Shown one piece after another: positions 1 to 64,000 of a stretch of DNA of 64,000 bases. The translations under genes and the position numbers were made by a program. The stretch comes from Acidobacteriota bacterium (lineage in GTDB: Bacteria; Acidobacteriota; Thermoanaerobaculia; Multivoradales; JBCCEF01): NCBI GenBank assembly GCA_039028635.1, contig JBCCHV010000001.1:186001-250000 (forward strand), read 5' to 3'. Each line of letters starts with the position of its first letter. Within the stretch, counting starts at the first letter, position 1. The notes beneath the pieces are model-generated. The model ran no database searches. It was not told where the DNA came from and saw only the letters and a list, made by a program, of their open reading frames with translations.

Positions 1-1092
1 GACCTCCGAGGCCAGGCCCTGACGGTGGTCGGCGAAGGTCTCTCGAACCTCTATGCCCATGGCGAGGCGGCGGAGGTCTGGTCGCGGGCCTCGGCGGCCT
101 ATGGCTATCCGGACCTCGCTCACCCGCAGGTCGCCGAGGTCTTGCGGCGCGGGGCCCTCGCCTGGGCGGAGTCGGGGAATCAACCGCGGGCCCTCGAGAT
201 CAACCGCCAGGCGCTCGCCGCGGCGCGCCTCGAAGGCTTCGCCCCGGGAGCGGAGCTGGCCCCCTTCCTCTTCGACCGCGCCTACCTCATTCTGCGTTTC
301 GAGGCCAAGAGCTCACCCCGCCGAGAGGAGGCCGAGAGTCTGCTCGAGGAAGCCGTCGAGCTCCAGCGGCGCGACCTTCCGTCGACTCGCGCCGCCCTGG
401 CCTCATCCCTCCATTTGCTGGGCAGGCTGCGCTTCGACCAAGGATTCGGCGACACCTCGGCAACCGCCGGCGAGGTGGTGCAGGAGGGCCTCGACCTGAT
501 GGCGGAAGCGGCGGAGATCCGTCGCCAACTGCCGACCGACCAGGCCGGAGCCCTGGTCGAATCGCTCAGTGACCGCGGCCTCGTGCTCGACGTACTCGGA
601 CGCCATCAGGAAGCGCTCGAAACCCTCGAGGAGGCCCTCGACTATGGTCGCCGCTGGATCGATCCATCGCATCCGATCCTGCTGACCGTCGGCGCCAACC
701 TCGGGGCGATCTACTTCGACGCCGGACGTTTCGAAGATGCCCAGCGAGTGCTGCAGGCGGCGGCCTCCGGATGGCAGAGCAGCGGCACGGCGCCGCCGGC
801 CGGGCTGCTGCACTGGCAGGGTCAGACAGCGGCGGCGTTGGGCCGGCAACCGGAGGCCGAGGCTTTGGCTCGCCGGGCCTTGGCGAGCGCCGGGGAAGAG
901 GGCCCGAGACGCTGCCAGGTGGCTCTCGGTCTGGGAGATATCCTGCTGCGCGCCGGCCAGCGCGCCGAGGCCCGGCGCCTGCTCAGCCAGACCCTCCCCG
1001 TCTGCGAAGCCGCCGAAGGGGCGGACAGCCGCCAAGCGGCTCGGGTACGATCGAGTCTTCGAGCCATCGCCGCCGAGGAAACGCCCCCGTGA
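1..1092 (+). CDS. C-terminal TPR region of a Ser/Thr kinase-like protein (5' truncated by window edge)
   Basis: The frame is open from base 1, so the start lies upstream of the window; a GTG at 25 is probably internal. The visible ~360 residues are helical TPR-type repeats. They match, segment by segment, the C-terminal half of the kinase at 7793-10297: both have a 'RG-x-L-x-V-IGEGL-x-NL' block, a 'YGRAFL'-like block near a 'P-RREEA' stretch, and an 'EGLDLM' stretch. I infer that the missing upstream part carries a kinase domain and one membrane helix, with this tail as a periplasmic interaction domain. The stop codon overlaps the next start by 1 base (TGATG), which indicates translational coupling to the small membrane protein. 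The repeat assignment is secure; the kinase part is inferred from the paralogue. Confidence 0.8.
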   Translation, partial: DLRGQALTVVGEGLSNLYAHGEAAEVWSRASAAYGYPDLAHPQVAEVLRRGALAWAESGNQPRALEINRQALAAARLEGFAPGAELAPFLFDRAYLILRFEAKSSPRREEAESLLEEAVELQRRDLPSTRAALASSLHLLGRLRFDQGFGDTSATAGEVVQEGLDLMAEAAEIRRQLPTDQAGALVESLSDRGLVLDVLGRHQEALETLEEALDYGRRWIDPSHPILLTVGANLGAIYFDAGRFEDAQRVLQAAASGWQSSGTAPPAGLLHWQGQTAAALGRQPEAEALARRALASAGEEGPRRCQVALGLGDILLRAGQRAEARRLLSQTLPVCEAAEGADSRQAARVRSSLRAIAAEETPP

Positions 1093-1334
1093 TGACGAAG
1101 ATCGCCGAACTGGTAGCCAGTGTTTTGACGGCCCTGGGCCTCGCCGCCCTCGGTTTCGCCATGTGGCGCTGGACCGAGATTCCCTGGAGCTGGCCTGAGG
1201 AGACGCCTTCGTGGGTGGCGGAAGGTCTCCGAAGCCTGTGGGGGCGGGTCGCCGGGAGTACGCTCCTGGTGATCGGCCTGCTGATGTTCTGGGGCAGCTT
1301 CCGGAAACCCTATCGCTTCGAAGACGACGACTGA
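1092..1334 (+). CDS. Small two-helix membrane protein
   Basis: An 80-residue protein whose ATG shares its first base with the stop of the upstream TPR gene. Two hydrophobic stretches, about residues 7-24 and 55-70, flank a Trp-rich loop (WRWTEIPWSW, residues about 26-35). The C-terminus is charged and acidic (ending EDDD). This looks like a small inner-membrane protein with two spans. I do not recognise a family. The tight coupling suggests co-expression with the TPR/kinase protein, perhaps as a membrane partner, but no function can be assigned from sequence. Confidence 0.6.
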   Translation: MTKIAELVASVLTALGLAALGFAMWRWTEIPWSWPEETPSWVAEGLRSLWGRVAGSTLLVIGLLMFWGSFRKPYRFEDDD

Positions 1335-1387
1335 CCCTGGTCTGGTGGCGGGAGATCGACGGACAGATCCTCGTTGTAGAGTCAAGC

Positions 1388-1972
1388 ATGGCTCGATTTT
1401 GGCGAGAGATTCGCTGGCTGACGCTGGTGGCGCTGCTCTGCACGACCCCTGGTCTGGCCTCAGAGCGGCCTGAGGCTTGGGCCGAGGCGATGCCTCTCGC
1501 GGGGGCCCCGAATCTTCACCGAGTCAGCGCAACCCTCTACCGCAGCGCCCAGCCTTCGGCGGAAGGCATGGCGAACCTCGAGAATCTGGGCGTCGCCACG
1601 GTGGTCAATCTGCGTTCCTTCTCCTCTGATCGAGACGAGCTCGAAGGTACCGGCCTGGCCTACGAGCACATCTACATGAAGGCCTGGCACCCGGAGCGCA
1701 AAGAGGTGGTGCGCTTCCTCCGCATCGTGACCAACGCCAGGCGAACACCGGTGCTCGTGCACTGCAAGCACGGCGCCGATCGCACCGGCACGATGGTGGC
1801 CCTCTACCGCATCGTGGTCGAAGGTTGGAGCAAAGAGGAGGCCCTGAAGGAGATGACCACCGGCGGTTTCGGCTTTCATCGCATCTGGTCGAACCTGCCG
1901 CGCTGGATCGAGAAGCTCGACATCGAGGCCCTGCGGCAAGAGCTCGATCTTCCGTCTGTAGCCCATCCCTAG
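1388..1972 (+). CDS. Secreted tyrosine/dual-specificity phosphatase
   Basis: A 194-residue protein with the cysteine-phosphatase signature HCKHGADRTG (C-x5-R loop; the Cys is the nucleophile and the Arg binds phosphate). A preceding 'NLRSF' block and a following 'GFGFHRIW' block are typical of the DSP/phytase-like and Siw14-like phosphatase families. The N-terminus (residues 1-24) has a hydrophobic core ending TTPGLAS, a likely signal peptide, so the enzyme probably acts in the periplasm. I chose the ATG at 1388 because it gives this signal peptide; an upstream in-frame start would add an unrelated tail. The substrate is unknown. It follows the kinase/TPR pair but is separated from it by about 50 bases. 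Confidence 0.8.
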   Translation: MARFWREIRWLTLVALLCTTPGLASERPEAWAEAMPLAGAPNLHRVSATLYRSAQPSAEGMANLENLGVATVVNLRSFSSDRDELEGTGLAYEHIYMKAWHPERKEVVRFLRIVTNARRTPVLVHCKHGADRTGTMVALYRIVVEGWSKEEALKEMTTGGFGFHRIWSNLPRWIEKLDIEALRQELDLPSVAHP

Positions 1973-2053
1973 AGCGGCCTTCTCACCGCGGCTCTCGGCG
2001 CAAGGACGGGCTCGACGGCTTCGGTTGATCGATCTGACTGGTAGCCTTCGGCC

Positions 2054-3355
2054 GTGTTGCCCTCGCCGAGACGCGCTGCCGTCGGGATTCTCTGCCTGCA
2101 CGGCCTCCTGCAGGGGCTGCTCGGGTGGCTCTACTGCGCCGGTGGAGGCAAGGGCCTCGTTGGCGACGAGCAGACCTACCGGGCGGCGGCCGAGGCGATG
2201 GCGACCACCGGTCGCCTGGCCCTCGATCCGCTCTGGCCGCCGCTCTATCCCTGGCTACTCTCCCGGCTTTACCTCCTGCCGGGAGATCCCCTGGTCTGGA
2301 CCCTCGTTCTGCAGGCCCTGGCTGTGCCCGCCATCGTGTGGCTGTGGTGGCGTCTCGGCGAGCGTCTGACGGGCTCGGCGTCGGTGGCTGCTCTCGGCGC
2401 CACTGGATTGCTGCTCTATCCGCCACTCGTCGCCTACGGCCATTTTCTCTGGCCTGAGATCCTCCACCTCTTGCTGCTTAGCCTGGCTCTGTGGTTGCTC
2501 ACCGCTGCGGGCGCTACCTGGCGAAGCGCCCTCGCCGCCGGCGCCCTGCTCGGCCTCGCTTTGGGCGCCAAGGCTCTGCTGCTGGGCTTCCTGCCGGTAC
2601 TGGTCCTCCTGCCAGCCCGTGCCGAGGGTTCGAGACCTTGGCCCTCGCTGATCGCGCTGGCCGCCGCCGTGGCGCTCTTGGCGTCGCCTTGGACGCCGTG
2701 GGCGCGGGCCCACAGCTCTCCGGCAGTGGCCGGAAGCCTCGAGTTCAATCTGCGTCTGGGGATCGACCGCGAGGTCGGACGCGAGCGGTCCGGCGAGGCG
2801 GCATGGCGTCTGTTCCAAGCCATGGAGAAAGCCGAGGCGCGAGGCACCGGCCGCCGGGCCTTCTTGCGCCGGCAGCTCGCTGACGAGCTCGCCGAGCGCG
2901 GTCCCTGGAGCATCGCTCGCGACCAGCTCCAGCGACAATACTTCCGCTTGCTAGACCACCGCACCTTCTTCCACGATCAGCTTCCGACGGGGCCGCGCCA
3001 GGGGCCGGAGCGCGGTTACCAGGGGGTGCCCTCGGCAGTCGGCGCGGCGCTGCGCGTCGGCAGCTCGGCGATCTACCTCCTGATTCTGACGCTCACCCCC
3101 TTGGGGCTGCTCGCCTGGCGGCGAAGGGGGCAGGGGAGGTGGTGGCTCGTTCCGGCTTTTCTGGTTTACAACTTCCTGTTGTTCTTCGCCCTCTACGCGA
3201 TCTCCCGATACCGCATCCAGATGCTGCCCTTTCTGACCTTGACGGCCGCCCTCGGTGGCGCCGAGCTGAAGCGGGGTATGACAGCTCTGCCGGCGTGGGA
3301 GAAAGCCATCGCCTTGGCGGGAGCGGTTCTCTTGCTCTATCTCGCCTTGGGGTAG
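2054..3355 (+). CDS. GT-C family (GT39/ArnT-like) membrane glycosyltransferase
   Basis: A 433-residue polytopic membrane protein with about 9-11 hydrophobic helices. The first extracytoplasmic loop carries GDEQTY, which fits the acidic catalytic motif of GT-C enzymes that use polyprenyl-phosphate sugars (GT39, PMT/ArnT type). A second conserved-looking patch, 'PPLYPWLLS', follows about 30 residues later, as in this family. The start is a GTG. The likely role is transfer of a sugar from a lipid carrier to a lipid or protein acceptor on the outer face of the inner membrane. The acceptor cannot be read from the sequence and no glycan cluster surrounds it. Confidence 0.75.
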   Translation: MLPSPRRAAVGILCLHGLLQGLLGWLYCAGGGKGLVGDEQTYRAAAEAMATTGRLALDPLWPPLYPWLLSRLYLLPGDPLVWTLVLQALAVPAIVWLWWRLGERLTGSASVAALGATGLLLYPPLVAYGHFLWPEILHLLLLSLALWLLTAAGATWRSALAAGALLGLALGAKALLLGFLPVLVLLPARAEGSRPWPSLIALAAAVALLASPWTPWARAHSSPAVAGSLEFNLRLGIDREVGRERSGEAAWRLFQAMEKAEARGTGRRAFLRRQLADELAERGPWSIARDQLQRQYFRLLDHRTFFHDQLPTGPRQGPERGYQGVPSAVGAALRVGSSAIYLLILTLTPLGLLAWRRRGQGRWWLVPAFLVYNFLLFFALYAISRYRIQMLPFLTLTAALGGAELKRGMTALPAWEKAIALAGAVLLLYLALG

Positions 3356-3476
3356 GTCGGTCCGGTTTCGAACCGCGGAAGCGAGCGCAGCGCACCCTGG
3401 AGGAGGGGAAGGTTTGAGGATAGGCTTGAAGGGGAATCACGACTCGAAAATTTCGCAGGGAAGGGCCTTGACCGTT

Positions 3477-4040
3477 ATGGGACGCAGACTCGAACCGATC
3501 CTTGGAATCCTTGCCCTGCTGATCTTCGGAGGATTGCTGTCCGTGCCGGCGGCGGCCGCCTTCCGCGCCAACGTCACCCGCGCCGACGGCTTCTCGCCGC
3601 GACAGGTCCAGCGGGTGGTGGTGGCAACCCGTCAATGCCACGAGGTGGTCGACTGCAGCGCCATGGAGCAGCGGGTGGTGGGTGAGATGTTGGAGCTGGG
3701 GGTTCCCTTCGCGGTGGTGGCGGAGAGCCGGGTTCGAAAACACCTCTTCGAGCAGGGAACCCTCGAGTATGTGGTGGAGCAGCGGCAGAGCCTGGCGGAT
3801 GCCTTCGAGGCCGACGCCGTGCTCGAGCTCGCCGTGCCCTTTGCCGAGCGCGGTGACGGCTTCGGAGGTCGCCGGCGGTCGAGCGTCAAGGTCGAGATCT
3901 TCCTGCTACGGCCGGACGGCGAGCTCTTGCTTCACGGCGTCGGAACGGGAAGGCCCCTCAACGTCGTCAGCGGTCCCGAGCGGGTCACCGGAAACGTCGT
4001 CGAAACGATCTTGCGCAAGGCCTTCGGTAGCGGCGGCTAG
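3477..4040 (+). CDS. Secreted hypothetical protein
   Basis: A 187-residue protein beginning with a clear signal peptide (hydrophobic residues about 8-26, then VPAAAA before the mature part). I chose the ATG at 3477 because it starts this signal peptide directly; a TTG at 3414 preceded by GGAGGGG is in frame and would add 21 residues. The mature protein has two closely spaced Cys residues (RQCHEVVDC) that could form a disulfide, and a region resembling periplasmic lipoproteins that sense or scaffold (alternating beta and alpha, 'DAVLELAVPF'). I do not recognise the family. It ends 19 bases before the 3' end of the oppositely oriented tRNA gene. Confidence 0.6.
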   Translation: MGRRLEPILGILALLIFGGLLSVPAAAAFRANVTRADGFSPRQVQRVVVATRQCHEVVDCSAMEQRVVGEMLELGVPFAVVAESRVRKHLFEQGTLEYVVEQRQSLADAFEADAVLELAVPFAERGDGFGGRRRSSVKVEIFLLRPDGELLLHGVGTGRPLNVVSGPERVTGNVVETILRKAFGSGG

Positions 4041-4059
4041 GGCCTCGAGGAAGGAAGCC

Positions 4060-4144
4060 TGGTGCCGGAGGCGGGACTCGAACCCGCAAGCCCGAAGGCG
4101 GGGGATTTTAAGTCCCCTGCGTCTACCAATTTCGCCACTCCGGC
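4060..4144 (-). tRNA. tRNA-Leu (anticodon TAA)
   Basis: On the minus strand an 85-nt cloverleaf is visible. The acceptor stem is GCCGGAG paired with CTCCGGC. The anticodon stem GGGGA/TCCCC encloses the loop CTTAAAA, giving anticodon TAA. A long variable arm (CGCCTTCGGGC) is typical of Leu tRNAs, and the T arm is GCGGG-TTCGAGT-CCCGC. The CCA end is encoded (4060-4062). It decodes TTA/TTG leucine codons, which are rare in this GC-rich DNA. Confidence 0.97.
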
Positions 4145-4227
4145 CAGCCGTCGTCGATCCTCTCATGGACCAAGGTGGCGCTCTGCCAGGTGGGATTCCC
4201 CGCTCACCCCGCGGCTGCGCCGGGTCG

Positions 4228-4809
4228 CTAAGAAGTTTCGCTGGCGTCGTCCCGTCGCAAACCCTCGACTAGGGTTCTGAAGACCATGGGAGCGGCGTCC
4301 CGCAGGGCCAGCTCACCGCGATGGACGCTGCTCCAGGCGGTCCAAATCAGCGCATCGATGGTGGCGACGATCCAGGCCGTCGAGACGTTGCGGGCAAACA
4401 GGCCTTCGCCCTTGGCGTGGTCGACGAAGGCGGCGAGGTCGTCGAGCTGGCGCTGGCTTTCGACCGCCACGTCGGGGCCGAGATCGGAGACCGGGATGGT
4501 GGCGAGAAAATGAAAACGATCTCCGAACGGCAACCAGGCCTCGAGCATCCGGCGGAAGGCCTCTTCCGCGCTCGAGGCATTCTCGAGGATGGGAACCGTC
4601 GCCTCGTCCATCAGTCGAATGGCTTCGAGGGACAGCTCCGAGAGGAGCGCTTCGCGGGAAGGGAAATGGCGATAGAGGGTCGCCCGGCCGACTCCGGCCG
4701 CCTCGGCGATCACCGCCATCGACTCGTTGGGTGAGTCGGCGAGGGCGCCGGCGGCGGCGTCGAGGATCGCTTGGCGAGCCGTGCGGCGAGGGCCTTTCAC
4801 CGTTCTCAT
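4228..4809 (-). CDS. TetR/AcrR-family transcriptional regulator
   Basis: A 193-residue protein with an N-terminal TetR helix-turn-helix: 'ILDAAAGALAD...MAVIAEAAGVGRATLYRHFPSREALL' at about residues 14-60. The remaining ~130 residues are the variable ligand-binding and dimerisation domain. I chose the ATG at 4809 (MRTVKGPRR); an upstream in-frame start would add 24 residues without family similarity. It lies 52 bases downstream of the redoxin/monooxygenase fusion on the same strand, so the two are probably co-transcribed. The regulator may then control its own operon through the palindrome at 7499-7514. The ligand is unknown. Confidence 0.88.
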   Translation of the reverse strand: MRTVKGPRRTARQAILDAAAGALADSPNESMAVIAEAAGVGRATLYRHFPSREALLSELSLEAIRLMDEATVPILENASSAEEAFRRMLEAWLPFGDRFHFLATIPVSDLGPDVAVESQRQLDDLAAFVDHAKGEGLFARNVSTAWIVATIDALIWTAWSSVHRGELALRDAAPMVFRTLVEGLRRDDASETS

Positions 4810-4861
4810 GGGGTGCCGCCCCGCGGGGTGATTGCGACCGATCCGGTGTTCCGTGGCGACA

Positions 4862-7462
4862 TCAACGGCTCTCCTCGCCACAGCTTACCGGACCCTCGAT
4901 CCCCGCTTCTTCGGACAGCCTTCGCAGAGCCTCGTGCTGCGGGAACTGGCAATGGCCTCGATGCCAAGTCCGGGCCGCCTTGGCGGCCTCGCCGAGGTTT
5001 TCATAGAGCTTGCCGAGGGCTTGGAAGGCGGTGGCTCGCTGGGCTTCGGAGGGGTCGCTCTTCGCCGGGTCGAGGAGACGCTGGAACCAGCCTTCGGAGC
5101 GCCTCGCAAGGGCGTCATCTCCGGACTCCGCATAGAGCATCGCCCGCGCCAGCAGGGCGCCGCCGTGTCGGCGATCGGCGCGCAAGGCACGGCTCAAGGC
5201 TGCGTCCGCCGCCTCGCCCAGGCGCCATTGCTCGGCGGCCCCTTCGCCGTAGTAGCTGGCCAGTGACAGGAGAACTCCCTCGAGGGCATAGAGGTCGGGA
5301 TTCTTCTTACGCTTCGCTTCCCGGCGGGTGAGATCCAGAGTCTCCGTGAACTGGGGAGACGTCAGGAACTCTTCGAGGACCTGCTCCCCGGTCGCGGACC
5401 AAGGATCTTTCTGCAGCAGAAGATCGAGCCATTGGCGGGCCGACCGATCCTGCGGCGCTGCCGCCTCCGGGTCCGCCGACCGGGTCCACGATCGCCGGGC
5501 AGCCCGGTGCAGCTCCGCCGTGGCCTGGGGATCGTCGGAGATGATCGTCAGGTAGATCTCGGCCATTTCCTCGTCCGATCCCCAACCCCATTTCGCCGTC
5601 TTCGGCGGTGAGTTGGGATTGGCCGGGTTCTGGCGCGAGTTGTCGAACCGGAAGCTGGCTTCGATCCTGCTGCCGGCGGGAATATCGACCGGCGACCGGT
5701 AGGTGTAGATGCCCTGCCAACGCAGGTCCCAGTCGTCGACGTGGAGCAGGGGACGCTCGATGCCGTTCGGCAGGACGGCGAGGACGCGCGCTTCGCGGCC
5801 GAGATAGTGCATGTGGGGAGCGATGTCGACCAACTGCATGTCGGCGGGAACATCCATCGACACCTTGCGCCAGTAAGCCGCGTCGCCGGCCGGAACCTCG
5901 ACATCCAGGGTACCGACCATCAGTCCGCTGACGCCTCGCTTCACGGGTCCCTTGGCAAAGTAAAAGGCGATCGAGCTCTGGTCGCGGGCCGCTTTCCCGG
6001 TCGGGTGGTAGTGCACCTCGAGAACGACGTCTCCGCCCCGGGGCAGATCGAAACCCCGTCCTTCTGGTAGGCGATAGGGCCCGACGCCGGGTGCCCAGGC
6101 TCCGAGCGCATTGGCGCCGTCATAGGACATGAAACCGCCGGTACCGAAGACCGAGAAGCCGGGCTCAGGGTCGCGACTATCGAACTCGCGGGCGCGCCCC
6201 GAGTAGTCGACGAAGAAGTTGCAGTGGTGCACCACCGACGGATCGCCGGGCTGAAAGTCCATCGCCACGACCACCTGATCGCGCAGTAGCCCCAGCGGCA
6301 GAACGAAGTAGCGGTAGATGTCGGCGCCGTCGGCGGGAACCTCGTAGGTGTCCGCCATGGTGAGCACCAGATCGGGCTCTCCGAGGGGCCACTCGGAGGT
6401 CTCGAAGGTCGGTGCCGGTAGCTCCTTCGCACTCTCGCCGCGCGGTGCCCCGGCCTGATCCCAGGCTTCCAGCAAGTCGAGCTGTCGCGAGGTGAGAAAA
6501 CGCTCTTCGCGGAAGTGTCCTTGACCGCGCACGGCGTGCCACGGCGGCATCAGACCGGCTCGGGTGACGGCCGCCGCCATCCGCGACCAGCGGCGGGCGG
6601 AGTCGTAGGAGTCGAGGGCGAAGGGTGCCACTCCGCCTTGCGAATGACACTGAGCGCAGTTGGCGTTGAGAATCGGCGCGATGTGGTCGCGATAGGTCGG
6701 CTTCGCCTCCGGCTCGGGCCAAGGCCGGAAGTAGCAACCGACGGCGACCGTGTGACGCGGCTCGACCGGCTGGTCTCCGCCGACGCCCTCGATGGCGCGC
6801 AGCAAGTCATGGGAACGGATCGTGTTGCGCACCTTGGTCAGGCTGGGGAAGCGATCATCGATGCGTCCGCTGTAGACCACCCGGCCGGCGAGATCGACGA
6901 CGAAAGCCGACGGGACCACTTCCGGCTTCAACTGGTGGGCGACCTCGCCGTTGAAGTCGAAGAGCAAGGGAATCGCGAGGCGAAACTCATCCCGGAAGGC
7001 TCGCGCTTCCTGCCACGTGATGGCGGGATTCGAAATCGCGGCGTAGAGCTCGACGCCCGCTTCGCTGGCCGCTTCGCCCAGTTCATTGAGCCGCGGAACG
7101 TAGCGCCGCGAAATGGTGCAGCCGTCGTCGAGGAAGACCACGGCGACGGGGCGGGCACCACTGCCCAGGCCGAGGTTGACGGCTTCGCCATCGACCGTTT
7201 GCAGGCGCAAGCCGATGAGGTCCGCGACCTGCAACAGATCTCGTTCCGCGGATTGGCCTCGAGCCCTGGGGGGATGATCATCCGACTCTGCGGAGTGCCC
7301 ATGGGCACCGGATTCATCATGCTGACCATGATGTCGGGCCTGCTCACCACTCGGCGGAGTGTCGCCGTCGACCGCGACCACCGAGAGCACGAGCGCTGCG
7401 AGCAAGAGCAGTGGGGAGAATGCCCACATCAAGGTGGTGCGAGCCCGAGTCGAAGTAGTCAT
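4862..7462 (-). CDS. Redoxin / cytochrome c / copper type II monooxygenase-like / TPR fusion protein
   Basis: An 866-residue secreted protein. Residues 1-30 are a signal or anchor segment and residues 40-65 are His-rich. Residues about 75-225 are a thioredoxin-like redoxin domain with DDGC (C115) but no CxxC. Residues 255-340 are a c-type cytochrome domain with haem motif CAQCH (269-273). Residues about 350-640 resemble the copper-binding core of peptidylglycine monooxygenase/DBH-type enzymes: HHC at 412-414, HYH at 484-486, HMH at 550-552, and a candidate Met ligand in EEMAEIYL (M633). The last ~200 residues are TPR-like. An AGGAGG ribosome site precedes the ATG. Family knowledge suggests copper-dependent hydroxylation with on-board electron transfer; the substrate is unknown. 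It is followed by the TetR gene. Confidence 0.82.
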   Translation of the reverse strand: MTTSTRARTTLMWAFSPLLLLAALVLSVVAVDGDTPPSGEQARHHGQHDESGAHGHSAESDDHPPRARGQSAERDLLQVADLIGLRLQTVDGEAVNLGLGSGARPVAVVFLDDGCTISRRYVPRLNELGEAASEAGVELYAAISNPAITWQEARAFRDEFRLAIPLLFDFNGEVAHQLKPEVVPSAFVVDLAGRVVYSGRIDDRFPSLTKVRNTIRSHDLLRAIEGVGGDQPVEPRHTVAVGCYFRPWPEPEAKPTYRDHIAPILNANCAQCHSQGGVAPFALDSYDSARRWSRMAAAVTRAGLMPPWHAVRGQGHFREERFLTSRQLDLLEAWDQAGAPRGESAKELPAPTFETSEWPLGEPDLVLTMADTYEVPADGADIYRYFVLPLGLLRDQVVVAMDFQPGDPSVVHHCNFFVDYSGRAREFDSRDPEPGFSVFGTGGFMSYDGANALGAWAPGVGPYRLPEGRGFDLPRGGDVVLEVHYHPTGKAARDQSSIAFYFAKGPVKRGVSGLMVGTLDVEVPAGDAAYWRKVSMDVPADMQLVDIAPHMHYLGREARVLAVLPNGIERPLLHVDDWDLRWQGIYTYRSPVDIPAGSRIEASFRFDNSRQNPANPNSPPKTAKWGWGSDEEMAEIYLTIISDDPQATAELHRAARRSWTRSADPEAAAPQDRSARQWLDLLLQKDPWSATGEQVLEEFLTSPQFTETLDLTRREAKRKKNPDLYALEGVLLSLASYYGEGAAEQWRLGEAADAALSRALRADRRHGGALLARAMLYAESGDDALARRSEGWFQRLLDPAKSDPSEAQRATAFQALGKLYENLGEAAKAARTWHRGHCQFPQHEALRRLSEEAGIEGPVSCGEESR

Positions 7463-7792
7463 GATGTCCTCCTGTCCTGGTAGTCGTTAGCAACAAACGA
7501 GACAAGAGTGTCTCAATCGAGTCTCGATGTCAACCATGACCACCGGCCTCTCGCACCACGGTGCGGCGTGCGGCGCGGTTACGTCGGGGGGGAGCCGCTT
7601 GTCCGGGATCCTCTCTCCGCTGCGTTATGGCAGACGAACCGATGGCCCGAAACTTCCGTTCCGGAAGCCTCGACTCGAGCCTCCTTCTGGAGGTCCGGTG
7701 TTAGCCTCGGTAAGCCCGAGCAACTCCATACCGGTCGTGAACAACCTCTTAATTTCTTCAGATTCACCGCTTTCTAGCGGTGCGGACGCGGT
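7463..7792. other. Divergent intergenic region between the monooxygenase fusion and the kinase
   Basis: This 330-base stretch holds the promoters of two divergent genes. The part next to the monooxygenase gene carries a Shine-Dalgarno sequence and the palindrome described separately. The rest contains moderately AT-rich patches near 7735-7775 (for example CTCTTAATTTCTTCAG), a plausible kinase promoter or leader. I see no RNA gene or small protein with support. Confidence 0.4.
7499..7514. promoter_or_regulatory. Palindrome GAGACA-N4-TGTCTC, candidate TetR operator
   Basis: A perfect inverted repeat with 6-base arms (GAGACA and TGTCTC) and a 4-base spacer. It sits 37 bases upstream of the monooxygenase-fusion start, where its promoter should be, and a further half-site GTCTC lies at 7521-7525. 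A TetR-family gene is the last gene of that transcription unit, and such regulators commonly bind palindromes in their own promoters. The link is inferred from position and symmetry only. Confidence 0.4.
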
Positions 7793-10297
7793 GTGATGAG
7801 CCGAGCCTCGGGCCACTCGCCGATTCCCTGGGACCGCATCGAGGCGGCCCTCGACGAGCTGATCGAGGCCCCGCCCGCGGAGCTCCGAGAGCAGGCTCGG
7901 CGTTTGAGTGAGGGTGACCCCGCCCTCGAACGGGAGCTCCTCTCCCTGGTTGCTGGCCTGGAGGTCTCCGACGATCCCCTCGAGCGGGGCTTCGATGGCA
8001 GCGCCGGACGACTCCTCGAGGGGCTCGAGGCGGAGCTGATCGAAGAGGTCGAGGCGCGCTATCAGCGGCTCGGTGCCTATCGCCTCGGCGACCTGATCGG
8101 AGTCGGTGGCATGGGGCGGGTCTACCGCGCTCGACGGGCTGACGGCCTGTTCGATCGCGCCGTCGCGGTCAAGATCCTGCGCTGGGAGCTGAGCCAGGAG
8201 GCGCTGGTCCCGAGGTTCGAGTCGGAGCGACGGATTCTCGCCGATCTCGAGCATCCCGCGATCGCTCGCATGCTCGACGGCGGCGTCACCGACGACGGCG
8301 TTCCCTACCTGGTCATGGACCTCGTCGAGGGGCTCCCGATCGATCAGTTCTGTCGCGAGGGCGACCTCGAGGGACGGGCCATCGTCGGGGTCGTCCTGCC
8401 GGTGGTCGAGGCGGTCGATTACGCCCATCGACGGCTGGTGATTCATCGCGACCTCAAGCCCGCCAACATCCTGGTGCAGGACGACGGGCGACCGAAGCTG
8501 CTGGATTTCGGGGTCGCCAAGCTGTTGGATCCTTCCCGCCAGGCCGGACTGACGGTTGGTGATGGGGCTCCCTACACGCCGTCCTTCGCGGCTCCCGAAC
8601 AGCTGCGAGGAGAGGCGGCCAGCACCGCCACCGATGTCTATGCACTGGGCTGCTTGCTCTACCTGCTGTTGGCCCGGCGCCTGCCCTTCGAGGCAGCCCC
8701 CGATCGCCCCGATCCCCGGCTGCAAGGTCGAGTGCCGCGGCCCCCTTCCGCCTTCGTCTCGGGGAGGGCCGACCGGGAGCTCGATGCCATCGTTCTGAAG
8801 TGCCTGCATCCAGAAGTCGAGGGGCGCTATCCCGGAGCCGGCGCTCTGGCTGCCGACCTCGAGGCCTGGCTGGAGGGCATGCCGGTGCGGGCGGTACCAC
8901 CGTCCGGCGCCTATCGGCTGCGGAAGTTCCTGCGCCGTCATGCCCTGGCTTCGGTCTTCGCCGGGTTGGCCCTGGTCTCCCTGTTGTCGGGAATGGCGGC
9001 GGCGCTCCACCAGGGGGCGGTCGCCCGCCACGAAAGGGACCGGGCCCAGAGCCTGGCGGACCTCTCCCTCGAGATCCTGCGGCTGGGCGATCCCCAGGAC
9101 TTCGGGGGTGGCCGAATCTCCGTCCAAGAGCTTCTCGAAGCCGGTGCCGAAAAGGCCGAGAGGATTCAAGATCCGGCGACTCGAGGCCGGGTCCTGGCGG
9201 TGATCGGCGAGGGGCTGGCGAATCTCGAGGTGATGGCTTCGGCAGCCGATCATCTGATGGCGGCGGCGGCCGCCTTCGAGCAATCGGCGGAGCACCGCGA
9301 GCGCATTCCCGAGGTGCTACTGCGCGCCGCCGAGCCGCTGGCGTCGTCGGGGCGCCTCGAAGCAGGGCTGCAGGCGAGCGCGGAAGCGATCCGTCGCGTC
9401 GAGGAAGCATCCGGGACGCAGGAGACCCGCCTCGCGGCGGCCCTCTATGGCCGCGCCTTTCTCCTGGTGCGCTATGCCGACCACACGGACCCTCGGCGGG
9501 AAGAAGCGCGATCGCTGCTCGAAGGTGCCGCCGAGATGCAGCGACGGGCAGCGCCGCAGGGCAGCGAAGAGCTGGCCAAGAGCCTGCATCTGCTGGGGAT
9601 GTTCCTGGCGGGGGAGTTTCGCAAGGGCGGTGCCGGAGTCGAAGGGACGGTCGAGAAGGGCCTCGACCTGATGCGCCGGGCGGCAGAGATGCGTTCCGCC
9701 CTCGGTGGCCCCGACGGTCGCGCCATGATCGACTCGCTGAACGATCTCGCCTTGAGTCTCGATAGCCTGGGCCGATTCGATGAGGGTTTCGAGGTCATGC
9801 GACGGGCGATGGCGATCGCCGACGAGCGCCTCGAGGCGAGCAATTCGACGCTCCTGTCGGTGCGCCAGAACCTGGCCGCCTTCTACCGCGACGCGGGCCA
9901 GTTCGAGGAAGCCCGCAGGTTGTACCAAGGTGTCGTCGACCAGGCGCGAGGCGCGGGGATGGAACCGGCCGGAGTGGCGCTCTTCGGTCTGGCGCGGGTG
10001 ACCGCCGGACTGGGGGATCTGGCGGCGGCCGAGGTCCTCGCCCGGGAGGGATTCGAGTTCTATGCGGATTCCGATATCCGCCACTGGATCCTGGGCGAGT
10101 TGCTGGGGGAGATCTGGCGCCGGCAGGGGCGGTTCAGCGAGGCTGGGAGCCTGCTTGGGGAGACCCTCGAGGAGTTCGAGAAGCGCCAAGGAAAGGACTC
10201 ACCCCGGGCGCGATCGACTCGGCGAGAGCTCGACGCGGCCCGGCGAGGCTCGCGAGCAGAACTGTGGGTGCCGCCGCGAGCCGCGCCCGGCTCCTGA
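7793..10297 (+). CDS. Ser/Thr protein kinase with transmembrane helix and TPR sensor tail
   Basis: An 834-residue protein. Residues about 95-360 are a Hanks-type kinase domain with all key motifs: glycine loop IGVGGMGRV (102-110), VAVK lysine K127, catalytic loop HRDLKPAN (D220), DFG (D238) and an APEQ segment. A juxtamembrane basic stretch leads to one hydrophobic helix at about 383-405. The remaining ~430 residues are TPR-type helical repeats, presumably periplasmic. The N-terminal ~90 residues form a helical leader common in kinases of Acidobacteriota-like bacteria. GTG (7793) and ATG (7796) are consecutive possible starts. It is a paralogue of the truncated protein at 1-1092. It is convergent with a haloperoxidase gene and followed by a structured element. 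Confidence 0.9.
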   Translation: MMSRASGHSPIPWDRIEAALDELIEAPPAELREQARRLSEGDPALERELLSLVAGLEVSDDPLERGFDGSAGRLLEGLEAELIEEVEARYQRLGAYRLGDLIGVGGMGRVYRARRADGLFDRAVAVKILRWELSQEALVPRFESERRILADLEHPAIARMLDGGVTDDGVPYLVMDLVEGLPIDQFCREGDLEGRAIVGVVLPVVEAVDYAHRRLVIHRDLKPANILVQDDGRPKLLDFGVAKLLDPSRQAGLTVGDGAPYTPSFAAPEQLRGEAASTATDVYALGCLLYLLLARRLPFEAAPDRPDPRLQGRVPRPPSAFVSGRADRELDAIVLKCLHPEVEGRYPGAGALAADLEAWLEGMPVRAVPPSGAYRLRKFLRRHALASVFAGLALVSLLSGMAAALHQGAVARHERDRAQSLADLSLEILRLGDPQDFGGGRISVQELLEAGAEKAERIQDPATRGRVLAVIGEGLANLEVMASAADHLMAAAAAFEQSAEHRERIPEVLLRAAEPLASSGRLEAGLQASAEAIRRVEEASGTQETRLAAALYGRAFLLVRYADHTDPRREEARSLLEGAAEMQRRAAPQGSEELAKSLHLLGMFLAGEFRKGGAGVEGTVEKGLDLMRRAAEMRSALGGPDGRAMIDSLNDLALSLDSLGRFDEGFEVMRRAMAIADERLEASNSTLLSVRQNLAAFYRDAGQFEEARRLYQGVVDQARGAGMEPAGVALFGLARVTAGLGDLAAAEVLAREGFEFYADSDIRHWILGELLGEIWRRQGRFSEAGSLLGETLEEFEKRQGKDSPRARSTRRELDAARRGSRAELWVPPRAAPGS

Positions 10298-10353
10298 AGC
10301 ACGCGTTGGAAAACACCAGTGACAGCCACCGGCCCGAGACCGGCCGGGGGTTC

Positions 10354-10561
10354 ATGAGGAAACCTCGCGGGCCGATGCGAGGAGCCTTGCCCGCAGACGA
10401 GCGTCCGAGGCGCCAGGCCGGATTTCTCGGCGAGATGGTGGAAGTGGTCGAAGATGAAAGACATTCGCCCCCGGCGCGACACAGCACTCGACGTGCTGTG
10501 AGGAGCCGAGGGCTCGGATGACGAAGCGGTCAACGACCTGCGCCGAAGGTCGGCGAGAAGG
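10354..10561 (+). ncRNA. Putative structured RNA element, copy A (convergent intergenic region)
   Basis: Lies between the stop codons of two convergent genes. Read on the + strand it shows: a GAGG-AAA-CCTC mini-hairpin (10356-10366); GAAGATGnAAGnCAT (10450-10464); a long helix pairing 10462-10475 with 10505-10520; and an apical hairpin CACAGCAC-TCGAC-GTGCTGTG (10480-10500). A short helix GGTCG/CGACC (10446-10450 with 10534-10538) encloses it. The same blocks in the same order recur at 60088-60213 with different but still paired helix sequences. That makes it a candidate RNA or terminator family; the strand is uncertain. I do not recognise it as a known class. Confidence 0.5.
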
Positions 10562-10566
10562 TCGAC

Positions 10567-12300
10567 CTAGATGTTCTGCACCACGCCGTTGGTGATCCGG
10601 ATGCGCTGGCCATCGAAGCGGGTGAGCTCGTAGCCGGTGAAGACCTCGTTGTAGGTGCGGCTGTAGTCGGCGAGCAACCCGATCGCCTGGGCTTCGCCGA
10701 CGGCGATGCCATCGATGCCATCGGAGCGGTAGTGCACGCCGGCGGCATCGCGACCGAGGGAAATGTTGGCGGCCAGCTTGTTGATCTCGCCGCCGAGGGT
10801 CAGGGCCGCCCCGTTCCAGGCATCGAGGGCGAGACCGTCGGTGGTCGCTTCCACCGGCGCGGGCACTTCGAAGCTCTCGTCGAAGAAGGCCTTGAGAACG
10901 GTGCAGCAGGCGCCGGCGATGGTGGCGTGGCCGGCAGGGTAGGCCGGATGGGTCGGAGAGCCCTCCGGGAACGCCATCGGCAGCAGCCGGTTGCCATTGG
11001 CGGAAAGCACCCGCCCGACGGCGTCGGAGGCGACGATCTCATTGTTGATCTCGTACTTCTTGCGGCCGAGGGCCTGATTGTGCAGCCGGCCGGCGAACAT
11101 CTCCGGCCGCAGCCGGCGATGCACCGACCACTTCTGGTACCAGGCACCGGTGAGCGAGAGGCGGCCGGCCTTGGTCACCAGGTCGAGGATGTCCGGAGCG
11201 CCGAAGGAGACGAAGTTGCCCTGATTGGCGATGGTGTCGCGATAGGGATTGGTCGGTGAGAGGGCGTCGGCACCGAAGCTCAGCATGATGAGGGCGGCGT
11301 TGAAGTAGCCCTGGAAGACGACATCGCCGTGCACCCACTCGCCCAGACCGCGGTTGTCCTTGATGAAGCGGGGCTGGGGATCGAACTGCAGGGGCTGGCT
11401 GGGGGCCGCGCCGCGCTGGATGGCGAGCCACTCACCGTAGTCGGTCATGCGATCCTCACCCGCCAGCGGCGGGGAGTAACGCTGTTCGATGGTGCTCGGC
11501 CCGTAGGGCACCGTCAGCCACAGGAACTGGCTGATATACGGGCCGACGAGATCCCCCGGCGTCTCGCCGCGGAAGAGATTTCCGGGCGTCACCTGTCCGC
11601 CATCGAGGGGACCGACGGTCTCCGAGAAGGCATTGAGGTCGGCGGTGGCCGCAGCCACCAGCGGGTCACTGTCATAGTCGCGGAAGGGGACGTCGCGGGT
11701 CAGCGCCTGCCAGTAGACCTCACCCATCTCGGCGGCGATCTCGGCGCCGGTGAACTCCGGTGCCGGCCGCATCCGTGTGCCCCAACCGTCGAGGCCGCAC
11801 ATCTCGTACTTCAAGGCGGCCTGCGGGTTGGCGAGCTTGCGGTCGGCGACGCCGGAGAGGGGAATGGCGTCGAAGTCCGCCGGATCGCCGGTAGTGAGGG
11901 CGTTGCGCAAAGCGTTGTAGGCGCCCGGTCCGACCTCGCCGAGTCCGTTGTGGGGCAGACACTTCGAAAATTGAGCGCGGAAGTCCGGGAAAGTCGCTTC
12001 ATCGGCGTTGCAGTCCTGCACCGGAAGCGGGCCGGCGAGGTAGGCATCGGCCGCATCGGTGCGTAGCTGGGCGGCCGCCATGCGGCGATCGGCACCGTTC
12101 GTCGGGCCGACTTCGGCGGCCGTCGCGGTCTTCCTGGTCAGGGCTCCCAAGGACAATCCGCCGGCGGCGGCGAGGGCACCGGCACCGCCCAGGCCTTGCA
12201 GCAAGCCACGCCGGCTGAGGGGAAGGGATGGACTCGACGGGGTGGCGTTTTCGGCCGCGTCGCGCGGCTTGGCCTCATCTTCTAGATTCTTCTCGAACAT
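10567..12300 (-). CDS. Vanadium-dependent haloperoxidase-like protein 1 (Tat-exported)
   Basis: A 577-residue protein of the PAP2/vanadium-haloperoxidase superfamily. The vanadate-binding signature is visible in order: K-x6-RP type motif in KWSVHRRLRP; the P-A-G-H loop in SPTHPAYPAGHAT; and GRDAAGVHYRSDG, which supplies the Arg and His ligands. The N-terminus has a twin-arginine signal (SRRGLLQG followed by an Ala/Gly-rich core), so it is exported folded. I chose the ATG at 12300 (MFEKN) because GGGAG lies 6 bases upstream and the paralogue starts in the same way. Expected chemistry is halide oxidation with peroxide, or phosphatase activity. It is about 75-80 percent identical by eye to the next gene, with which it forms a tandem pair. 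Confidence 0.88.
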   Translation of the reverse strand: MFEKNLEDEAKPRDAAENATPSSPSLPLSRRGLLQGLGGAGALAAAGGLSLGALTRKTATAAEVGPTNGADRRMAAAQLRTDAADAYLAGPLPVQDCNADEATFPDFRAQFSKCLPHNGLGEVGPGAYNALRNALTTGDPADFDAIPLSGVADRKLANPQAALKYEMCGLDGWGTRMRPAPEFTGAEIAAEMGEVYWQALTRDVPFRDYDSDPLVAAATADLNAFSETVGPLDGGQVTPGNLFRGETPGDLVGPYISQFLWLTVPYGPSTIEQRYSPPLAGEDRMTDYGEWLAIQRGAAPSQPLQFDPQPRFIKDNRGLGEWVHGDVVFQGYFNAALIMLSFGADALSPTNPYRDTIANQGNFVSFGAPDILDLVTKAGRLSLTGAWYQKWSVHRRLRPEMFAGRLHNQALGRKKYEINNEIVASDAVGRVLSANGNRLLPMAFPEGSPTHPAYPAGHATIAGACCTVLKAFFDESFEVPAPVEATTDGLALDAWNGAALTLGGEINKLAANISLGRDAAGVHYRSDGIDGIAVGEAQAIGLLADYSRTYNEVFTGYELTRFDGQRIRITNGVVQNI

Positions 12301-13163
12301 CGACATCTCCCTACGATGAGAATTACGTTGCAAGGCGGGCGCAGTGGCTGCGCGCGACCCGCCGACTGAACTTCAGCTGACTCCCTCCCGCGGAGGCTAC
12401 CGCGAAGGTCGAGAGGCTGCGAGGCGTGAAGAGCTGAAAGAAGAACAGATCCGACAGGACAGGCTCATTCCGATGGCGCGTCAATCGAAAGCGTGACGAT
12501 GACGACATTGCCGCTCCCTCTCCATAGACCGTCCCCAAAACAGAGATCATGATGCGCTAGATGTATATGAGCTGCATTACGAATTATGTTTCGACGGCGT
12601 CTCCGATGGAAGCCCGAAGTCGGTGATTTCGTGGTCGCGGTCTCAAGAAATCGACAGGACTCGCCGATGGGCGATCACAAGCACGCGATCCCCGGGCCGG
12701 GGTCGAACCACCCGCCACCGGTGAAGGAGACGAGGGCGGGAGGGTCCTGGCGCACTCGAGGCGAATCTGGGCCGAGCCCAGGATGCGGCTGGCAGGAGGA
12801 AGAGAGACCTTGACGCCGTCGAGGGATCACGGCTCGCCCCAAGGCAGGGTTTCGATGATGGCGCCCGCTCCGAGGCGCCATTGCAGACCCTTCCCCGGCT
12901 CGAGCCGGGAGGTAGGCGACGCTTCAAGAGCGCTCGAGATCGTCGTGGGCGTGGGTGACCAGGGCCTGCGGAAGTGGACGTCAGGGATCGAACTCAGAGT
13001 CCCCGGCGGGAGAGCGAGGCGGGGTAGGCGCCGAGGGTCGGCAGGGCCAGCGAGGGCGCCGGCAAGGGCTCGAACCCACCGGCGGCTTCGTCGCCGAGGG
13101 TCGGCTTGCAGCAGATCCTCCCCACGGGTACCGGGACGTACCCGCGGGGAGCAGCGAGGTCGT
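12301..13163. other. Intergenic region between tandem haloperoxidase genes
   Basis: An 860-base gap. Next to gene 1 is a strong leader hairpin (12335-12362, GCGGG-CGCAG-TGG-CTGCG-CGCGA-CCCGC). At 12561-12588 is an AT-rich promoter-like patch that resembles one upstream of gene 2 (see 15111-15130). The segment 12600-13110 is GC-rich; short open frames occur on both strands but none has a ribosome site or recognisable protein. A hairpin at 13120-13149 follows the end of gene 2. Confidence 0.4.
13120..13149 (-). terminator. Hairpin downstream of haloperoxidase 2
   Basis: CCCCACGGGTAC pairs with GTACCCGCGGGG across a 6-base loop, with one mismatch in 12 pairs. It begins 14 bases after the stop codon of the minus-strand gene ending at 13164. 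No U-run follows, so this is a probable but not classical terminator. Confidence 0.45.
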
Positions 13164-14897
13164 CTAGATGTGGTGGACCGAACCGTTCCTGATCCGAATG
13201 CGCTGGCCGTCGAACCGGGTCAGCTCATAGCCGGCGAAGTTCTCGTTGTAGGTGCGGCTGTAGTCGGCGAGCAGGCCGATGGCCTGGGCTTCGCCGACGG
13301 CGAGCCCGTCGATGCCGTCGGAGCGGTAGTGGACGCCGGCGGCGTCACGGCCGATCGAAATGTTGGCGGCCAGCTTGTTGATCTCGCCACCGAGGGTGAG
13401 GGGAGCGCCATACCAGGGGTCGAGGGAAAGGCCGTCGCGGCTCGCTTCGACCGGCCCCGGGACCTCGAAGCTCTCGTCGAAGAAGGCCTTCAGGACCGTG
13501 CAGCAGGCACCGGCGATGGTGGCGTGGCCGGCGGGGTAGGCCGGATGGGTCGGCGAGCCCTCCGGGAAGGCCATCGGCAGCAGGCGAGTACCCTGCGCGG
13601 CGAAGACCCGAGCCACGGCATCGGAGTCGACGATCTCCGAGTGGATGCCGTAGTACTTGCGGTGGCGGACCTGGTTCTCGAGGCGACCGGCAAAGACTTC
13701 GGGACGCAGACGGCGATGGACCGACCATTTCTGGTACCAGGCGCCGGTGAGGGACAGGCGACCGGCCTTGGTGACCAGGTCCAAGATGTCCGGAGCTCCG
13801 AAGGAGACGAAGTTGCCCTGGTTGGTGATGTCGTCACGATAGGGATTGGTCGGCGACAGGGCCGCGCTGCCATAGCTGAGCATGATCAGGGCGGCGTTGA
13901 AGTAGCCCTGGAAGACGACATCCGTGTGGACCCATTCACCGAGCCCTCGGTTGTCCCGGATGTAGCGCTGCTGGGGATCGAAGTTCAACGGCACGCTCGG
14001 CGCCGCGCCCCGCTGAATGGCGAGCCATTCGCGGTAGTCGGTCATGCGATCGTCACCCGGGATCGGCGTGGTGTAGCGCTGCTCGATGGTGCTCGGGCCG
14101 TAGGGCACCGGTAGCCAGAGGAACTGGCTGATGTAGGGGCCGACGAGGTCCCCCGGGGTTTCGCCCCGGAAGAGGGTTCCCGGCGTCACCTGCCCACCGA
14201 CCTGCGGACCGACAGTCTGGGAGAAGGCGTTGAGGTCGGCGACGCCGGCGGCCACCAGGCCATCGCTGCCGTAGTCCCGGAAGGGGACGTCGCGGGTCAA
14301 GGCCTGCCAATAGACCTCGCCCATCTCGGCCGCGATCTCGGCGCTGGCGAAGGCCGGTGCGGGCCGCATGCGGGTTCCCCAGCCGTCGAGCCCGGTGAGC
14401 TCGAACTTGAGAGCCGACTGCGGATTGGCGAGCCGACGCTGGGCCACCGCTGCCAGGGGAATGGCATCGAAGTCGCCCGGGTCGCCGCTGCTCAGGGCGC
14501 GCAGGAGAGCGCGGTAGGCGTTCGGCCGGACTTCACCCAAGCGGTTGTGGGGCAGACACTTCGAGAACTGGGCGCGAAAATCCGAGTAATGGTCCTCGTC
14601 GCCGTTGCAGGGCTGGTTCGGAAGCGGTCCCGCCAGGTAGGCGTTGGCGGCTCGGCGCCGCAGTCGCGCCGCCCGCGCCCGACGAACGTTGTCGGTCGTC
14701 GGCCCGATCTCTTCGCCCGCGGCGATCTGAGGCTTCAGCGCTCCCAAGCTCAGGCCCCCGGCAGCCGCCAGGGCACCGGCGCCTCCGATGCCCTGCAGCA
14801 GGCCCCGTCGACTGATCGGCCCGACCTCCTCCTGAGGCTGCTCGTGAGTGGCGACCTTCGACTCGCTCTCGCTGCTTTTTCTGTCTTGCTCGAACAT
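13164..14897 (-). CDS. Vanadium-dependent haloperoxidase-like protein 2 (Tat-exported)
   Basis: A 577-residue paralogue of the protein at 10567-12300, same length, with the same active-site blocks: KWSVHRRLRP, PAYPAGHAT and GRDAAGVHYRSDG. The twin-arginine leader (SRRGLLQGIGGAGAL) is conserved and the ATG has GGAGAT just upstream. Differences cluster in the first ~110 residues and in a loop before the PAGH block (HRKYYGIHSEIVDSDAV here, KKYEINNEIVASDAV in the other). Both copies keep all catalytic residues, so neither looks degenerate. Two copies may differ in halide or substrate, or raise dosage. The promoter-like patch at about 15111 is shared with copy 1. Confidence 0.88.
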   Translation of the reverse strand: MFEQDRKSSESESKVATHEQPQEEVGPISRRGLLQGIGGAGALAAAGGLSLGALKPQIAAGEEIGPTTDNVRRARAARLRRRAANAYLAGPLPNQPCNGDEDHYSDFRAQFSKCLPHNRLGEVRPNAYRALLRALSSGDPGDFDAIPLAAVAQRRLANPQSALKFELTGLDGWGTRMRPAPAFASAEIAAEMGEVYWQALTRDVPFRDYGSDGLVAAGVADLNAFSQTVGPQVGGQVTPGTLFRGETPGDLVGPYISQFLWLPVPYGPSTIEQRYTTPIPGDDRMTDYREWLAIQRGAAPSVPLNFDPQQRYIRDNRGLGEWVHTDVVFQGYFNAALIMLSYGSAALSPTNPYRDDITNQGNFVSFGAPDILDLVTKAGRLSLTGAWYQKWSVHRRLRPEVFAGRLENQVRHRKYYGIHSEIVDSDAVARVFAAQGTRLLPMAFPEGSPTHPAYPAGHATIAGACCTVLKAFFDESFEVPGPVEASRDGLSLDPWYGAPLTLGGEINKLAANISIGRDAAGVHYRSDGIDGLAVGEAQAIGLLADYSRTYNENFAGYELTRFDGQRIRIRNGSVHHI

Positions 14898-15236
14898 CGA
14901 TATCTCCGTTCGACGTTTTCTCGGCTATCGGGCGAACCGCTTCGAGACCAACCCGGCCGAGCGATGAAATGACCGCGGCGAACTTCGCGGTAGAGAACCT
15001 CTGCTCGGGAGCAGAGTCAGGCTAGGAACGCTGAGCCGGCCGCGGCCGAGAGGCGAAGCAGCCAGCCTGTCCTCTACAAGGTGACTCTTGGGAGATAAAG
15101 CGAGACAGAAATATGTCTATATTACGTATTCGGAATTGAAGTGAGTTTGGTTTTGTCACCTCGCTGGTGGTCTCTCGCCCTCGGCGAGGCTGGCCGGTGC
15201 GATAGTCTGCCGAGGGAGCCGTTCGCTCTCGTCGCA
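14898..15236. promoter_or_regulatory. Divergent promoter region of haloperoxidase 2 and the DinB gene
   Basis: A 339-base gap. Near 15105-15120 is an AGACA-N6-TGTCT inverted repeat followed by an AT-rich run ATATTACGTATT. Aligned with 12561-12588 upstream of the other haloperoxidase, the common pattern is ATATG, a short gap, then ATTACGnATT. Both lie 210-265 bases upstream of the start codons, suggesting long leaders. A hairpin ACCGCG...CGCGGT lies within 14970-14992. No small gene is convincing here. Confidence 0.35.
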
Positions 15237-15761
15237 ATGAACTTCTCTCTGCCACACACCATCGAGATCCTCGAGCGCACGCCGGCCGTCCTCGACGCCT
15301 GGCTCGGCGGACTGAGCGAGCCTTGGCTGGATTGCGACGAGGGTGACCGAACCTTCAGTCCGCGGGACGTGCTCGGCCACCTTCTCGATGGCGAAGAGCT
15401 CGACTGGATTCCGCGCACCCACCATATTCTGCAGCTCGGAACCTCGCGTCCGCTGGCGGCCTTCGATCGCTTCGCTTTCCGCGAGCGCTATGCCGGCGAG
15501 GGGAGCCAGCAACTGCTGGCGACCTTGGCACGATTGCGAGCGCGCAATCTGGCCACCCTGAAGTCCCTCGACCTCGGCGAAGAGGAGCTCTCGATGCAGG
15601 GTCGTCACCCGGACCTCGGCCTCGTCACCTTGCGCCAGCATCTCGCCTGTTGGGCGGTCCATGATCTCGCCCATCTGCGTCAAGTGGCGCGGGTCATGGC
15701 AAAGCGTTATCGCTTCGATGTCGGGCCATGGACGAGCTATTTCCGAGTCTTCGAGGAGTAA
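15237..15761 (+). CDS. DinB-family protein (putative metal-dependent thiol transferase)
   Basis: A 174-residue protein with the DinB/YfiT four-helix pattern. An N-terminal helix (MNFSLPHTIEILERTPAVLDAWL) is followed by a 'DVLGHLLDGEELDW' helix with the first metal-binding His, and 'WAVHDLAHLRQVARVM' near the C-terminus supplies the HxxxH pair. Family members bind Ni or Zn through three His and include mycothiol- or bacillithiol-dependent transferases, but most have no known substrate. I chose the ATG at 15237 since it gives the usual family start; no strong ribosome site is visible. It stands alone and is followed by a hairpin. Confidence 0.82.
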   Translation: MNFSLPHTIEILERTPAVLDAWLGGLSEPWLDCDEGDRTFSPRDVLGHLLDGEELDWIPRTHHILQLGTSRPLAAFDRFAFRERYAGEGSQQLLATLARLRARNLATLKSLDLGEEELSMQGRHPDLGLVTLRQHLACWAVHDLAHLRQVARVMAKRYRFDVGPWTSYFRVFEE

Positions 15762-15777
15762 TTCCGACGACCTGGCC

Positions 15778-15795
15778 GCGGGACTTCGTTCCCGC
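15778..15795 (+). terminator. Short hairpin after the DinB gene
   Basis: GCGGGA pairs with TCCCGC around a CTTCGT loop, beginning 16 bases after the stop codon. The stem is GC-rich with a UUCG-like loop, but no T-run follows. A second hairpin, ACGGTC-GAAT-GACCGT, lies at 15851-15866 before the next gene. Confidence 0.35.
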
Positions 15796-15924
15796 CCTGA
15801 ACCCGCGACGCGCCACACCGTAAGATGGAGGGAACCTGGCGACCGATCCGACGGTCGAATGACCGTGGGTTGAACGGCCGGGTCGTCGGATGACCGAGCG
15901 GAGATGATCTCGAAGGGAGTGTCG

Positions 15925-18366
15925 ATGTTACGAATTGTGCTGACCATCGTTGGACTCGTTGTCGCCGGGGCGAGCGTCGCCCAGGAGAGCTGGCCGAGCT
16001 TCCGGGGCCCTGAAGGGACCGGACGAGCGGTCGAAGGGCTGCCGCCCGGGGAGGGCGTGATCGGCCTCGATCTGGTCTGGAAGCGCAAGGTCGGCAGCGG
16101 CTACTCGGGAGTGGCGATCGCCGAGGACCGCCTGGTCACCATGATGGCCGCCGGCGAGCGCGACGTCGTCGTGGCCGTCGCGGCCAACTCCGGTGAAGAG
16201 ATCTGGCGCTTCGACCTGGCCCCGACCTACACCGGTCACGACGGCTCCCACGATGGACCGATTTCGACTCCGGCGATCGCCCAGGGTCGGGTCTTCGCGG
16301 TCAGCCCATGGGGCCGCCTCGTGGCCCTCGATCTGAGCAACGGTAAAGAGGCCTGGAGCCTCCACCTTAAGGAAGATCTCGGCATCGATCCTCCGTTCTA
16401 TGGCTTCGGCGGTTCTCCCGCCATCGCCGGCGGAGTGCTGGCGTTCCAACCGGGGGGCGAGGGGGGCTCCGTGGTGGGCTTCGACACCGGCACCGGCGAG
16501 CAGCTCTGGCGCGGCCTCGAAGGCGGTCGTATCGGCGCCCAGTCACCGATCGCCGCGACCCTCGCCGAGCGTGAGCAGTTCGTCATCTTGAGCACCAATC
16601 GCCTCAACGGCCTCGATCCGCGGAGCGGTGAGACCCTTTGGGAGCTCGCTCTCGAGGGCGACGTCGGCCCGAAGGGCGCCTTCAGCCAATCGCCCATGCC
16701 GATCGGTGACGACAAGCTGTTGGTGAAGCATCGCGAAGAGCGCTCCGAGATCGTGCGGGTGAGCCGCGAAGGAGAGGCCTTGAAGGCGGAGATCCTGGCC
16801 GAAAGCCGCGGCCTGACGCGCAGCTACAGCCCGCCCTCGGCGGGCGGCACCGCGCTCTTCGGATTCACCTCCCTGTTCTTGAGCGCGGTGGATTCCGGCG
16901 ACGGCAATCTCCTCTGGCGCTCCCGCGAGCCCGGTGACGGGTTCCTGGTGAGCGTCGACGACCAGCTCGCCGTGCTGACCAAGAAGGGATCCCTTCATCT
17001 CGGTGACGCTTCGACCGCGGGTTGGAAGGAAACGGCCAGCCTCGAGCTCTTCGACGATCTCGCCTGGACGCCCCCGAGCTTCGCCGATGGCGCTCTCTAC
17101 GTGCGCAGCCTCGGTGAGCTGGCGCGGGTCGACCTGGTGCGGCGCTCCCGAGCTCCCCAGGTCGCCGCCCAGGTGACCCTGCCGAAGGCCCTGGCCGGGC
17201 TGCAGGAAAAGATCGCCGAGGGCGGCGACTCGAAGGCGACGATCGAGGCCTTCTTGGCGCAGCGAGAGCTCCCCATCATCGACGGCGACGAGGTCACTTT
17301 CGCCTGGCACGGCGCGGCCGAGGACGTGGCCATCGCCGGCGAGATGATCGGCATGCGGCGCGAAGAGCCGATGAACCGACTGGCGGACACCGACCTGTGG
17401 TGGTGGTCCACCCGGCTCGAGCCCCAGGCGCGCATCAGCTACCTGTTCTACGTCGACTACGAGCCCACCCTCGATCCCAGCCACCAGCGGCGTACCCTGT
17501 CGACGGTGCTCGGGCCCGACATGAACTGGAATCGTAGCGACCCGATGGCGATCTCCTGGTTCGCGATGCCCGGTTGGCCGGGCTTGCAGGCCGACGCGGC
17601 CGCCGTTGGCTCACCCGGCGGTCGCCTCGAGAGCCTCGAGCTCAATATCCAGCAACCGACGCCGGAAGGCGGCGAGGCGCCGGCCCCGATCGCCGTACCG
17701 ATGCACGTCTGGCTGCCACCGGGCTATGACCAGGGGGACGAACGGTACCCGGTGGTCTATGTCCTGTCGCGCCCGGCGCGAGAGGTCGGCCAGTGGCCCG
17801 AGACCCTCGATCAGGTGGTCGGGAAGAGTGTCGAACCGGTGATCGCGGTTTTCCCGGAGGCGCCGCGTATGCGGGGCTTCGGCGGCTTCTTGGCGACCCA
17901 GATCGTGCCCCAGATCGACGAGCGCTTCCGCACCCGCGCCGAGCGCAGCGCTCGCGCCACCGTCGGCATGGGCTGGGAGAGCCAGACGGCGGCGGCGCTC
18001 AACTTCCAGCACCCGGAGACCTTCGGCAAGGCCGGCATGCAGAGTGTCTACATGCTGGAGTCGCAGATGGAGCGCTTCGAGGGCCTGATCGGGGAGGCCA
18101 CCGGCGAGTCGCTGCCCCTCGACATCTACCTCGAGTGGGGCCGCTGGGACCTGATCAGCCCGCACGAGGAGATGAACATGCGGCAGTCCGGTCGCTGGGC
18201 GTGGGATCTGCTGCGTTCCAAGGGCTGGCAGCCGCAAGGCGGAGAGGTTTGGGACAGCACCGACTATGCGAGTTGGAGCAACCGCACGGCGGTGCTGCTC
18301 GAAGCCCTGTTCCCCCTCGGCCAGGGGAGCGGTCGCCTGGCCTCCTGGCAGACCGCCGCCCGCTGA
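15925..18366 (+). CDS. PQQ-like beta-propeller fused to a pseudo-esterase domain (secreted)
   Basis: An 813-residue secreted protein. After a signal peptide (residues 1-20) come PQQ/WD40-like propeller blades to about residue 420, with repeats such as 'GLVALDLSNGKEAW' and 'SGETLWELAL'. Residues about 430-540 hold a carbohydrate-binding/Fes-N-like beta domain. From about 570 to the end is an esterase-D/enterochelin-esterase fold ('MHVWLPPGYD...YPVVYVLS'). The nucleophile elbow reads RATVGMGWES, where related enzymes have G-x-S-x-G, so the catalytic Ser appears replaced by Gly. The ATG at 15925 is preceded by GAAGGGAG. The likely role is extracytoplasmic binding or assembly rather than hydrolysis; this is an inference. 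Confidence 0.75.
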   Translation: MLRIVLTIVGLVVAGASVAQESWPSFRGPEGTGRAVEGLPPGEGVIGLDLVWKRKVGSGYSGVAIAEDRLVTMMAAGERDVVVAVAANSGEEIWRFDLAPTYTGHDGSHDGPISTPAIAQGRVFAVSPWGRLVALDLSNGKEAWSLHLKEDLGIDPPFYGFGGSPAIAGGVLAFQPGGEGGSVVGFDTGTGEQLWRGLEGGRIGAQSPIAATLAEREQFVILSTNRLNGLDPRSGETLWELALEGDVGPKGAFSQSPMPIGDDKLLVKHREERSEIVRVSREGEALKAEILAESRGLTRSYSPPSAGGTALFGFTSLFLSAVDSGDGNLLWRSREPGDGFLVSVDDQLAVLTKKGSLHLGDASTAGWKETASLELFDDLAWTPPSFADGALYVRSLGELARVDLVRRSRAPQVAAQVTLPKALAGLQEKIAEGGDSKATIEAFLAQRELPIIDGDEVTFAWHGAAEDVAIAGEMIGMRREEPMNRLADTDLWWWSTRLEPQARISYLFYVDYEPTLDPSHQRRTLSTVLGPDMNWNRSDPMAISWFAMPGWPGLQADAAAVGSPGGRLESLELNIQQPTPEGGEAPAPIAVPMHVWLPPGYDQGDERYPVVYVLSRPAREVGQWPETLDQVVGKSVEPVIAVFPEAPRMRGFGGFLATQIVPQIDERFRTRAERSARATVGMGWESQTAAALNFQHPETFGKAGMQSVYMLESQMERFEGLIGEATGESLPLDIYLEWGRWDLISPHEEMNMRQSGRWAWDLLRSKGWQPQGGEVWDSTDYASWSNRTAVLLEALFPLGQGSGRLASWQTAAR

Positions 18367-18418
18367 CGCTGCCCGGCTGACCGGCCGCCGCCGGCAGCCA
18401 TCAGCAGCCGTCGATCCT

Positions 18419-18450
18419 CGAGCCCTCGGGAGACTCCGCCCGAGGGCTCG
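18419..18450 (+). terminator. Strong hairpin downstream of the PQQ-propeller gene
   Basis: Perfect 12-base arms, CGAGCCCTCGGG (18419-18430) and CCCGAGGGCTCG (18439-18450), around an 8-base loop. It lies 53 bases after the stop codon and before the next gene. No T-run follows, as is common for hairpins in GC-rich genomes. Confidence 0.55.
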
Positions 18451-18548
18451 GCCGTCGACGCGCCATCGCACGACGCGAGGTAGATGCCTGCGGCAGACCA
18501 GCCTCGTCTTGTCGCCGCAGCGTCACGGAAGCGTGCGAGGATGCGCCG

Positions 18549-19760
18549 ATGATGGCCTCCGGAAGCGCCCCACGAACCCCTCCCCTTGCCTCGGCGCTGG
18601 AAGTCTTCAAGACCTACCTTCCCCTGGGCTTGACCTCCTTCGGCGGCCCGATCGCTCATCTCGGCTACTTTCACCGCGAGCTGGTGCAGCGGCGGCGCTG
18701 GGTCTCGGAGGAGGACTATGCTCAGCTTCTCGCCCTGTGCCAGTTCCTCCCCGGCCCGGCCAGCAGTCAGCTCGGCTTCGGCCTCGGCCTGCTGCGTGCC
18801 GGATGGCTGGGGGCGGTGGCCGCCTTCGTCGGTTTCACCCTGCCGTCGGCGCTGTTGATGTTGCTCTTCGCGACCGTCTTGCCGCAGCTTTCCGGGCCTC
18901 TCGGGCAGGCCTTTCTCCACGGCCTCGCCCTGGTGGCGGTGGCGGTGGTCGCCCACGGCGTCTTGGCGATGGGGCGGCGCCTCTGTCCGGACTTCACCCG
19001 AGTCACCATCGCCGCCCTCGTGATCGCGCTGATGCTCGTCATCGGTGGTGCCTGGGCGCAGATTGGTGCCGTCCTTCTGGGAGCGCTGGCGGGCCTCCTG
19101 CTGTGCCGTCCCACAGCGCCGTCCGGGGAGTCCCCGGAGCTCGGCTACGGGCGCCGCCGGGGAGCGCTGCTGCTGCTGGCCTTCGCGCTCCTGCTGGCGC
19201 TCCTACCGTGGCTCGCCGAGAGCGGCCCCTGGGCCCTCGGAGCGGCCTTCTATCGCGCCGGAGCCCTGGTCTTCGGTGGTGGTCATGTGGTCTTGCCACT
19301 GCTCGAGGAAATGGTGGTGGCGCCGGGCTGGGTCGGCGCCGATGACTTTCTCGCCGGCTATGGTGCCGCGCAAGCGATTCCCGGCCCGATGTTCACCTTT
19401 TCGGTCTTCCTCGGGGCCTCCTCGACGCAAGGCGGAGGATTGCTGAGCGGCGCCCTGGTGGCGCTGGTCGGCATCTTTCTGCCGGGCTTTCTCCTCCTCG
19501 GCGGCGTGCTGCCCTGGTGGCGTGCCGTGGTCTCCCATCCGGCAGCGGCCCGCGCCGTGGCGGGGGTCAACGCCGCCGTGGTGGGGTTGCTGGCGGCGGC
19601 GCTCTACGATCCCGTCTGGCAGCACGGCATCGCCGGCTGGGGCGACTTTCTGATCGCCCTGGCCGGCTTTTTCATCCTCTGGCGCTTCCGCGCCTCGGCC
19701 TTGTGGGTGGTCGCCTGGTGCGTCGGGTCTCACCTGACCCTGACCATCCTCGTGGGCTGA
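18549..19760 (+). CDS. chrA: Chromate transporter family protein ChrA (fused two-domain form)
   Basis: A 403-residue membrane protein with two tandem CHR domains. The first has the family motifs 'LTSFGGPIAHLGYF' and 'LCQFLPGPASSQL'. The second repeats them as 'GALVFGGGHVVLPLLEE' and 'AAQAIPGPMF'. About 10-12 membrane helices are visible, the usual size for bidomain ChrA. These proteins export chromate by proton-coupled transport, though many homologues have other roles. Two adjacent ATG codons (18549 and 18552) could start it. It is convergent with the caspase-fold cassette with a single base between the two stop codons, so the genes share no terminator. Confidence 0.9.
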   Translation: MMASGSAPRTPPLASALEVFKTYLPLGLTSFGGPIAHLGYFHRELVQRRRWVSEEDYAQLLALCQFLPGPASSQLGFGLGLLRAGWLGAVAAFVGFTLPSALLMLLFATVLPQLSGPLGQAFLHGLALVAVAVVAHGVLAMGRRLCPDFTRVTIAALVIALMLVIGGAWAQIGAVLLGALAGLLLCRPTAPSGESPELGYGRRRGALLLLAFALLLALLPWLAESGPWALGAAFYRAGALVFGGGHVVLPLLEEMVVAPGWVGADDFLAGYGAAQAIPGPMFTFSVFLGASSTQGGGLLSGALVALVGIFLPGFLLLGGVLPWWRAVVSHPAAARAVAGVNAAVVGLLAAALYDPVWQHGIAGWGDFLIALAGFFILWRFRASALWVVAWCVGSHLTLTILVG

Positions 19761-19761
19761 G

Positions 19762-21156
19762 CTAAGGGGTCCTCGGCAAGGCCGCCGTCGGGTCTCCGAG
19801 GAGCACCGTCGAGGTGACGTCTGCGGCGGCCAAACGGGGATAGAGAATCTCCGGAGCGAGGGCGCGCGAGCCGTCACGGATGGCGCGCACCATCTCCTGC
19901 CAATTGCGATTCAGGGTCGCTGCTCGACCGTGCCAAGGCTGGAGGGACATGGCGACCGGTTTCTCGCCGAAGATGCGCTCATAGAGGGGCTTCACCAAGA
20001 GGGCCGTCAGCCGCTGACCGGTCTCCGGCTGCACCAGCGTCCAGTCGAAGGTCGGTTCGACCTGGCCGATGAAGGCGCGCAGAGGCTGCTCGGCCCCCAA
20101 GAGGGCGGTGGGCAGCGGTGCCGTGCGGTCGCCGAGGGCGGCAACGGCGGCGAGTACCTCGCCGATCGGGTCGGCGAGGTCGAAGAGGCCGTCGAAGGCG
20201 CTCTTCGACCTGCTGCCGGCGGAGCAGCAGGCATGGGCGAACCAAATGGCGCCCGCCGGCTGCCAGTGGCGGAGCAGGTCTGCGGGATCGAGCAGGACCG
20301 TGTCGTGACCCACCAACAGTCCGAGATTCGCCGCCATCGCCGCCGGATCATGCAGCGGTCCGGTCTGCCCGTGGCTGCTCGTCGCCACCATGATCGGTTG
20401 GTGCGAGGCCAGACCGTCCCGCAGATCCTCGGCAGTGACGGCGGTCGCACGACCATCGAGGAAGCGAGCGCCGGTTGCGATGTCCTCGTCGCCGGCGAAG
20501 AGCCGATGCAGTGGGCGGGTCAACGTCGAGCGCAGCGTCTTGGTAATGTCCTGGCTGTCATGCTGGACCGCCCAGGTCAGGGTGCGATCGCGCCGGGCGG
20601 TGGCGCCGTCCCACCCCGACATGAGATGAGCGATATAGCGCTCGAGACCGGCGAGGGGAAGGTCGAGGCGGCCCACGAAGCGCGACATCGCGAGGGTTTC
20701 CTGGAGCTCCCAGGAGATCTCACGCGGACTGCCGAGAAGCAGGATGTACTTCGGGATACTGCCGGCGGCGACACCGAAGTCCGAGCCGTCGATCACCGGA
20801 GAGTTGTCCTGCTCGAGATCGATCAGCATGGTGTTGGCCCGCGGATCTTGGCGCGGGAAGGGATGGAAGACCGGCACCCTCCCGAGGCGGGCGCGGCGTT
20901 CCTTGACCAGGTCTTGGACGCAGGTGGCGGCGTCGGACAGCGCCTGACCGGGGGGCAGGACCAGGCCCCAGCCGATGCGCGCATCCTGCCAATCCCCTTC
21001 TTTCGCTTCTTCCGGTGGCCTCAGGAAGTCGGCTCGAGGGCGTCCCGCCGCCTCGTCGAGAGCCCAGGGAATCCAGCCGGTGCCGAAGGTCCCGGTGACC
21101 GGCTGGTCCTCGCCGGTGAAGGCGTTCAGCCGCAACGGGGGAAGGTCGAAGCTCAC
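19762..21156 (-). CDS. Caspase-like (HC-dyad) protein, fourth gene of the cassette
   Basis: A 464-residue protein with no signal peptide. A candidate caspase/gingipain-type dyad is visible: the His in TSSHGQTGP (H262) after a hydrophobic strand (PIMVATS), and the Cys in GAIWFAHACCSAGS (C310/C311) after the next strand. These are the sequence contexts of the clan CD His and Cys. The ~250 residues before the dyad are not recognised. The GTG start overlaps the stop of the previous gene by 4 bases (GTGA), so the two are translationally coupled. It lacks the P-W-E motif of the two CHAT proteins upstream and is more divergent. The peptidase assignment rests on motif context only. Confidence 0.6.
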   Translation of the reverse strand: MSFDLPPLRLNAFTGEDQPVTGTFGTGWIPWALDEAAGRPRADFLRPPEEAKEGDWQDARIGWGLVLPPGQALSDAATCVQDLVKERRARLGRVPVFHPFPRQDPRANTMLIDLEQDNSPVIDGSDFGVAAGSIPKYILLLGSPREISWELQETLAMSRFVGRLDLPLAGLERYIAHLMSGWDGATARRDRTLTWAVQHDSQDITKTLRSTLTRPLHRLFAGDEDIATGARFLDGRATAVTAEDLRDGLASHQPIMVATSSHGQTGPLHDPAAMAANLGLLVGHDTVLLDPADLLRHWQPAGAIWFAHACCSAGSRSKSAFDGLFDLADPIGEVLAAVAALGDRTAPLPTALLGAEQPLRAFIGQVEPTFDWTLVQPETGQRLTALLVKPLYERIFGEKPVAMSLQPWHGRAATLNRNWQEMVRAIRDGSRALAPEILYPRLAAADVTSTVLLGDPTAALPRTP

Positions 21157-22553
21157 AGCAACTGCGCCAGCTTGCGCCGCAATTCTCGGATCCGTTCGTC
21201 GAGGAGCGCGATCTTGTCGGCCGGGATGTCGGGTACTTGGGAGAGCTCGTCGCGCAGCGACTTGAGCATCGCGATCTGGCTCTCGAGCTCCTCGATGCGC
21301 TCCTCCCGGTCGTCCTCGGCGCTGGCTGCGCTTACCGGCACGACGCGAAACGGCTCTCGCCGAACGTAGATCACGGGATTGGACCACTCCCGGCAATGCT
21401 CGGCATTGCTCAGGGCCTGGCAGCGCTCGCGGCAGATCGCGCTGCGGACGGCGGGCAGCGTCTCGGCCCACTGCAGGTCGGCGGCGTTCGGGGAACTGGC
21501 CTGGCGAGCGGTGATCTCGGCGACCTCGCGGTAAAAGCTGCTAGTGAAGAGATGGGCATCGCGGCGATCGACCGCTTCGCGCATGGCGACGACCGCCGGC
21601 AGGTCGAGGGCCGGCCGCGCCATGACGTCACGGGCGAAAGAGATGCTCTCGGTGGCGGCGGCACCGAGGCAGCAATTGAGCACCAGCAGCCAGAGCTGAT
21701 TCTGTGCTTCGAGGAGCTCTTCGAGATCCGAAGCCTCGAGAACCAGAGTGCCACGCGGGCGCCGCACGAGCTGGTCGTCGCGCAGGGCGAGCTCGAGGCG
21801 CGGCGCCATCTCGTCGTCGGCGAAGCCATGGCAGAAGAAGTGCAGCAGGTGAGGCTCGAAGGCCTCGATACTGTCCCTCAGGGTGCCGAAACCGGCCAGG
21901 GGCTGGAATCCGACGGCGGGATTCTGCATCGCCTCGACCGCCCGGCGGACATCCTCGGCGGGATCCGTCCCGAGGTCGAAGTCACAGCCGACGACGAGGA
22001 GCTCGAAGGGTGGGCCACCGGGAGCCGACAAGCCCGCGACCAGGGCCTCGAGCTCACATACCGCGGTCAACAGCCGCAGGTCCGATTGCGCACCGCTGGC
22101 GGCGAGCACCGCCAAGACTCGCAACTTGCGCTCCCAGCTACGGGTCAGTGGGGTCTGCTGCCGCAGCGGCGTGACGGTGCGCCCGAGGAGCGGTGAATCT
22201 CCGAAGGCCAGAAAGTTGCCGCCGGCGTCTCGCAGGGTCTCCCAGGGCAGGGCCTGGGCCTCCGGCTCGAGATCCTCGATCAGCAGGCCACAGCCATTGT
22301 GGTGGCAGGCCAGCACCTGCTGCTCGATCGCTCGATGGGACGTCAGGAGTCGGAACAGAGCGCTGCCGATCCGGCCGATGGCCCCCGGGGGCGTGGCGCC
22401 TTGGGAAAGGGCCGTCAAGGCACCCTCGAGGGAGCCGAGATCGAGGCTGAACTGACGAGCGCCATTGTTCAGATGGACGACTTCCTCCTCGATCCTCAGA
22501 ATGTGCCCGTGATCCTGCAGGCGATCGAGGCTGAACACGGCGCGCCGGGTCAC
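21153..22553 (-). CDS. CHAT-domain (caspase-like) protease, third gene of the cassette
   Basis: A 466-residue protein with CHAT hallmarks: ALPWETLRD (P103-W104-E105); the catalytic-type His in PHLLHFFCHGFAD (H242); and the catalytic-type Cys in WLLVLNCCLGAA (C294/C295). CHAT domains are clan CD cysteine peptidases related to caspases and separase. The last ~50 residues form a charged coiled coil (EERIEELESQIAMLKSLRDEL...ERIRELRRKL), likely for oligomerisation. The N-terminal ~90 residues are a small helical and beta domain. The GTG start overlaps the previous stop by 4 bases. The dyad is intact, so this is the best candidate active protease of the cassette. Confidence 0.75.
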   Translation of the reverse strand: MTRRAVFSLDRLQDHGHILRIEEEVVHLNNGARQFSLDLGSLEGALTALSQGATPPGAIGRIGSALFRLLTSHRAIEQQVLACHHNGCGLLIEDLEPEAQALPWETLRDAGGNFLAFGDSPLLGRTVTPLRQQTPLTRSWERKLRVLAVLAASGAQSDLRLLTAVCELEALVAGLSAPGGPPFELLVVGCDFDLGTDPAEDVRRAVEAMQNPAVGFQPLAGFGTLRDSIEAFEPHLLHFFCHGFADDEMAPRLELALRDDQLVRRPRGTLVLEASDLEELLEAQNQLWLLVLNCCLGAAATESISFARDVMARPALDLPAVVAMREAVDRRDAHLFTSSFYREVAEITARQASSPNAADLQWAETLPAVRSAICRERCQALSNAEHCREWSNPVIYVRREPFRVVPVSAASAEDDREERIEELESQIAMLKSLRDELSQVPDIPADKIALLDERIRELRRKLAQLL

Positions 22554-24034
22554 GACTCGTCTCCGGAGCTCTCGCCGAGGACTTCGGCGACATAGCGCAG
22601 CGCCGCTTCGCGGCCCTTCTGGGAGGCGCTTCCCGGCTTCGAGCTCGCCATCTCCTTGGCGGCGAGTTGGGCCGTATGGCGCTCGAGGATGCGCTGGCTG
22701 GACTGCACCCAGCGGGAGAATCGAGCCCGCTGTTCGTCGCGCTTCCGAATGACCTTTTCGAGAGTGTAGTCGCGACGAATCCTGCGCTTCACCTCCGGCC
22801 CTTGGTCGCCGCCCCTGGTCCCGAACAAGACCTTCAGGCGGTCGAAGGGATCCGGCGGATCGACCGATTCAGTCTCGCCGCGGCCGAGAGCGGGACGTGA
22901 ATAGGAGCGGGTGGGGGCCTCCTGGTCGGCGCTTTCACCAGCCGACGGCGACAAGCGGTCCGGATGGGCGACCAGGGAGACCGCCGGCGAACGCGGCAGG
23001 GTAGGGGAGTCGCCGTAGAGGAAGGCGAGAGCCGTGCTCAGGGCATCGCCGGCGGGATCGTTGGCGTAATCGTGGGTGATGACCGGCCCGGGGCGTGTCG
23101 CGACCACCTCGTCGGCGAGTCCCAGCAGCCCCGAGAAGCTGTAGTTGCCCGGCGGCGAGGTCAGGACCAGGGCGCTGGCTCCCACCAGGTCGAGGAAGGT
23201 GGTGAGCTCCTCATGGCCGATGAAACGCGACCAGCGGGGATCGGTGTTGCGGGTCGGTGATTGGGCGTAGGCGAGAAAGCCTCGTCCCTGAGACAGGTAG
23301 CCGTGACCCACGAAATGGAAGAGATCGACGCCGCGGGGCGGCAGCGAAGCGGTCATCCAGCGCAGCCAGGGATTGAGCAGCGGAGTCGCAGCAGCGGAGT
23401 CGGCATAGCCGTCCGAGGAGGTGGCGTCGTGGATCGTCAGGTCGACGCCCGGCGACGGCACCACCGAGCGGACCCCGTCCGCGGCCGCCGAGTCGACGAA
23501 GACCTGGATGTCGGCGGGGACTCCCGCGGCGTGCAGGGCCTGGTAGGTGCGCCCGAGGAGCTCTGCCACGTCGACATCGCTCTTGGCATGGGGAGAGCTC
23601 GAGCAGTAGGCGATTTGCAGTCGATCCGCCGGCCGAACGGGACGCACGAAGTAGCGCGGAAGTCGCAGGATGGGATGATCGATCGCCGGTCCGAGCCAGC
23701 GCTCCCAGGGCAGGAGCGGCAGGATGCCCTTGGGGCGGCCGAGCTCGAGCCAGACCACCTCTCCGGGTTCGAGGAAGTCGAGCAGAGAGGCGGCAAAGTC
23801 GGCCAAGCCGCTGGCCGGGTGGGCGACGCTGGCGGGATCGCGGCGCCCTCGGCGTGAGCTGCGGCGGGATCCCTCGACCTTGGCGAGGCCGAAGTCCGCG
23901 AGCGGGAAGGTCGCCTCCCGCGTCAGGCTTTCGTCACCGCGAAAGAGCTCGCAGCGCAAGCTGTCCGGCTCGGGCTTGTTGGTCATCGACAGACGGATGC
24001 GGCTGAGCTGCCGACGTCGCACGATCTCCCTCAA
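22550..24034 (-). CDS. CHAT-like pseudo-protease, second gene of the cassette
   Basis: A 494-residue protein that shares the CHAT layout: LPLLPWERW (P109-W110-E111) and VDLFHFVGHGYLS (H244). The strand that should present the Cys reads SALVLTSPPGNYSFSG, with Pro where related proteins have Cys, so it is probably inactive and acts as a scaffold or regulator. The last ~130 residues are basic and helical. The start is a TTG at 24034 with GAGG 8 bases upstream; an ATG at 23986 is an alternative. It follows the hydrolase gene after 10 bases and overlaps the next gene by 4. Confidence 0.65.
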   Translation of the reverse strand: MREIVRRRQLSRIRLSMTNKPEPDSLRCELFRGDESLTREATFPLADFGLAKVEGSRRSSRRGRRDPASVAHPASGLADFAASLLDFLEPGEVVWLELGRPKGILPLLPWERWLGPAIDHPILRLPRYFVRPVRPADRLQIAYCSSSPHAKSDVDVAELLGRTYQALHAAGVPADIQVFVDSAAADGVRSVVPSPGVDLTIHDATSSDGYADSAAATPLLNPWLRWMTASLPPRGVDLFHFVGHGYLSQGRGFLAYAQSPTRNTDPRWSRFIGHEELTTFLDLVGASALVLTSPPGNYSFSGLLGLADEVVATRPGPVITHDYANDPAGDALSTALAFLYGDSPTLPRSPAVSLVAHPDRLSPSAGESADQEAPTRSYSRPALGRGETESVDPPDPFDRLKVLFGTRGGDQGPEVKRRIRRDYTLEKVIRKRDEQRARFSRWVQSSQRILERHTAQLAAKEMASSKPGSASQKGREAALRYVAEVLGESSGDES

Positions 24035-24044
24035 CGCCGCAGCC

Positions 24045-25406
24045 TCATGGCGACAGGACTTGCTGCAGCAGCGCCCAGGCGGTGTGGGGCGTCGTGATAT
24101 CGCCGTGGCCGGCGATCAGCTCCGAGCCCTCGAGGGCGAAGATCTGGGGCGAGCCGGCGCGGAGCGACGGATAGGGTTCGCCCTCGGCGGGCATGGGGAT
24201 GGTCTCGCACTCCGCCGGCGGACAGCCCCTCGGTCCCCAGCCGCCCAAGGCACCGTAACGCTCGGGTCCGCCGATGGCCGCAATCCGAACCTCTCCGAGA
24301 TCCTTCTTGCGCCGCGTGACGGCGAGATGGAAGGAGCGCCGGAGAGCGAAGTCATGCTTCGACAGGGTCGACAGAATCGGCTGCCGTACCACCCGCAGGG
24401 CGTCCCGGTAGCCGCCCGCGAAGCCCTCGCCGGCGACGTTCTCGGCGAAGGCCCAGAAGTTGATTGCCGGCTGCAGCAGGAGGAGCGATGAGACGGCGTT
24501 TCGCGGCAGGGCCTGGCGACCGACGATCGCCGACAGCACGACCTTGCAGCCGTAGGAGTGGCCGATCAGGTGGCTCGCCATCGCAGGAGCCGCTGACAGT
24601 AGCTGGCGCAACAAGTCCGCCACGCCGGCGCTGCCGACGCGACCGGCGCGGTCCTTCATCTTCCACACCGTGAACATGCGCAACGGCTTGCGCGGGTCGA
24701 GGAAGGAGAACAAACCCGCCGCCGCCGGGCCTTCGCGGAGAGAGGCGTCCTCGCCGGCCATGCCGAAGCCCTCGTCGTCCTCTTCCTCCGGCTCCTCGGT
24801 GGCGCCGGGAACGGTGCGCCAGATCTCCAGCAGATCCTCCGCCGTCAAATCGCTGGCGTCCGCCGAAGGATCCTCGGTGTCTTGGAGCAAGGGTAAAACC
24901 AGCCGCGCCAGCTCGAGAGCGTCGGCCGGCGGCAGCCGGTCGGCAGTGGCGAGATCGTAGAAGGCGGCCCGTCGCGACGGCTCGAGGAGGGCGGCGATCT
25001 GGTCGATCTCCGCCAGTCGCTCGCCGGTCGCTTCATCGGAAGCTTCCGGGCTTGCGAAGCGAGGTCCTTTCTCCTCGCCGAAGACCAGCGCCGTGCTGGG
25101 CCAGAAGATCCCAACCAGGAGAGGCCGGTAAGGTCGTGCCATGGTGGCTTGCTGGCGCAGCCGCTGGAACTGCGAAAAGAAGGCCCGGTAGCGCGCCAGG
25201 GAGGTCGGCCAGTCGTTGTTCCAACCGTGAGAGAAGAGAAACAGATCGCTGAACTCACCGCTCTCGGCGGCCGCGATCAGGTGCCGTAGAGTTCGCGGTC
25301 CGGTCGGGACGCCCGCCTTGTCGAAGGGTACGACGTAGAAAGGCGCCGTCGTCCCGTCGCCGAGCTCCAGCACCTCGAGGGGGCCTGCCAGGGGTGTCTG
25401 CGTCAC
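24045..25406 (-). CDS. Alpha/beta-hydrolase, first gene of the caspase-fold cassette
   Basis: A 453-residue cytoplasmic protein with an alpha/beta-hydrolase core split by an acidic insertion (about residues 180-235, including EEPEEEDDEGF). Catalytic elements are visible: an oxyanion-type HGW at 60-62, nucleophile elbow GHSYG (S284), a likely acid in SKHDFA (D352), and a C-terminal His in GHGDITTPH (H434). It resembles lipase or esterase-like effectors rather than a metabolic enzyme of known pathway. The GTG start has AGGAG 7 bases upstream. It heads a four-gene unit with three caspase-fold proteins and follows a 30-bp dyad. The substrate is unknown. Confidence 0.75.
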   Translation of the reverse strand: MTQTPLAGPLEVLELGDGTTAPFYVVPFDKAGVPTGPRTLRHLIAAAESGEFSDLFLFSHGWNNDWPTSLARYRAFFSQFQRLRQQATMARPYRPLLVGIFWPSTALVFGEEKGPRFASPEASDEATGERLAEIDQIAALLEPSRRAAFYDLATADRLPPADALELARLVLPLLQDTEDPSADASDLTAEDLLEIWRTVPGATEEPEEEDDEGFGMAGEDASLREGPAAAGLFSFLDPRKPLRMFTVWKMKDRAGRVGSAGVADLLRQLLSAAPAMASHLIGHSYGCKVVLSAIVGRQALPRNAVSSLLLLQPAINFWAFAENVAGEGFAGGYRDALRVVRQPILSTLSKHDFALRRSFHLAVTRRKKDLGEVRIAAIGGPERYGALGGWGPRGCPPAECETIPMPAEGEPYPSLRAGSPQIFALEGSELIAGHGDITTPHTAWALLQQVLSP

Positions 25407-25433
25407 TTCGAGCTCCTTGCCGGAAGGGTTGAC

Positions 25434-25463
25434 GCTAAGCTTTACGAATATCTAAAGATTAGC
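25434..25463. promoter_or_regulatory. 30-bp dyad upstream of the caspase-fold cassette, candidate operator
   Basis: GCTAAGCTTT (25434-25443) and AAAGATTAGC (25454-25463) are inverted repeats with one mismatch in 10 positions, separated by an AT-rich 10-base spacer. The dyad lies 28 bases upstream of the GTG start of the first gene, within the expected promoter, and is far more AT-rich than its surroundings. It is a good candidate binding site for a dimeric regulator; no regulator gene is adjacent. Confidence 0.5.
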
Positions 25464-25555
25464 ATGAGCCTCGGTGGGCCTCGTCTTCCAAGGAGACGGA
25501 CAGAGCCCGAAAGTTCCCAGGCGGGACGGTCCCACGGGGCGGCTTCGACGCCGGC

Positions 25556-27700
25556 TCAGGCCGGGGCGAGGGTCACAGGGACGCCGTTGAGAACGGCGTT
25601 TCCGGAGACCTCGTCGACCTGCCCCTCATCGGTCAGATCGTTGACGCTGACCCCCGGTGTCGCATTGGCAACCGCCAGTCGCGTGCCCGAGCGACCGTGA
25701 CCCCAGCCGTGGGGAAGGCTGACCACTCCGGGCATGATCTCGTCGCTGACCTCGACTTCCGCGACCAGACTGCCGCGAGCCGACTCGACCCGCGCCCCTT
25801 GCCCCGACCGCAGGTCGAAGCGCGCCGCGTCCCTTGGATGGACCAGCAGGGTGCAGCGGGCTTTGCCGCGCATCAAGCGGGAGGAGTTGTGCATCCAGGA
25901 GTTGTTGGACCGCACGTGGCGACGTCCGATCAGCACCGTTCCGCCGGCGGCCATCCCGCGATGCTCCGCGGCGAGGCGATCGAGGTCGGCGATGAGCTGC
26001 TCGGGCGCCAGCTCGATGCAGCCGCTGGTGGAGCGCAAGCGACTCGTCAGCGTTCCCGCCTTGAGTGGGCCGAGATCGATGCCGTGGACGGACTGCTGCA
26101 ATGCCGCGAAGTCGACCTGCGGCGAACCCCCCGGCCGCTCCGAGGCGGCGGCACCGTAGGGACCGCTGTCGAGACCGAGGGCGAGGATTCCGCGCGGCCC
26201 TTGGGAGCCCTTCCACTCGAGCTTCTGGCGCGCTTCGGTGGACAGACCGCGGTCGAGACCGAGGCGCAGGCGATGCAGGATCTGCCAGTCGTGGAGCGCC
26301 CCCGGGGGAGGTTCGAAGACGGCGGCCGAGTAGCGGGCGACGTCGCGCACCGCCATTGCATTGAAGACGACATCGTAATGATCCCGCTCGAGGGGCGCCG
26401 TGGGCGGCAGGATGAGATCGGCATGGCGAGTCGTCTCGTTGAGGTAGAAATCGACCGCGATCATCAGCTCGAGCCCCTCGAGGGCTTCCTCCAGGCGCTT
26501 GCCGTTGGGGGTCGACAACACCGGGTTGCCGGCGACCGTCAGCAGGGCCTTGACCTGGCCCGGACCGGGGGTCGTGATCTCGTCCGCGAGGGTCGCCACC
26601 GGCAGCTCGCCGCCGTACTCCGGGAGGTTCCGCACGCGACTGCGCCAGCGATCGAAGTTGCGCTGGCCCGGAGAGCTGCGCACCAGCTCGAAGGCCGGCA
26701 GGGGAAACATGGCGCCACCTTCGCGGTCGAGATTGCCGGTCAGCAGGTTGAGGGCGATGAGGAGCCACTGGCAAGTGGTGCCGAAGCTCTGGACAGAGGT
26801 GCCGAGGCGACCGTAGACCGCCGCCGAGGGTGCTGCCGCCAGCTGCCGCGCCAGGCGCCGGAGAACCACCGCTTCGACTCCCGATGCCGCGGCCACGGCC
26901 TCCGGCGTGAAGCCGGCGACGGCCGCCTCGAGGTCCGCCAATCCGGTCACGTGATCGGCGAGGTGTGCCAGGTCCACTCGCCCCTCGGCGAAAAGGGTCT
27001 GGACCAGAGCGGCGAGCACCAGGGCGTCGCTCCCGGGGCGCAGGAAGTAATGCTCATCGGCGAGCTTGGCGGTCTCCGTGCGACGGGGATCGAACACCAC
27101 CAGGCGGCCGCCCCGCTGGCGCAAGGCCTTGAGGCGGCGCCGCATCCCCGGAGCGCTCATCATGCTGCCATTGGAGACCGCCGGATTGGCTCCGAAGACG
27201 ACCAGCAAATCGCTACGGTCGAGATCCGGCACCGGCAGCAGGAATCCGTGACCGAAGACGAAGTACGACGCCAGGTGGTGGGGAAGCTGATCGGCGGAGG
27301 TGGCGGAGAACAGATTGCGGCTGCCCAGGCTGCGCAGCAGGCCCGGCAGGAAGAGGAGATTGCCGAAGCTGTGGACGTTGGGGTTGCCGACATAGGCCGC
27401 GACAGCGTCGGCCCCGGCGCGGTCTTGCACCCGCCGCAGGCCGGAGATGGCGACCTCGAAGGCCTCGTCCCAGGGGATTTCCTGCCAGCCCTCGGCGGTC
27501 TTGCGCAGCGGCCGGCGCAGGCGATCGGGATCGCTCTGCAGATCCTGCAGAGCCACCGCCTTGGGACAGATGTGCCCTTGGCTCAGGGGATCTTCGGTAT
27601 CGCCCCGTATCGAGGTGATGGCGCCGGCCTCGACCTTGATCTCGAGACCGCAGATGGCCTCACACAGAGTGCAGGCGCGATAGTGGATGCGAGATTCCAT
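25556..27700 (-). CDS. Molybdopterin oxidoreductase (DMSO-reductase family)
   Basis: A 714-residue enzyme. The N-terminus has the [4Fe-4S] motif C-x2-C-x3-C...C (CTLCEAICG then GHICPKA at about residues 10-50). Central molybdopterin-domain blocks include 'VVFDPRRTETAKLADEHYFLRPGSDALVLAAL', and a C-terminal molybdopterin-dinucleotide binding domain includes 'PHGWGH'. Length and layout match stand-alone MopB oxidoreductases without the electron-transfer subunit nearby. The ATG at 27700 has GGGAGG 5 bases upstream. There is no twin-arginine signal, so it is probably cytoplasmic. The substrate cannot be told. It is divergent from the channel gene. Confidence 0.88.
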   Translation of the reverse strand: MESRIHYRACTLCEAICGLEIKVEAGAITSIRGDTEDPLSQGHICPKAVALQDLQSDPDRLRRPLRKTAEGWQEIPWDEAFEVAISGLRRVQDRAGADAVAAYVGNPNVHSFGNLLFLPGLLRSLGSRNLFSATSADQLPHHLASYFVFGHGFLLPVPDLDRSDLLVVFGANPAVSNGSMMSAPGMRRRLKALRQRGGRLVVFDPRRTETAKLADEHYFLRPGSDALVLAALVQTLFAEGRVDLAHLADHVTGLADLEAAVAGFTPEAVAAASGVEAVVLRRLARQLAAAPSAAVYGRLGTSVQSFGTTCQWLLIALNLLTGNLDREGGAMFPLPAFELVRSSPGQRNFDRWRSRVRNLPEYGGELPVATLADEITTPGPGQVKALLTVAGNPVLSTPNGKRLEEALEGLELMIAVDFYLNETTRHADLILPPTAPLERDHYDVVFNAMAVRDVARYSAAVFEPPPGALHDWQILHRLRLGLDRGLSTEARQKLEWKGSQGPRGILALGLDSGPYGAAASERPGGSPQVDFAALQQSVHGIDLGPLKAGTLTSRLRSTSGCIELAPEQLIADLDRLAAEHRGMAAGGTVLIGRRHVRSNNSWMHNSSRLMRGKARCTLLVHPRDAARFDLRSGQGARVESARGSLVAEVEVSDEIMPGVVSLPHGWGHGRSGTRLAVANATPGVSVNDLTDEGQVDEVSGNAVLNGVPVTLAPA

Positions 27701-27779
27701 GGAGCCTCCCAAGGTCGTCGGTCGTACCTCGATTGTAGTGCCAAAGGCCAGGCTGCTCCGCCCGCGGTAGCATTTCGGG

Positions 27780-28496
27780 ATGACGCCGAGAAAGCCCCTG
27801 CAACAAGTCCTGGCCGGAGATCCCGGCCTCTCGATCCTGCTGTTGAGCTTGGTTCTGGTGCTGTTCGTGATCTACCCGATGGTGCACCTCGAGGCGGCCG
27901 GCAAGGTCTGGCTGGCGGCCTTTCAATCCGCCGTGCTGGTGGGGGGCGGTCTCTCCGTCGCCGCCACCCCGCGGCTGCGACGACTCGCCCTGGTGCTGGC
28001 GACGGTGGCGGTGATCACCCTCTGGCTCGGCGAGATTTCACCCGGCCACTGGGCGGGCGTGGTTTGCCGCACCTCGCTGATCGGGTTCTACGGCCTCACC
28101 GCCGTCGGCATCCTCGCCAAGGTCTTCCGGCCCGGCCCGGTCACCGGTCACCGCTTACAGGGCGCCATCGCCGTCTATCTGCTGCTCGGCTTGACCTTCG
28201 GAATCGGCTTCGGACTCTTCGAGACTTTGAATCCCGGATCTTTCCGGGCCACTCACGGTCTGCCTTCGGTGGAGGCCGATCTGATCTACTTCAGCTTCGT
28301 CACCCTCACCACCGTCGGCTACGGTGACATCACGCCGGTCGACCCGGCGATGCGCAGCCTGGCGCTCTTCGAGGCCGTCCTCGGCCAGTTCTTCCTCGCC
28401 GTGCTGATCGCTCGCCTGGTCGCCCTCGGTCTGATGCCGCGCCCGGTGGAGGAGGAGGGCAGGAAAGCCCCCTCCTCGCAGCCGATCGATCCCTGA
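27780..28496 (+). CDS. Two-pore-helix type potassium channel family protein
   Basis: A 238-residue membrane protein with about six hydrophobic segments. The potassium selectivity filter TTVGYGD (preceded by YFSFVTL) lies near residue 178, followed by one more helix, as in Ion_trans_2 channels. There is no cytosolic RCK/TrkA domain; the C-terminus is short and charged. It probably passes K+ or a related cation across the inner membrane. It converges on the SCO1 fusion gene, with only 4 bases between the two stop codons. Confidence 0.82.
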   Translation: MTPRKPLQQVLAGDPGLSILLLSLVLVLFVIYPMVHLEAAGKVWLAAFQSAVLVGGGLSVAATPRLRRLALVLATVAVITLWLGEISPGHWAGVVCRTSLIGFYGLTAVGILAKVFRPGPVTGHRLQGAIAVYLLLGLTFGIGFGLFETLNPGSFRATHGLPSVEADLIYFSFVTLTTVGYGDITPVDPAMRSLALFEAVLGQFFLAVLIARLVALGLMPRPVEEEGRKAPSSQPIDP

Positions 28497-28500
28497 CCCC

Positions 28501-29874
28501 TTAGCGATTCTCCACCGGCAAGGTGGCCTTTTGGGACCGGCCGGAGAGAAAGGTCAGAGTGACTTCGATGGCGTCGCCACGCACCGGCGCTTTGGTGGGT
28601 TCCTTGAGCATCAAGTGCTGGCCGCCCGGCTCGAAACGCACCTGGCCGCCGGCCGGAATCACCACCTGGGCGAGCCGGCGCATCTTCATCAGACCGTCGA
28701 CCTTGGCCATCTCGTGCAGCTCGACCTGCCCGAAGGACGGGCTGGTGAGGCCGATCAAGGTGACGTCTTCGCTGCCGACATTAATCAGCGTCAGGTAGCC
28801 GGCGTTGACCGGGGCCTCGGGATGAGCCTCCCGCACCCAGGCGTTCATGATCGCGACCACATCGCCGGCCGGCTCCTGCTGGGACTCGCTGCGGGTCGAG
28901 GCGAGGGCGATGCCCTGGCGCTGACGGCGCTTGTCGCGCGCCCGCTGCATGTGCACCCGGCGCGTCTCGCTGTCGACGTAGCGCAGCAGGTCTTCGATGT
29001 CGACCTCGCTCAGGCGCATGTTCGGCATCGGAATCTCGTCGTACTTGGCGAACAGCCCCATGGCGATCGGATCCCGCTCCGCCAGCATGACGTCCGGCTC
29101 GGCGATCCAGCGCTCGAGCCAGACCCGTTCCCGTCGCTTGGTGACGTCGAGGAGATCCGGCCCACGCAGCCCTTCTGGAAGGCCTTCCTCGCCGTTGCCG
29201 ATGGTGTGGCAGGTCGAGCAGCGGGTGCGAAAGAGCGTTTCTCCCTGGGAGATGTTGCGCACCTTGGGGGCCTTGGCGTAGTCCCGCCGTTCTTCCGGCG
29301 GTGCCTTCCAGCCGCTCAGCCAGCTCCCGATGTGGGTCGCCAGAACGTATGGATTCTCGAACGGCGAGCGCTTCATCCACTGGCCGGTCTTCTGGTTGCC
29401 GATGATCAGGTTGACGTTGTGGTTGTTGGAGCCGTCCTGGATCTCCTCGATGTAGAGGCCGAGCTTTTGCCGCAGCAAGGTGATGTCATCTTCGTCACCG
29501 GTCAAGAAGGTCCAGCCCTTGCCGGCCCGGAAGCGACGCGCATAATCGGCCAGCACCTCCGGCGTGTCGTTCTCCGGATCGATGGTGATCGAGTACATGA
29601 AGATGTCTTGCCCGACGCGCTCGCCGAGCAGCTCGTGCACCTTGGCCAGACGAGCCGTCTCCAGTGGACAGGTGTCGGGACAGATGGTGTAGATGAAGTT
29701 GATCACCACCACCTTGTCCTTGATCAGGTCGTCGAAGAACTGCACCGTCTCACCCTGGTGGGTGGTCAGCTCGACATTGGGGAAGTACTGGCCGCCCCAG
29801 GGCGAGGTGGCACCGGCGGTCGTAGCGAAGGCCGCCAGGGCGATCACCAGGCACGTCATCTTGAGCTTGTTCAT
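28501..29874 (-). CDS. SCO1 / cytochrome c / PCuAC triple-domain copper chaperone
   Basis: A 457-residue secreted protein with three recognisable modules. Residues 1-22 are a signal peptide. Residues about 25-190 are SCO1/SenC-like with the copper motif CPDTC (C65, C69) and the distal His in HNVN (H152). Residues about 205-305 are a c-type cytochrome with CSTCH (219-223). Residues about 335-455 are a PCu(A)C domain with its ligand pattern (H387-x-M389, M396-x-M398, H420-x-M422). SCO1 and PCuAC proteins normally deliver copper to cytochrome oxidase; here they form one chain. It lies 64 bases downstream of the multicopper oxidase on the same strand, suggesting it supplies copper to that enzyme. 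Confidence 0.88.
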   Translation of the reverse strand: MNKLKMTCLVIALAAFATTAGATSPWGGQYFPNVELTTHQGETVQFFDDLIKDKVVVINFIYTICPDTCPLETARLAKVHELLGERVGQDIFMYSITIDPENDTPEVLADYARRFRAGKGWTFLTGDEDDITLLRQKLGLYIEEIQDGSNNHNVNLIIGNQKTGQWMKRSPFENPYVLATHIGSWLSGWKAPPEERRDYAKAPKVRNISQGETLFRTRCSTCHTIGNGEEGLPEGLRGPDLLDVTKRRERVWLERWIAEPDVMLAERDPIAMGLFAKYDEIPMPNMRLSEVDIEDLLRYVDSETRRVHMQRARDKRRQRQGIALASTRSESQQEPAGDVVAIMNAWVREAHPEAPVNAGYLTLINVGSEDVTLIGLTSPSFGQVELHEMAKVDGLMKMRRLAQVVIPAGGQVRFEPGGQHLMLKEPTKAPVRGDAIEVTLTFLSGRSQKATLPVENR

Positions 29875-29938
29875 GATGTCGTCTCCGCAAGGAGAGAGGG
29901 GGCGGACGCCTGGCGCCCGCCCCTTCCCGGAGTCCTGG

Positions 29939-34045
<4,107 letters not shown>

Positions 34046-34716
34046 CTTTTTCTCTCCCCTCCGACGCCGGGGTAGGGGAGAGACCCACCGCCCGCGTACG
34101 GACTCGCTGGTCGACTCCGTTCCGGTCGTCGACCTCAATTGCTCTGTAGGGGAAGCGAGAGTGGTGTTCCAGCGCCTGCCTCGGCTGGTGAATCCAGCCT
34201 CGAGCGGGATGCGTACTTCCATTCGCTAGCCGGGACTCCATCTTGGGGCAGAGTCGATCGCGAGTCTTCTCGGCCCCTGTCTCTGCTTGCCCATCGGGGC
34301 AGGGTCGTGAAAGCGACCCTGCCCTCCCTTCTTCCGACGCCCTCCTCGGGGAAGCGTCAATTTCTAAATATCGAGCACCATCAATAAGCTCTGGTGAACT
34401 GCGACCCGATGCGTTACCAGAATCCCTCGAGCGATGCCTCAGAAGCTCCAATCACCAAGGCGAAAAATCGCTCCCGGATGTCTCATCGGGCCGTGGTCCG
34501 CTATGGGAATTATATTCAATATATTCTCAAGTCGAACTTTCTAAATATTCCCTGTTCGACCAGCCTTCCCATGGTCCAGCGCGCTCGACCGGGCGAGAAC
34601 CATCATTCCTCGCCCTCCAGCGCCTCATTATCGTACGTCCGACCGCAACCTTCTGGTGTCTGCGCCAGAAGGATACGGGACAGCGATCTCGGATCCGGCA
34701 ACGTAAACTGGCCACC
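34046..34716. other. Intergenic region upstream of the multicopper oxidase and lysozyme genes
   Basis: A 670-base divergent gap. The 11-mer TTTCTAAATAT occurs twice as a direct repeat (34361-34371 and 34538-34548). A very AT-rich segment at 34506-34550 includes the dyad TATATT-C-AATATA. These are likely promoter or regulator sites. I see no convincing gene; open frames here lack ribosome sites and similarity. Confidence 0.4.
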
Positions 34717-35424
34717 ATGCGCGACCGATCTTCCCGTCCTACCCGCTCGATTCACGGTCTCATCCTGATCTGCCTCCTCTTGGCGCTGGCGAGCCCGCCG
34801 GTAGCGGCCGAGGATTTCGACGGTGTCGACGTTTCCGGCCACAGCGGCAAGGTCGATTGGCCGTCCCTCGCCGGAAGATTCGACTTCGCCTTCGTCAAGG
34901 CGACGGAGGGTGTCGACCTGGCGGACTCGACCTTCGCGGACCATTGGCCAGCGATGGCCGAAGCCGGCCTGCTGCGTGGTGCCTATCACTTCTACGTGAC
35001 GGAGGACGATCCGATTCAGCAGGCCGAGTTTTTTCTCGCCACGGTGCCTTTTCGGGCCGGAGACCTGGCACCGGTGGTCGACATCGAGCTCATCGGCCAC
35101 GACACGGCACCGGGCCTCGACGCGCGCCTGCGGCGCTGGCTCGTCCACGTCGAGACCGCCCTTGGCGTCAAACCGATCATCTACACCTCGCAGCGCTTCT
35201 GGGACCAGCATCTCAGCGCTGGCTTCGGTGACTACCCGCTGTGGATCGCCGAGTACGAGGTCGCCCAGCCGACGCTCCCGGCCGGTTGGCAGTCATGGAC
35301 CCTTTGGCAGTGGCGCGGCGATGCTGGGATCGCCGGAGTGGAGAAGGGCGCCGACCTCAGCCGCTCCCACCCGAGCCTGAAGTCCCTCGATGGTCTGCGG
35401 ATTCCTTCCTCATCAAACCCCTAA
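34717..35424 (+). CDS. GH25 family lysozyme (secreted muramidase)
   Basis: A 235-residue protein with signal peptide (residues 11-31). The mature domain starts with DVSGHSGKVDW and shows the GH25 barrel blocks AFVKATEG, GAYHFY, VVDIE (catalytic acidic residues D and E), IIYTS and LWIAEY. Length fits a single catalytic domain with no cell-wall binding repeats. It would cleave beta-1,4 bonds in peptidoglycan, either in the periplasm or outside the cell. It is convergent with the Bat operon, 8 bases apart. Confidence 0.9.
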   Translation: MRDRSSRPTRSIHGLILICLLLALASPPVAAEDFDGVDVSGHSGKVDWPSLAGRFDFAFVKATEGVDLADSTFADHWPAMAEAGLLRGAYHFYVTEDDPIQQAEFFLATVPFRAGDLAPVVDIELIGHDTAPGLDARLRRWLVHVETALGVKPIIYTSQRFWDQHLSAGFGDYPLWIAEYEVAQPTLPAGWQSWTLWQWRGDAGIAGVEKGADLSRSHPSLKSLDGLRIPSSSNP

Positions 35425-35432
35425 GGGGGCTG

Positions 35433-37277
35433 CTACCACCAGATCTCGGCCTCCGGTTGGGCCCACTGATCGCGCGTGAACTGCTCTTCTAGGGTGCGCC
35501 GAAAGTACTTGCCTTCGGCGAGCCTTTGCTGCCGAATGCGCTCCATCGCCTGCTCGATGGTCTCGACCTCGGCAGGAGCCAGCGGCGGTGGTGGGCTCGG
35601 CGCTCCGGAGGGCCCACCGCCGGAGGCCGATCCTTCCCCGGAGCCGCCGCCGGAGCCTTCGCCCTGCTCACCGCCGGATCCCGCGGCGCCTTCCGGCGGC
35701 GGCGGGCAGCTCTCGGCCATCGCCGCCTCGATCTCGGCCCGGCGTCGCTCGAGAAAGTCACCGTTGGTCCGCGCCCGAGCGGCATAAGGGCTGTCGCCGG
35801 GGACCTCCGCGAAGCGCGCCGAGGCCCGTCCCCAGAGCTCGAGGGTTCTCTCCTGATGGCAGCCCTGCGGATCGCGCTCGGCCTCGCCCCAGCGGTAGAG
35901 GGTGACGCCATGGTTGTAGAGCGCCGCCGCCAGCTCCGGATCCCGCTGCAGGGTCTCCTGGAAAAGACCATGGGCGGCGACGTAATCGCCCGTCAGCAGC
36001 ACCGACCGCGCCAGGTTGTGGCTGGGAAGGGCCGCCTGGATCTCATAGGAGAGGCTGCGCTCGTAGTGGGCCCGGGCCTCGCGGTGCTGTCCCAGATCAT
36101 CCCGGGCGATGCCCTGCTCGTTCTCCAAGAAGGCTCGCCATGCGGATCCGCTGCAGCCGAGCAGGAGCAGGAGCAGCAGAGAAGATCCGGCGCGCCAGCG
36201 ATTGCCTCGCCGCCCCTGGATGGCGGGCTCCGGGGGACGACCGATGCGATCGAGATCGAAGTCCATGGCCGTGCTCCAGCGGCGCGGCGGGAGGTAGAAA
36301 CCCTCGAGCAGGAAGAGCACCGCGAAGGCGGCCAAGCAGAGGCCGGCGAAGGAGCGCCGCGCCTCGGGTGTCACCACGCGCTCGCGGCCGCCGCGATAGC
36401 TGTCGATGGCCTGCGCCAGATCGGCGACGCTGCTTTCCGAAGCCACCCGGAAGATGCCGTCGGTGTGGCGGGCGATGGACTCGAGGTGATGATCCACCCG
36501 GCGGGTGGTGAAGCGGCGCAAAACCCCCGGCTTCTCCTTCTTCGCCACGATGTCGCGAAAGTCGTAGATCACCCGTTCCTGGCCCTCGAGACCGCCGATG
36601 GCAACCGTATGAACCGGCACTTCGGCCGCGGCCAGAGCCTTGACCACCGGGTGATAGTCGGGTTCCTGGGGCTGCTCGCCATCGCTCAGCAGAACGATCT
36701 GCAGGGCGCCTTCGTCCTGGCGATAGCGCAGCGCCTTGTCGAGGGCCGGTCCAAAGCGCGAGCCGGTGTTCTGGTAGAAGGTGTGCTCCTCGAGCACGCG
36801 CAGGCTCTCGTCGAGCACCGCGTGGTCGGCGGTCAGAGGGAGGTGGATGGTGGCAATGCCCGAGAAGCTCACCAGGCCGAATCGCCGCTCCGGCAGCGCT
36901 CGCACGAGCTGGCGCGCGATCTCCCGCGCCTGGACCAGGCGCGGGGCGCGGCGGCCGGCGAGCTCGCCGTCGACCGCCTTCATGCTGACCGAGGCGTCGA
37001 TCAGCAACACGACGTCGCCACGGCTGTCGGCGTGACCGCTGCCGGCAGTGCTCGGCCCGGCGAGGGCGACGATCAGGGCTCCGCCGGCGAGCGACACCCA
37101 GATGGCGTGGATCCTCAGGGAGGCCCGGCGGTAGCGGGTGAAGAGGGCGCGAAAACGCGGCGCCAGATGGCCGTCGATCCAGTCGACGACGAGATCTTGG
37201 CGGCGGAAGAACCAGCCGACGAAGAGCAACCAGGGCAGAGCCAGCCAGAGGAGCTCGGGGGCCGTGAAACGCATCAT
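35433..37277 (-). CDS. BatB-BatC-type fusion: VWA membrane protein with TPR tail
   Basis: A 614-residue protein. It has two N-terminal membrane helices, a VWA domain with a MIDAS motif (DASVSM), a third helix near residue 315, then a second hydrophobic stretch ending in a lipobox-like LLLLGCSG (about 380-392). TPR repeats and a long Gly/Ser/Pro-rich linker follow. In related operons BatB (VWA) and BatC (TPR lipoprotein) are separate genes; here one frame covers both. An internal ATG at 36266 could restart translation to make the TPR part alone. The ATG overlaps the stop of the upstream BatA-like gene (ATGA). Confidence 0.78.
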   Translation of the reverse strand: MMRFTAPELLWLALPWLLFVGWFFRRQDLVVDWIDGHLAPRFRALFTRYRRASLRIHAIWVSLAGGALIVALAGPSTAGSGHADSRGDVVLLIDASVSMKAVDGELAGRRAPRLVQAREIARQLVRALPERRFGLVSFSGIATIHLPLTADHAVLDESLRVLEEHTFYQNTGSRFGPALDKALRYRQDEGALQIVLLSDGEQPQEPDYHPVVKALAAAEVPVHTVAIGGLEGQERVIYDFRDIVAKKEKPGVLRRFTTRRVDHHLESIARHTDGIFRVASESSVADLAQAIDSYRGGRERVVTPEARRSFAGLCLAAFAVLFLLEGFYLPPRRWSTAMDFDLDRIGRPPEPAIQGRRGNRWRAGSSLLLLLLLGCSGSAWRAFLENEQGIARDDLGQHREARAHYERSLSYEIQAALPSHNLARSVLLTGDYVAAHGLFQETLQRDPELAAALYNHGVTLYRWGEAERDPQGCHQERTLELWGRASARFAEVPGDSPYAARARTNGDFLERRRAEIEAAMAESCPPPPEGAAGSGGEQGEGSGGGSGEGSASGGGPSGAPSPPPPLAPAEVETIEQAMERIRQQRLAEGKYFRRTLEEQFTRDQWAQPEAEIWW

Positions 37278-38269
37278 CGATAGGGCCTTCGCAGCCACAG
37301 GCCGCGCATCAGGAGATGACAGAGGAAGAGAGCGCCGCAGGTTGCCGCGAAGGGTGTCGTCCAGGGGTGACGGATCTCCACCCGTCGCAGCTCGAGGGGC
37401 GCGCTCTCGAGTCGCGAAAGCTCCTGGAAGATCTGCTCGAGGGCAGAGCCGTCGAGGGCGCGAAAGTAGCGCCCCCGGCCGTCGGCGACCAGCGCCCTGA
37501 GCTGAGCGTCGTCGAGGGAGGCGAGGTAGGGGTTGTCGCCACCGACCGGCGCCCCCTTGAACATCACCTGGACCGGCTCCGTGCCGCCGATGCCGATGGC
37601 GTAGAGGCGAATCTCCCGGCTTTCGAGATAGCGCGCCGCCAGGAGGGGATCGATCCCGGCATTGCTCTCGCCATCGGTGATCAATACCACCGCCTGGTCG
37701 CGGCCGTCGATGCGCGCCGCCTCGAGACCTTCGGCAGCCACCAGCAGGGCATCGCCGAGGGCGGTACCGCCGCTCTTCTCCTGGTCGAGCACATAGACGG
37801 TGACCGCCTCGAGGAGCGACAACAGACTGCCGTGATCGGTGGTCAAGGGGGTTTGGACCAGTGCATCCTTGGCGAACACCACCACGCCGATGCGGTGCTC
37901 GCCACTGCGCGCCACGAAGTCCGCCGCCACTCGCCGCAGCACTTCCAGGCGGTTGGGCTCGAAGTCCTCCGCCAGCATGCTGAGGGAGATGTCGAGAACC
38001 AGGGTGACGTCGATGCCCCGCGCCTCGCTGAGCTCGAGGTGGCTGGAGCGGTAGGGACCAGCGGCGCCGAGCAACGCACAGGCCAGCAACAGGAGCTCGG
38101 CGGCCAGGGAGGCCAGCTCGCCGAGGCCCTGGCCGCGGGGCGGTTTGTCGAGCTGGGCCGCGGGCCAAGGCACCAGCCGGCGGTTCCTGCGCCAGCGCCA
38201 GACTCCGATCACCGGTAGGCCGAGAAGAAACCACAGCACCCAGGGGTGGGCGAGGGCCGGCGAGGTCAT
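37274..38269 (-). CDS. BatA-like VWA-domain membrane protein
   Basis: A 331-residue protein with two N-terminal helices (residues 8-25 and 55-70), a VWA domain with MIDAS DISLSM and the later 'TDGESNAG' block, and a C-terminal helix (about 305-322). This is the standard BatA layout: a membrane-anchored metal-binding domain facing the periplasm. It sits between the DUF4381-like gene and the BatB-BatC gene, with 4-base overlaps on both sides. Bat operons are linked to envelope stress and MoxR-dependent maturation. Confidence 0.85.
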   Translation of the reverse strand: MTSPALAHPWVLWFLLGLPVIGVWRWRRNRRLVPWPAAQLDKPPRGQGLGELASLAAELLLLACALLGAAGPYRSSHLELSEARGIDVTLVLDISLSMLAEDFEPNRLEVLRRVAADFVARSGEHRIGVVVFAKDALVQTPLTTDHGSLLSLLEAVTVYVLDQEKSGGTALGDALLVAAEGLEAARIDGRDQAVVLITDGESNAGIDPLLAARYLESREIRLYAIGIGGTEPVQVMFKGAPVGGDNPYLASLDDAQLRALVADGRGRYFRALDGSALEQIFQELSRLESAPLELRRVEIRHPWTTPFAATCGALFLCHLLMRGLWLRRPYR

Positions 38270-38760
38270 CGCGCCGTCACGACCGACGGCGGGTCGTCCC
38301 GGAGCTGCGCCAAGGTGGCGTCGAAGACTTCCTTCACTTCCTGGCGCGACGGCTCTCGGCGGCGAAACTGCAGCCGGGCCGCGCGCTGCAGCGGAAGGGC
38401 GAGGCGGCTGGGGCTACGCTCGACGATCTCGCGCGCGGTCAGCGCCGACCAGCCCGGGGAATGATTGGCGTCGAGGTCATCCCGCAGCAAGCCGGCGAGG
38501 CGGTGGCAGCCTTCCCGGTAGCGTTGCCTCGACAGGGTGTCGGCGCGCAACTCCGTGACCTCCGACTCGAGCCGCGAAGGCCCCTTGGGCACTGCCCTTG
38601 GCCACTTCGCGGAAGGGACGTGGCGACGGCGGCGCCGACGCCATAGCCAGCCGAGAAAGGCCAGCGCGGCGGCGACCGCAAGCCAGGCGGCAACCTTGCC
38701 GACGGGGACTGGGGCAGGCAAGTGCAGGGCGTCGCCGAGGCCTCCCGGAAGGGGAGTCAT
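38266..38760 (-). CDS. DUF4381-like small membrane protein of the Bat operon
   Basis: A 164-residue protein with one helix (about 25-42) followed by an Arg-rich stretch (WRRRRRRH) and a cytoplasmic helical domain. It occupies the usual place of DUF4381 proteins between DUF58 and BatA genes. The ATG at 38760 overlaps the stop of the DUF58 gene. The position is diagnostic; sequence similarity alone would be weak. Function is unknown, probably assembly of the VWA complex. Confidence 0.65.
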   Translation of the reverse strand: MTPLPGGLGDALHLPAPVPVGKVAAWLAVAAALAFLGWLWRRRRRRHVPSAKWPRAVPKGPSRLESEVTELRADTLSRQRYREGCHRLAGLLRDDLDANHSPGWSALTAREIVERSPSRLALPLQRAARLQFRRREPSRQEVKEVFDATLAQLRDDPPSVVTAR

Positions 38761-39650
38761 GGCGCCCGCCTTCGGCGATGGAAGTGGCGCGCCAGCAAAG
38801 CCGGAACCGACTCCGCCGTCGAGGCTTCGAGCCAACCGATGGCGCGGGACCGGGCAACCCGCAGAAGCCTCGCTTCGCGCTCCCCGATCTGGGAGTCGGG
38901 GGCCTTGCCGCCCACCCTACGGGCCGCCAGCTCGCCTTCCGGCGAAGCGCCGAGGAAGCGCACCGGCCCGCCCGCCAGCAGAGCCTCACCGGGATCCTCG
39001 ATCCGGATCAAAGTCACCCGGTGGCGGGCGCGCAGGTAACGCAAGTCCTCGGCAACATCGTGATCGAAGAAATCGGACAGGAAATAGACCAGCGAGCGTT
39101 GCTTCTGGCCCTCTTCGAGGGCTCGAATCGCCACCCGCGGGTCCGAGTGTGAGATGCGGTCGCGCCCGCCCGAGGCATGCCGCAGCAGGGAAGCCAGAAG
39201 CCGGTGGAGCTGCCGCCGTCCCCCGCCCGCTGGCACCACCTCGACCAACCGATCGGCGAACAGAAGCAAACCGACGTGATCGCCGGCGGCGAGGATCGAC
39301 ACCGCCAGGGTGGCCGCGATCTCGACTGCCGTCTCCAGCTTGGAGCGTCCGCTGAAGCCGACCTTCATCGATGGGCTGATGTCGACCACCAGCACGATCG
39401 GCCGCCGACGCTCGTCGAGATGGACCTTGACGAAGGGCTCGCCGAGACGGGCGGTGACGTTCCAGTCGATGCGGCGGGCGGGATCCCCGTGGACATAGCG
39501 CCGCGACTCCTCGTAGAGCAATCCCTGACCGCGTAAGCGGCTGGCGAACTGACTGCTCACCATGCCGCTGAGGTTGCGCCGGGCCGCCGCTTCGAGGCGC
39601 TGCACCCGGCGTTGCAGCTCGATCGCTTCGGAACGCTCTGGGGAACTCAA
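38757..39650 (-). CDS. DUF58 (VWA-like) protein
   Basis: A 297-residue soluble protein. The DUF58 signature is seen in the N-terminal half: 'GLLYEESRRYVHGDPARRIDWNVTAR', then a VWA-type strand VVDISPSM. The start is TTG, overlapping the MoxR stop by 4 bases (TTGA). DUF58 proteins accompany MoxR ATPases and are thought to be their adaptors or substrates. It is the second gene of the five-gene Bat operon. Confidence 0.88.
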   Translation of the reverse strand: MSSPERSEAIELQRRVQRLEAAARRNLSGMVSSQFASRLRGQGLLYEESRRYVHGDPARRIDWNVTARLGEPFVKVHLDERRRPIVLVVDISPSMKVGFSGRSKLETAVEIAATLAVSILAAGDHVGLLLFADRLVEVVPAGGGRRQLHRLLASLLRHASGGRDRISHSDPRVAIRALEEGQKQRSLVYFLSDFFDHDVAEDLRYLRARHRVTLIRIEDPGEALLAGGPVRFLGASPEGELAARRVGGKAPDSQIGEREARLLRVARSRAIGWLEASTAESVPALLARHFHRRRRAP

Positions 39651-40621
39651 GGAACCCGCACCGCCGAGAGGATCTCGGCGATCATCTGGTCACAGGTCAC
39701 GGCCTCCGCTTCGGCGATGTAGGTCCGCACGATGCGGTGGCGCAGAACATCCGGAGCCACCGCCTTGAGGTCGTCCGGGATCACCGCATCGCGGCCTGCG
39801 ATCAGGGCCGTGGCACGGGCCGCCTGGACCAGCGAGATGGAGCCGCGGGGGGAGGCGCCGAGCTCGATGAAGGGGTCGAGGGAAAGACCGACCTGGCTCG
39901 AGTCGCGGGTCGCCCGCACCAAGCGGGTGGCGTAGTCCACCAGACGCTCCTCGATGAAGATGCCGCGGACCTCCGCCTGCAGCTCCTCGAGCTGCTGACG
40001 GGAGACCAGCTCGTCGGCCATCGGCATCTCGGTCTCGTCGATCACCATCTGGACGATCGACACTTCGTCTGCCAGCCGCGGGTACTCGACTTGCAGCTTG
40101 ACCAGGAAACGATCGAGCTGGGCCTCCGGTAGGGGATAGGTGCCTTCCTGCTCGACCGGATTCTGGGTGGCGAAGACCAGAAACGGTCGCGGCACCGGGA
40201 TGCTCTCCTGACCGATCGTGATCTGACGCTCTTGCATGGTCTCGAGAAGTGCCGACTGCACCTTCGCCGGGGCGCGGTTGATCTCGTCGGCGAGCAGGAA
40301 GTTGGTGAAGGCCGGGCCCTGAACGGTTTCGAACTGGCCCGACTGCTGGTTGTAGATGCGGGTGCCGAGAATGTCCGCCGGCAGCAAATCGGGCGTGAAC
40401 TGAACCCGCTGGAACCACACCTGGCAGTGGCGCGCCAGCAGGTGAACGGCGCGCGTCTTGCCGAGCCCCGGAACTCCCTCGATCAAGACATGGCCGTTGG
40501 CGAGCAAGGCGACCAACAGGCCACGCAGAAAGGAGTCTTGGCCCTGCACCCCTTGGCGCAGGGCGTTTTCGAGCCGCCGGACCGTTGGATGGGCGGCTTC
40601 CTGTATCGACAACTCGGTCAC
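39647..40621 (-). CDS. moxR: MoxR-family AAA+ ATPase
   Basis: A 324-residue ATPase with Walker A EGVPGLGKT, Walker B LLADEINR, sensor motif ATQNP (FATQNPVEQEGTYPLPEAQLDRF) and the second region of homology, all typical of MoxR (about 320 residues). The start is GTG. It leads the operon moxR-DUF58-DUF4381-batA-batB/C, in which each gene overlaps the next by 4 bases. MoxR ATPases act as chaperones that activate metalloproteins or envelope complexes. It lies 80 bases downstream of the HD-GYP gene. Confidence 0.93.
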   Translation of the reverse strand: MTELSIQEAAHPTVRRLENALRQGVQGQDSFLRGLLVALLANGHVLIEGVPGLGKTRAVHLLARHCQVWFQRVQFTPDLLPADILGTRIYNQQSGQFETVQGPAFTNFLLADEINRAPAKVQSALLETMQERQITIGQESIPVPRPFLVFATQNPVEQEGTYPLPEAQLDRFLVKLQVEYPRLADEVSIVQMVIDETEMPMADELVSRQQLEELQAEVRGIFIEERLVDYATRLVRATRDSSQVGLSLDPFIELGASPRGSISLVQAARATALIAGRDAVIPDDLKAVAPDVLRHRIVRTYIAEAEAVTCDQMIAEILSAVRVP

Positions 40622-40701
40622 CTGGTTCGACCCTCCCTGGACTACAAAGTCCTGCAGAGATTACTGCAATCCCGCAACGCCCGATACGACCCGCCTGCGA
40701 A

Positions 40702-41808
40702 TCACGCCGTCTGGGCTCCCGGCGCGGTCTTCATCAGCTCGAGAAAGGTCGCCACCAGAAACGGGTCCAGCATGGTGCCGGCGCGCCGTTTGAGCTCACC
40801 GGCGGCAAGCTCGTAGCGCTGCGTCGCCGGCACCGCCGCGGCGCCGTCGAGAAGCATCTCCCAAGTGTCCGAAACGGCCGTGATCTGGGCTGCGAAGCCG
40901 GGCCGTCGGCCGGCACTCTGCGGATACCCTCCCTGACCGTTCCACGCCAGATGATGCTCGTAGGCCACCAAAATGGCGAGGTCGCACATGCCAGGAACCG
41001 CCGCCAGGCGCATCGCACCGAGCTCCGGATGACGACGACGCAGGTTGGCCGGCAGATCCGCCTTGCCCTCGCCGACCATCAGGTCGAGATAGCCGATGTC
41101 GTGGAGCAGCGCACCCACTCCGAGATCGTGCAAGGCCTGGCCTTCGATGTTGAGGGAGCGCGCGTGGTGGGTCACCAGCAGACCCACGTTCACGGCATGC
41201 CGCCACAGGCGGTCCTGCTTGCCCCGCAGACTCTTCAGGAGCGCGAAGGTGCGGTTCTCCCGGGTGGTGGAATCGAGCACCTGCCAGAGGGAGCGCTCGA
41301 GCTGCGCAAAGCCGCGGGTGGGATCCTCGAGCAGCGTGCCGAGGGACTGCTCGAGGTCGTCGAGCCTGCCTTCGAGGGTGCGCCCCAAGCCTTCGAGCTC
41401 TTCGCCCTCGCCTTCCTCGATCGCCAGCCGGCCGATGGTCACGTGTTCCGTGCTGTTCGGAATGCGCGCCCCGCCGATGGCGCGCAGGAGCCGGGCGAGC
41501 TCGCCCTCGCCAACCGCCCGGGCGATGGTGAGACGCTCGATGCCGGAGCGCGTCATCGCCTTGACCAGGCCGGTCCGGTGGTGGGCCGATCGCTGCCAGG
41601 GCTGTTGATCGACGGCGAGATCGTCGTCCACCAGGAGAAAGGTGATGTCTTCCTTCTGCCGCTCGTCGAAGGCAGCGGCCAAGCTGGCGGTCAGAGAGTC
41701 GAGGGCGCGGCGGGAGCGCGGGTGGTCGGCCGGATAGAGACCGTTGGTGGACGCCGCCTGGGCCAGGTCGACGATCAGGGCGCTGGTTGCTTCGGTGTTC
41801 TCGGTCAT
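40702..41808 (-). CDS. HD-GYP-like phosphohydrolase
   Basis: A 368-residue protein. The C-terminal ~180 residues are an HD-domain with HAVNVGLL, the HD pair in ALLHDIGYLDL, a His-rich patch YEHH and a GGYP motif (WNGQGGYP) matching the HD-GYP signature (usually HHExxDGxGYP). HD-GYP proteins hydrolyse cyclic di-GMP. Here the first part of the signature is altered (LAWNGQGG), so activity is uncertain. The N-terminal ~180 residues match the type of domain seen at the start of the HEAT protein upstream. The stop of the HEAT gene overlaps its start by 4 bases. Confidence 0.75.
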   Translation of the reverse strand: MTENTEATSALIVDLAQAASTNGLYPADHPRSRRALDSLTASLAAAFDERQKEDITFLLVDDDLAVDQQPWQRSAHHRTGLVKAMTRSGIERLTIARAVGEGELARLLRAIGGARIPNSTEHVTIGRLAIEEGEGEELEGLGRTLEGRLDDLEQSLGTLLEDPTRGFAQLERSLWQVLDSTTRENRTFALLKSLRGKQDRLWRHAVNVGLLVTHHARSLNIEGQALHDLGVGALLHDIGYLDLMVGEGKADLPANLRRRHPELGAMRLAAVPGMCDLAILVAYEHHLAWNGQGGYPQSAGRRPGFAAQITAVSDTWEMLLDGAAAVPATQRYELAAGELKRRAGTMLDPFLVATFLELMKTAPGAQTA

Positions 41809-43919
41809 GACGCCGGTCGCCGTGAAAGCTGTTCACAAAGAGCCCGAATCTCGCCGTCCCGAACCTTCAGGCCGACGTTGATCCAGGGCCAGACGGCAGC
41901 CTGGGGATATCCCGAAAGGGACTGATAGGCCGCCCGTCGCTCCTCGATATTCTGCGGCACCAGGCCGGTGACGAAAAACTTCTCGAGGCGGGGCAGGACC
42001 GCCGGATCCCCGATCTGGCCGAGGCTCTTGAGGGCCTGAATGCGCAGCGGCCGATTCCTTCCCATCGGATCCCGTGGATCGAGCAGCGCGAGCAACGGCG
42101 CCACCGCGGTCATCACCCGAAAATTGCCGACGCCGTGGGCCATGCGCAGCGGAATTCGCTCGTCCTCGTCGGCGAGGGAGCGCGCGATGAGCTCCTCCGG
42201 CAGCTCGTGGTCGAGGCGCACCAGGCTCTTGACCGCTTCGAGTCGCACACGAGAGTCGCCGTGGCCCAGACAATGGCGAATCCAGCCGATGGTGGAGCGG
42301 TCGTCGACCGCCGCCAGCAGGGCGATCATGTTGCGCACCACGAACCAGCGCGGATCCTGCAGGCGCTGCACCGCCAGGGGCACGATCTGCGCCGGGAAGG
42401 AGGTCAGGAGGTCGAACAGGTTGCGCCGGTCGTGGCGATCGTTGGTCTCGTCGAGCACCGCCAGCATCTGCTCGAGGAGGGTCGGTCCGAGGACATCCAC
42501 GAGGTGCTTGGCAGAGCGCTCACCGCGCTCGCGCTCCAGGTCCATGGCTTCCATCAAGCCCTGGACGGTCTGCGGTCCGATCAGTCGCCGCAGGGACTCG
42601 GCCGCCGCCTTGGCCACTCCAGGCCGCTCGCCGGGGGTCGCCGCGAGGTGCTGAATCTGCTGCGCCAAGGCCGCCGCCGGCGCCGCCCTCGAGCTCGACA
42701 CCAGCCGCGCGAAGAGGCTTTCGAGGCGGACCAGGATCGGGACCGCTCCCTCCTCCTGCAGGTAGGGGTCGCGCAGCAGCGTGAGCAGCGTGGTGAGGAG
42801 CGATTGCAGCACCGGGAGCGGCGCCAGGCTGTCGAGGCACTGGTCGAACTCGGCAGGGGTTCGAAAGCGCACCCGCGCATTGGGCAGGCGGATGGCGAAG
42901 TCCTTCTCATCGACCTCATTTTGCGCTTCGAGGTCTTGCTGCATCAGTTGACGAAGAGCGTCAGGATCGGCTTCAGAGTCGCCTTCGAGGGACGCCGGGG
43001 CGGTCGAGACCAATCCCTCGATGAGCTGCACCACGGTTCCCGAGAAGGCGAACTTCGAGTCCCGGAGACGACGAATCGAGGAGATCAGATCGGCGGCGTT
43101 GGAGGCGTGAAAGAGGGCGGTGAGCCCGTCGTCGTTGCCATCGCTGCCGGCCAGCCGGGCGATGGCCTGTTCGAGAACGGGAATGCGCAAAACCTTGGGG
43201 AGTGCGCCCAGGAGCTCCGTCACCTGCTTGACGACGCTGCCTTCGGAGGACTCGCGAAGATGTCCGTCGAGGGCGTCGGCGAGGCGCTCGGCGAGTTGCT
43301 GGACCTCCGGCGGAATCTCGCCTCCCTCGCTCAAGCCCGGCGGCAGGAAGCGGTTGATCAGCTCCATCACCTGGGCGAGGGTGCCTTCGCCGGCTTCTCC
43401 CACTGCGCTGCCCAGGTATTGCTCGAGGATGCGATCCCACAAGGAGCGCCGGCGATCGACCGGAGCGTCGAGCTCGCCGGTGACCATCAGGCTCGAGTAG
43501 TCGACCGAATCGAAGGCGATGGTGGTCACGCCGCGGTCGCTCAGCTGCTGCGCTAGCTCCTCGGCGCCAGAATCCTCGGGGACGTCCTCCTGCAATTGCT
43601 CGAGGAGCGTCAGGAGATCTCCGGTGGCGATCCCCTCGCTGAAGGTGATGACCGCAACGTTGCGCAGATAGAGGGCATTGGCGACCAGCGCCACTCCGAC
43701 TCCGTCGATGTGCTCTTCGTCGGAGATCAGGGCTTCCTTCGCCACTCCGAGCTTGATCTCGGCGACCGGCGCCACCAAGCCCTGGATGATCGCACTGCAC
43801 TTCTCGAGGGCACCCTCGCGCGCCGGATGGCCCTCCGGATAGAAGAGGAGCTTGCGCCAAGCGATAGCCAGCTCGCTGACGAACTCCCGCAGTGAGAAGG
43901 TCGGCCCCGTAGACTCCAT
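41805..43919 (-). CDS. HEAT-repeat protein coupled to the HD-GYP gene
   Basis: A 704-residue soluble protein with no signal peptide. Residues about 440-690 show HEAT-like helical pairs ('RLQDPRWFVVRNMIALLAAVDD', 'DSRVRLEAVKSLVRLDHELPEELIARSLADEDERIPLRMA'). The first ~130 residues ('WRKLLFYPEGHPAREGALEK', 'VAVITFSEGIATGDLLTLLEQL') parallel the N-terminus of the HD-GYP protein next door ('YPADHPRSRRALDSL', 'RLTIARAVGEGELARLLRAI'). A shared partner-binding or sensing domain is therefore likely. Function is unknown; it may regulate the hydrolase. Confidence 0.7.
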   Translation of the reverse strand: MESTGPTFSLREFVSELAIAWRKLLFYPEGHPAREGALEKCSAIIQGLVAPVAEIKLGVAKEALISDEEHIDGVGVALVANALYLRNVAVITFSEGIATGDLLTLLEQLQEDVPEDSGAEELAQQLSDRGVTTIAFDSVDYSSLMVTGELDAPVDRRRSLWDRILEQYLGSAVGEAGEGTLAQVMELINRFLPPGLSEGGEIPPEVQQLAERLADALDGHLRESSEGSVVKQVTELLGALPKVLRIPVLEQAIARLAGSDGNDDGLTALFHASNAADLISSIRRLRDSKFAFSGTVVQLIEGLVSTAPASLEGDSEADPDALRQLMQQDLEAQNEVDEKDFAIRLPNARVRFRTPAEFDQCLDSLAPLPVLQSLLTTLLTLLRDPYLQEEGAVPILVRLESLFARLVSSSRAAPAAALAQQIQHLAATPGERPGVAKAAAESLRRLIGPQTVQGLMEAMDLERERGERSAKHLVDVLGPTLLEQMLAVLDETNDRHDRRNLFDLLTSFPAQIVPLAVQRLQDPRWFVVRNMIALLAAVDDRSTIGWIRHCLGHGDSRVRLEAVKSLVRLDHELPEELIARSLADEDERIPLRMAHGVGNFRVMTAVAPLLALLDPRDPMGRNRPLRIQALKSLGQIGDPAVLPRLEKFFVTGLVPQNIEERRAAYQSLSGYPQAAVWPWINVGLKVRDGEIRALCEQLSRRPAS

Positions 43920-44109
43920 AATCTTGCCGACAGTCTACCGTTCCGGCGCCGACGACTGAAGAAGCCTTGCGGCGACTCCGCGATCATGCAAGCGCGCAAT
44001 CAGCGAGGAATCAGGGGGTCGCCTTCTCTTCATTTCTCCGCGAATCTCGCAATTGGGGTTCGCTGCGCAGTCGGCCATGCCCTCCGTCCCGCCGTGCTAG
44101 CGTCGAGGA

Positions 44110-44784
44110 ATGGCAGTCGAAAGAGAGGTTCGGCTGGCGGTATATCGCCACTTCACGGACTGCGCAGCGGCGCCGACGGTGGCCGAGACGGCCAGGCGTA
44201 CCGGCTTGCCGGACAGGCAGGTGCGCACCGCCTACGGCGCCCTTGCCGAGCAGCGCATCCTGGTGCTCGAAGAGGATGGCGAGACCCTTCGCATGGCGCC
44301 GCCCTTCTCGGCGGTGGCGACGCCGCATGTCGCGACCATCGACGGCAGGAGTTACTTTGCCAACTGCGCTTGGGATGTTTTCGGCGTGGTCGCGGCTCTG
44401 GGTGGAGAAGGAGTGGTCGAGTCGCGCTGCGAGCACTCCGGGACAGCCCTCCGGCTCGAGCTTCGAGGCAACGGCCCCGAGGCCTCACCCTGGCGGTTTC
44501 ACTCCCTCCTTCCGGCCTCTCAATGGTGGCGAGACATCGTCTTCACTTGACAGAACATGGTTTTCTTCCGGTCGGAAGAAGCGCTCCAGAGCTGGTGTCG
44601 AGATGCTCGTCAGGCGCGCCGCCCCTGCCTCGGCCTCCCCACCCTCTGGCGCCTCGCCGAGGCCTGGTACGGCTCTCGGCTACAGCCCGATTGGCGGCGC
44701 TTCGAAGCGGCGGAGGTGCGGCAGCTGTTCGATCGACTCGGGATGGTCGACCCCTTCTGGGATCCTGCTACGAATCACAACTGA
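44110..44784 (+). CDS. Alkylmercury lyase (MerB)-like protein with in-frame UGA, probable selenoprotein
   Basis: A single frame interrupted only by TGA at 44548-44550 (codon 147). Read through, it gives 224 residues. An N-terminal winged-helix-like part (about 1-65) precedes a MerB-like domain. MerB (R831) uses C96, D99 and C159; here C86-A-W-D89 keeps the C-x-x-D spacing and C107 matches MerB C117 with the same 21-residue offset. The UGA aligns with the C159 region, followed by NMVFFRSEEA, which resembles MerB HVHFFASVPTA. The downstream residues (LPTLWRLAEAWYG) match MerB's EAFGLGQ-type helix. A SECIS-like hairpin starts 11-12 bases after the UGA. I infer selenocysteine at 147. A sequencing error or pseudogene is the alternative. 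Confidence 0.75.
44562..44581 (+). promoter_or_regulatory. Bacterial SECIS-like hairpin
   Basis: TTCTTCC (44563-44569) and GGAAGAA (44574-44580) pair perfectly around the tetraloop GGTC, with a T-G pair extending the stem. The loop starts 19 bases after the in-frame TGA. In bacteria SelB needs a short hairpin just downstream of the UGA, and the E. coli fdhF element also carries GGUC in its apical loop. Distance and loop both match. Confidence 0.7.
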
Positions 44785-44813
44785 GCGCGTCTTGCAGGGC
44801 CGGCGGGCGGCGA

Positions 44814-44837
44814 GCGGGGGAAGAGACCGACCCCCGC
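44814..44837. terminator. Bidirectional hairpin between the MerB-like and desaturase genes
   Basis: GCGGGGG (44814-44820) and CCCCCGC (44831-44837) pair perfectly around a 10-base loop, midway between two convergent stop codons. This is a likely shared terminator, without T-runs. Confidence 0.5.
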
Positions 44838-44865
44838 ATTCGCGAGCCCGCGGCGCGCCGCGAGA

Positions 44866-45909
44866 TCAGACCGCCATCGGCCGATGCTTCAGGTCGCCGA
44901 ATCGAATCAAGCGGTTGGAACCCGGGTCCCAAAGGGCGAGGTGGGCACAGCGCAAGCTCTCGCGAATGGTCAGGCGCGTGACGTGGCGCAGATCGCGCAC
45001 CTCGCGAAAGCAAGCCTGGAGGCGATAGTTGGGAATCCGGCTCGCCAGATGATGCACGTGGTGGAAGCCGATGTTGCCGGTGAACCAGTGGAGGACGGCG
45101 GGCAGGTCGTAGAAGGAGCTGCCTTCGATGCCGGCGGCGTGAAAATTCCACTGCGGGTTCTCTTCCCAGTAGGTGTCCTCGAACTGGTGCTGGATATAGA
45201 ACAACCACAGCCCCGAGGCGCAGGAGATCACCGTAATCGGTAGCTGGACGAGCAAGAATGCCTTGAGGCCGATGGTGAACGCCATGACCAGCAGAATGAC
45301 CGCCAGGCTCAGGTTGGTGCCCATCACGCTGCGCCATTCCTTGCGCCAGGCTCGCGGTAGATCGAGGGGCAGCCGATGCTTGAGGATGAACTGGAAGGAG
45401 GCACCGATGGTCATCAGGAAGAAAACGTTGCGATAGAGGCGATAGCCGGCTCGCCGGAGCTTGCTCAAGGCGAGGTACTCCTCGACGGTCAAGGTTCTGA
45501 TGTCGCCGAACTCGCGTGCATCGAGGTTACCCGTCGTCGCATGGTGCATGGCGTGGGTGCGACGCCAGTAGCGATACGGGGTGAGGGTCATCACTCCAAT
45601 GGTGGCTCCGACCAGATGGTTGAGCCGCTGCGAGCTGAAGAAGGAACCGTGGCCGCAGTCGTGCTGGAAGATGAACAGCCGGGTGATCAAGCCGGCCGCC
45701 GGCAGCGCCAGCAGCAGGGTCAGGCCGTAGTGAAACTGCAGACTCCACCACATCAAGGCCCAGTTGGCGGCGAACAGGGCGCCGGTGGTGAGGAGCTGAA
45801 ACCAGGCCCGGCGGTCGTCGGCGCGGCAGTAAGGTGCGAGCAGACGCTGCCAGCGGCGGGCGACACTCTCGGGATTGACAGCCGGTTGGGCTGCGACGCT
45901 GGCGGACAT
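44866..45909 (-). CDS. Membrane fatty-acid desaturase (omega-6 / DesA type)
   Basis: A 347-residue membrane protein with the three histidine boxes of acyl-lipid desaturases: HDCGHGS, HAMHH and FHHVHH. These bind a di-iron centre. Hydrophobic pairs surround the boxes in the usual order, and length matches the family. AGAGGAG precedes the ATG. The enzyme would introduce a double bond in membrane lipid acyl chains and adjust fluidity. No electron-donor gene is adjacent. It is convergent with the putative selenoprotein. Confidence 0.92.
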   Translation of the reverse strand: MSASVAAQPAVNPESVARRWQRLLAPYCRADDRRAWFQLLTTGALFAANWALMWWSLQFHYGLTLLLALPAAGLITRLFIFQHDCGHGSFFSSQRLNHLVGATIGVMTLTPYRYWRRTHAMHHATTGNLDAREFGDIRTLTVEEYLALSKLRRAGYRLYRNVFFLMTIGASFQFILKHRLPLDLPRAWRKEWRSVMGTNLSLAVILLVMAFTIGLKAFLLVQLPITVISCASGLWLFYIQHQFEDTYWEENPQWNFHAAGIEGSSFYDLPAVLHWFTGNIGFHHVHHLASRIPNYRLQACFREVRDLRHVTRLTIRESLRCAHLALWDPGSNRLIRFGDLKHRPMAV

Positions 45910-46027
45910 GGGCGACTCCTCTTCGTGCGAGTGGTGTGGACTCCGGCGACCCCTGCACGCTACCAGCGCCCAACGTCTGGCAGCGTCAGATTTCTGTCAT
46001 GTTCGGGCACACCAGGAGCCCCAGCCT

Positions 46028-46552
46028 TTACTCGACGCGGCGCTCGATCTGCTCTGAGAGCATGGTGGCGGCTTTGCCGTGGTACTGAACGAACACCACC
46101 GGGGATCCAGGATAGTCGTCGGCGAAGAAGAAGCTGCCGCGCGAACCGTCCCCATGGTCGACCTCATAGAGCCAACCATCCAGCTCTCCAAGGGGGGTCT
46201 CTCGGCGCTGACGCCGGCGCTCGGCGCGATCCGCTGGAAAGCGAGCGTGGTCCCGCAGCTCCGTCCACGAGGCCTTGTGCTCGGCGACCTCGGGCAGGTA
46301 ATTCCCATCGGGGTCCGTCTGCTGCGCGCTCAGGGTCACCTGCTCGCTGTCGGCGGCGATCACCTCGGTTCGCGTCAGGATGGTCTGGCCGCTGGCCTCG
46401 ACACGGCTCACCACCACCAAGCCCGGCACCCAGGCCTCGCGGATCTGCTCGGCGGTGTAAGGGGTCGGTAGGGTTTCGGAAGCCAGCATCGGAGCAGCGG
46501 CCAGCAGAAGAAGGGCGACGAAAGTCAGCCTCGCCGTGGTGAATTGCTTCAT
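46028..46552 (-). CDS. Secreted hypothetical protein
   Basis: A 174-residue protein with signal peptide (MKQFTTARLTFVALLLLAAAP, cleaved near LAS). The ATG at 46552 has AAAGGAAAG upstream. The mature part is mixed alpha/beta, with an N-terminal 'YTAEQIREAWVPGLVVVSRVEASGQ' stretch and an Arg-rich middle. I do not recognise a family. It lies 118 bases downstream of the desaturase on the same strand and could be co-transcribed. Confidence 0.65.
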   Translation of the reverse strand: MKQFTTARLTFVALLLLAAAPMLASETLPTPYTAEQIREAWVPGLVVVSRVEASGQTILTRTEVIAADSEQVTLSAQQTDPDGNYLPEVAEHKASWTELRDHARFPADRAERRRQRRETPLGELDGWLYEVDHGDGSRGSFFFADDYPGSPVVFVQYHGKAATMLSEQIERRVE

Positions 46553-46602
46553 TCGCTTTCCTTTCGATCGCCTCATCGCCGAGGCCGTTGGTCGTACGTC
46601 TT

Positions 46603-46620
46603 GCGAGGGGCGCCCCTCGC
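46603..46620. repeat. Perfect 18-bp palindrome upstream of the secreted hypothetical
   Basis: GCGAGGGG-CGCCCCTCGC reads the same on both strands with no spacer. It lies 51 bases upstream of the start at 46552, in the 325-base divergent gap 46553-46877. It could be an operator. The rest of the gap has no gene that I can support; a GAAGGGAGGAGGGG purine run at 46844-46857 precedes the kinase gene. Confidence 0.45.
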
Positions 46621-46877
46621 CGGGCGAGCCGGCCTCCTAGATACGCAGCGCCGAGGTCCGGGTTCGCCGATCAGGATACCTGCCAGGAATGCTCCGTCGC
46701 AGCTTTGGACGGAGCCGAAGGTAGGAGTCGCCGACCGGCGGCTGTGCCGTAAATCGGCCTCGGCGTTCCAATTCAGTACACCGCATCCGCCCTTCCGACC
46801 CTCAGCGCCGCTGCCTGCACCTGGCATGTCTGTTGCTGCCTCGAAGGGAGGAGGGGAAACGACGCGCTCTCAATCCG

Positions 46878-48743
46878 ATGAAGACTCCTCACAGCACGCC
46901 CCGCCTCGATCTCGATTCCCGCGAGGATCCTGCGGCCAACCTGCTGCCGCGGCTGCGCTGTGTCGTCGAGAACCTCCAGGCGGGCATCCTGGTCGAGACC
47001 GAGGCCCGCGAGATCGAGTGCGTCAACCAGGCCTTTCTCGACCTCTTCCACATCCCCCTCACCGCCGAGGAGCTCGTCGGCCTCGACTGCCGTCAGGCAG
47101 CCCAGGGACTCGATGGCCTGCTCGCCGATCCGGTGGCCTTCGGGGCGCGGATCGACGAGCTCCTCGCCGCCCGCGAGCTGGTCTCCGAGGAGGAGATCGA
47201 GCTCACCGATGGTCGCACCCTGGTGCGCGACTACATTCCCCTGGCCGAGGGAGATCGTTCCCTCGGCAACCTCTGGGTTTATCGGGACATCACCGATCGG
47301 GTACGAGCGACCCAAGCCAAGAGCCAATTCCTCGCCGCCATCAGCCACGAGCTGCGAACGCCCTTGACCAGCATCATGGCGGCTGCCGAGATGCTGTCGC
47401 AACGTCGTCTCGACGACGACGGCGCGGAGCTCTTGGTGGCCCTGCGAAGGAACGCCGAGAGCCTGCTGTCCCAGATCGACGACCTCCTCGACCTTCCTCT
47501 GCTCGAGGCGGAGCCGGGAGAGGCCGAGACCGTCGGCTTCGAATGGCGGCCGTTGATCGCCACCGTCGAAGCCCGCCACGAGCCGACCGCCACCCTCGCG
47601 GGCCTCACCTTGACAACGTTCGTGGATCCTCGGCTGGCCGGCGTTTGGCTGGGCGCCGAGAACGACCTGTCGCGGGTGCTCTCGAATCTGGTCGACAACG
47701 CCGTCAAATTCACCGATCGGGGCGGCGTCGAGATCTCCGTGGCGCTGACCGAGGAGCCGGACAGACGGGGTCGCGAGGTCGTCGAGCTGCGGGTCGAGGA
47801 CTCCGGGATCGGCATCGCCGCCGACGATCTGCCACAGATTTTCGAACCGCTCGATCAGCTCACCCCGGAGCCCTCTCGCAGGCGGCGCGGAATCGGCCTC
47901 GGGCTGCACGTCACTCGCCTGCTGGTGGCTCGCCTCGAGGGCGCCATCGAGGTCGACAGCGAAACCGGTCGCGGTACCTCCGTGCGCGTCCGGGTGCCCT
48001 GCCATCGGGGTTCCTGGGCGGGTCACAAAGGTGAGGCCCCCAGCCTCGTCGGCACCAAACTCTTGCTGGTCGAGGACAACCGCGACGGCCGGCTTCTGTG
48101 CCAACGCATCCTGGAGCAAGGCGGTGCCCACGTCACCTGCACCGGCTCCGGCCGCGAGGCCCTCGCCCTGCTGCAGCGCAAGACCTTCGATGGTGTCTTG
48201 ATGGACGTCGAGCTGCCCGGCCTCGACGGCATCGAGACCACTCGCCGGTTGCGGCACCGGGAAAGCCAGGAAGGGCTTCCCGCAACGCCGGTCATCGCCC
48301 TCACCGCCCACGCCGTGGACGGCTACCGTGAACGCTGCCTCGCCGCCGGCATGAACACCTACCTCACCAAACCCTTTCGCCGGCTCGGGTTGCTGCGAGC
48401 CGTTTCCGAGAGCCTGCCCGGCGGCCGCCTCGATCGGGCTCCGATCCGGGTGCGGATCGATCCCGACATCGCCGACCTGGTGCCAGCCTTCCTCAACGCG
48501 CGCCGCCGTCAGCTCACCGCCATGCGTGCCGACCTGGAGGCGAATCGGCTGCCGGCGGTAGCCGACGCCGCCCACCAGATCAAGGGCGTCGGAGCTTCCT
48601 ATGGTTTCGCCGGCCTCTCCCGCCTCGCGGCCCGCCTGGAGATTGCCTGCAGCCTGGGAGACCGTCGCGAGGCCATCGGGCTGGTCGAGCGGATGCTCGC
48701 CGATTTGATGCGAACCCAGGTCCAATCCGACGACGGCTCCTGA
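46878..48743 (+). CDS. Hybrid histidine kinase (PAS-HisKA-HATPase-REC-HPt)
   Basis: A 621-residue soluble protein. Domains in order: PAS-like (about 25-140), HisKA with SHELRTPL, HATPase with N box (NLVDNAVKF) and G boxes (DSGIGI, GIGLGLHV), a receiver (LLLVEDN, phospho-Asp in LMDVELP, TKPF lysine), and a C-terminal HPt domain with its phospho-His in DAAHQIKGVG. All phosphorelay residues are intact. No membrane helix is present, so it senses a cytoplasmic signal. I chose the ATG at 46878; a TTG at 46833 is an in-frame alternative, with the strong purine-rich ribosome site lying between them. No cognate output regulator is next to it. Confidence 0.9.
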   Translation: MKTPHSTPRLDLDSREDPAANLLPRLRCVVENLQAGILVETEAREIECVNQAFLDLFHIPLTAEELVGLDCRQAAQGLDGLLADPVAFGARIDELLAARELVSEEEIELTDGRTLVRDYIPLAEGDRSLGNLWVYRDITDRVRATQAKSQFLAAISHELRTPLTSIMAAAEMLSQRRLDDDGAELLVALRRNAESLLSQIDDLLDLPLLEAEPGEAETVGFEWRPLIATVEARHEPTATLAGLTLTTFVDPRLAGVWLGAENDLSRVLSNLVDNAVKFTDRGGVEISVALTEEPDRRGREVVELRVEDSGIGIAADDLPQIFEPLDQLTPEPSRRRRGIGLGLHVTRLLVARLEGAIEVDSETGRGTSVRVRVPCHRGSWAGHKGEAPSLVGTKLLLVEDNRDGRLLCQRILEQGGAHVTCTGSGREALALLQRKTFDGVLMDVELPGLDGIETTRRLRHRESQEGLPATPVIALTAHAVDGYRERCLAAGMNTYLTKPFRRLGLLRAVSESLPGGRLDRAPIRVRIDPDIADLVPAFLNARRRQLTAMRADLEANRLPAVADAAHQIKGVGASYGFAGLSRLAARLEIACSLGDRREAIGLVERMLADLMRTQVQSDDGS

Positions 48744-48785
48744 GCGGCGGTCGTAAACTCGCTCTCGAACCGACCTCGCGAAGCC

Positions 48786-49478
48786 ATGAGTAATCCAAAC
48801 GACTCGCTGTTGCCCTATTACGAGCGGCGCGCGCCAGAGTACGAGGCGATCTATCGCAAGCCCGAGCGGCAAGACGACCTCGCCAAGCTCGCGGCCCGCC
48901 TGCCGGCCCGCTTCACTGGCCGCCGGGTTCTCGAGATCGCGGCCGGCACCGGCTACTGGACGCGACGGTTGGAAGAATCGGCCCGCCTCCTGGTCGCGGT
49001 CGACGCCGCCTTCGAGCCGCTGATCTTGGCCCGCCGGCGCATGCACAACCCGGCCTTGCGTGGGGACGCCTTCGACCTCCCGCTGGCGACCGCGTCCTTC
49101 GACGCCGCCTTCGCGGGATTCTGGTGGTCCCATCTCGAATTACGCCAGCGGTCGACCTTCTTGGCGGGCCTCCATCGCGTACTCGAGCCCGCCGCGCGGG
49201 TCGTGCTGCTCGACAACCGCTACGTCGCCGGTAGCAGCACTGCGATCAGCGACACCGATGCGGCGGGCAACACCTACCAGCGCCGCCGACTCGCCGACGG
49301 CAGCCACCATCGCGTGCTGAAGAACTTTCCGGACGGTGACGAGCTCTGTGCGCTGGTTCGCGCGTGCGACGGCCGCAGGCCGCGCTTCGAGGAGCTGGAC
49401 TACTACTGGCTCCTCGAGTACGAGCTGGCCGCCGCTCGAGGGCCTTCACCGGAGGACCGTCTCCCCGGCCTCCGGTGA
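48786..49478 (+). CDS. Class I SAM-dependent methyltransferase
   Basis: A 230-residue protein with motif I VLEIAAGTGYWT, the acidic end of strand 2 (VAVDAAFE) and 'GDAFDLPLATASFDAAFAGFWW'. This is the Methyltransf_11/25 pattern. Length fits small-molecule methyltransferases. The substrate cannot be told. It follows the hybrid kinase by 42 bases and converges on the DJ-1 gene, 11 bases apart. Confidence 0.85.
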   Translation: MSNPNDSLLPYYERRAPEYEAIYRKPERQDDLAKLAARLPARFTGRRVLEIAAGTGYWTRRLEESARLLVAVDAAFEPLILARRRMHNPALRGDAFDLPLATASFDAAFAGFWWSHLELRQRSTFLAGLHRVLEPAARVVLLDNRYVAGSSTAISDTDAAGNTYQRRRLADGSHHRVLKNFPDGDELCALVRACDGRRPRFEELDYYWLLEYELAAARGPSPEDRLPGLR

Positions 49479-49489
49479 ACCATCCAGGG

Positions 49490-50647
49490 TCATGGACCTC
49501 CGGGGGCGTCGCCCCGAACCTCCTCCCGAAGCGCCGCCTTGAGAGCCGGAACGCTCGGCGTCGCCAGGTCGAGGTTGCTGGTGAAGGGATCGCGGCTCGG
49601 ATCTTCGTTCCAGTCGTACTCGGCCATCGCCGCCACCATGCGGGCCCCTTCGATGCCGAAGAAACGCGCCATCAGGGCCAGGCTCATGTCGATTCCGGCC
49701 GACACCCCGGAAGACGTCATGACGCGTCCGGACTCGACCCAGCGGGCCTCCTCGATCCACTCCGTGTCGCCACCGTAACCCTTGATATAGCTGAAGAAGG
49801 CCTTGTTGGCGGTGGCCCGCTGTCCGTCGAGGAGCCCGGCTTTGGCAAGGATCGCGGCGCCGGTGCAAACGGACGCCATCACCTGGACCTCGGGCGCCCG
49901 CGCAGCGACGAACTCGATCAGCTTGCGGTTGTCGACCTCGCGCAGGGTTCCGATGCCCCCGGGCACCATCAGCACATCGAGCGGCGGAGCGGACTCGAAG
50001 GAGTACGGCACGTCGAGACGCGGCGCGAGGTCGGCGGGGTAGGACACCGTGCGGACCACCACCGGGCCGGCGGTTTCGGCGATCAGGTGGACCCGAATCA
50101 GATCCGGTCCAGCATTCATCCACATCTCGAGGGGGCCGAAGAGATCGAGCGGCTCGACGCCGTCGAAGACCAGGACGCCGATGTCGAGCGGGGCTTCGTA
50201 GTCACCGATCGCGGCGCTGTCCTTCTGGCGGGCGATGTGAAAGCTCGAACGGCTTCGCCCTTCGGAACCCGGCTGCGACCACGACAGGACGTACTCACCA
50301 TCCGGCATCGTGCCGGAGACGAAGGCCATCAGACCGTTGTCCTCCATGGCGTGCAGGCCGCGCAGAGGGAGATCGCCCGCCGGGCCGGTCAGCCTGAGGT
50401 CGAGGCGGGCCGGATCGTGAGCTTCCGAGAGCCACAGGCGAACGCTGCGCAGGGGTTGGTCGAGAACTGCCCCGTCCGCCGGCTCGGTGCGGACTTTCGA
50501 TTGGTCGGCGACCTCTTCCGGCGCCGCCTTGCGGCCCATCGGATCATCGCCGGGATCGCTGAAATCGTCTGCTCGTACTGCGCCGAGGGGGGTGACCGCC
50601 AGCACGGCCACCAACCCCCAGAGAACCCTTTGCTGGAGCTTTTTCAT
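49490..50647 (-). CDS. CopC-like domain fused to DJ-1/PfpI-like domain (secreted)
   Basis: A 385-residue protein with signal peptide. Residues about 50-150 resemble CopC/YobA ('KVRTEPADGAVLDQPLRSVRLWLSEA'), but the usual N-terminal copper His is not evident. Residues about 165-370 are a DJ-1/PfpI glutamine-amidotransferase-like domain with the nucleophile elbow MASVCTGAAIL (Cys) as in the AraC/GATase1-like group. The ATG at 50647 has AAGGTGAG 6 bases upstream. DJ-1 proteins act in oxidative or carbonyl stress; the pairing with a CopC-like domain suggests extracytoplasmic copper or redox stress, as an inference. Confidence 0.75.
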   Translation of the reverse strand: MKKLQQRVLWGLVAVLAVTPLGAVRADDFSDPGDDPMGRKAAPEEVADQSKVRTEPADGAVLDQPLRSVRLWLSEAHDPARLDLRLTGPAGDLPLRGLHAMEDNGLMAFVSGTMPDGEYVLSWSQPGSEGRSRSSFHIARQKDSAAIGDYEAPLDIGVLVFDGVEPLDLFGPLEMWMNAGPDLIRVHLIAETAGPVVVRTVSYPADLAPRLDVPYSFESAPPLDVLMVPGGIGTLREVDNRKLIEFVAARAPEVQVMASVCTGAAILAKAGLLDGQRATANKAFFSYIKGYGGDTEWIEEARWVESGRVMTSSGVSAGIDMSLALMARFFGIEGARMVAAMAEYDWNEDPSRDPFTSNLDLATPSVPALKAALREEVRGDAPGGP

Positions 50648-50756
50648 CGTCATCTCACCTTGGAAACCGGAATCCACCATCGCGGACGAGCGTCGACCGG
50701 CTGGACGCCCCTCGTCCGAACGTCGCCTTTGCGAGCCTGGAGGCTCGGGAATTCGT

Positions 50757-51140
50757 CTAGGCTGAGGAGGTGAGGGGAGCCGGCGGGCCGCGCGCAGGGA
50801 GGGTTCCGGATCGCCGGTCGGAGCGATCGACGGGCGTGGGCAGAGCCACCCTCTGAAGGGAGACGAGGGCCGGCCCCGGAGCGTTCGAAGAAGGCTCGAA
50901 GGCGGCGTTGAAGGTGGCGCCGAGAGGACAGTGGTTCTCCTGCGATGAATCCTCGCCCTGCGCCGGAGCAGCAGGGTCCATCGGCATCAGCCCAGCGGCG
51001 TGGGCCGGACAGATCTTGACCGGTAGGCCTTCCGAGAGGGAGGCCGGCATGAAGCCGATCGGCACCAAGGCGCGCAAGGTCAGCCCGAGTAGTGCGACTC
51101 CCAGGAGGGCGAGGCGCGAGGGCTGATGCAGTGGCTTCAT
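50757..51140 (-). CDS. DUF2946-like small secreted protein
   Basis: A 127-residue protein. The N-terminal hydrophobic stretch ends in LRALVPIGFMPAS, and 'ICPAH' plus a later 'NHCPLG' pair follow; these are typical of DUF2946 proteins, often found with copper genes. The start is taken at 51140 (MKPLHQP). Two Cys/His pairs could bind metal. It precedes the CopC/DJ-1 gene by 109 bases on the same strand. Confidence 0.6.
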   Translation of the reverse strand: MKPLHQPSRLALLGVALLGLTLRALVPIGFMPASLSEGLPVKICPAHAAGLMPMDPAAPAQGEDSSQENHCPLGATFNAAFEPSSNAPGPALVSLQRVALPTPVDRSDRRSGTLPARGPPAPLTSSA

Positions 51141-51356
51141 TTTGGCGGATGGATCTTCAGGTCTTACCAAACCTGGGGAGACCGTAGCACGCCGCGCCAG
51201 GATCTGGGGCCGCCTCGAAGAGCGCTGTCGGAGGGAACCGTCGTCGTCGACGGGGTCAAGAAAAAGGGCGGCCCCGCGACGCGAGGAGCGCCGCAGGCAG
51301 CCGGCGATCCCCGCGGGGGCCAGGGCGGTCGCGGGAACCGCCGGATCGGTCCGAGA

Positions 51357-51662
51357 TCAGTCGGGCCAGACGTAGCAGAACAGCGCCATCATGCCGCCGT
51401 GCTCGGCGCACACGTCGCCGAGCAGGTCCTTGCAGACATTGATCGGAGTGCCGGCGGGGCAGGCGAGAACGCCGTCGTGCCCGTCCTCGCAAAGAAAACG
51501 GCATTCGGTCTGCCCGACCGGCACCGCCACCTCGGGACCGCTCGAGGCCACGGTGCCGCCGCGGGAGGTCACGACCGGATCCGCCGTCACCATCGGAGAG
51601 GCGACCATCAACACGGCCACCAGGGCCAAACCGGCGACCAACAGGAGCTGGATCTTGTTCAT
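51357..51662 (-). CDS. Small secreted Cys-rich protein 1
   Basis: A 101-residue protein with signal peptide. The mature tail has a six-Cys block: ECRFLC, LACPAG, INVC, DVC and LFC, with DGHDG and EHGG between them. It is a paralogue of the gene at 51732-52016, in which every Cys is kept. GAAAGGAAAG precedes the ATG. I do not recognise the family. The even Cys number suggests three disulfides or a metal site. A modest hairpin (51324-51342) follows about 15 bases beyond its end. Confidence 0.65.
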   Translation of the reverse strand: MNKIQLLLVAGLALVAVLMVASPMVTADPVVTSRGGTVASSGPEVAVPVGQTECRFLCEDGHDGVLACPAGTPINVCKDLLGDVCAEHGGMMALFCYVWPD

Positions 51663-51731
51663 CGTCTTTCCTTTCTCGGTTCGGGTTGTCTCGAAGCTCT
51701 CGCTGAACGGAGGTGTCGGGGGTCGACCCGA

Positions 51732-52016
51732 TCAGCGAACGTTGTCGCAGGCGACGGCGACCAGACCACCATGGTCGACACAAGGATCGCCGAGGAGGTC
51801 GGCGCAGACCTGGACCGGTGTTCCCGCCGGACAGGCCAGAACCCCGTCGTGGCCATCGGCACAGCGGAAGCGACACTCCACCTGCGGCGTCTCGAACTCC
51901 TTCGGCGCCTCCTGGTAGACGCCGATGGCGGCGCCGCTGCTGCCGGCGATGGCGATCACCCCCAGAAGACAGGCCAGTCCCAGGGCGCCGGCGAGAACCT
52001 TTCTCGGATTCGTCAT
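51732..52016 (-). CDS. Small secreted Cys-rich protein 2
   Basis: A 94-residue paralogue of the protein at 51357-51662. The core ECRFRC-x-DGHDGVLACPAG-TP-x2-VC-x-DLLGD-x-C-x2-HGG is nearly identical, while the signal peptides differ. AAGGAGAG lies just upstream of the ATG. It is the first gene of the minus-strand group that continues with its paralogue and, farther on, the DUF2946-like and CopC/DJ-1 genes. It is divergent from the S46 peptidase. Confidence 0.65.
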   Translation of the reverse strand: MTNPRKVLAGALGLACLLGVIAIAGSSGAAIGVYQEAPKEFETPQVECRFRCADGHDGVLACPAGTPVQVCADLLGDPCVDHGGLVAVACDNVR

Positions 52017-52095
52017 CGATCTCTCCTTGCATCAGGTGAATAGGAGTGCTTGTCTGACAAAGCGAGAACCGAAGCCGGATGGAATAGGCCGCGCT

Positions 52096-54315
52096 ATGAT
52101 CGTTTCCATGGCTGCGCGATTCCTTCTCCTGACCGTGCTTCTCGCCCTACTCGGCGCTCCGCTCTGGGGCGTCGGGGGTAAATGGACCCCGGAACAAATC
52201 CTCGACCACGATCCCGGTTGGCTGCGCAAGCTCGGCCTCATCCTGCCGCCGGAGGACCTCTGGAGCGCCCAAGGCGGCGGGCTCCTCGAGGCGATCGTTC
52301 AGATCAATGGCTGCTCCTCGGGCTTTGTCTCCGACGACGGTCTCCTGATCACCAATCATCACTGCGTTTTCTCGCTGCTGCAGGAGCACAGCACGGCGCA
52401 GCGAGACCTGATCACCGACGGCTTCCTGGCCGCCGATCGCAGCAGCGAGCTGCCCGGTACCGGGGCCCGCGCCACGGTGCCGCACCGCTTCGTCGACGTC
52501 ACCGCCGAAGTGGAAGCGGCCCTCGCCGGCATCGACGACGACGCGGCGCGGTTTCGCGCCGCCGAGAGCAAACGCCAGGAGCTGGTCTCGACCTGCGAGA
52601 CCAAGCCGTCTCGCCGCTGTCGGGTGGCGACCTACGACGATGGCGTGCAGTACGTTCTGATCGAATCTCTCGAGCTGCCGGACGTGCGCCTGGTCTACGC
52701 GCCGCCGCGTTGGGTGGGAGAGTTCGGGGGCGAAACGGACAACTGGTCCTGGCCGCGCCATGCCGGCGACTTCGCCCTGCTGCGGGTCTATGCGGACGGC
52801 GACAACCAGCCGGCGGTGCAACGCGCCGAAAACCAGCCCTACCGGCCGAAACGCTCCCTGCGGATCGCTCGTCAGCCCTTGGCCGCCGGCAGCTTCGTGA
52901 TGGTCGCCGGCTACCCGGGGCAGACCCACCGATCGCTGGTCGCGGGCGAGATGGCGATCCTCGCCGAGCTCTTCTATCCGCGACGGGCCGAGCTCTACCG
53001 TGGTTGGATCGACATCATGCAGGCCCAGGCAGCCGCCGATCCGAAGGCCGCGATCCTGCTGGCGGACCGCGTCAAGAGCCTCGAAAATCGCCAAAAGAAC
53101 GCCCGCGGACAGATCGCCGGCCTCGAGCGCGGGGCCCTCCTGGCCAACAAGCGCGCCTTTGAGAAAGAGGCCCTGGCGGCGGCGGATGAAGCCGCCCGCG
53201 CCGCCTACGACGCCCTGACCGAAGGCGCCGAGAGCCACCGGCGCCACGGCTGGGAGCAGGAATTCCTGGTCACCGAGCTCCGCCGACGGGTACTGCCCCT
53301 GGCCCTCGCCCTCGACATCACGCGCGGATCGATCGAGGCTGCCAAGGCCGATGTCGACCGCGATCCGCGTTATCAGGAGCGCAATCGCGCCCGCCGGCTG
53401 GCCTTCCAGGAACGCAGCCAGAAGCGCCTCCATCAACCCACCGAGATCCTGATGATGGCCGATCTCCTGGGCCGGCTGCGGCAGCATGGCGCCGAGCTCA
53501 CGATTCTCGAACGCTGGCTGCCGGCGGGTGCCTCGCCGCAGGCGGTGGCCGAAGAGCTCCTCGCCGGCTCGCAGATCTGGGATTCCACCAACCGCCGTGC
53601 CCTCTTCGAGACCCCGGTGGCGGAGCTGCGCCGGCAGAGCGCCGATGAGCCGCTCCTGGCCTTCACCTTCGACCTCGTGCAGGATCTCGAGAAGCTCGAG
53701 GCGGCGGCCGACGCCCGGGCCGGTGCCGCCTTGCGCTGGCGCCCCACCTGGCGGCGCTTTCTGGCTCGCCATCTCGGCCAGCCGATCGATCCCGATGCCA
53801 ACGGCACGCTGCGGGTGAGCCTGGCCGAGATCAAGGGCTTCCGGCCCCGGGACGGGGTCTGGATGGAGCCCTTCACGCGCGTCAAGGGCATCGTCGAGAA
53901 ACACACCGGTGTCGAGCCTTTCGGGGCCCCGCAGTCGATTCTGGACGCGGCCGCCGCGGCTCCCGAGAGCCGTTGGGCGTCGAAGAACCTGCGCGATGTG
54001 CCGGTCGGCTTCCTGGCCACCGGAGATACCACCGGCGGCAGCTCCGGCAGCCCCGTCCTCAATGGCCGGGGCGAGCTCGTCGGAGTGAACTTCGACCGCG
54101 TCTGGGAGAACGTCGCCAACGACTTCGGTTACAACCCGGAGATCGCGCGCAATGTCAGCGCCGACGTTCGCTACCTGCTGTGGAACCTCGAGATTCTCGA
54201 CAGCGATCCGGCGCGGGCGCTGATCGAGGAGCTGGGGGTGGGCGAGGAGGCTCCGGAGGATCCCGCCCGGGCGGTGCTCGAAGCCTTCGGCGTTTCTCCC
54301 GGCAGCGGTCCTTGA
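52096..54315 (+). CDS. S46-family dipeptidyl peptidase (DPP7/DPP11-like)
   Basis: A 739-residue secreted serine peptidase, full family length. Signal peptide at residues 5-25. Catalytic triad contexts are all visible: His in LLITNHHCVFS, Asp in ETDNWSWPRHAGDFALLR, and Ser in TGGSSGSPVLN. A long helical domain (about 330-580) caps the chymotrypsin-like core, as in this family. The residue thought to set P1 preference lies in VNFDR; an Arg here resembles DPP11 (acidic P1), but this is inference. It removes dipeptides from peptide N-termini in the periplasm. ATG 52096 and 52108 are both possible starts. Confidence 0.92.
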   Translation: MIVSMAARFLLLTVLLALLGAPLWGVGGKWTPEQILDHDPGWLRKLGLILPPEDLWSAQGGGLLEAIVQINGCSSGFVSDDGLLITNHHCVFSLLQEHSTAQRDLITDGFLAADRSSELPGTGARATVPHRFVDVTAEVEAALAGIDDDAARFRAAESKRQELVSTCETKPSRRCRVATYDDGVQYVLIESLELPDVRLVYAPPRWVGEFGGETDNWSWPRHAGDFALLRVYADGDNQPAVQRAENQPYRPKRSLRIARQPLAAGSFVMVAGYPGQTHRSLVAGEMAILAELFYPRRAELYRGWIDIMQAQAAADPKAAILLADRVKSLENRQKNARGQIAGLERGALLANKRAFEKEALAAADEAARAAYDALTEGAESHRRHGWEQEFLVTELRRRVLPLALALDITRGSIEAAKADVDRDPRYQERNRARRLAFQERSQKRLHQPTEILMMADLLGRLRQHGAELTILERWLPAGASPQAVAEELLAGSQIWDSTNRRALFETPVAELRRQSADEPLLAFTFDLVQDLEKLEAAADARAGAALRWRPTWRRFLARHLGQPIDPDANGTLRVSLAEIKGFRPRDGVWMEPFTRVKGIVEKHTGVEPFGAPQSILDAAAAAPESRWASKNLRDVPVGFLATGDTTGGSSGSPVLNGRGELVGVNFDRVWENVANDFGYNPEIARNVSADVRYLLWNLEILDSDPARALIEELGVGEEAPEDPARAVLEAFGVSPGSGP

Positions 54316-54505
54316 TGGGCTAGCCTTCGAGGCCCGCTGCCGTGACCGGTTGCCCGCACCGGCACCGGCTTCCTTGTTGAAGGCAAGCGCGAGCCCTCGG
54401 CAGGGATCTCTGGGCCGGGCTCCGGCGGCGCCCGCCATCGGGCGATGCCACCGCATCGCCATATTGCGCCTCGCTTCTCCCCGCGGAAGGCGTAGAATCG
54501 CTCCG

Positions 54506-55867
54506 ATGCTCGACACCCTTCAGGCGCCCAAGAGCCTGCCCCACAGCGAGGAGTCGGAACGCGCCGTGCTCGCCGCGGTGCTCATCGACCCGCGCATACT
54601 GCCGACCATCTCCGGTCGTCTGCGCTCCGAAGACTTCTATTACGAGCGCAATCAGGTGATCTACCAGGCGATGGTGGATCTTCAGAACGAGGGCGTCGAC
54701 GTCGACCAGCGCACCCTCCAGGCGACGCTCGAGCAGCGCGCCGAGTTCGAGCGCGTCGGCGGGGTGGCCTACCTCGCCAGCCTCGACCTCGACCTGCCGG
54801 ACCTCGGCCGCATCGAGACCTACGTCGAGATCGTCAAGGAGCGTTCCGTTCGCCGCCGCCTGATCGAAGCCTCGGGCGAGATCATTCGCGATTGCCTGGA
54901 CGGCGGCCTGGTGGCCCAGGAAGCCCTCGGCAAGGCGGAGCAGGCGGTCCTCGGCCTCGGCGAGGAGGCGATCCAGAAGGGCTTCGCCAGCATCGGCGAG
55001 ATCTTCCACCAGACCCTCGAGGACCTCGAAGAGCGACCCGGCGCGACCCTCATCGGCGTGCCCACCGGCTTCACCAAGCTCGACGAGATCACCCACGGCC
55101 TGAATCGCGGCAACCTGATCATCATCGCCGGCCGGCCGGGCATGGGAAAGACCAGCTTCGCCCTCAACATTGCGCAGAACGTCGCGCTGCGAGAAAAGCG
55201 CGGTGTCGCCGTCTTCAGCCTCGAGATGTCGCAGCAGGAGCTCGCCCTGCGCGTCCTCTGCTCCGAGGCGGACGTGCCGTTCTTCAAGATCCGCACCGGC
55301 CACCTGTCACAGAACGAGTGGGGCCGCATCATCCAAACCGTGCGCAAGACCACGGCGGCGCCTCTTTACATCGACGATTCCCCCAATCCCAGCCTGCTCG
55401 AGATCGCCTCCAAGTCTCGCCGGCTGAAGGCCGAGAAGGGCCTCGACCTGGTGATCCTGGACTACCTCCAGCTGATGCAGGCGGGGGGCAAGTACGAGAA
55501 CCGGAACCTCGAGATCGCGGCCATCAGCCGGGGCATGAAGCAGCTCGCCAAGGAGCTCGACATCCCGGTCATCGCCCTCTCCCAGCTCTCCCGCCAGCCG
55601 GAGCGGCGCGGCGGCGATCACCGTCCCCAGCTCGCCGACCTGCGCGAGAGCGGATCGATCGAGCAGGACGCCGACATCGTGGCCTTCGTCTACCGGGACG
55701 AGATCTACAATCCCGACGACGAAGAGGTCAAAGGTCTCGCCGAGCTCATCCTCGCCAAGCACCGCAACGGCCAGACCGGGACCGTCGAGATGGTCTTCGT
55801 AGGCGACATCACCTCGTTCAAGAACCCCGACCCGCATGGTTTCGACTCCCAGTTTCCTCCCGCCTGA
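54506..55867 (+). CDS. dnaB: Replicative DNA helicase DnaB
   Basis: A 453-residue helicase of standard length. The N-terminal domain (about 1-130, 'LPHSEESERAVLAAVLIDP') is followed by the RecA-like domain with Walker A AGRPGMGKTSFAL, Walker B LVILDYLQLM and motifs IALSQLSR and LADLRESGSIEQDAD. It unwinds DNA at the replication fork. The last 32 bases overlap the alanine racemase gene, which begins in another frame. A dnaB-alr order is common in bacteria. Confidence 0.97.
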   Translation: MLDTLQAPKSLPHSEESERAVLAAVLIDPRILPTISGRLRSEDFYYERNQVIYQAMVDLQNEGVDVDQRTLQATLEQRAEFERVGGVAYLASLDLDLPDLGRIETYVEIVKERSVRRRLIEASGEIIRDCLDGGLVAQEALGKAEQAVLGLGEEAIQKGFASIGEIFHQTLEDLEERPGATLIGVPTGFTKLDEITHGLNRGNLIIIAGRPGMGKTSFALNIAQNVALREKRGVAVFSLEMSQQELALRVLCSEADVPFFKIRTGHLSQNEWGRIIQTVRKTTAAPLYIDDSPNPSLLEIASKSRRLKAEKGLDLVILDYLQLMQAGGKYENRNLEIAAISRGMKQLAKELDIPVIALSQLSRQPERRGGDHRPQLADLRESGSIEQDADIVAFVYRDEIYNPDDEEVKGLAELILAKHRNGQTGTVEMVFVGDITSFKNPDPHGFDSQFPPA

Positions 55868-57089
55868 GGCCGATCGCGAAGCAGACTCTTCGCCCCGCGG
55901 TCTGTCGGGAGCGCTGCGGCCTGCCTGGGTCGAGGTCGATCTCGACGCCCTGGTGGGCAACTTCGAGCGCCTGCGCCGAACCGTGGCGCCGTCTCGGGTG
56001 ATGGCCGTGCTCAAGGCCGACGCCTATGGCCACGGGGCTCCCTTCGCCGCCCGCGCCCTCGCCCGGGCGGGGGTCGATTGGATCGCCGTCGCCCTCCTCG
56101 AGGAAGGCGCCGAGCTGCGCCGAGCCGGGGTCGAGCAGCCGATCCTGGTGCTCGGCACGGCGCAGCGGCCCCAGCTACCGCTCTATCGCCGCTACAGCCT
56201 GACGCCGACCCTCTCGAGCCTCGACCAGATCGACCTGTGGAGGGCCTTCGGAGAAGAGGTTCGCCGCCGCCAGCCGGTGCACCTCAAGGTAGACACCGGC
56301 ATGAACCGCCTGGGCGTCGCCACCGACCAGATTCCTCGCGCCCTCGAGCTGCTGCGAAGCGATCGACACCTCGAGCTCAGCGGCTTGATCACCCACTTTG
56401 CCGAGGCCGACACTCCGGCGAGCCCGAGCAACGCCGCCCAGCAGAGGCGGTTCGAGGCGGTTCTCGACCAGCTGACGGCGGCGGAGCGGTCGCGCCTGCT
56501 GATCCATGCCGCCAACAGCGCCGCCGGCCTCCATCATCCCGCCAGCCGGCACCAGCTGGTGCGCTTCGGCCTCGCCCTCTTCGGCCTCGACCCGGCCGAT
56601 CGCGAAGCCGCGAGAGGCGCTCCCGGCGATCTCGAACCGGTGATGTCGGTGGTCACCCGCATCGTGCAGCGACGCACCCTCGAGGCGGGCGCCGCGGTCG
56701 GTTACGGCGGCCGCTGGCGGGCCGAGCGGCCTTCCGAGATCGCCGTCGTGCCGGTGGGTTACGCGGATGGCTACGCCTGGCGTTTGACGCCGGGGGCCCG
56801 CGCCCTGGTCGGTGGCACTTCGGCACCGCTGGTGGGCTCCGTGACCATGGACATGTCGATGATCGACGTCACCGGGCTCGGCGCCGAGGTCGGCGACGAG
56901 GTCGTCCTGCTGGGCCGCCGCGGCGACCACGCGATCGACGCCTGGGACCTCGCCGAGTCGGCCGGCACCATTCCCTGGGAAATGCTCTGCCTGCTGGGTT
57001 TGCGGATGCCGCGTCGCTACCGTTCCGAGGGACGCATCGAGGAGGTCTCGGCGCGTTTCAGCAGCAGCCGCGGCCAAGGCCTGTGGTGA
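55836..57089 (+). CDS. alr: Alanine racemase
   Basis: A 417-residue PLP enzyme with the lysine motif AVLKADAYGHG (K60) and the second catalytic Tyr in AAVGYGGRW (Y290), plus the substrate patch 'VDTGMNRLG'. It makes D-alanine for peptidoglycan. The ATG lies inside the end of dnaB (32-base overlap), so the first ~30 residues, which are low complexity, may be extra; a start nearer residue 27 would also fit the family. The stop overlaps the GTG of mlaE. Confidence 0.95.
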   Translation: MVSTPSFLPPEADREADSSPRGLSGALRPAWVEVDLDALVGNFERLRRTVAPSRVMAVLKADAYGHGAPFAARALARAGVDWIAVALLEEGAELRRAGVEQPILVLGTAQRPQLPLYRRYSLTPTLSSLDQIDLWRAFGEEVRRRQPVHLKVDTGMNRLGVATDQIPRALELLRSDRHLELSGLITHFAEADTPASPSNAAQQRRFEAVLDQLTAAERSRLLIHAANSAAGLHHPASRHQLVRFGLALFGLDPADREAARGAPGDLEPVMSVVTRIVQRRTLEAGAAVGYGGRWRAERPSEIAVVPVGYADGYAWRLTPGARALVGGTSAPLVGSVTMDMSMIDVTGLGAEVGDEVVLLGRRGDHAIDAWDLAESAGTIPWEMLCLLGLRMPRRYRSEGRIEEVSARFSSSRGQGLW

Positions 57090-57823
57090 GCCGCTTTTTC
57101 ACCGAGGTCGGCCGCCTGTTCTTGATGCTGGGACAGGTGCTGCGCTGGACGCCGCGCCCGCCCTGGGAGGTGCGCGAGCTGCTGCGCCAGATGGTGCGGG
57201 TTGGCCTCGACTCGATTCCGGTCGTCCTCCTGACCGCCCTGTTCACCGGCATGGTGCTGGCCCTGCAGACCTTCAACACGCTGCAGCGCTTCAACGCCGA
57301 AGGCTTCGTCGGCTCGCTGGTGGCCCTCTCGATGGTGCGCGAGCTGTCGCCGGTGATCGGTGGCCTGATCGTCGCCGGCCGCTGCGGCTCGGCGATGGGC
57401 GCCGAGCTCGGCACCATGCGGGTGACGGAGCAGATCGACGCTCTCGAGGTGATGGCGACCAATCCAATTCACTACCTGGTGGTGCCGCGGGTTTGGGCGA
57501 CGACCCTAACCTTGCCGATGTTGGTGATGATGGGCAACGCCGTGGGGATCTGGGGTGGCTATCTGATCGCGGTGGTCCTGTTGGGCGCCAACCCGGTCAC
57601 CTACATGGAGAACACCTTCCAGTTCCTCGACCTCAACGACGTCGCCTCGGGGTTGATCAAGGCGGCCGTCTTCGGTCTCCTGATCGCCGTCATCGGCTGC
57701 CAGAAGGGCTACTACACGGAAGGCGGCGCCGAAGGCGTCGGGCGCTCGACCACCGAAGCGGTGGTGATGGCCTCGATCGCCATCCTGTTCTCGGACCTAA
57801 TCCTGACCAAGTTGCTTTTCTAG
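57086..57823 (+). CDS. mlaE: MlaE/YrbE-family ABC permease
   Basis: A 245-residue inner-membrane permease with the MlaE hallmarks: 'ALFTGMVLALQ', 'VRELSPVIGGLIVAGRCGSAMGAELGTMRVTEQIDALEVM' and about five helices. The GTG overlaps the alr stop by 4 bases. It forms the membrane part of an ABC system for phospholipid transport between the two membranes, with the next two genes. Confidence 0.95.
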   Translation: MSRFFTEVGRLFLMLGQVLRWTPRPPWEVRELLRQMVRVGLDSIPVVLLTALFTGMVLALQTFNTLQRFNAEGFVGSLVALSMVRELSPVIGGLIVAGRCGSAMGAELGTMRVTEQIDALEVMATNPIHYLVVPRVWATTLTLPMLVMMGNAVGIWGGYLIAVVLLGANPVTYMENTFQFLDLNDVASGLIKAAVFGLLIAVIGCQKGYYTEGGAEGVGRSTTEAVVMASIAILFSDLILTKLLF

Positions 57824-57826
57824 GCC

Positions 57827-58582
57827 GTGGAAACCTCCTCCAAGATCCGCCTGCGCGGCGTCCGCAAGGCCTTCGGTCCGAAGGTCGTCCTCGCCGGCCT
57901 CGACCTCGACATCCAAGAAGGGGAGTCGCTGGTGGTGATCGGCGGCTCGGGCAGCGGCAAGAGCGTGCTGCTCAAGCACCTGATCGGCTTGATGGCGCCC
58001 GATTCCGGCAGCGTCGAGGTCGACGGCGTCGATCTCGCCAGCCTCTCCAGCGCCGAGCTGACGCACTTTCGCCGGCGCTACGGCATGGCCTTCCAGGAGG
58101 GCGCCCTGTTCGACTCGATGACGGTCTTCGAGAACGTCGCCTTCCCGCTGCGCCGACGCCGTGAGCTCAGCGTTGCCGAGATCGAGGCCCGGGTCTCCGG
58201 TTGCCTCGACGTCGTCCGCCTCGACGGCGTCGACGACAAGATGCCGGGCCAGCTCTCCGGCGGCATGCGCCGGCGCGTCGGCTTCGCCCGCGCCATCGCC
58301 CTCGAGCCAGACATTCTGCTCTTCGACGAGCCGACCACCGGTCTCGATCCGATCACCACGGCGCTGATCGACGACGTCATCACCCGCATGCTCGATCGCC
58401 TCGGCTCGACCGCCATCACCATCACCCACGACATGACCAGCGCCTTTCGCATCGCCGACCGCATCGGCCTCCTTGCCGGCGGCCGGATCGTCGCCCTGGC
58501 GCCGCCGAAGGAATTCCAGGAGCTGCCGGATCCGCGGGTTCAGCAGTTCATTCACGGCAAGGCGGAAGGCCCCCTCGCCTGA
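57827..58582 (+). CDS. mlaF: MlaF-family ABC ATPase
   Basis: A 251-residue ATPase with Walker A GGSGSGKS, signature LSGGM, Walker B ILLFDEPTTGLDP and switch His in TITHD. The family-specific QEGALFDS Q-loop is present. The start is GTG, 3 bases after the mlaE stop. It drives the Mla-type lipid transporter. Confidence 0.96.
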   Translation: METSSKIRLRGVRKAFGPKVVLAGLDLDIQEGESLVVIGGSGSGKSVLLKHLIGLMAPDSGSVEVDGVDLASLSSAELTHFRRRYGMAFQEGALFDSMTVFENVAFPLRRRRELSVAEIEARVSGCLDVVRLDGVDDKMPGQLSGGMRRRVGFARAIALEPDILLFDEPTTGLDPITTALIDDVITRMLDRLGSTAITITHDMTSAFRIADRIGLLAGGRIVALAPPKEFQELPDPRVQQFIHGKAEGPLA

Positions 58583-58599
58583 GCACCCAGGAGAACCCG

Positions 58600-60075
58600 A
58601 TGACCCAGGCCATCAAAGTCGGAATCTTCGCCACCGTGGCGCTCCTCGTGTTGATGTATTTCGTGATTCGCATCGAGGACCTCAATCCCTTCGCGCCGGA
58701 TCAGCAGGTGGTCGAAGCGGTGTTCGATACGGTCGCCGGTCTCGACGACAAGGCGCCGGTGCGCATCGCCGGCGTGCGGGTCGGCCGGGTCGACGGGATC
58801 CGCCTCGAGGGCCGTCGGGCTCGGGTCCGCCTTCTGCTCGAGCAGCCGGTGCCGCTGACTGCTGGGAGCGAGGCCCACATCTCGAACCTCGGGCTCCTCG
58901 GCGACAAGTACATCGAGCTGATGCTCGGCCCCGAGGGCGCGCCGGAGCTGGCGGCGGGGGAGCCCCTGGTCGGGGTGACGCCGCCGTCCTTCGACGACGC
59001 CATGGCGAAGCTCGGCGACATCGGCGACTCGATCCAGAACGTTACCGATTCCCTCGCCGACCCGGCCGGCGGCGGCTCCCTGGCGCGGCTCCTCGACAAC
59101 CTCGAGGCCACCACCGCCGAGATCCGCTCGCTGGTGGCCGACAACCGCCAGCAGCTTTCCGGTACGATCCGCAACTTCGAGAGCGCCAGCGGTACCCTCG
59201 CCAGCGAGCTGCCGGTGCTGGCGGAGAAGATCGCCACCCTGGTCGACTCCCTGACCTCGGTGGTGTCCGAGAATCGCGATCAGCTCGCCGGCAGCCTGGG
59301 AAATATCGAGACCCTCTCCGCCAGCCTGCAGACTTCGGCCGAGAACCTCAACACCATCACCGATCGCCTGGCCCGCGGCGAGGGCACCCTCGGCAAGCTC
59401 CTCACCAGCGACGAGATGCACGACGAGATCGTCGACACCCTGGGCTCCATCGAGGGCGGCGTCGACACCCTGTCGGACACCCTCGGCCGAGTCGGCGATC
59501 TCAAGCTCGATCTCGAGCTCGGCGGCTTCTACCTGCAGGATGCGGAGGAGTACCAGGGCTCCCTCGCCCTGCAGCTCGATCCCGGCCGCGGCAGCAATCG
59601 GCTGTACAAGATCGCCCTCGTCGAGAACGCCGTCGGAGACGAGTTCTTGAAGACCCAGCGGGTCACCGAAACCCTCCCCGACGGCAGCACCGAGGTGCGC
59701 ACCATCGAGACCTTGACCACCGAGGACGAGGCCGTTTTCTCGGCCCTGCTAGGGGTTCGCCTGCGCAACGAATCGCGCCTCTGGGCCGGCCTCATCGAAG
59801 ACAACTTCGGCGTCGCCATCGAGTATCCCGTCCCCACCCTCGACCGCCGCCTGTGGCTCGACCTCGAAGCCTTCGACTTCGACCGCGAGGGCGATCGCGA
59901 CCCCCACCTGCGGCTCACCACGCGCTACTTCGTCAACCGCAACGTCTACCTGATGGGGGGCTACGACGATCCCCTCGAAAGCGACCGCGACTCCTTCTTC
60001 TTCGGCGGCGGCATCCGCTGGAACGACGACAACCTGAAGTACCTCCTCGGCTCCGTCCCGACCGGCGGCTTCTAG
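58600..60075 (+). CDS. mlaD: MlaD/MCE-domain substrate-binding protein with C-terminal beta-rich domain
   Basis: A 491-residue protein. An N-terminal helix (8-25) anchors it; the MCE domain covers about 33-125 ('DTVAGLDDKAPVRIAGVRVGRV'), followed by a coiled, heptad-like region (about 150-300) and a beta-rich C-terminus of about 170 residues (ending FFGGGIRWNDDNLKYLLG) that resembles barrel strands. E. coli MlaD is only 183 residues, so this is the long form that may span the periplasm. AGGAGA precedes the ATG. It is the last gene of the operon and its stop is part of a long inverted repeat. Confidence 0.88.
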   Translation: MTQAIKVGIFATVALLVLMYFVIRIEDLNPFAPDQQVVEAVFDTVAGLDDKAPVRIAGVRVGRVDGIRLEGRRARVRLLLEQPVPLTAGSEAHISNLGLLGDKYIELMLGPEGAPELAAGEPLVGVTPPSFDDAMAKLGDIGDSIQNVTDSLADPAGGGSLARLLDNLEATTAEIRSLVADNRQQLSGTIRNFESASGTLASELPVLAEKIATLVDSLTSVVSENRDQLAGSLGNIETLSASLQTSAENLNTITDRLARGEGTLGKLLTSDEMHDEIVDTLGSIEGGVDTLSDTLGRVGDLKLDLELGGFYLQDAEEYQGSLALQLDPGRGSNRLYKIALVENAVGDEFLKTQRVTETLPDGSTEVRTIETLTTEDEAVFSALLGVRLRNESRLWAGLIEDNFGVAIEYPVPTLDRRLWLDLEAFDFDREGDRDPHLRLTTRYFVNRNVYLMGGYDDPLESDRDSFFFGGGIRWNDDNLKYLLGSVPTGGF

Positions 60076-60253
60076 TCCGCCCTTCTCACGAGGTTTCCTC
60101 GCGAGAGGGCGTAGGTTCTTGAAGATGCAAGGCATCCGTCGCTGCCACGACGCCGCCGTACTCGACGTGCTGAGGAGAGCAGGCGACGGATAACGCAGCA
60201 GAATCGGGGACCTACGGACGCGCAGCGGAAAGATGGTGAGAAGGGCGGGCTAG
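60072..60253 (+). ncRNA. Putative structured RNA or terminator element, copy B
   Basis: Between convergent mlaD and AraC genes. Outer arms at 60072-60089 and 60236-60253 pair over 18 positions (17 Watson-Crick, one G-T) and include both stop codons. Inside: CGTAGGTTC (60110-60118) with GGACCTACG (60208-60216); ATCCGTCGC (60134-60142) with GCGACGGAT (60183-60191); and the block ACTCGACGTGCTG-AGGAG (60160-60177), also found in copy A at 10486-10505. GAAGATGnAAGnCAT (60121-60135) is common to both. It could be a bidirectional terminator, a 3'-end RNA or an independent RNA. Confidence 0.55.
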
Positions 60254-61110
60254 CCTCGATAAAGGGCGCGGAAGGCCGAGGGGGTGGTGCCGATCAGCCG
60301 CTTGAAGAACTTCACGAAGTTGGTCGCTTCGGAAAACCCCAGTCGCAGCGCGATGGTCTCGACGGCGAGGTCCGTGTGCACCAGCAGGCGCTGGCCTTCG
60401 AGGGCGACGCGGCGGTCGATGTGGGCCTTGGCGCCGATTCCCACTATCCGCCGGCACCAGCGCGACAGGGTCTTTTCGGAATAGCCCAGGGTGCGGGCAT
60501 ACCAGGCCAGGTCGCGGTGGTGGGTGAGCTGCTCTTCGAGCAGACTTTCGAAGGCCTCGAATGGCTCGCTCACCGGGAGACCCTGACGATCGAGCTGCCG
60601 CCGGACGGCGCCCTCGCAGAGCTCCAAGAGGGCCGGCAGGAGTCGCCACACGACGCGGTCCGGGGCCGCGCTCAGCTCGCGAACCTGAAGGTCGAGCATC
60701 AGATCCACCAGCTTCCGGAGGGCGTCGAAGTCTTCCGGCGTCGGGACGATTCGTGCCGGCCAGCGGCGCGGTGGCGCCTCGGCACCGCAGACTTCGGGCT
60801 GGAAGAGGGCGACGAAGCCGGCCAGGTCATGCTCGCCATCGAAGCGCTGCACCTGACCCGGAGCGACGTGCACCAGGGCGCCCGCCTCGACCGGGTGCTG
60901 ATCGAAATCCACCATGTGCCAGCCGGCACCGCCGGTGATCACCAACAGGAGGTGGAAACCGGTGCGATGAGCCCGGAAGATCGAGTGATCGAGCGAGCGT
61001 CGTCGCAGCTCTTCGAGGATCAGAACCTCGACTCCGAAGGCCGCCCGCTGGCCGCCGTCGAAGGGGACGGCCGGAACGCTTCTAGGGGTCGATTGTCCGT
61101 TTTTGACCAT
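60250..61110 (-). CDS. AraC-family transcriptional regulator
   Basis: A 286-residue regulator with an N-terminal cupin-like sensing domain (about 30-130) and a C-terminal double helix-turn-helix (about 190-286: 'LAWYARTLGYSEKTLSRWCRRIVGI' and 'IALRLGFSEATNFVKFFKRLIGTTPSAFR'). It is divergent from the SnoaL-like gene and may regulate it. The inducer is unknown. Confidence 0.92.
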   Translation of the reverse strand: MVKNGQSTPRSVPAVPFDGGQRAAFGVEVLILEELRRRSLDHSIFRAHRTGFHLLLVITGGAGWHMVDFDQHPVEAGALVHVAPGQVQRFDGEHDLAGFVALFQPEVCGAEAPPRRWPARIVPTPEDFDALRKLVDLMLDLQVRELSAAPDRVVWRLLPALLELCEGAVRRQLDRQGLPVSEPFEAFESLLEEQLTHHRDLAWYARTLGYSEKTLSRWCRRIVGIGAKAHIDRRVALEGQRLLVHTDLAVETIALRLGFSEATNFVKFFKRLIGTTPSAFRALYRG

Positions 61111-61253
61111 CGAACGTCAGCTTACGACCTGGCGAGGTGGCGAGTCCAGGCGTAGCGTTCTCCTGTCGCAGGGGTTGCGACCGACACTCGACAGAAATAC
61201 TTAAGAGTCCGGGGTGTTCGAAAAGCGCCTCGCACCTTGCCAGGAGACCGACC

Positions 61254-62024
61254 ATGGAACCGAAACAGATCGTCCTCAGCGCCTTCGCCGCCCTCTTTTC
61301 CGACTTCGATCCGCAAGCCGCCGAGCAGCATCTGGCACCAGGCTACGTGCAACACAACCCGGCGGTGCCGACCGGCGCAGCGCCGATTCTGGGACTGCTG
61401 CCAGCATTGCGCGACAGCGGCCTGAAGGTCGAGACCCACCGCGTCCTCGCCGACGGCGACTATGTCGCCTTGCACAACACCTACCGCAATGCCCAGGCCT
61501 TCGGCGCCGACGAGATGGTGGCCTTCGACATCTTCCGGGTCGAGGACGGGCGAGTCGCCGAGCACTGGGACAACCTCGCCGCGGTGACGCCGCCGAACCC
61601 CTCCGGCCGCAGCCAGACGGACGGCCCGACGGAGATCTCCGACCGCGACCAGACCGCCGCCAACAAGGCTCTGGTCAGCGACTTCGTCGCCACCGTCCTG
61701 CGCGACGGTGAGGTCGACCGCATCACCGACTTCGTCTCAACCGAAACCTACCTGCAACACAACAGCCAGATCGCCGACGGCCTCGAAGGACTCGGCGCGG
61801 CCCTCGCCGCCTGGGCCGAGCAGGGCATCACCATGAGCTACCGCGAGACCCACCTGGTGATCGCCGAGGGCAACTTCGTGCTCACCGCTTCGGAAGGCGA
61901 TCTCGGGGGAGAGACGATGGCCTTCTATGACCTCTTCCGGGTCGCCGACGGCAAGATCGTCGAGCACTGGGACGTGATTTCCCCGATTCCCGCCGAGATG
62001 GCCCACGACAACGGCAAGTTCTGA
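61254..62024 (+). CDS. Two-domain SnoaL-like (NTF2-fold) protein
   Basis: A 256-residue protein built of two SnoaL-like domains (about 1-125 and 135-256). Each has a YxQHN motif (YVQHNPAV, YLQHNSQI) and a 'FDIFRVEDGRVAEHWD' or 'YDLFRVADGKIVEHWD' ending. CAGGAG lies upstream of the ATG at 61254. Such proteins include ester cyclases, hydratases and stress-linked proteins of unknown function; no substrate can be named. Divergent from the AraC gene. Confidence 0.82.
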   Translation: MEPKQIVLSAFAALFSDFDPQAAEQHLAPGYVQHNPAVPTGAAPILGLLPALRDSGLKVETHRVLADGDYVALHNTYRNAQAFGADEMVAFDIFRVEDGRVAEHWDNLAAVTPPNPSGRSQTDGPTEISDRDQTAANKALVSDFVATVLRDGEVDRITDFVSTETYLQHNSQIADGLEGLGAALAAWAEQGITMSYRETHLVIAEGNFVLTASEGDLGGETMAFYDLFRVADGKIVEHWDVISPIPAEMAHDNGKF

Positions 62025-62043
62025 GCTCTGCGGGTGGCGAAAG

Positions 62044-62075
62044 GCCCCGGTCGGTGCGCAGCGCGGCCGGGGCCG
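62044..62075 (+). terminator. GC hairpin after the SnoaL-like gene
   Basis: GGCCCCGG (62044-62051) pairs with CCGGGGCC (62068-62075), preceded by AAA, 20 bases after the stop codon. A second GC-rich hairpin of C and G runs follows at about 62081-62098. Confidence 0.5.
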
Positions 62076-62191
62076 CCGTCCCCCCGCGCGGCGGGGGATG
62101 GGCTCGCCGAAGCGCTATCAGATGAGAACCGCAGAGACTCGCCAAGGAAGAGGCGGTGGGTCCGCAATCATCAGTCGATATCTCCTAGAAC

Positions 62192-62218
62192 TTGATTTTT
62201 GACTAATCAAAATATAGT
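62192..62218 (+). promoter_or_regulatory. AT-rich promoter and dyad upstream of the TonB receptor
   Basis: TTGATT (62192-62197) and AATCAA (62205-62210) are inverted repeats with a 7-base spacer. TATAGT (62213-62218) could be a -10 box with TTGATT as -35 at slightly short spacing. It lies 56 bases upstream of the receptor start in a region otherwise GC-rich. Its symmetry suggests a regulator site; it does not match a Fur box well. Confidence 0.4.
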
Positions 62219-62273
62219 CTTCGCTTGACCGTATCCGAGGGCAATGCCCAAGATCCGAGCGAGGACCGAACCG

Positions 62274-64000
62274 ATGAGCACTTTGCGCACCCTGACCCTG
62301 ACTCTGACCCTGCTCCTCCTGACCGTGCCGGCATTGGCTGCGGATGCCGAGGAGTGTGATCTGCGCGCCACCATCGTCGACGGCAACCAGCAGCCGGTGA
62401 GCGACGCGGTGCTGCATCTGCTCGACGCCGATGTCGAGCTGACCAGCGATGGCGCCGGCGTGGTCTGCGCCCCGCGGGTGCCCGACGGACGGCAGACCCT
62501 GCTGGTGATCGCCGCCGGTTTCTCGGTTCTCGATGCCACCGTCACCAAGGAAACGGACGCGCCGCTGCTCCTCGAGCTCGAGCTGACGCCGGCCTTCGGC
62601 GAGGAGATCGTGGTCACCGGCACGCGCACCGCCAAACGCTTGGCGGAGACGCCGGTGCATGTACAGCGCATCTCGCGCGACAGCATCGAGGCTTCCGCCT
62701 CTCGCACCCTCGCCGACGCCATCGAGCTGACCCCCGGCGTGCGCATCGAGAGCAACTGCCAGAACTGCAACTTCTCGCAGGTGCGCATGCTCGGCCTCGA
62801 GGGTCCCTACTCCCAGATCCTGGTCGACGGCCAGCCGACGGTGTCCTCCCTGGCGCTGGTCTACGGAGTCGAGCAGTTTCCCGCCAGCGCCCTCGAAAAC
62901 ATCGAGGTGGTCAAGGGTGGGGGAGCGGCAATCTACGGTGCCGGCGCCGTCGGTGGGGTGATCAATCTGATTCCCCATTCGCCCCTCGACACCCACTTCG
63001 CCCTCGACGCCCGTGGCCTGCGCACCGGCGGCGAGGCCGGCTACAGCCTGTCGGCGATGGCCGATTGGAGCCCGCGCCAGCGGCGCACCGGCTTCTCCTT
63101 CATCGCCCAGCTCGACGAGGTCGACCCGGCGGACCTCGACGGTGACGGCTTCACCGAGGTCACCAGCCGCGAGCTGACCACCTTCGGGGTGCGCGGCGAG
63201 CACTACCTGCTGGCGGACCAGGCGCGCCTCAGCGGTGAGCTCAACTTCACCGATGCCCGGCGGCGCGGTGGCGACCTCGTCCGCTTCGACCGGCGTCCCG
63301 ACGAGACCGCTCTGACGGAGGAGATCAGCACCGAGCGCCTCGGCCTGTCCCTCGGCTTTCTGCACACCGTCTCGGCACGCTTCGACTACCGCCTCGCCGG
63401 CTCCTATGCCGACACCTCGCGCGACTCCTACTACGGCGGCGGCTTCGATCCCAACGCCTACGGCACCACCGAGAACCCGCTCTGGATCCTCGACTCGCAG
63501 GCCAACCTCTACCACTCCAGGGGCACCTACAGCTTCGGCGCCAGCTACAGCCGCGACGAGATCGACGACCGCCAGCCCGGCTACGACCGCCTGCTGCAGG
63601 AGAGCAACAGCAATCTCGGCGTCTACGTCCAGGACGACCGCACCCTGGGCGACAAGGTGACGGTGATCTACGGCCTGCGCGCCGACGACCACTCGGCGCT
63701 GCCCGATCCGGTGCTGCTGCCGCGACTGGCGGCGATGCTGGCGCCGCGCGACGACGTCACCGTGCGCCTGTCCTACGCCCAGGGCTTCCGCGCTCCGGTG
63801 ACCTTCGACGAGGATCTCCACATCGAGCTCGCCGGTGGCGAAGCGCAGGTCATCCGGCCCGCCGCCGACCTCGTCGAGGAGCGCTCGGACGCCTACTTGC
63901 TGTCCGTCGAGTGGCGGCCGACCTTCGGGCGCAAGGGCAGCGCCGCGCTCGAGGTCGCCGGCTTCCGCACCGACCTCGAAGACCTCTTCGACGTCATCGA
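62274..64000 (+). CDS. TonB-dependent outer-membrane receptor (3' truncated by window edge)
   Basis: The first 575 residues of a receptor that runs off the window. Signal peptide (1-22, built of a T-L repeat), a CarboxypepD-like beta domain (about 28-100), TonB-box-like EEIVVTGTR (110-118), a plug domain with 'LVDGQP' and 'GAAIYGAGAVGGVINL', then beta-barrel strands. The plug has an unusual ESNCQNCNFSQVRM segment (C162-x2-C165), seen in a subgroup of receptors. GAGG lies about 9 bases before the ATG. The substrate is unknown; BtuB/Cir-type layout suggests a metal complex or cofactor. Confidence 0.9.
   Translation, partial: MSTLRTLTLTLTLLLLTVPALAADAEECDLRATIVDGNQQPVSDAVLHLLDADVELTSDGAGVVCAPRVPDGRQTLLVIAAGFSVLDATVTKETDAPLLLELELTPAFGEEIVVTGTRTAKRLAETPVHVQRISRDSIEASASRTLADAIELTPGVRIESNCQNCNFSQVRMLGLEGPYSQILVDGQPTVSSLALVYGVEQFPASALENIEVVKGGGAAIYGAGAVGGVINLIPHSPLDTHFALDARGLRTGGEAGYSLSAMADWSPRQRRTGFSFIAQLDEVDPADLDGDGFTEVTSRELTTFGVRGEHYLLADQARLSGELNFTDARRRGGDLVRFDRRPDETALTEEISTERLGLSLGFLHTVSARFDYRLAGSYADTSRDSYYGGGFDPNAYGTTENPLWILDSQANLYHSRGTYSFGASYSRDEIDDRQPGYDRLLQESNSNLGVYVQDDRTLGDKVTVIYGLRADDHSALPDPVLLPRLAAMLAPRDDVTVRLSYAQGFRAPVTFDEDLHIELAGGEAQVIRPAADLVEERSDAYLLSVEWRPTFGRKGSAALEVAGFRTDLEDLFDVI

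Follow-up and report, generated by a model that had tools for sequence, protein, structure and literature searches.

A probable MerB-like selenoprotein of Acidobacteriota and relatives with in-frame UGA at one or both metal-binding cysteine positions

INTRODUCTION

The organomercurial lyase MerB (PF03243; structures 3f0o, 3f2f, and, for MerB2, 5c17) consists of a helical N-terminal part followed by a lyase core. According to published computations, Cys96 and Cys159 hold mercury between them, and Asp99 assists (PMC4525700). Selones, as small-molecule mimics of the lyase, act faster than the corresponding sulfur compounds (PMC11639659), and such synthetic compounds already serve as models for the role of selenium in carbon-metal cleavage. 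Among natural proteins, the 2026 catalogue of prokaryotic selenoproteins contains one MerB-like family, SaoL (NF040728; motif CU) (PMC13188914), and NF040728 is likewise listed in a 2022 review (PMC9312934). The criteria used for bacterial SECIS (bSECIS) elements are an apical loop of 3 to 9 nt, an upper stem of 4 to 16 bp, a G in the first two loop positions, a distance of 16 to 37 nt from the UGA, and a minimum free energy of −7.5 kcal/mol or lower (PMC13188914).

Here, we analyze a gene found in a 64,000-nt stretch of an Acidobacteriota genome (contig JBCCHV010000001.1, positions 186,001 to 250,000; below, the window). The assembly is 6.28 Mb in size and 95% complete. The encoded protein shares with MerB its fold, the order of its two parts, and the Cys96, Asp99, and Cys159 positions; it differs in having a predicted selenocysteine (Sec) in place of Cys159, the other Cys and the Asp being kept. 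In contrast to MerB, the Cys117 position is nonessential in the window subfamily, and a conserved C-terminal tail ends in LG..FW. Identity to MerB is ~18% over the structural alignment, and no mer operon was recognized at the window gene. Like SaoL, the protein is a MerB family member with a predicted Sec, but it scores 36.1 bits against the SaoL cutoff of 140 and has a T-U motif where SaoL has C-U. The Sec of SaoL is probably located at or beside the Cys159 column, since in one relative (L136) this column corresponds approximately to the last position of the 159-position SaoL model, a placement suggested by profile length. As in the E. coli FdhF-type bSECIS, a hairpin is located just past the UGA, has a G in the first two loop positions, and has its loop 19 nt away; unlike in bSECIS selenoproteins such as FdhF, the whole set of UGA-containing genes uses a single hairpin design at a fixed distance.

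RESULTS AND DISCUSSION

The window gene encodes a protein with a predicted MerB fold and active site

The frame of the window gene contains a single internal TGA, at codon 147, besides the terminal one (Table 1), and the internal TGA is directly followed by QNMVFFRSEEA. An in-frame TAG is located at 44098 to 44100, 9 bases 5′ of the ATG, which makes this ATG the first possible start in the frame; since GAGGA lies very near it, the exact start is slightly uncertain. The read-through protein matches PF03243 over residues 66 to 188 (E = 8.2e-25; 87.7 bits at a gathering cutoff of 27). The initial annotation, made from sequence without database searches, held that the two halves of the split frame belong to one family, and, indeed, the parts before and after TGA147 each match their own part of the Pfam MerB model (1.2e-12 and 1.2e-4). 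The scores are far below the strict cutoffs for organomercurial lyases (42.9 of 200 bits for NF033555 and 38.5 of 193 bits for PRK13239).

Table 1. Features of the window gene and selenocysteine machinery genes of the same genome.
Feature	Position	Strand	Basis
MerB family selenoprotein gene (predicted)	44110..44784	+	ATG frame read through UGA147 to TGA 44782-44784; 224 residues
UGA codon 147, predicted selenocysteine, equivalent of MerB Cys159	44548..44550	+	Family column TGA/Cys; alignment with 3f2g/1s6l
Cys86, equivalent of catalytic Cys96	44365..44367	+	Invariant in alignment of 47 members; UGA in two other clades
Asp89, equivalent of catalytic Asp99	44374..44376	+	Invariant in alignment of 47 members
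Cys107, equivalent of Cys117	44428..44430	+	Nonessential in UGA clade: some members have F, L, V, D, G, or S instead
Bacterial SECIS-like hairpin TTCTTCC-GGTC-GGAAGAA	44563..44580	+	Spacing fixed in three clades; compensatory pairs; codon choice
tRNA-Sec, anticodon TCA	C2:83322		73 bits; ARAGORN concordant
SelB	C21:11203		Adjoins SelA, same contig
SelA	C21:12872		E = 4e-130; adjoins SelB
SelD	C42:28839		279 bits at a cutoff of 125

AlphaFold2 gave a confident model of the window protein (pLDDT 95.9). In a Foldseek search, 5c17 was matched at E = 5.6e-11, and all 11 PDB matches below 0.001 were MerB or MerB2; the TM-scores against MerB2 and MerB crystal structures were 0.55 to 0.74. In the alignment with 3f2g and 1s6l, C86, D89, C107, and U147 fall on Cys96, Asp99, Cys117, and Cys159, in agreement with the earlier assignment of the first three residues by their MerB-like spacing and of the UGA, with NMVFFRSEEA downstream, to the Cys159 region. 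There is little doubt that the protein has a MerB-like fold and active site.

Proposed reaction and possible substrates

The fold and the active site point to carbon-mercury cleavage, and, by analogy with MerB, the window protein probably cleaves carbon-metal bonds. In the mechanism that we propose, SelB and tRNA-Sec(UCA), guided by the hairpin downstream of the UGA, would place Sec at position 147 during translation. As in MerB chemistry, an organometal compound, most likely R-Hg+, would then be bound through its metal by Cys86 and Sec147, Asp89 would protonate the carbon with release of R-H, and the metal would pass to cell thiols. Since a selenolate is ionized at neutral pH and binds soft metals more tightly, faster binding and cleavage would be expected. 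Arguing against a lyase are the low scores for the strict organomercurial lyase models, the lack of recognized mer operon genes beside this gene or shared by its relatives, and the Hg-Se bond, which could be strong enough to slow product release. For mercury as the natural substrate, we consider the chances about even.

Sec could also be inserted in a protein that acts on an organotin, organolead, organoarsenic, organotellurium, or endogenous compound, or that only traps metal. The genomic context is consistent with this possibility, since mer operon genes were recognized neither beside the window gene, which lies between a HEAT-repeat protein gene and a fatty acid desaturase gene on the opposite strand, nor as neighbors common to its relatives; the neighborhoods of the window clade have no mer or sel context in common. 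In about 20 Anaerolineales loci, a one-UGA MerB gene is located a few tens of bases 3′ of an HMG-CoA reductase gene (e.g., L113 4646-5968), and the family is spread widely among environmental bacteria in which exposure to mercury is not obvious. Yet, all three MerB catalytic positions are kept and the fold is that of MerB, and we therefore regard a different substrate or metal trapping as a less likely alternative to organomercurial cleavage.

The UGA codon is conserved at the Cys159 column

Apart from the window gene, a search of 59 related genomes recovered 15 full-length relatives, as well as a single partial hit. Of these 15 relatives, 13 contain exactly one internal stop, a TGA. A scan taking one genome per species yielded 80 loci. 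In the non-redundant set, the codon-147 column contained TGA in 56 sequences and TGC or TGT, found mainly in archaea and Chloroflexota, in nearly all of the other 33. Homologues thus carry UGA or Cys at this codon, the comparison that the initial annotation had proposed as a check. The earlier loci were then aligned with relatives from further searches. Of the 139 distinct family members in this alignment, 91 have UGA in the Cys159 column, most of these coming from Acidobacteriota and Chloroflexota, and most others have Cys. Outside this column, there were four read-through stops, of which three lie at protein ends, so that the concentration of UGA at one column exceeds chance. Identical UGA codons in dozens of other genomes exclude a read error at TGA147.

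One-UGA genes were found 18 times in 400 sampled Chloroflexota genomes and 15 times in 396 sampled Acidobacteriota genomes. Among the labels on records with UGA genes are Acidobacteriota, Chloroflexota, Planctomycetota, Verrucomicrobia, Gemmatimonadetes, and Deltaproteobacteria, some of them doubtful: the contig with the “Deltaproteobacteria” locus L092 appears to belong to G005, a genome from the window’s own order.

In an alignment of 47 members, P22, L45, P65, N85, C86, W88, D89, W139, C/U147, and W217 are invariant. The MerB-like catalytic set suggested initially therefore stands for C86, D89, and U147; Cys107 falls outside the conserved set, as it is replaced in approximately one-fifth of UGA forms.

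Several loci deviate from this pattern. L078 and L080 were rejected as Cys forms because of frameshifts or deletions near the site, and L115 (CGC at the site, split alignment) was left out. In L078 (1661-2206), a deletion takes out the UGA while the downstream hairpin is kept, reflecting either decay or an assembly error. In L206 (1327 onward, + strand), which is possibly a decayed paralogue, Trp takes the place of Sec and the first Cys is displaced (YYGCSAWD). A MerB family match at G343:C30:238-606 has an internal TAG instead of TGA. The tree branch of the window gene (L207) is 0.81 long, ~3 times the 0.27 of its nearest relative, and the gene is absent from G001, the other genome of the window’s genus.

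A SECIS-like hairpin follows the UGA codon

The 7-bp hairpin with a GGTC loop that the initial annotation had noticed 12 bases downstream of TGA147 is present (Table 1), spans bases 12 to 30 after the UGA, and is conserved among UGA homologues. With its 4-nt GGUC loop, 7- to 8-bp stem, 19-nt distance from the UGA, and −13.6 kcal/mol (49 nt), it lies within the bSECIS limits. Since its folding energy alone is not significant (z = −0.72), the case for the hairpin is based on conservation and covariation.

The register between the UGA at the Cys159 column and the hairpin is identical in all UGA members. In the 91 UGA genes, whose relatedness means that counts of pairs and codons are not independent events, the loop is GGUC in 75, AGUC in 15, and GUUC in 1. 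The closing pair is C-G in 80, U-A in 8, and A-U in 1, while pair 18-31 is C-G in 87, G-C in 3, and U-A in 1, with no mismatches. Pairs 18-31 and 22-27 thus vary in a compensatory manner in a hairpin that is nearly invariant in nucleotides. The Ser codon within the hairpin is TCG in 81 genes and TCA in 8, the latter being the eight with the U-A pair, compared to 27 and 11% elsewhere in the same genes; the Arg codon is CGG in 65 of 67, compared to 22% elsewhere. Codon choice is thus governed by the hairpin.

When 53 of these sequences were assessed, the hairpin ranked above all 500 shuffles by every measure. Paired cells made up 93.5% in the hairpin and at most 65.5% in slid controls, one of which had a higher covariation score than the hairpin. 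The Cys homologues compared had no such hairpin. In our judgment, the UGA set is unusually uniform in hairpin design.

Selenocysteine machinery is encoded in the same genome

All the sel genes that the initial annotation had listed for a search, selA, selB, selD, and tRNA-Sec, were found in the genome (Table 1). Since selA is present in 57 of 59 genomes of the window’s order, co-occurrence is uninformative there, and wider genome sets were used. SelA was found in 51 of the 54 UGA-gene genomes compared to 34 of 54 genomes with non-UGA MerB genes only (Fisher p ~1e-4, an indicative value, as the groups were set by hand from tables and the genomes are related). The three exceptions among UGA-gene genomes, G059 (a SelA fragment), G063, and G593, are all drafts. 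Judging from these sequence data, the window gene almost certainly encodes a genuine selenoprotein, with Sec inserted at position 147.

Reading of the UGA as Trp or Cys through general or local recoding would agree with Cys at the same column in archaeal and other homologues and with Trp in one relative, L206. However, of the tRNAs examined, only tRNA-Sec has a UCA anticodon, whereas the anticodon of the tRNA-Cys detected is GCA; SelA is present in nearly all UGA-gene genomes; and the hairpin resembles a SECIS and goes together with UGA genes. We consider such recoding extremely improbable. The same holds for a true stop at UGA147, leaving a pseudogene or two open reading frames (146 and 75 amino acids): under table 11 the frame does end there, and an ATG follows 6 bases further on, but the same UGA and hairpin recur in 91 distinct homologues, both halves are conserved throughout, and the split would cut one domain inside the active site.

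Relation to cataloged selenoproteins

The initial annotation had called the protein a new selenoprotein. “Selenoprotein” is upheld, while “new” has to be qualified, as SaoL, a MerB-like selenoprotein, had already been cataloged. The window subfamily was not found in the 2026 catalogue, although MerB-like selenoproteins are not wholly unknown. No sequences above the SaoL cutoff were found in the 400 Chloroflexota genomes. NCBIfam contains no specific model for the window subfamily, whose members are consistently matched only by general MerB models. Our search of the literature on MerB or organomercurial lyase with selenocysteine, which covered a minority of the subscription papers, revealed no account of the subfamily or of a double-Sec form, an absence that is not proof. 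Since standard annotation would truncate the genes at the UGA, the family is likely missing from surveys of both mercury detoxification and selenoproteins.

Some relatives have UGA at both metal-binding positions

The most surprising part of the family is formed by relatives in which selenium apparently occupies both reactive positions. Twelve genes from Chloroflexota and Acidobacteriota, which form two clades, have UGA at both the Cys96 and Cys159 columns, and each UGA is followed by a SECIS-like hairpin. Clade B consists of L141, L132, L135, L212, L213, L219, L215, and L214 (three Chloroflexota and five Acidobacteriota) and has the motifs A-U-A-(E/I/V)-D-A and (F/Y)-U-...-FFWSEEHAR. Clade C consists of four Chloroflexota genes (L142, L178, L177, and L176) with the motif Q-U-G-(F/L)-(D/E); L183, a relative of this clade, retains a Cys at the first of the two sites. 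All 13 sequences (the 12 double-UGA genes and L183) match Pfam MerB, and a clade B model (pLDDT 87.6) has a MerB-like fold (E = 1e-11). The hairpin after the first UGA is GCCCTT-CGTGC-AAGGGC in clade B, with a compensatory change from C-G to U-A in L219, and is weaker and G-U-rich, with a (C/A)GU.. loop, in clade C. On the tree, whose details are unsure because of long branches and the artifact rows L078 and L080, Sec at the first site requires two changes and at the second site at least six.

It would be very unusual for one active site to bind its metal through a pair of Sec residues. The family may represent, with roughly equal odds for and against, a large uncataloged class of selenium-dependent organometal(loid) lyases of environmental bacteria, with two forms in which both metal-binding Cys are replaced by Sec, such that a pair of selenolates would hold the metal (Sec-M-Sec), and with a substrate that is perhaps not mercury. 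The natural series of Cys/Cys, Cys/Sec, and Sec/Sec forms at one active site would allow a direct test of the benefit of selenium in carbon-metal cleavage. In one genome, G684, selA and a selD-like gene lie next to a double-UGA gene, downstream of it and in the same orientation [L223 1-2447 (−) and 2999-3619 (−)]; a second selA is located elsewhere in this genome.
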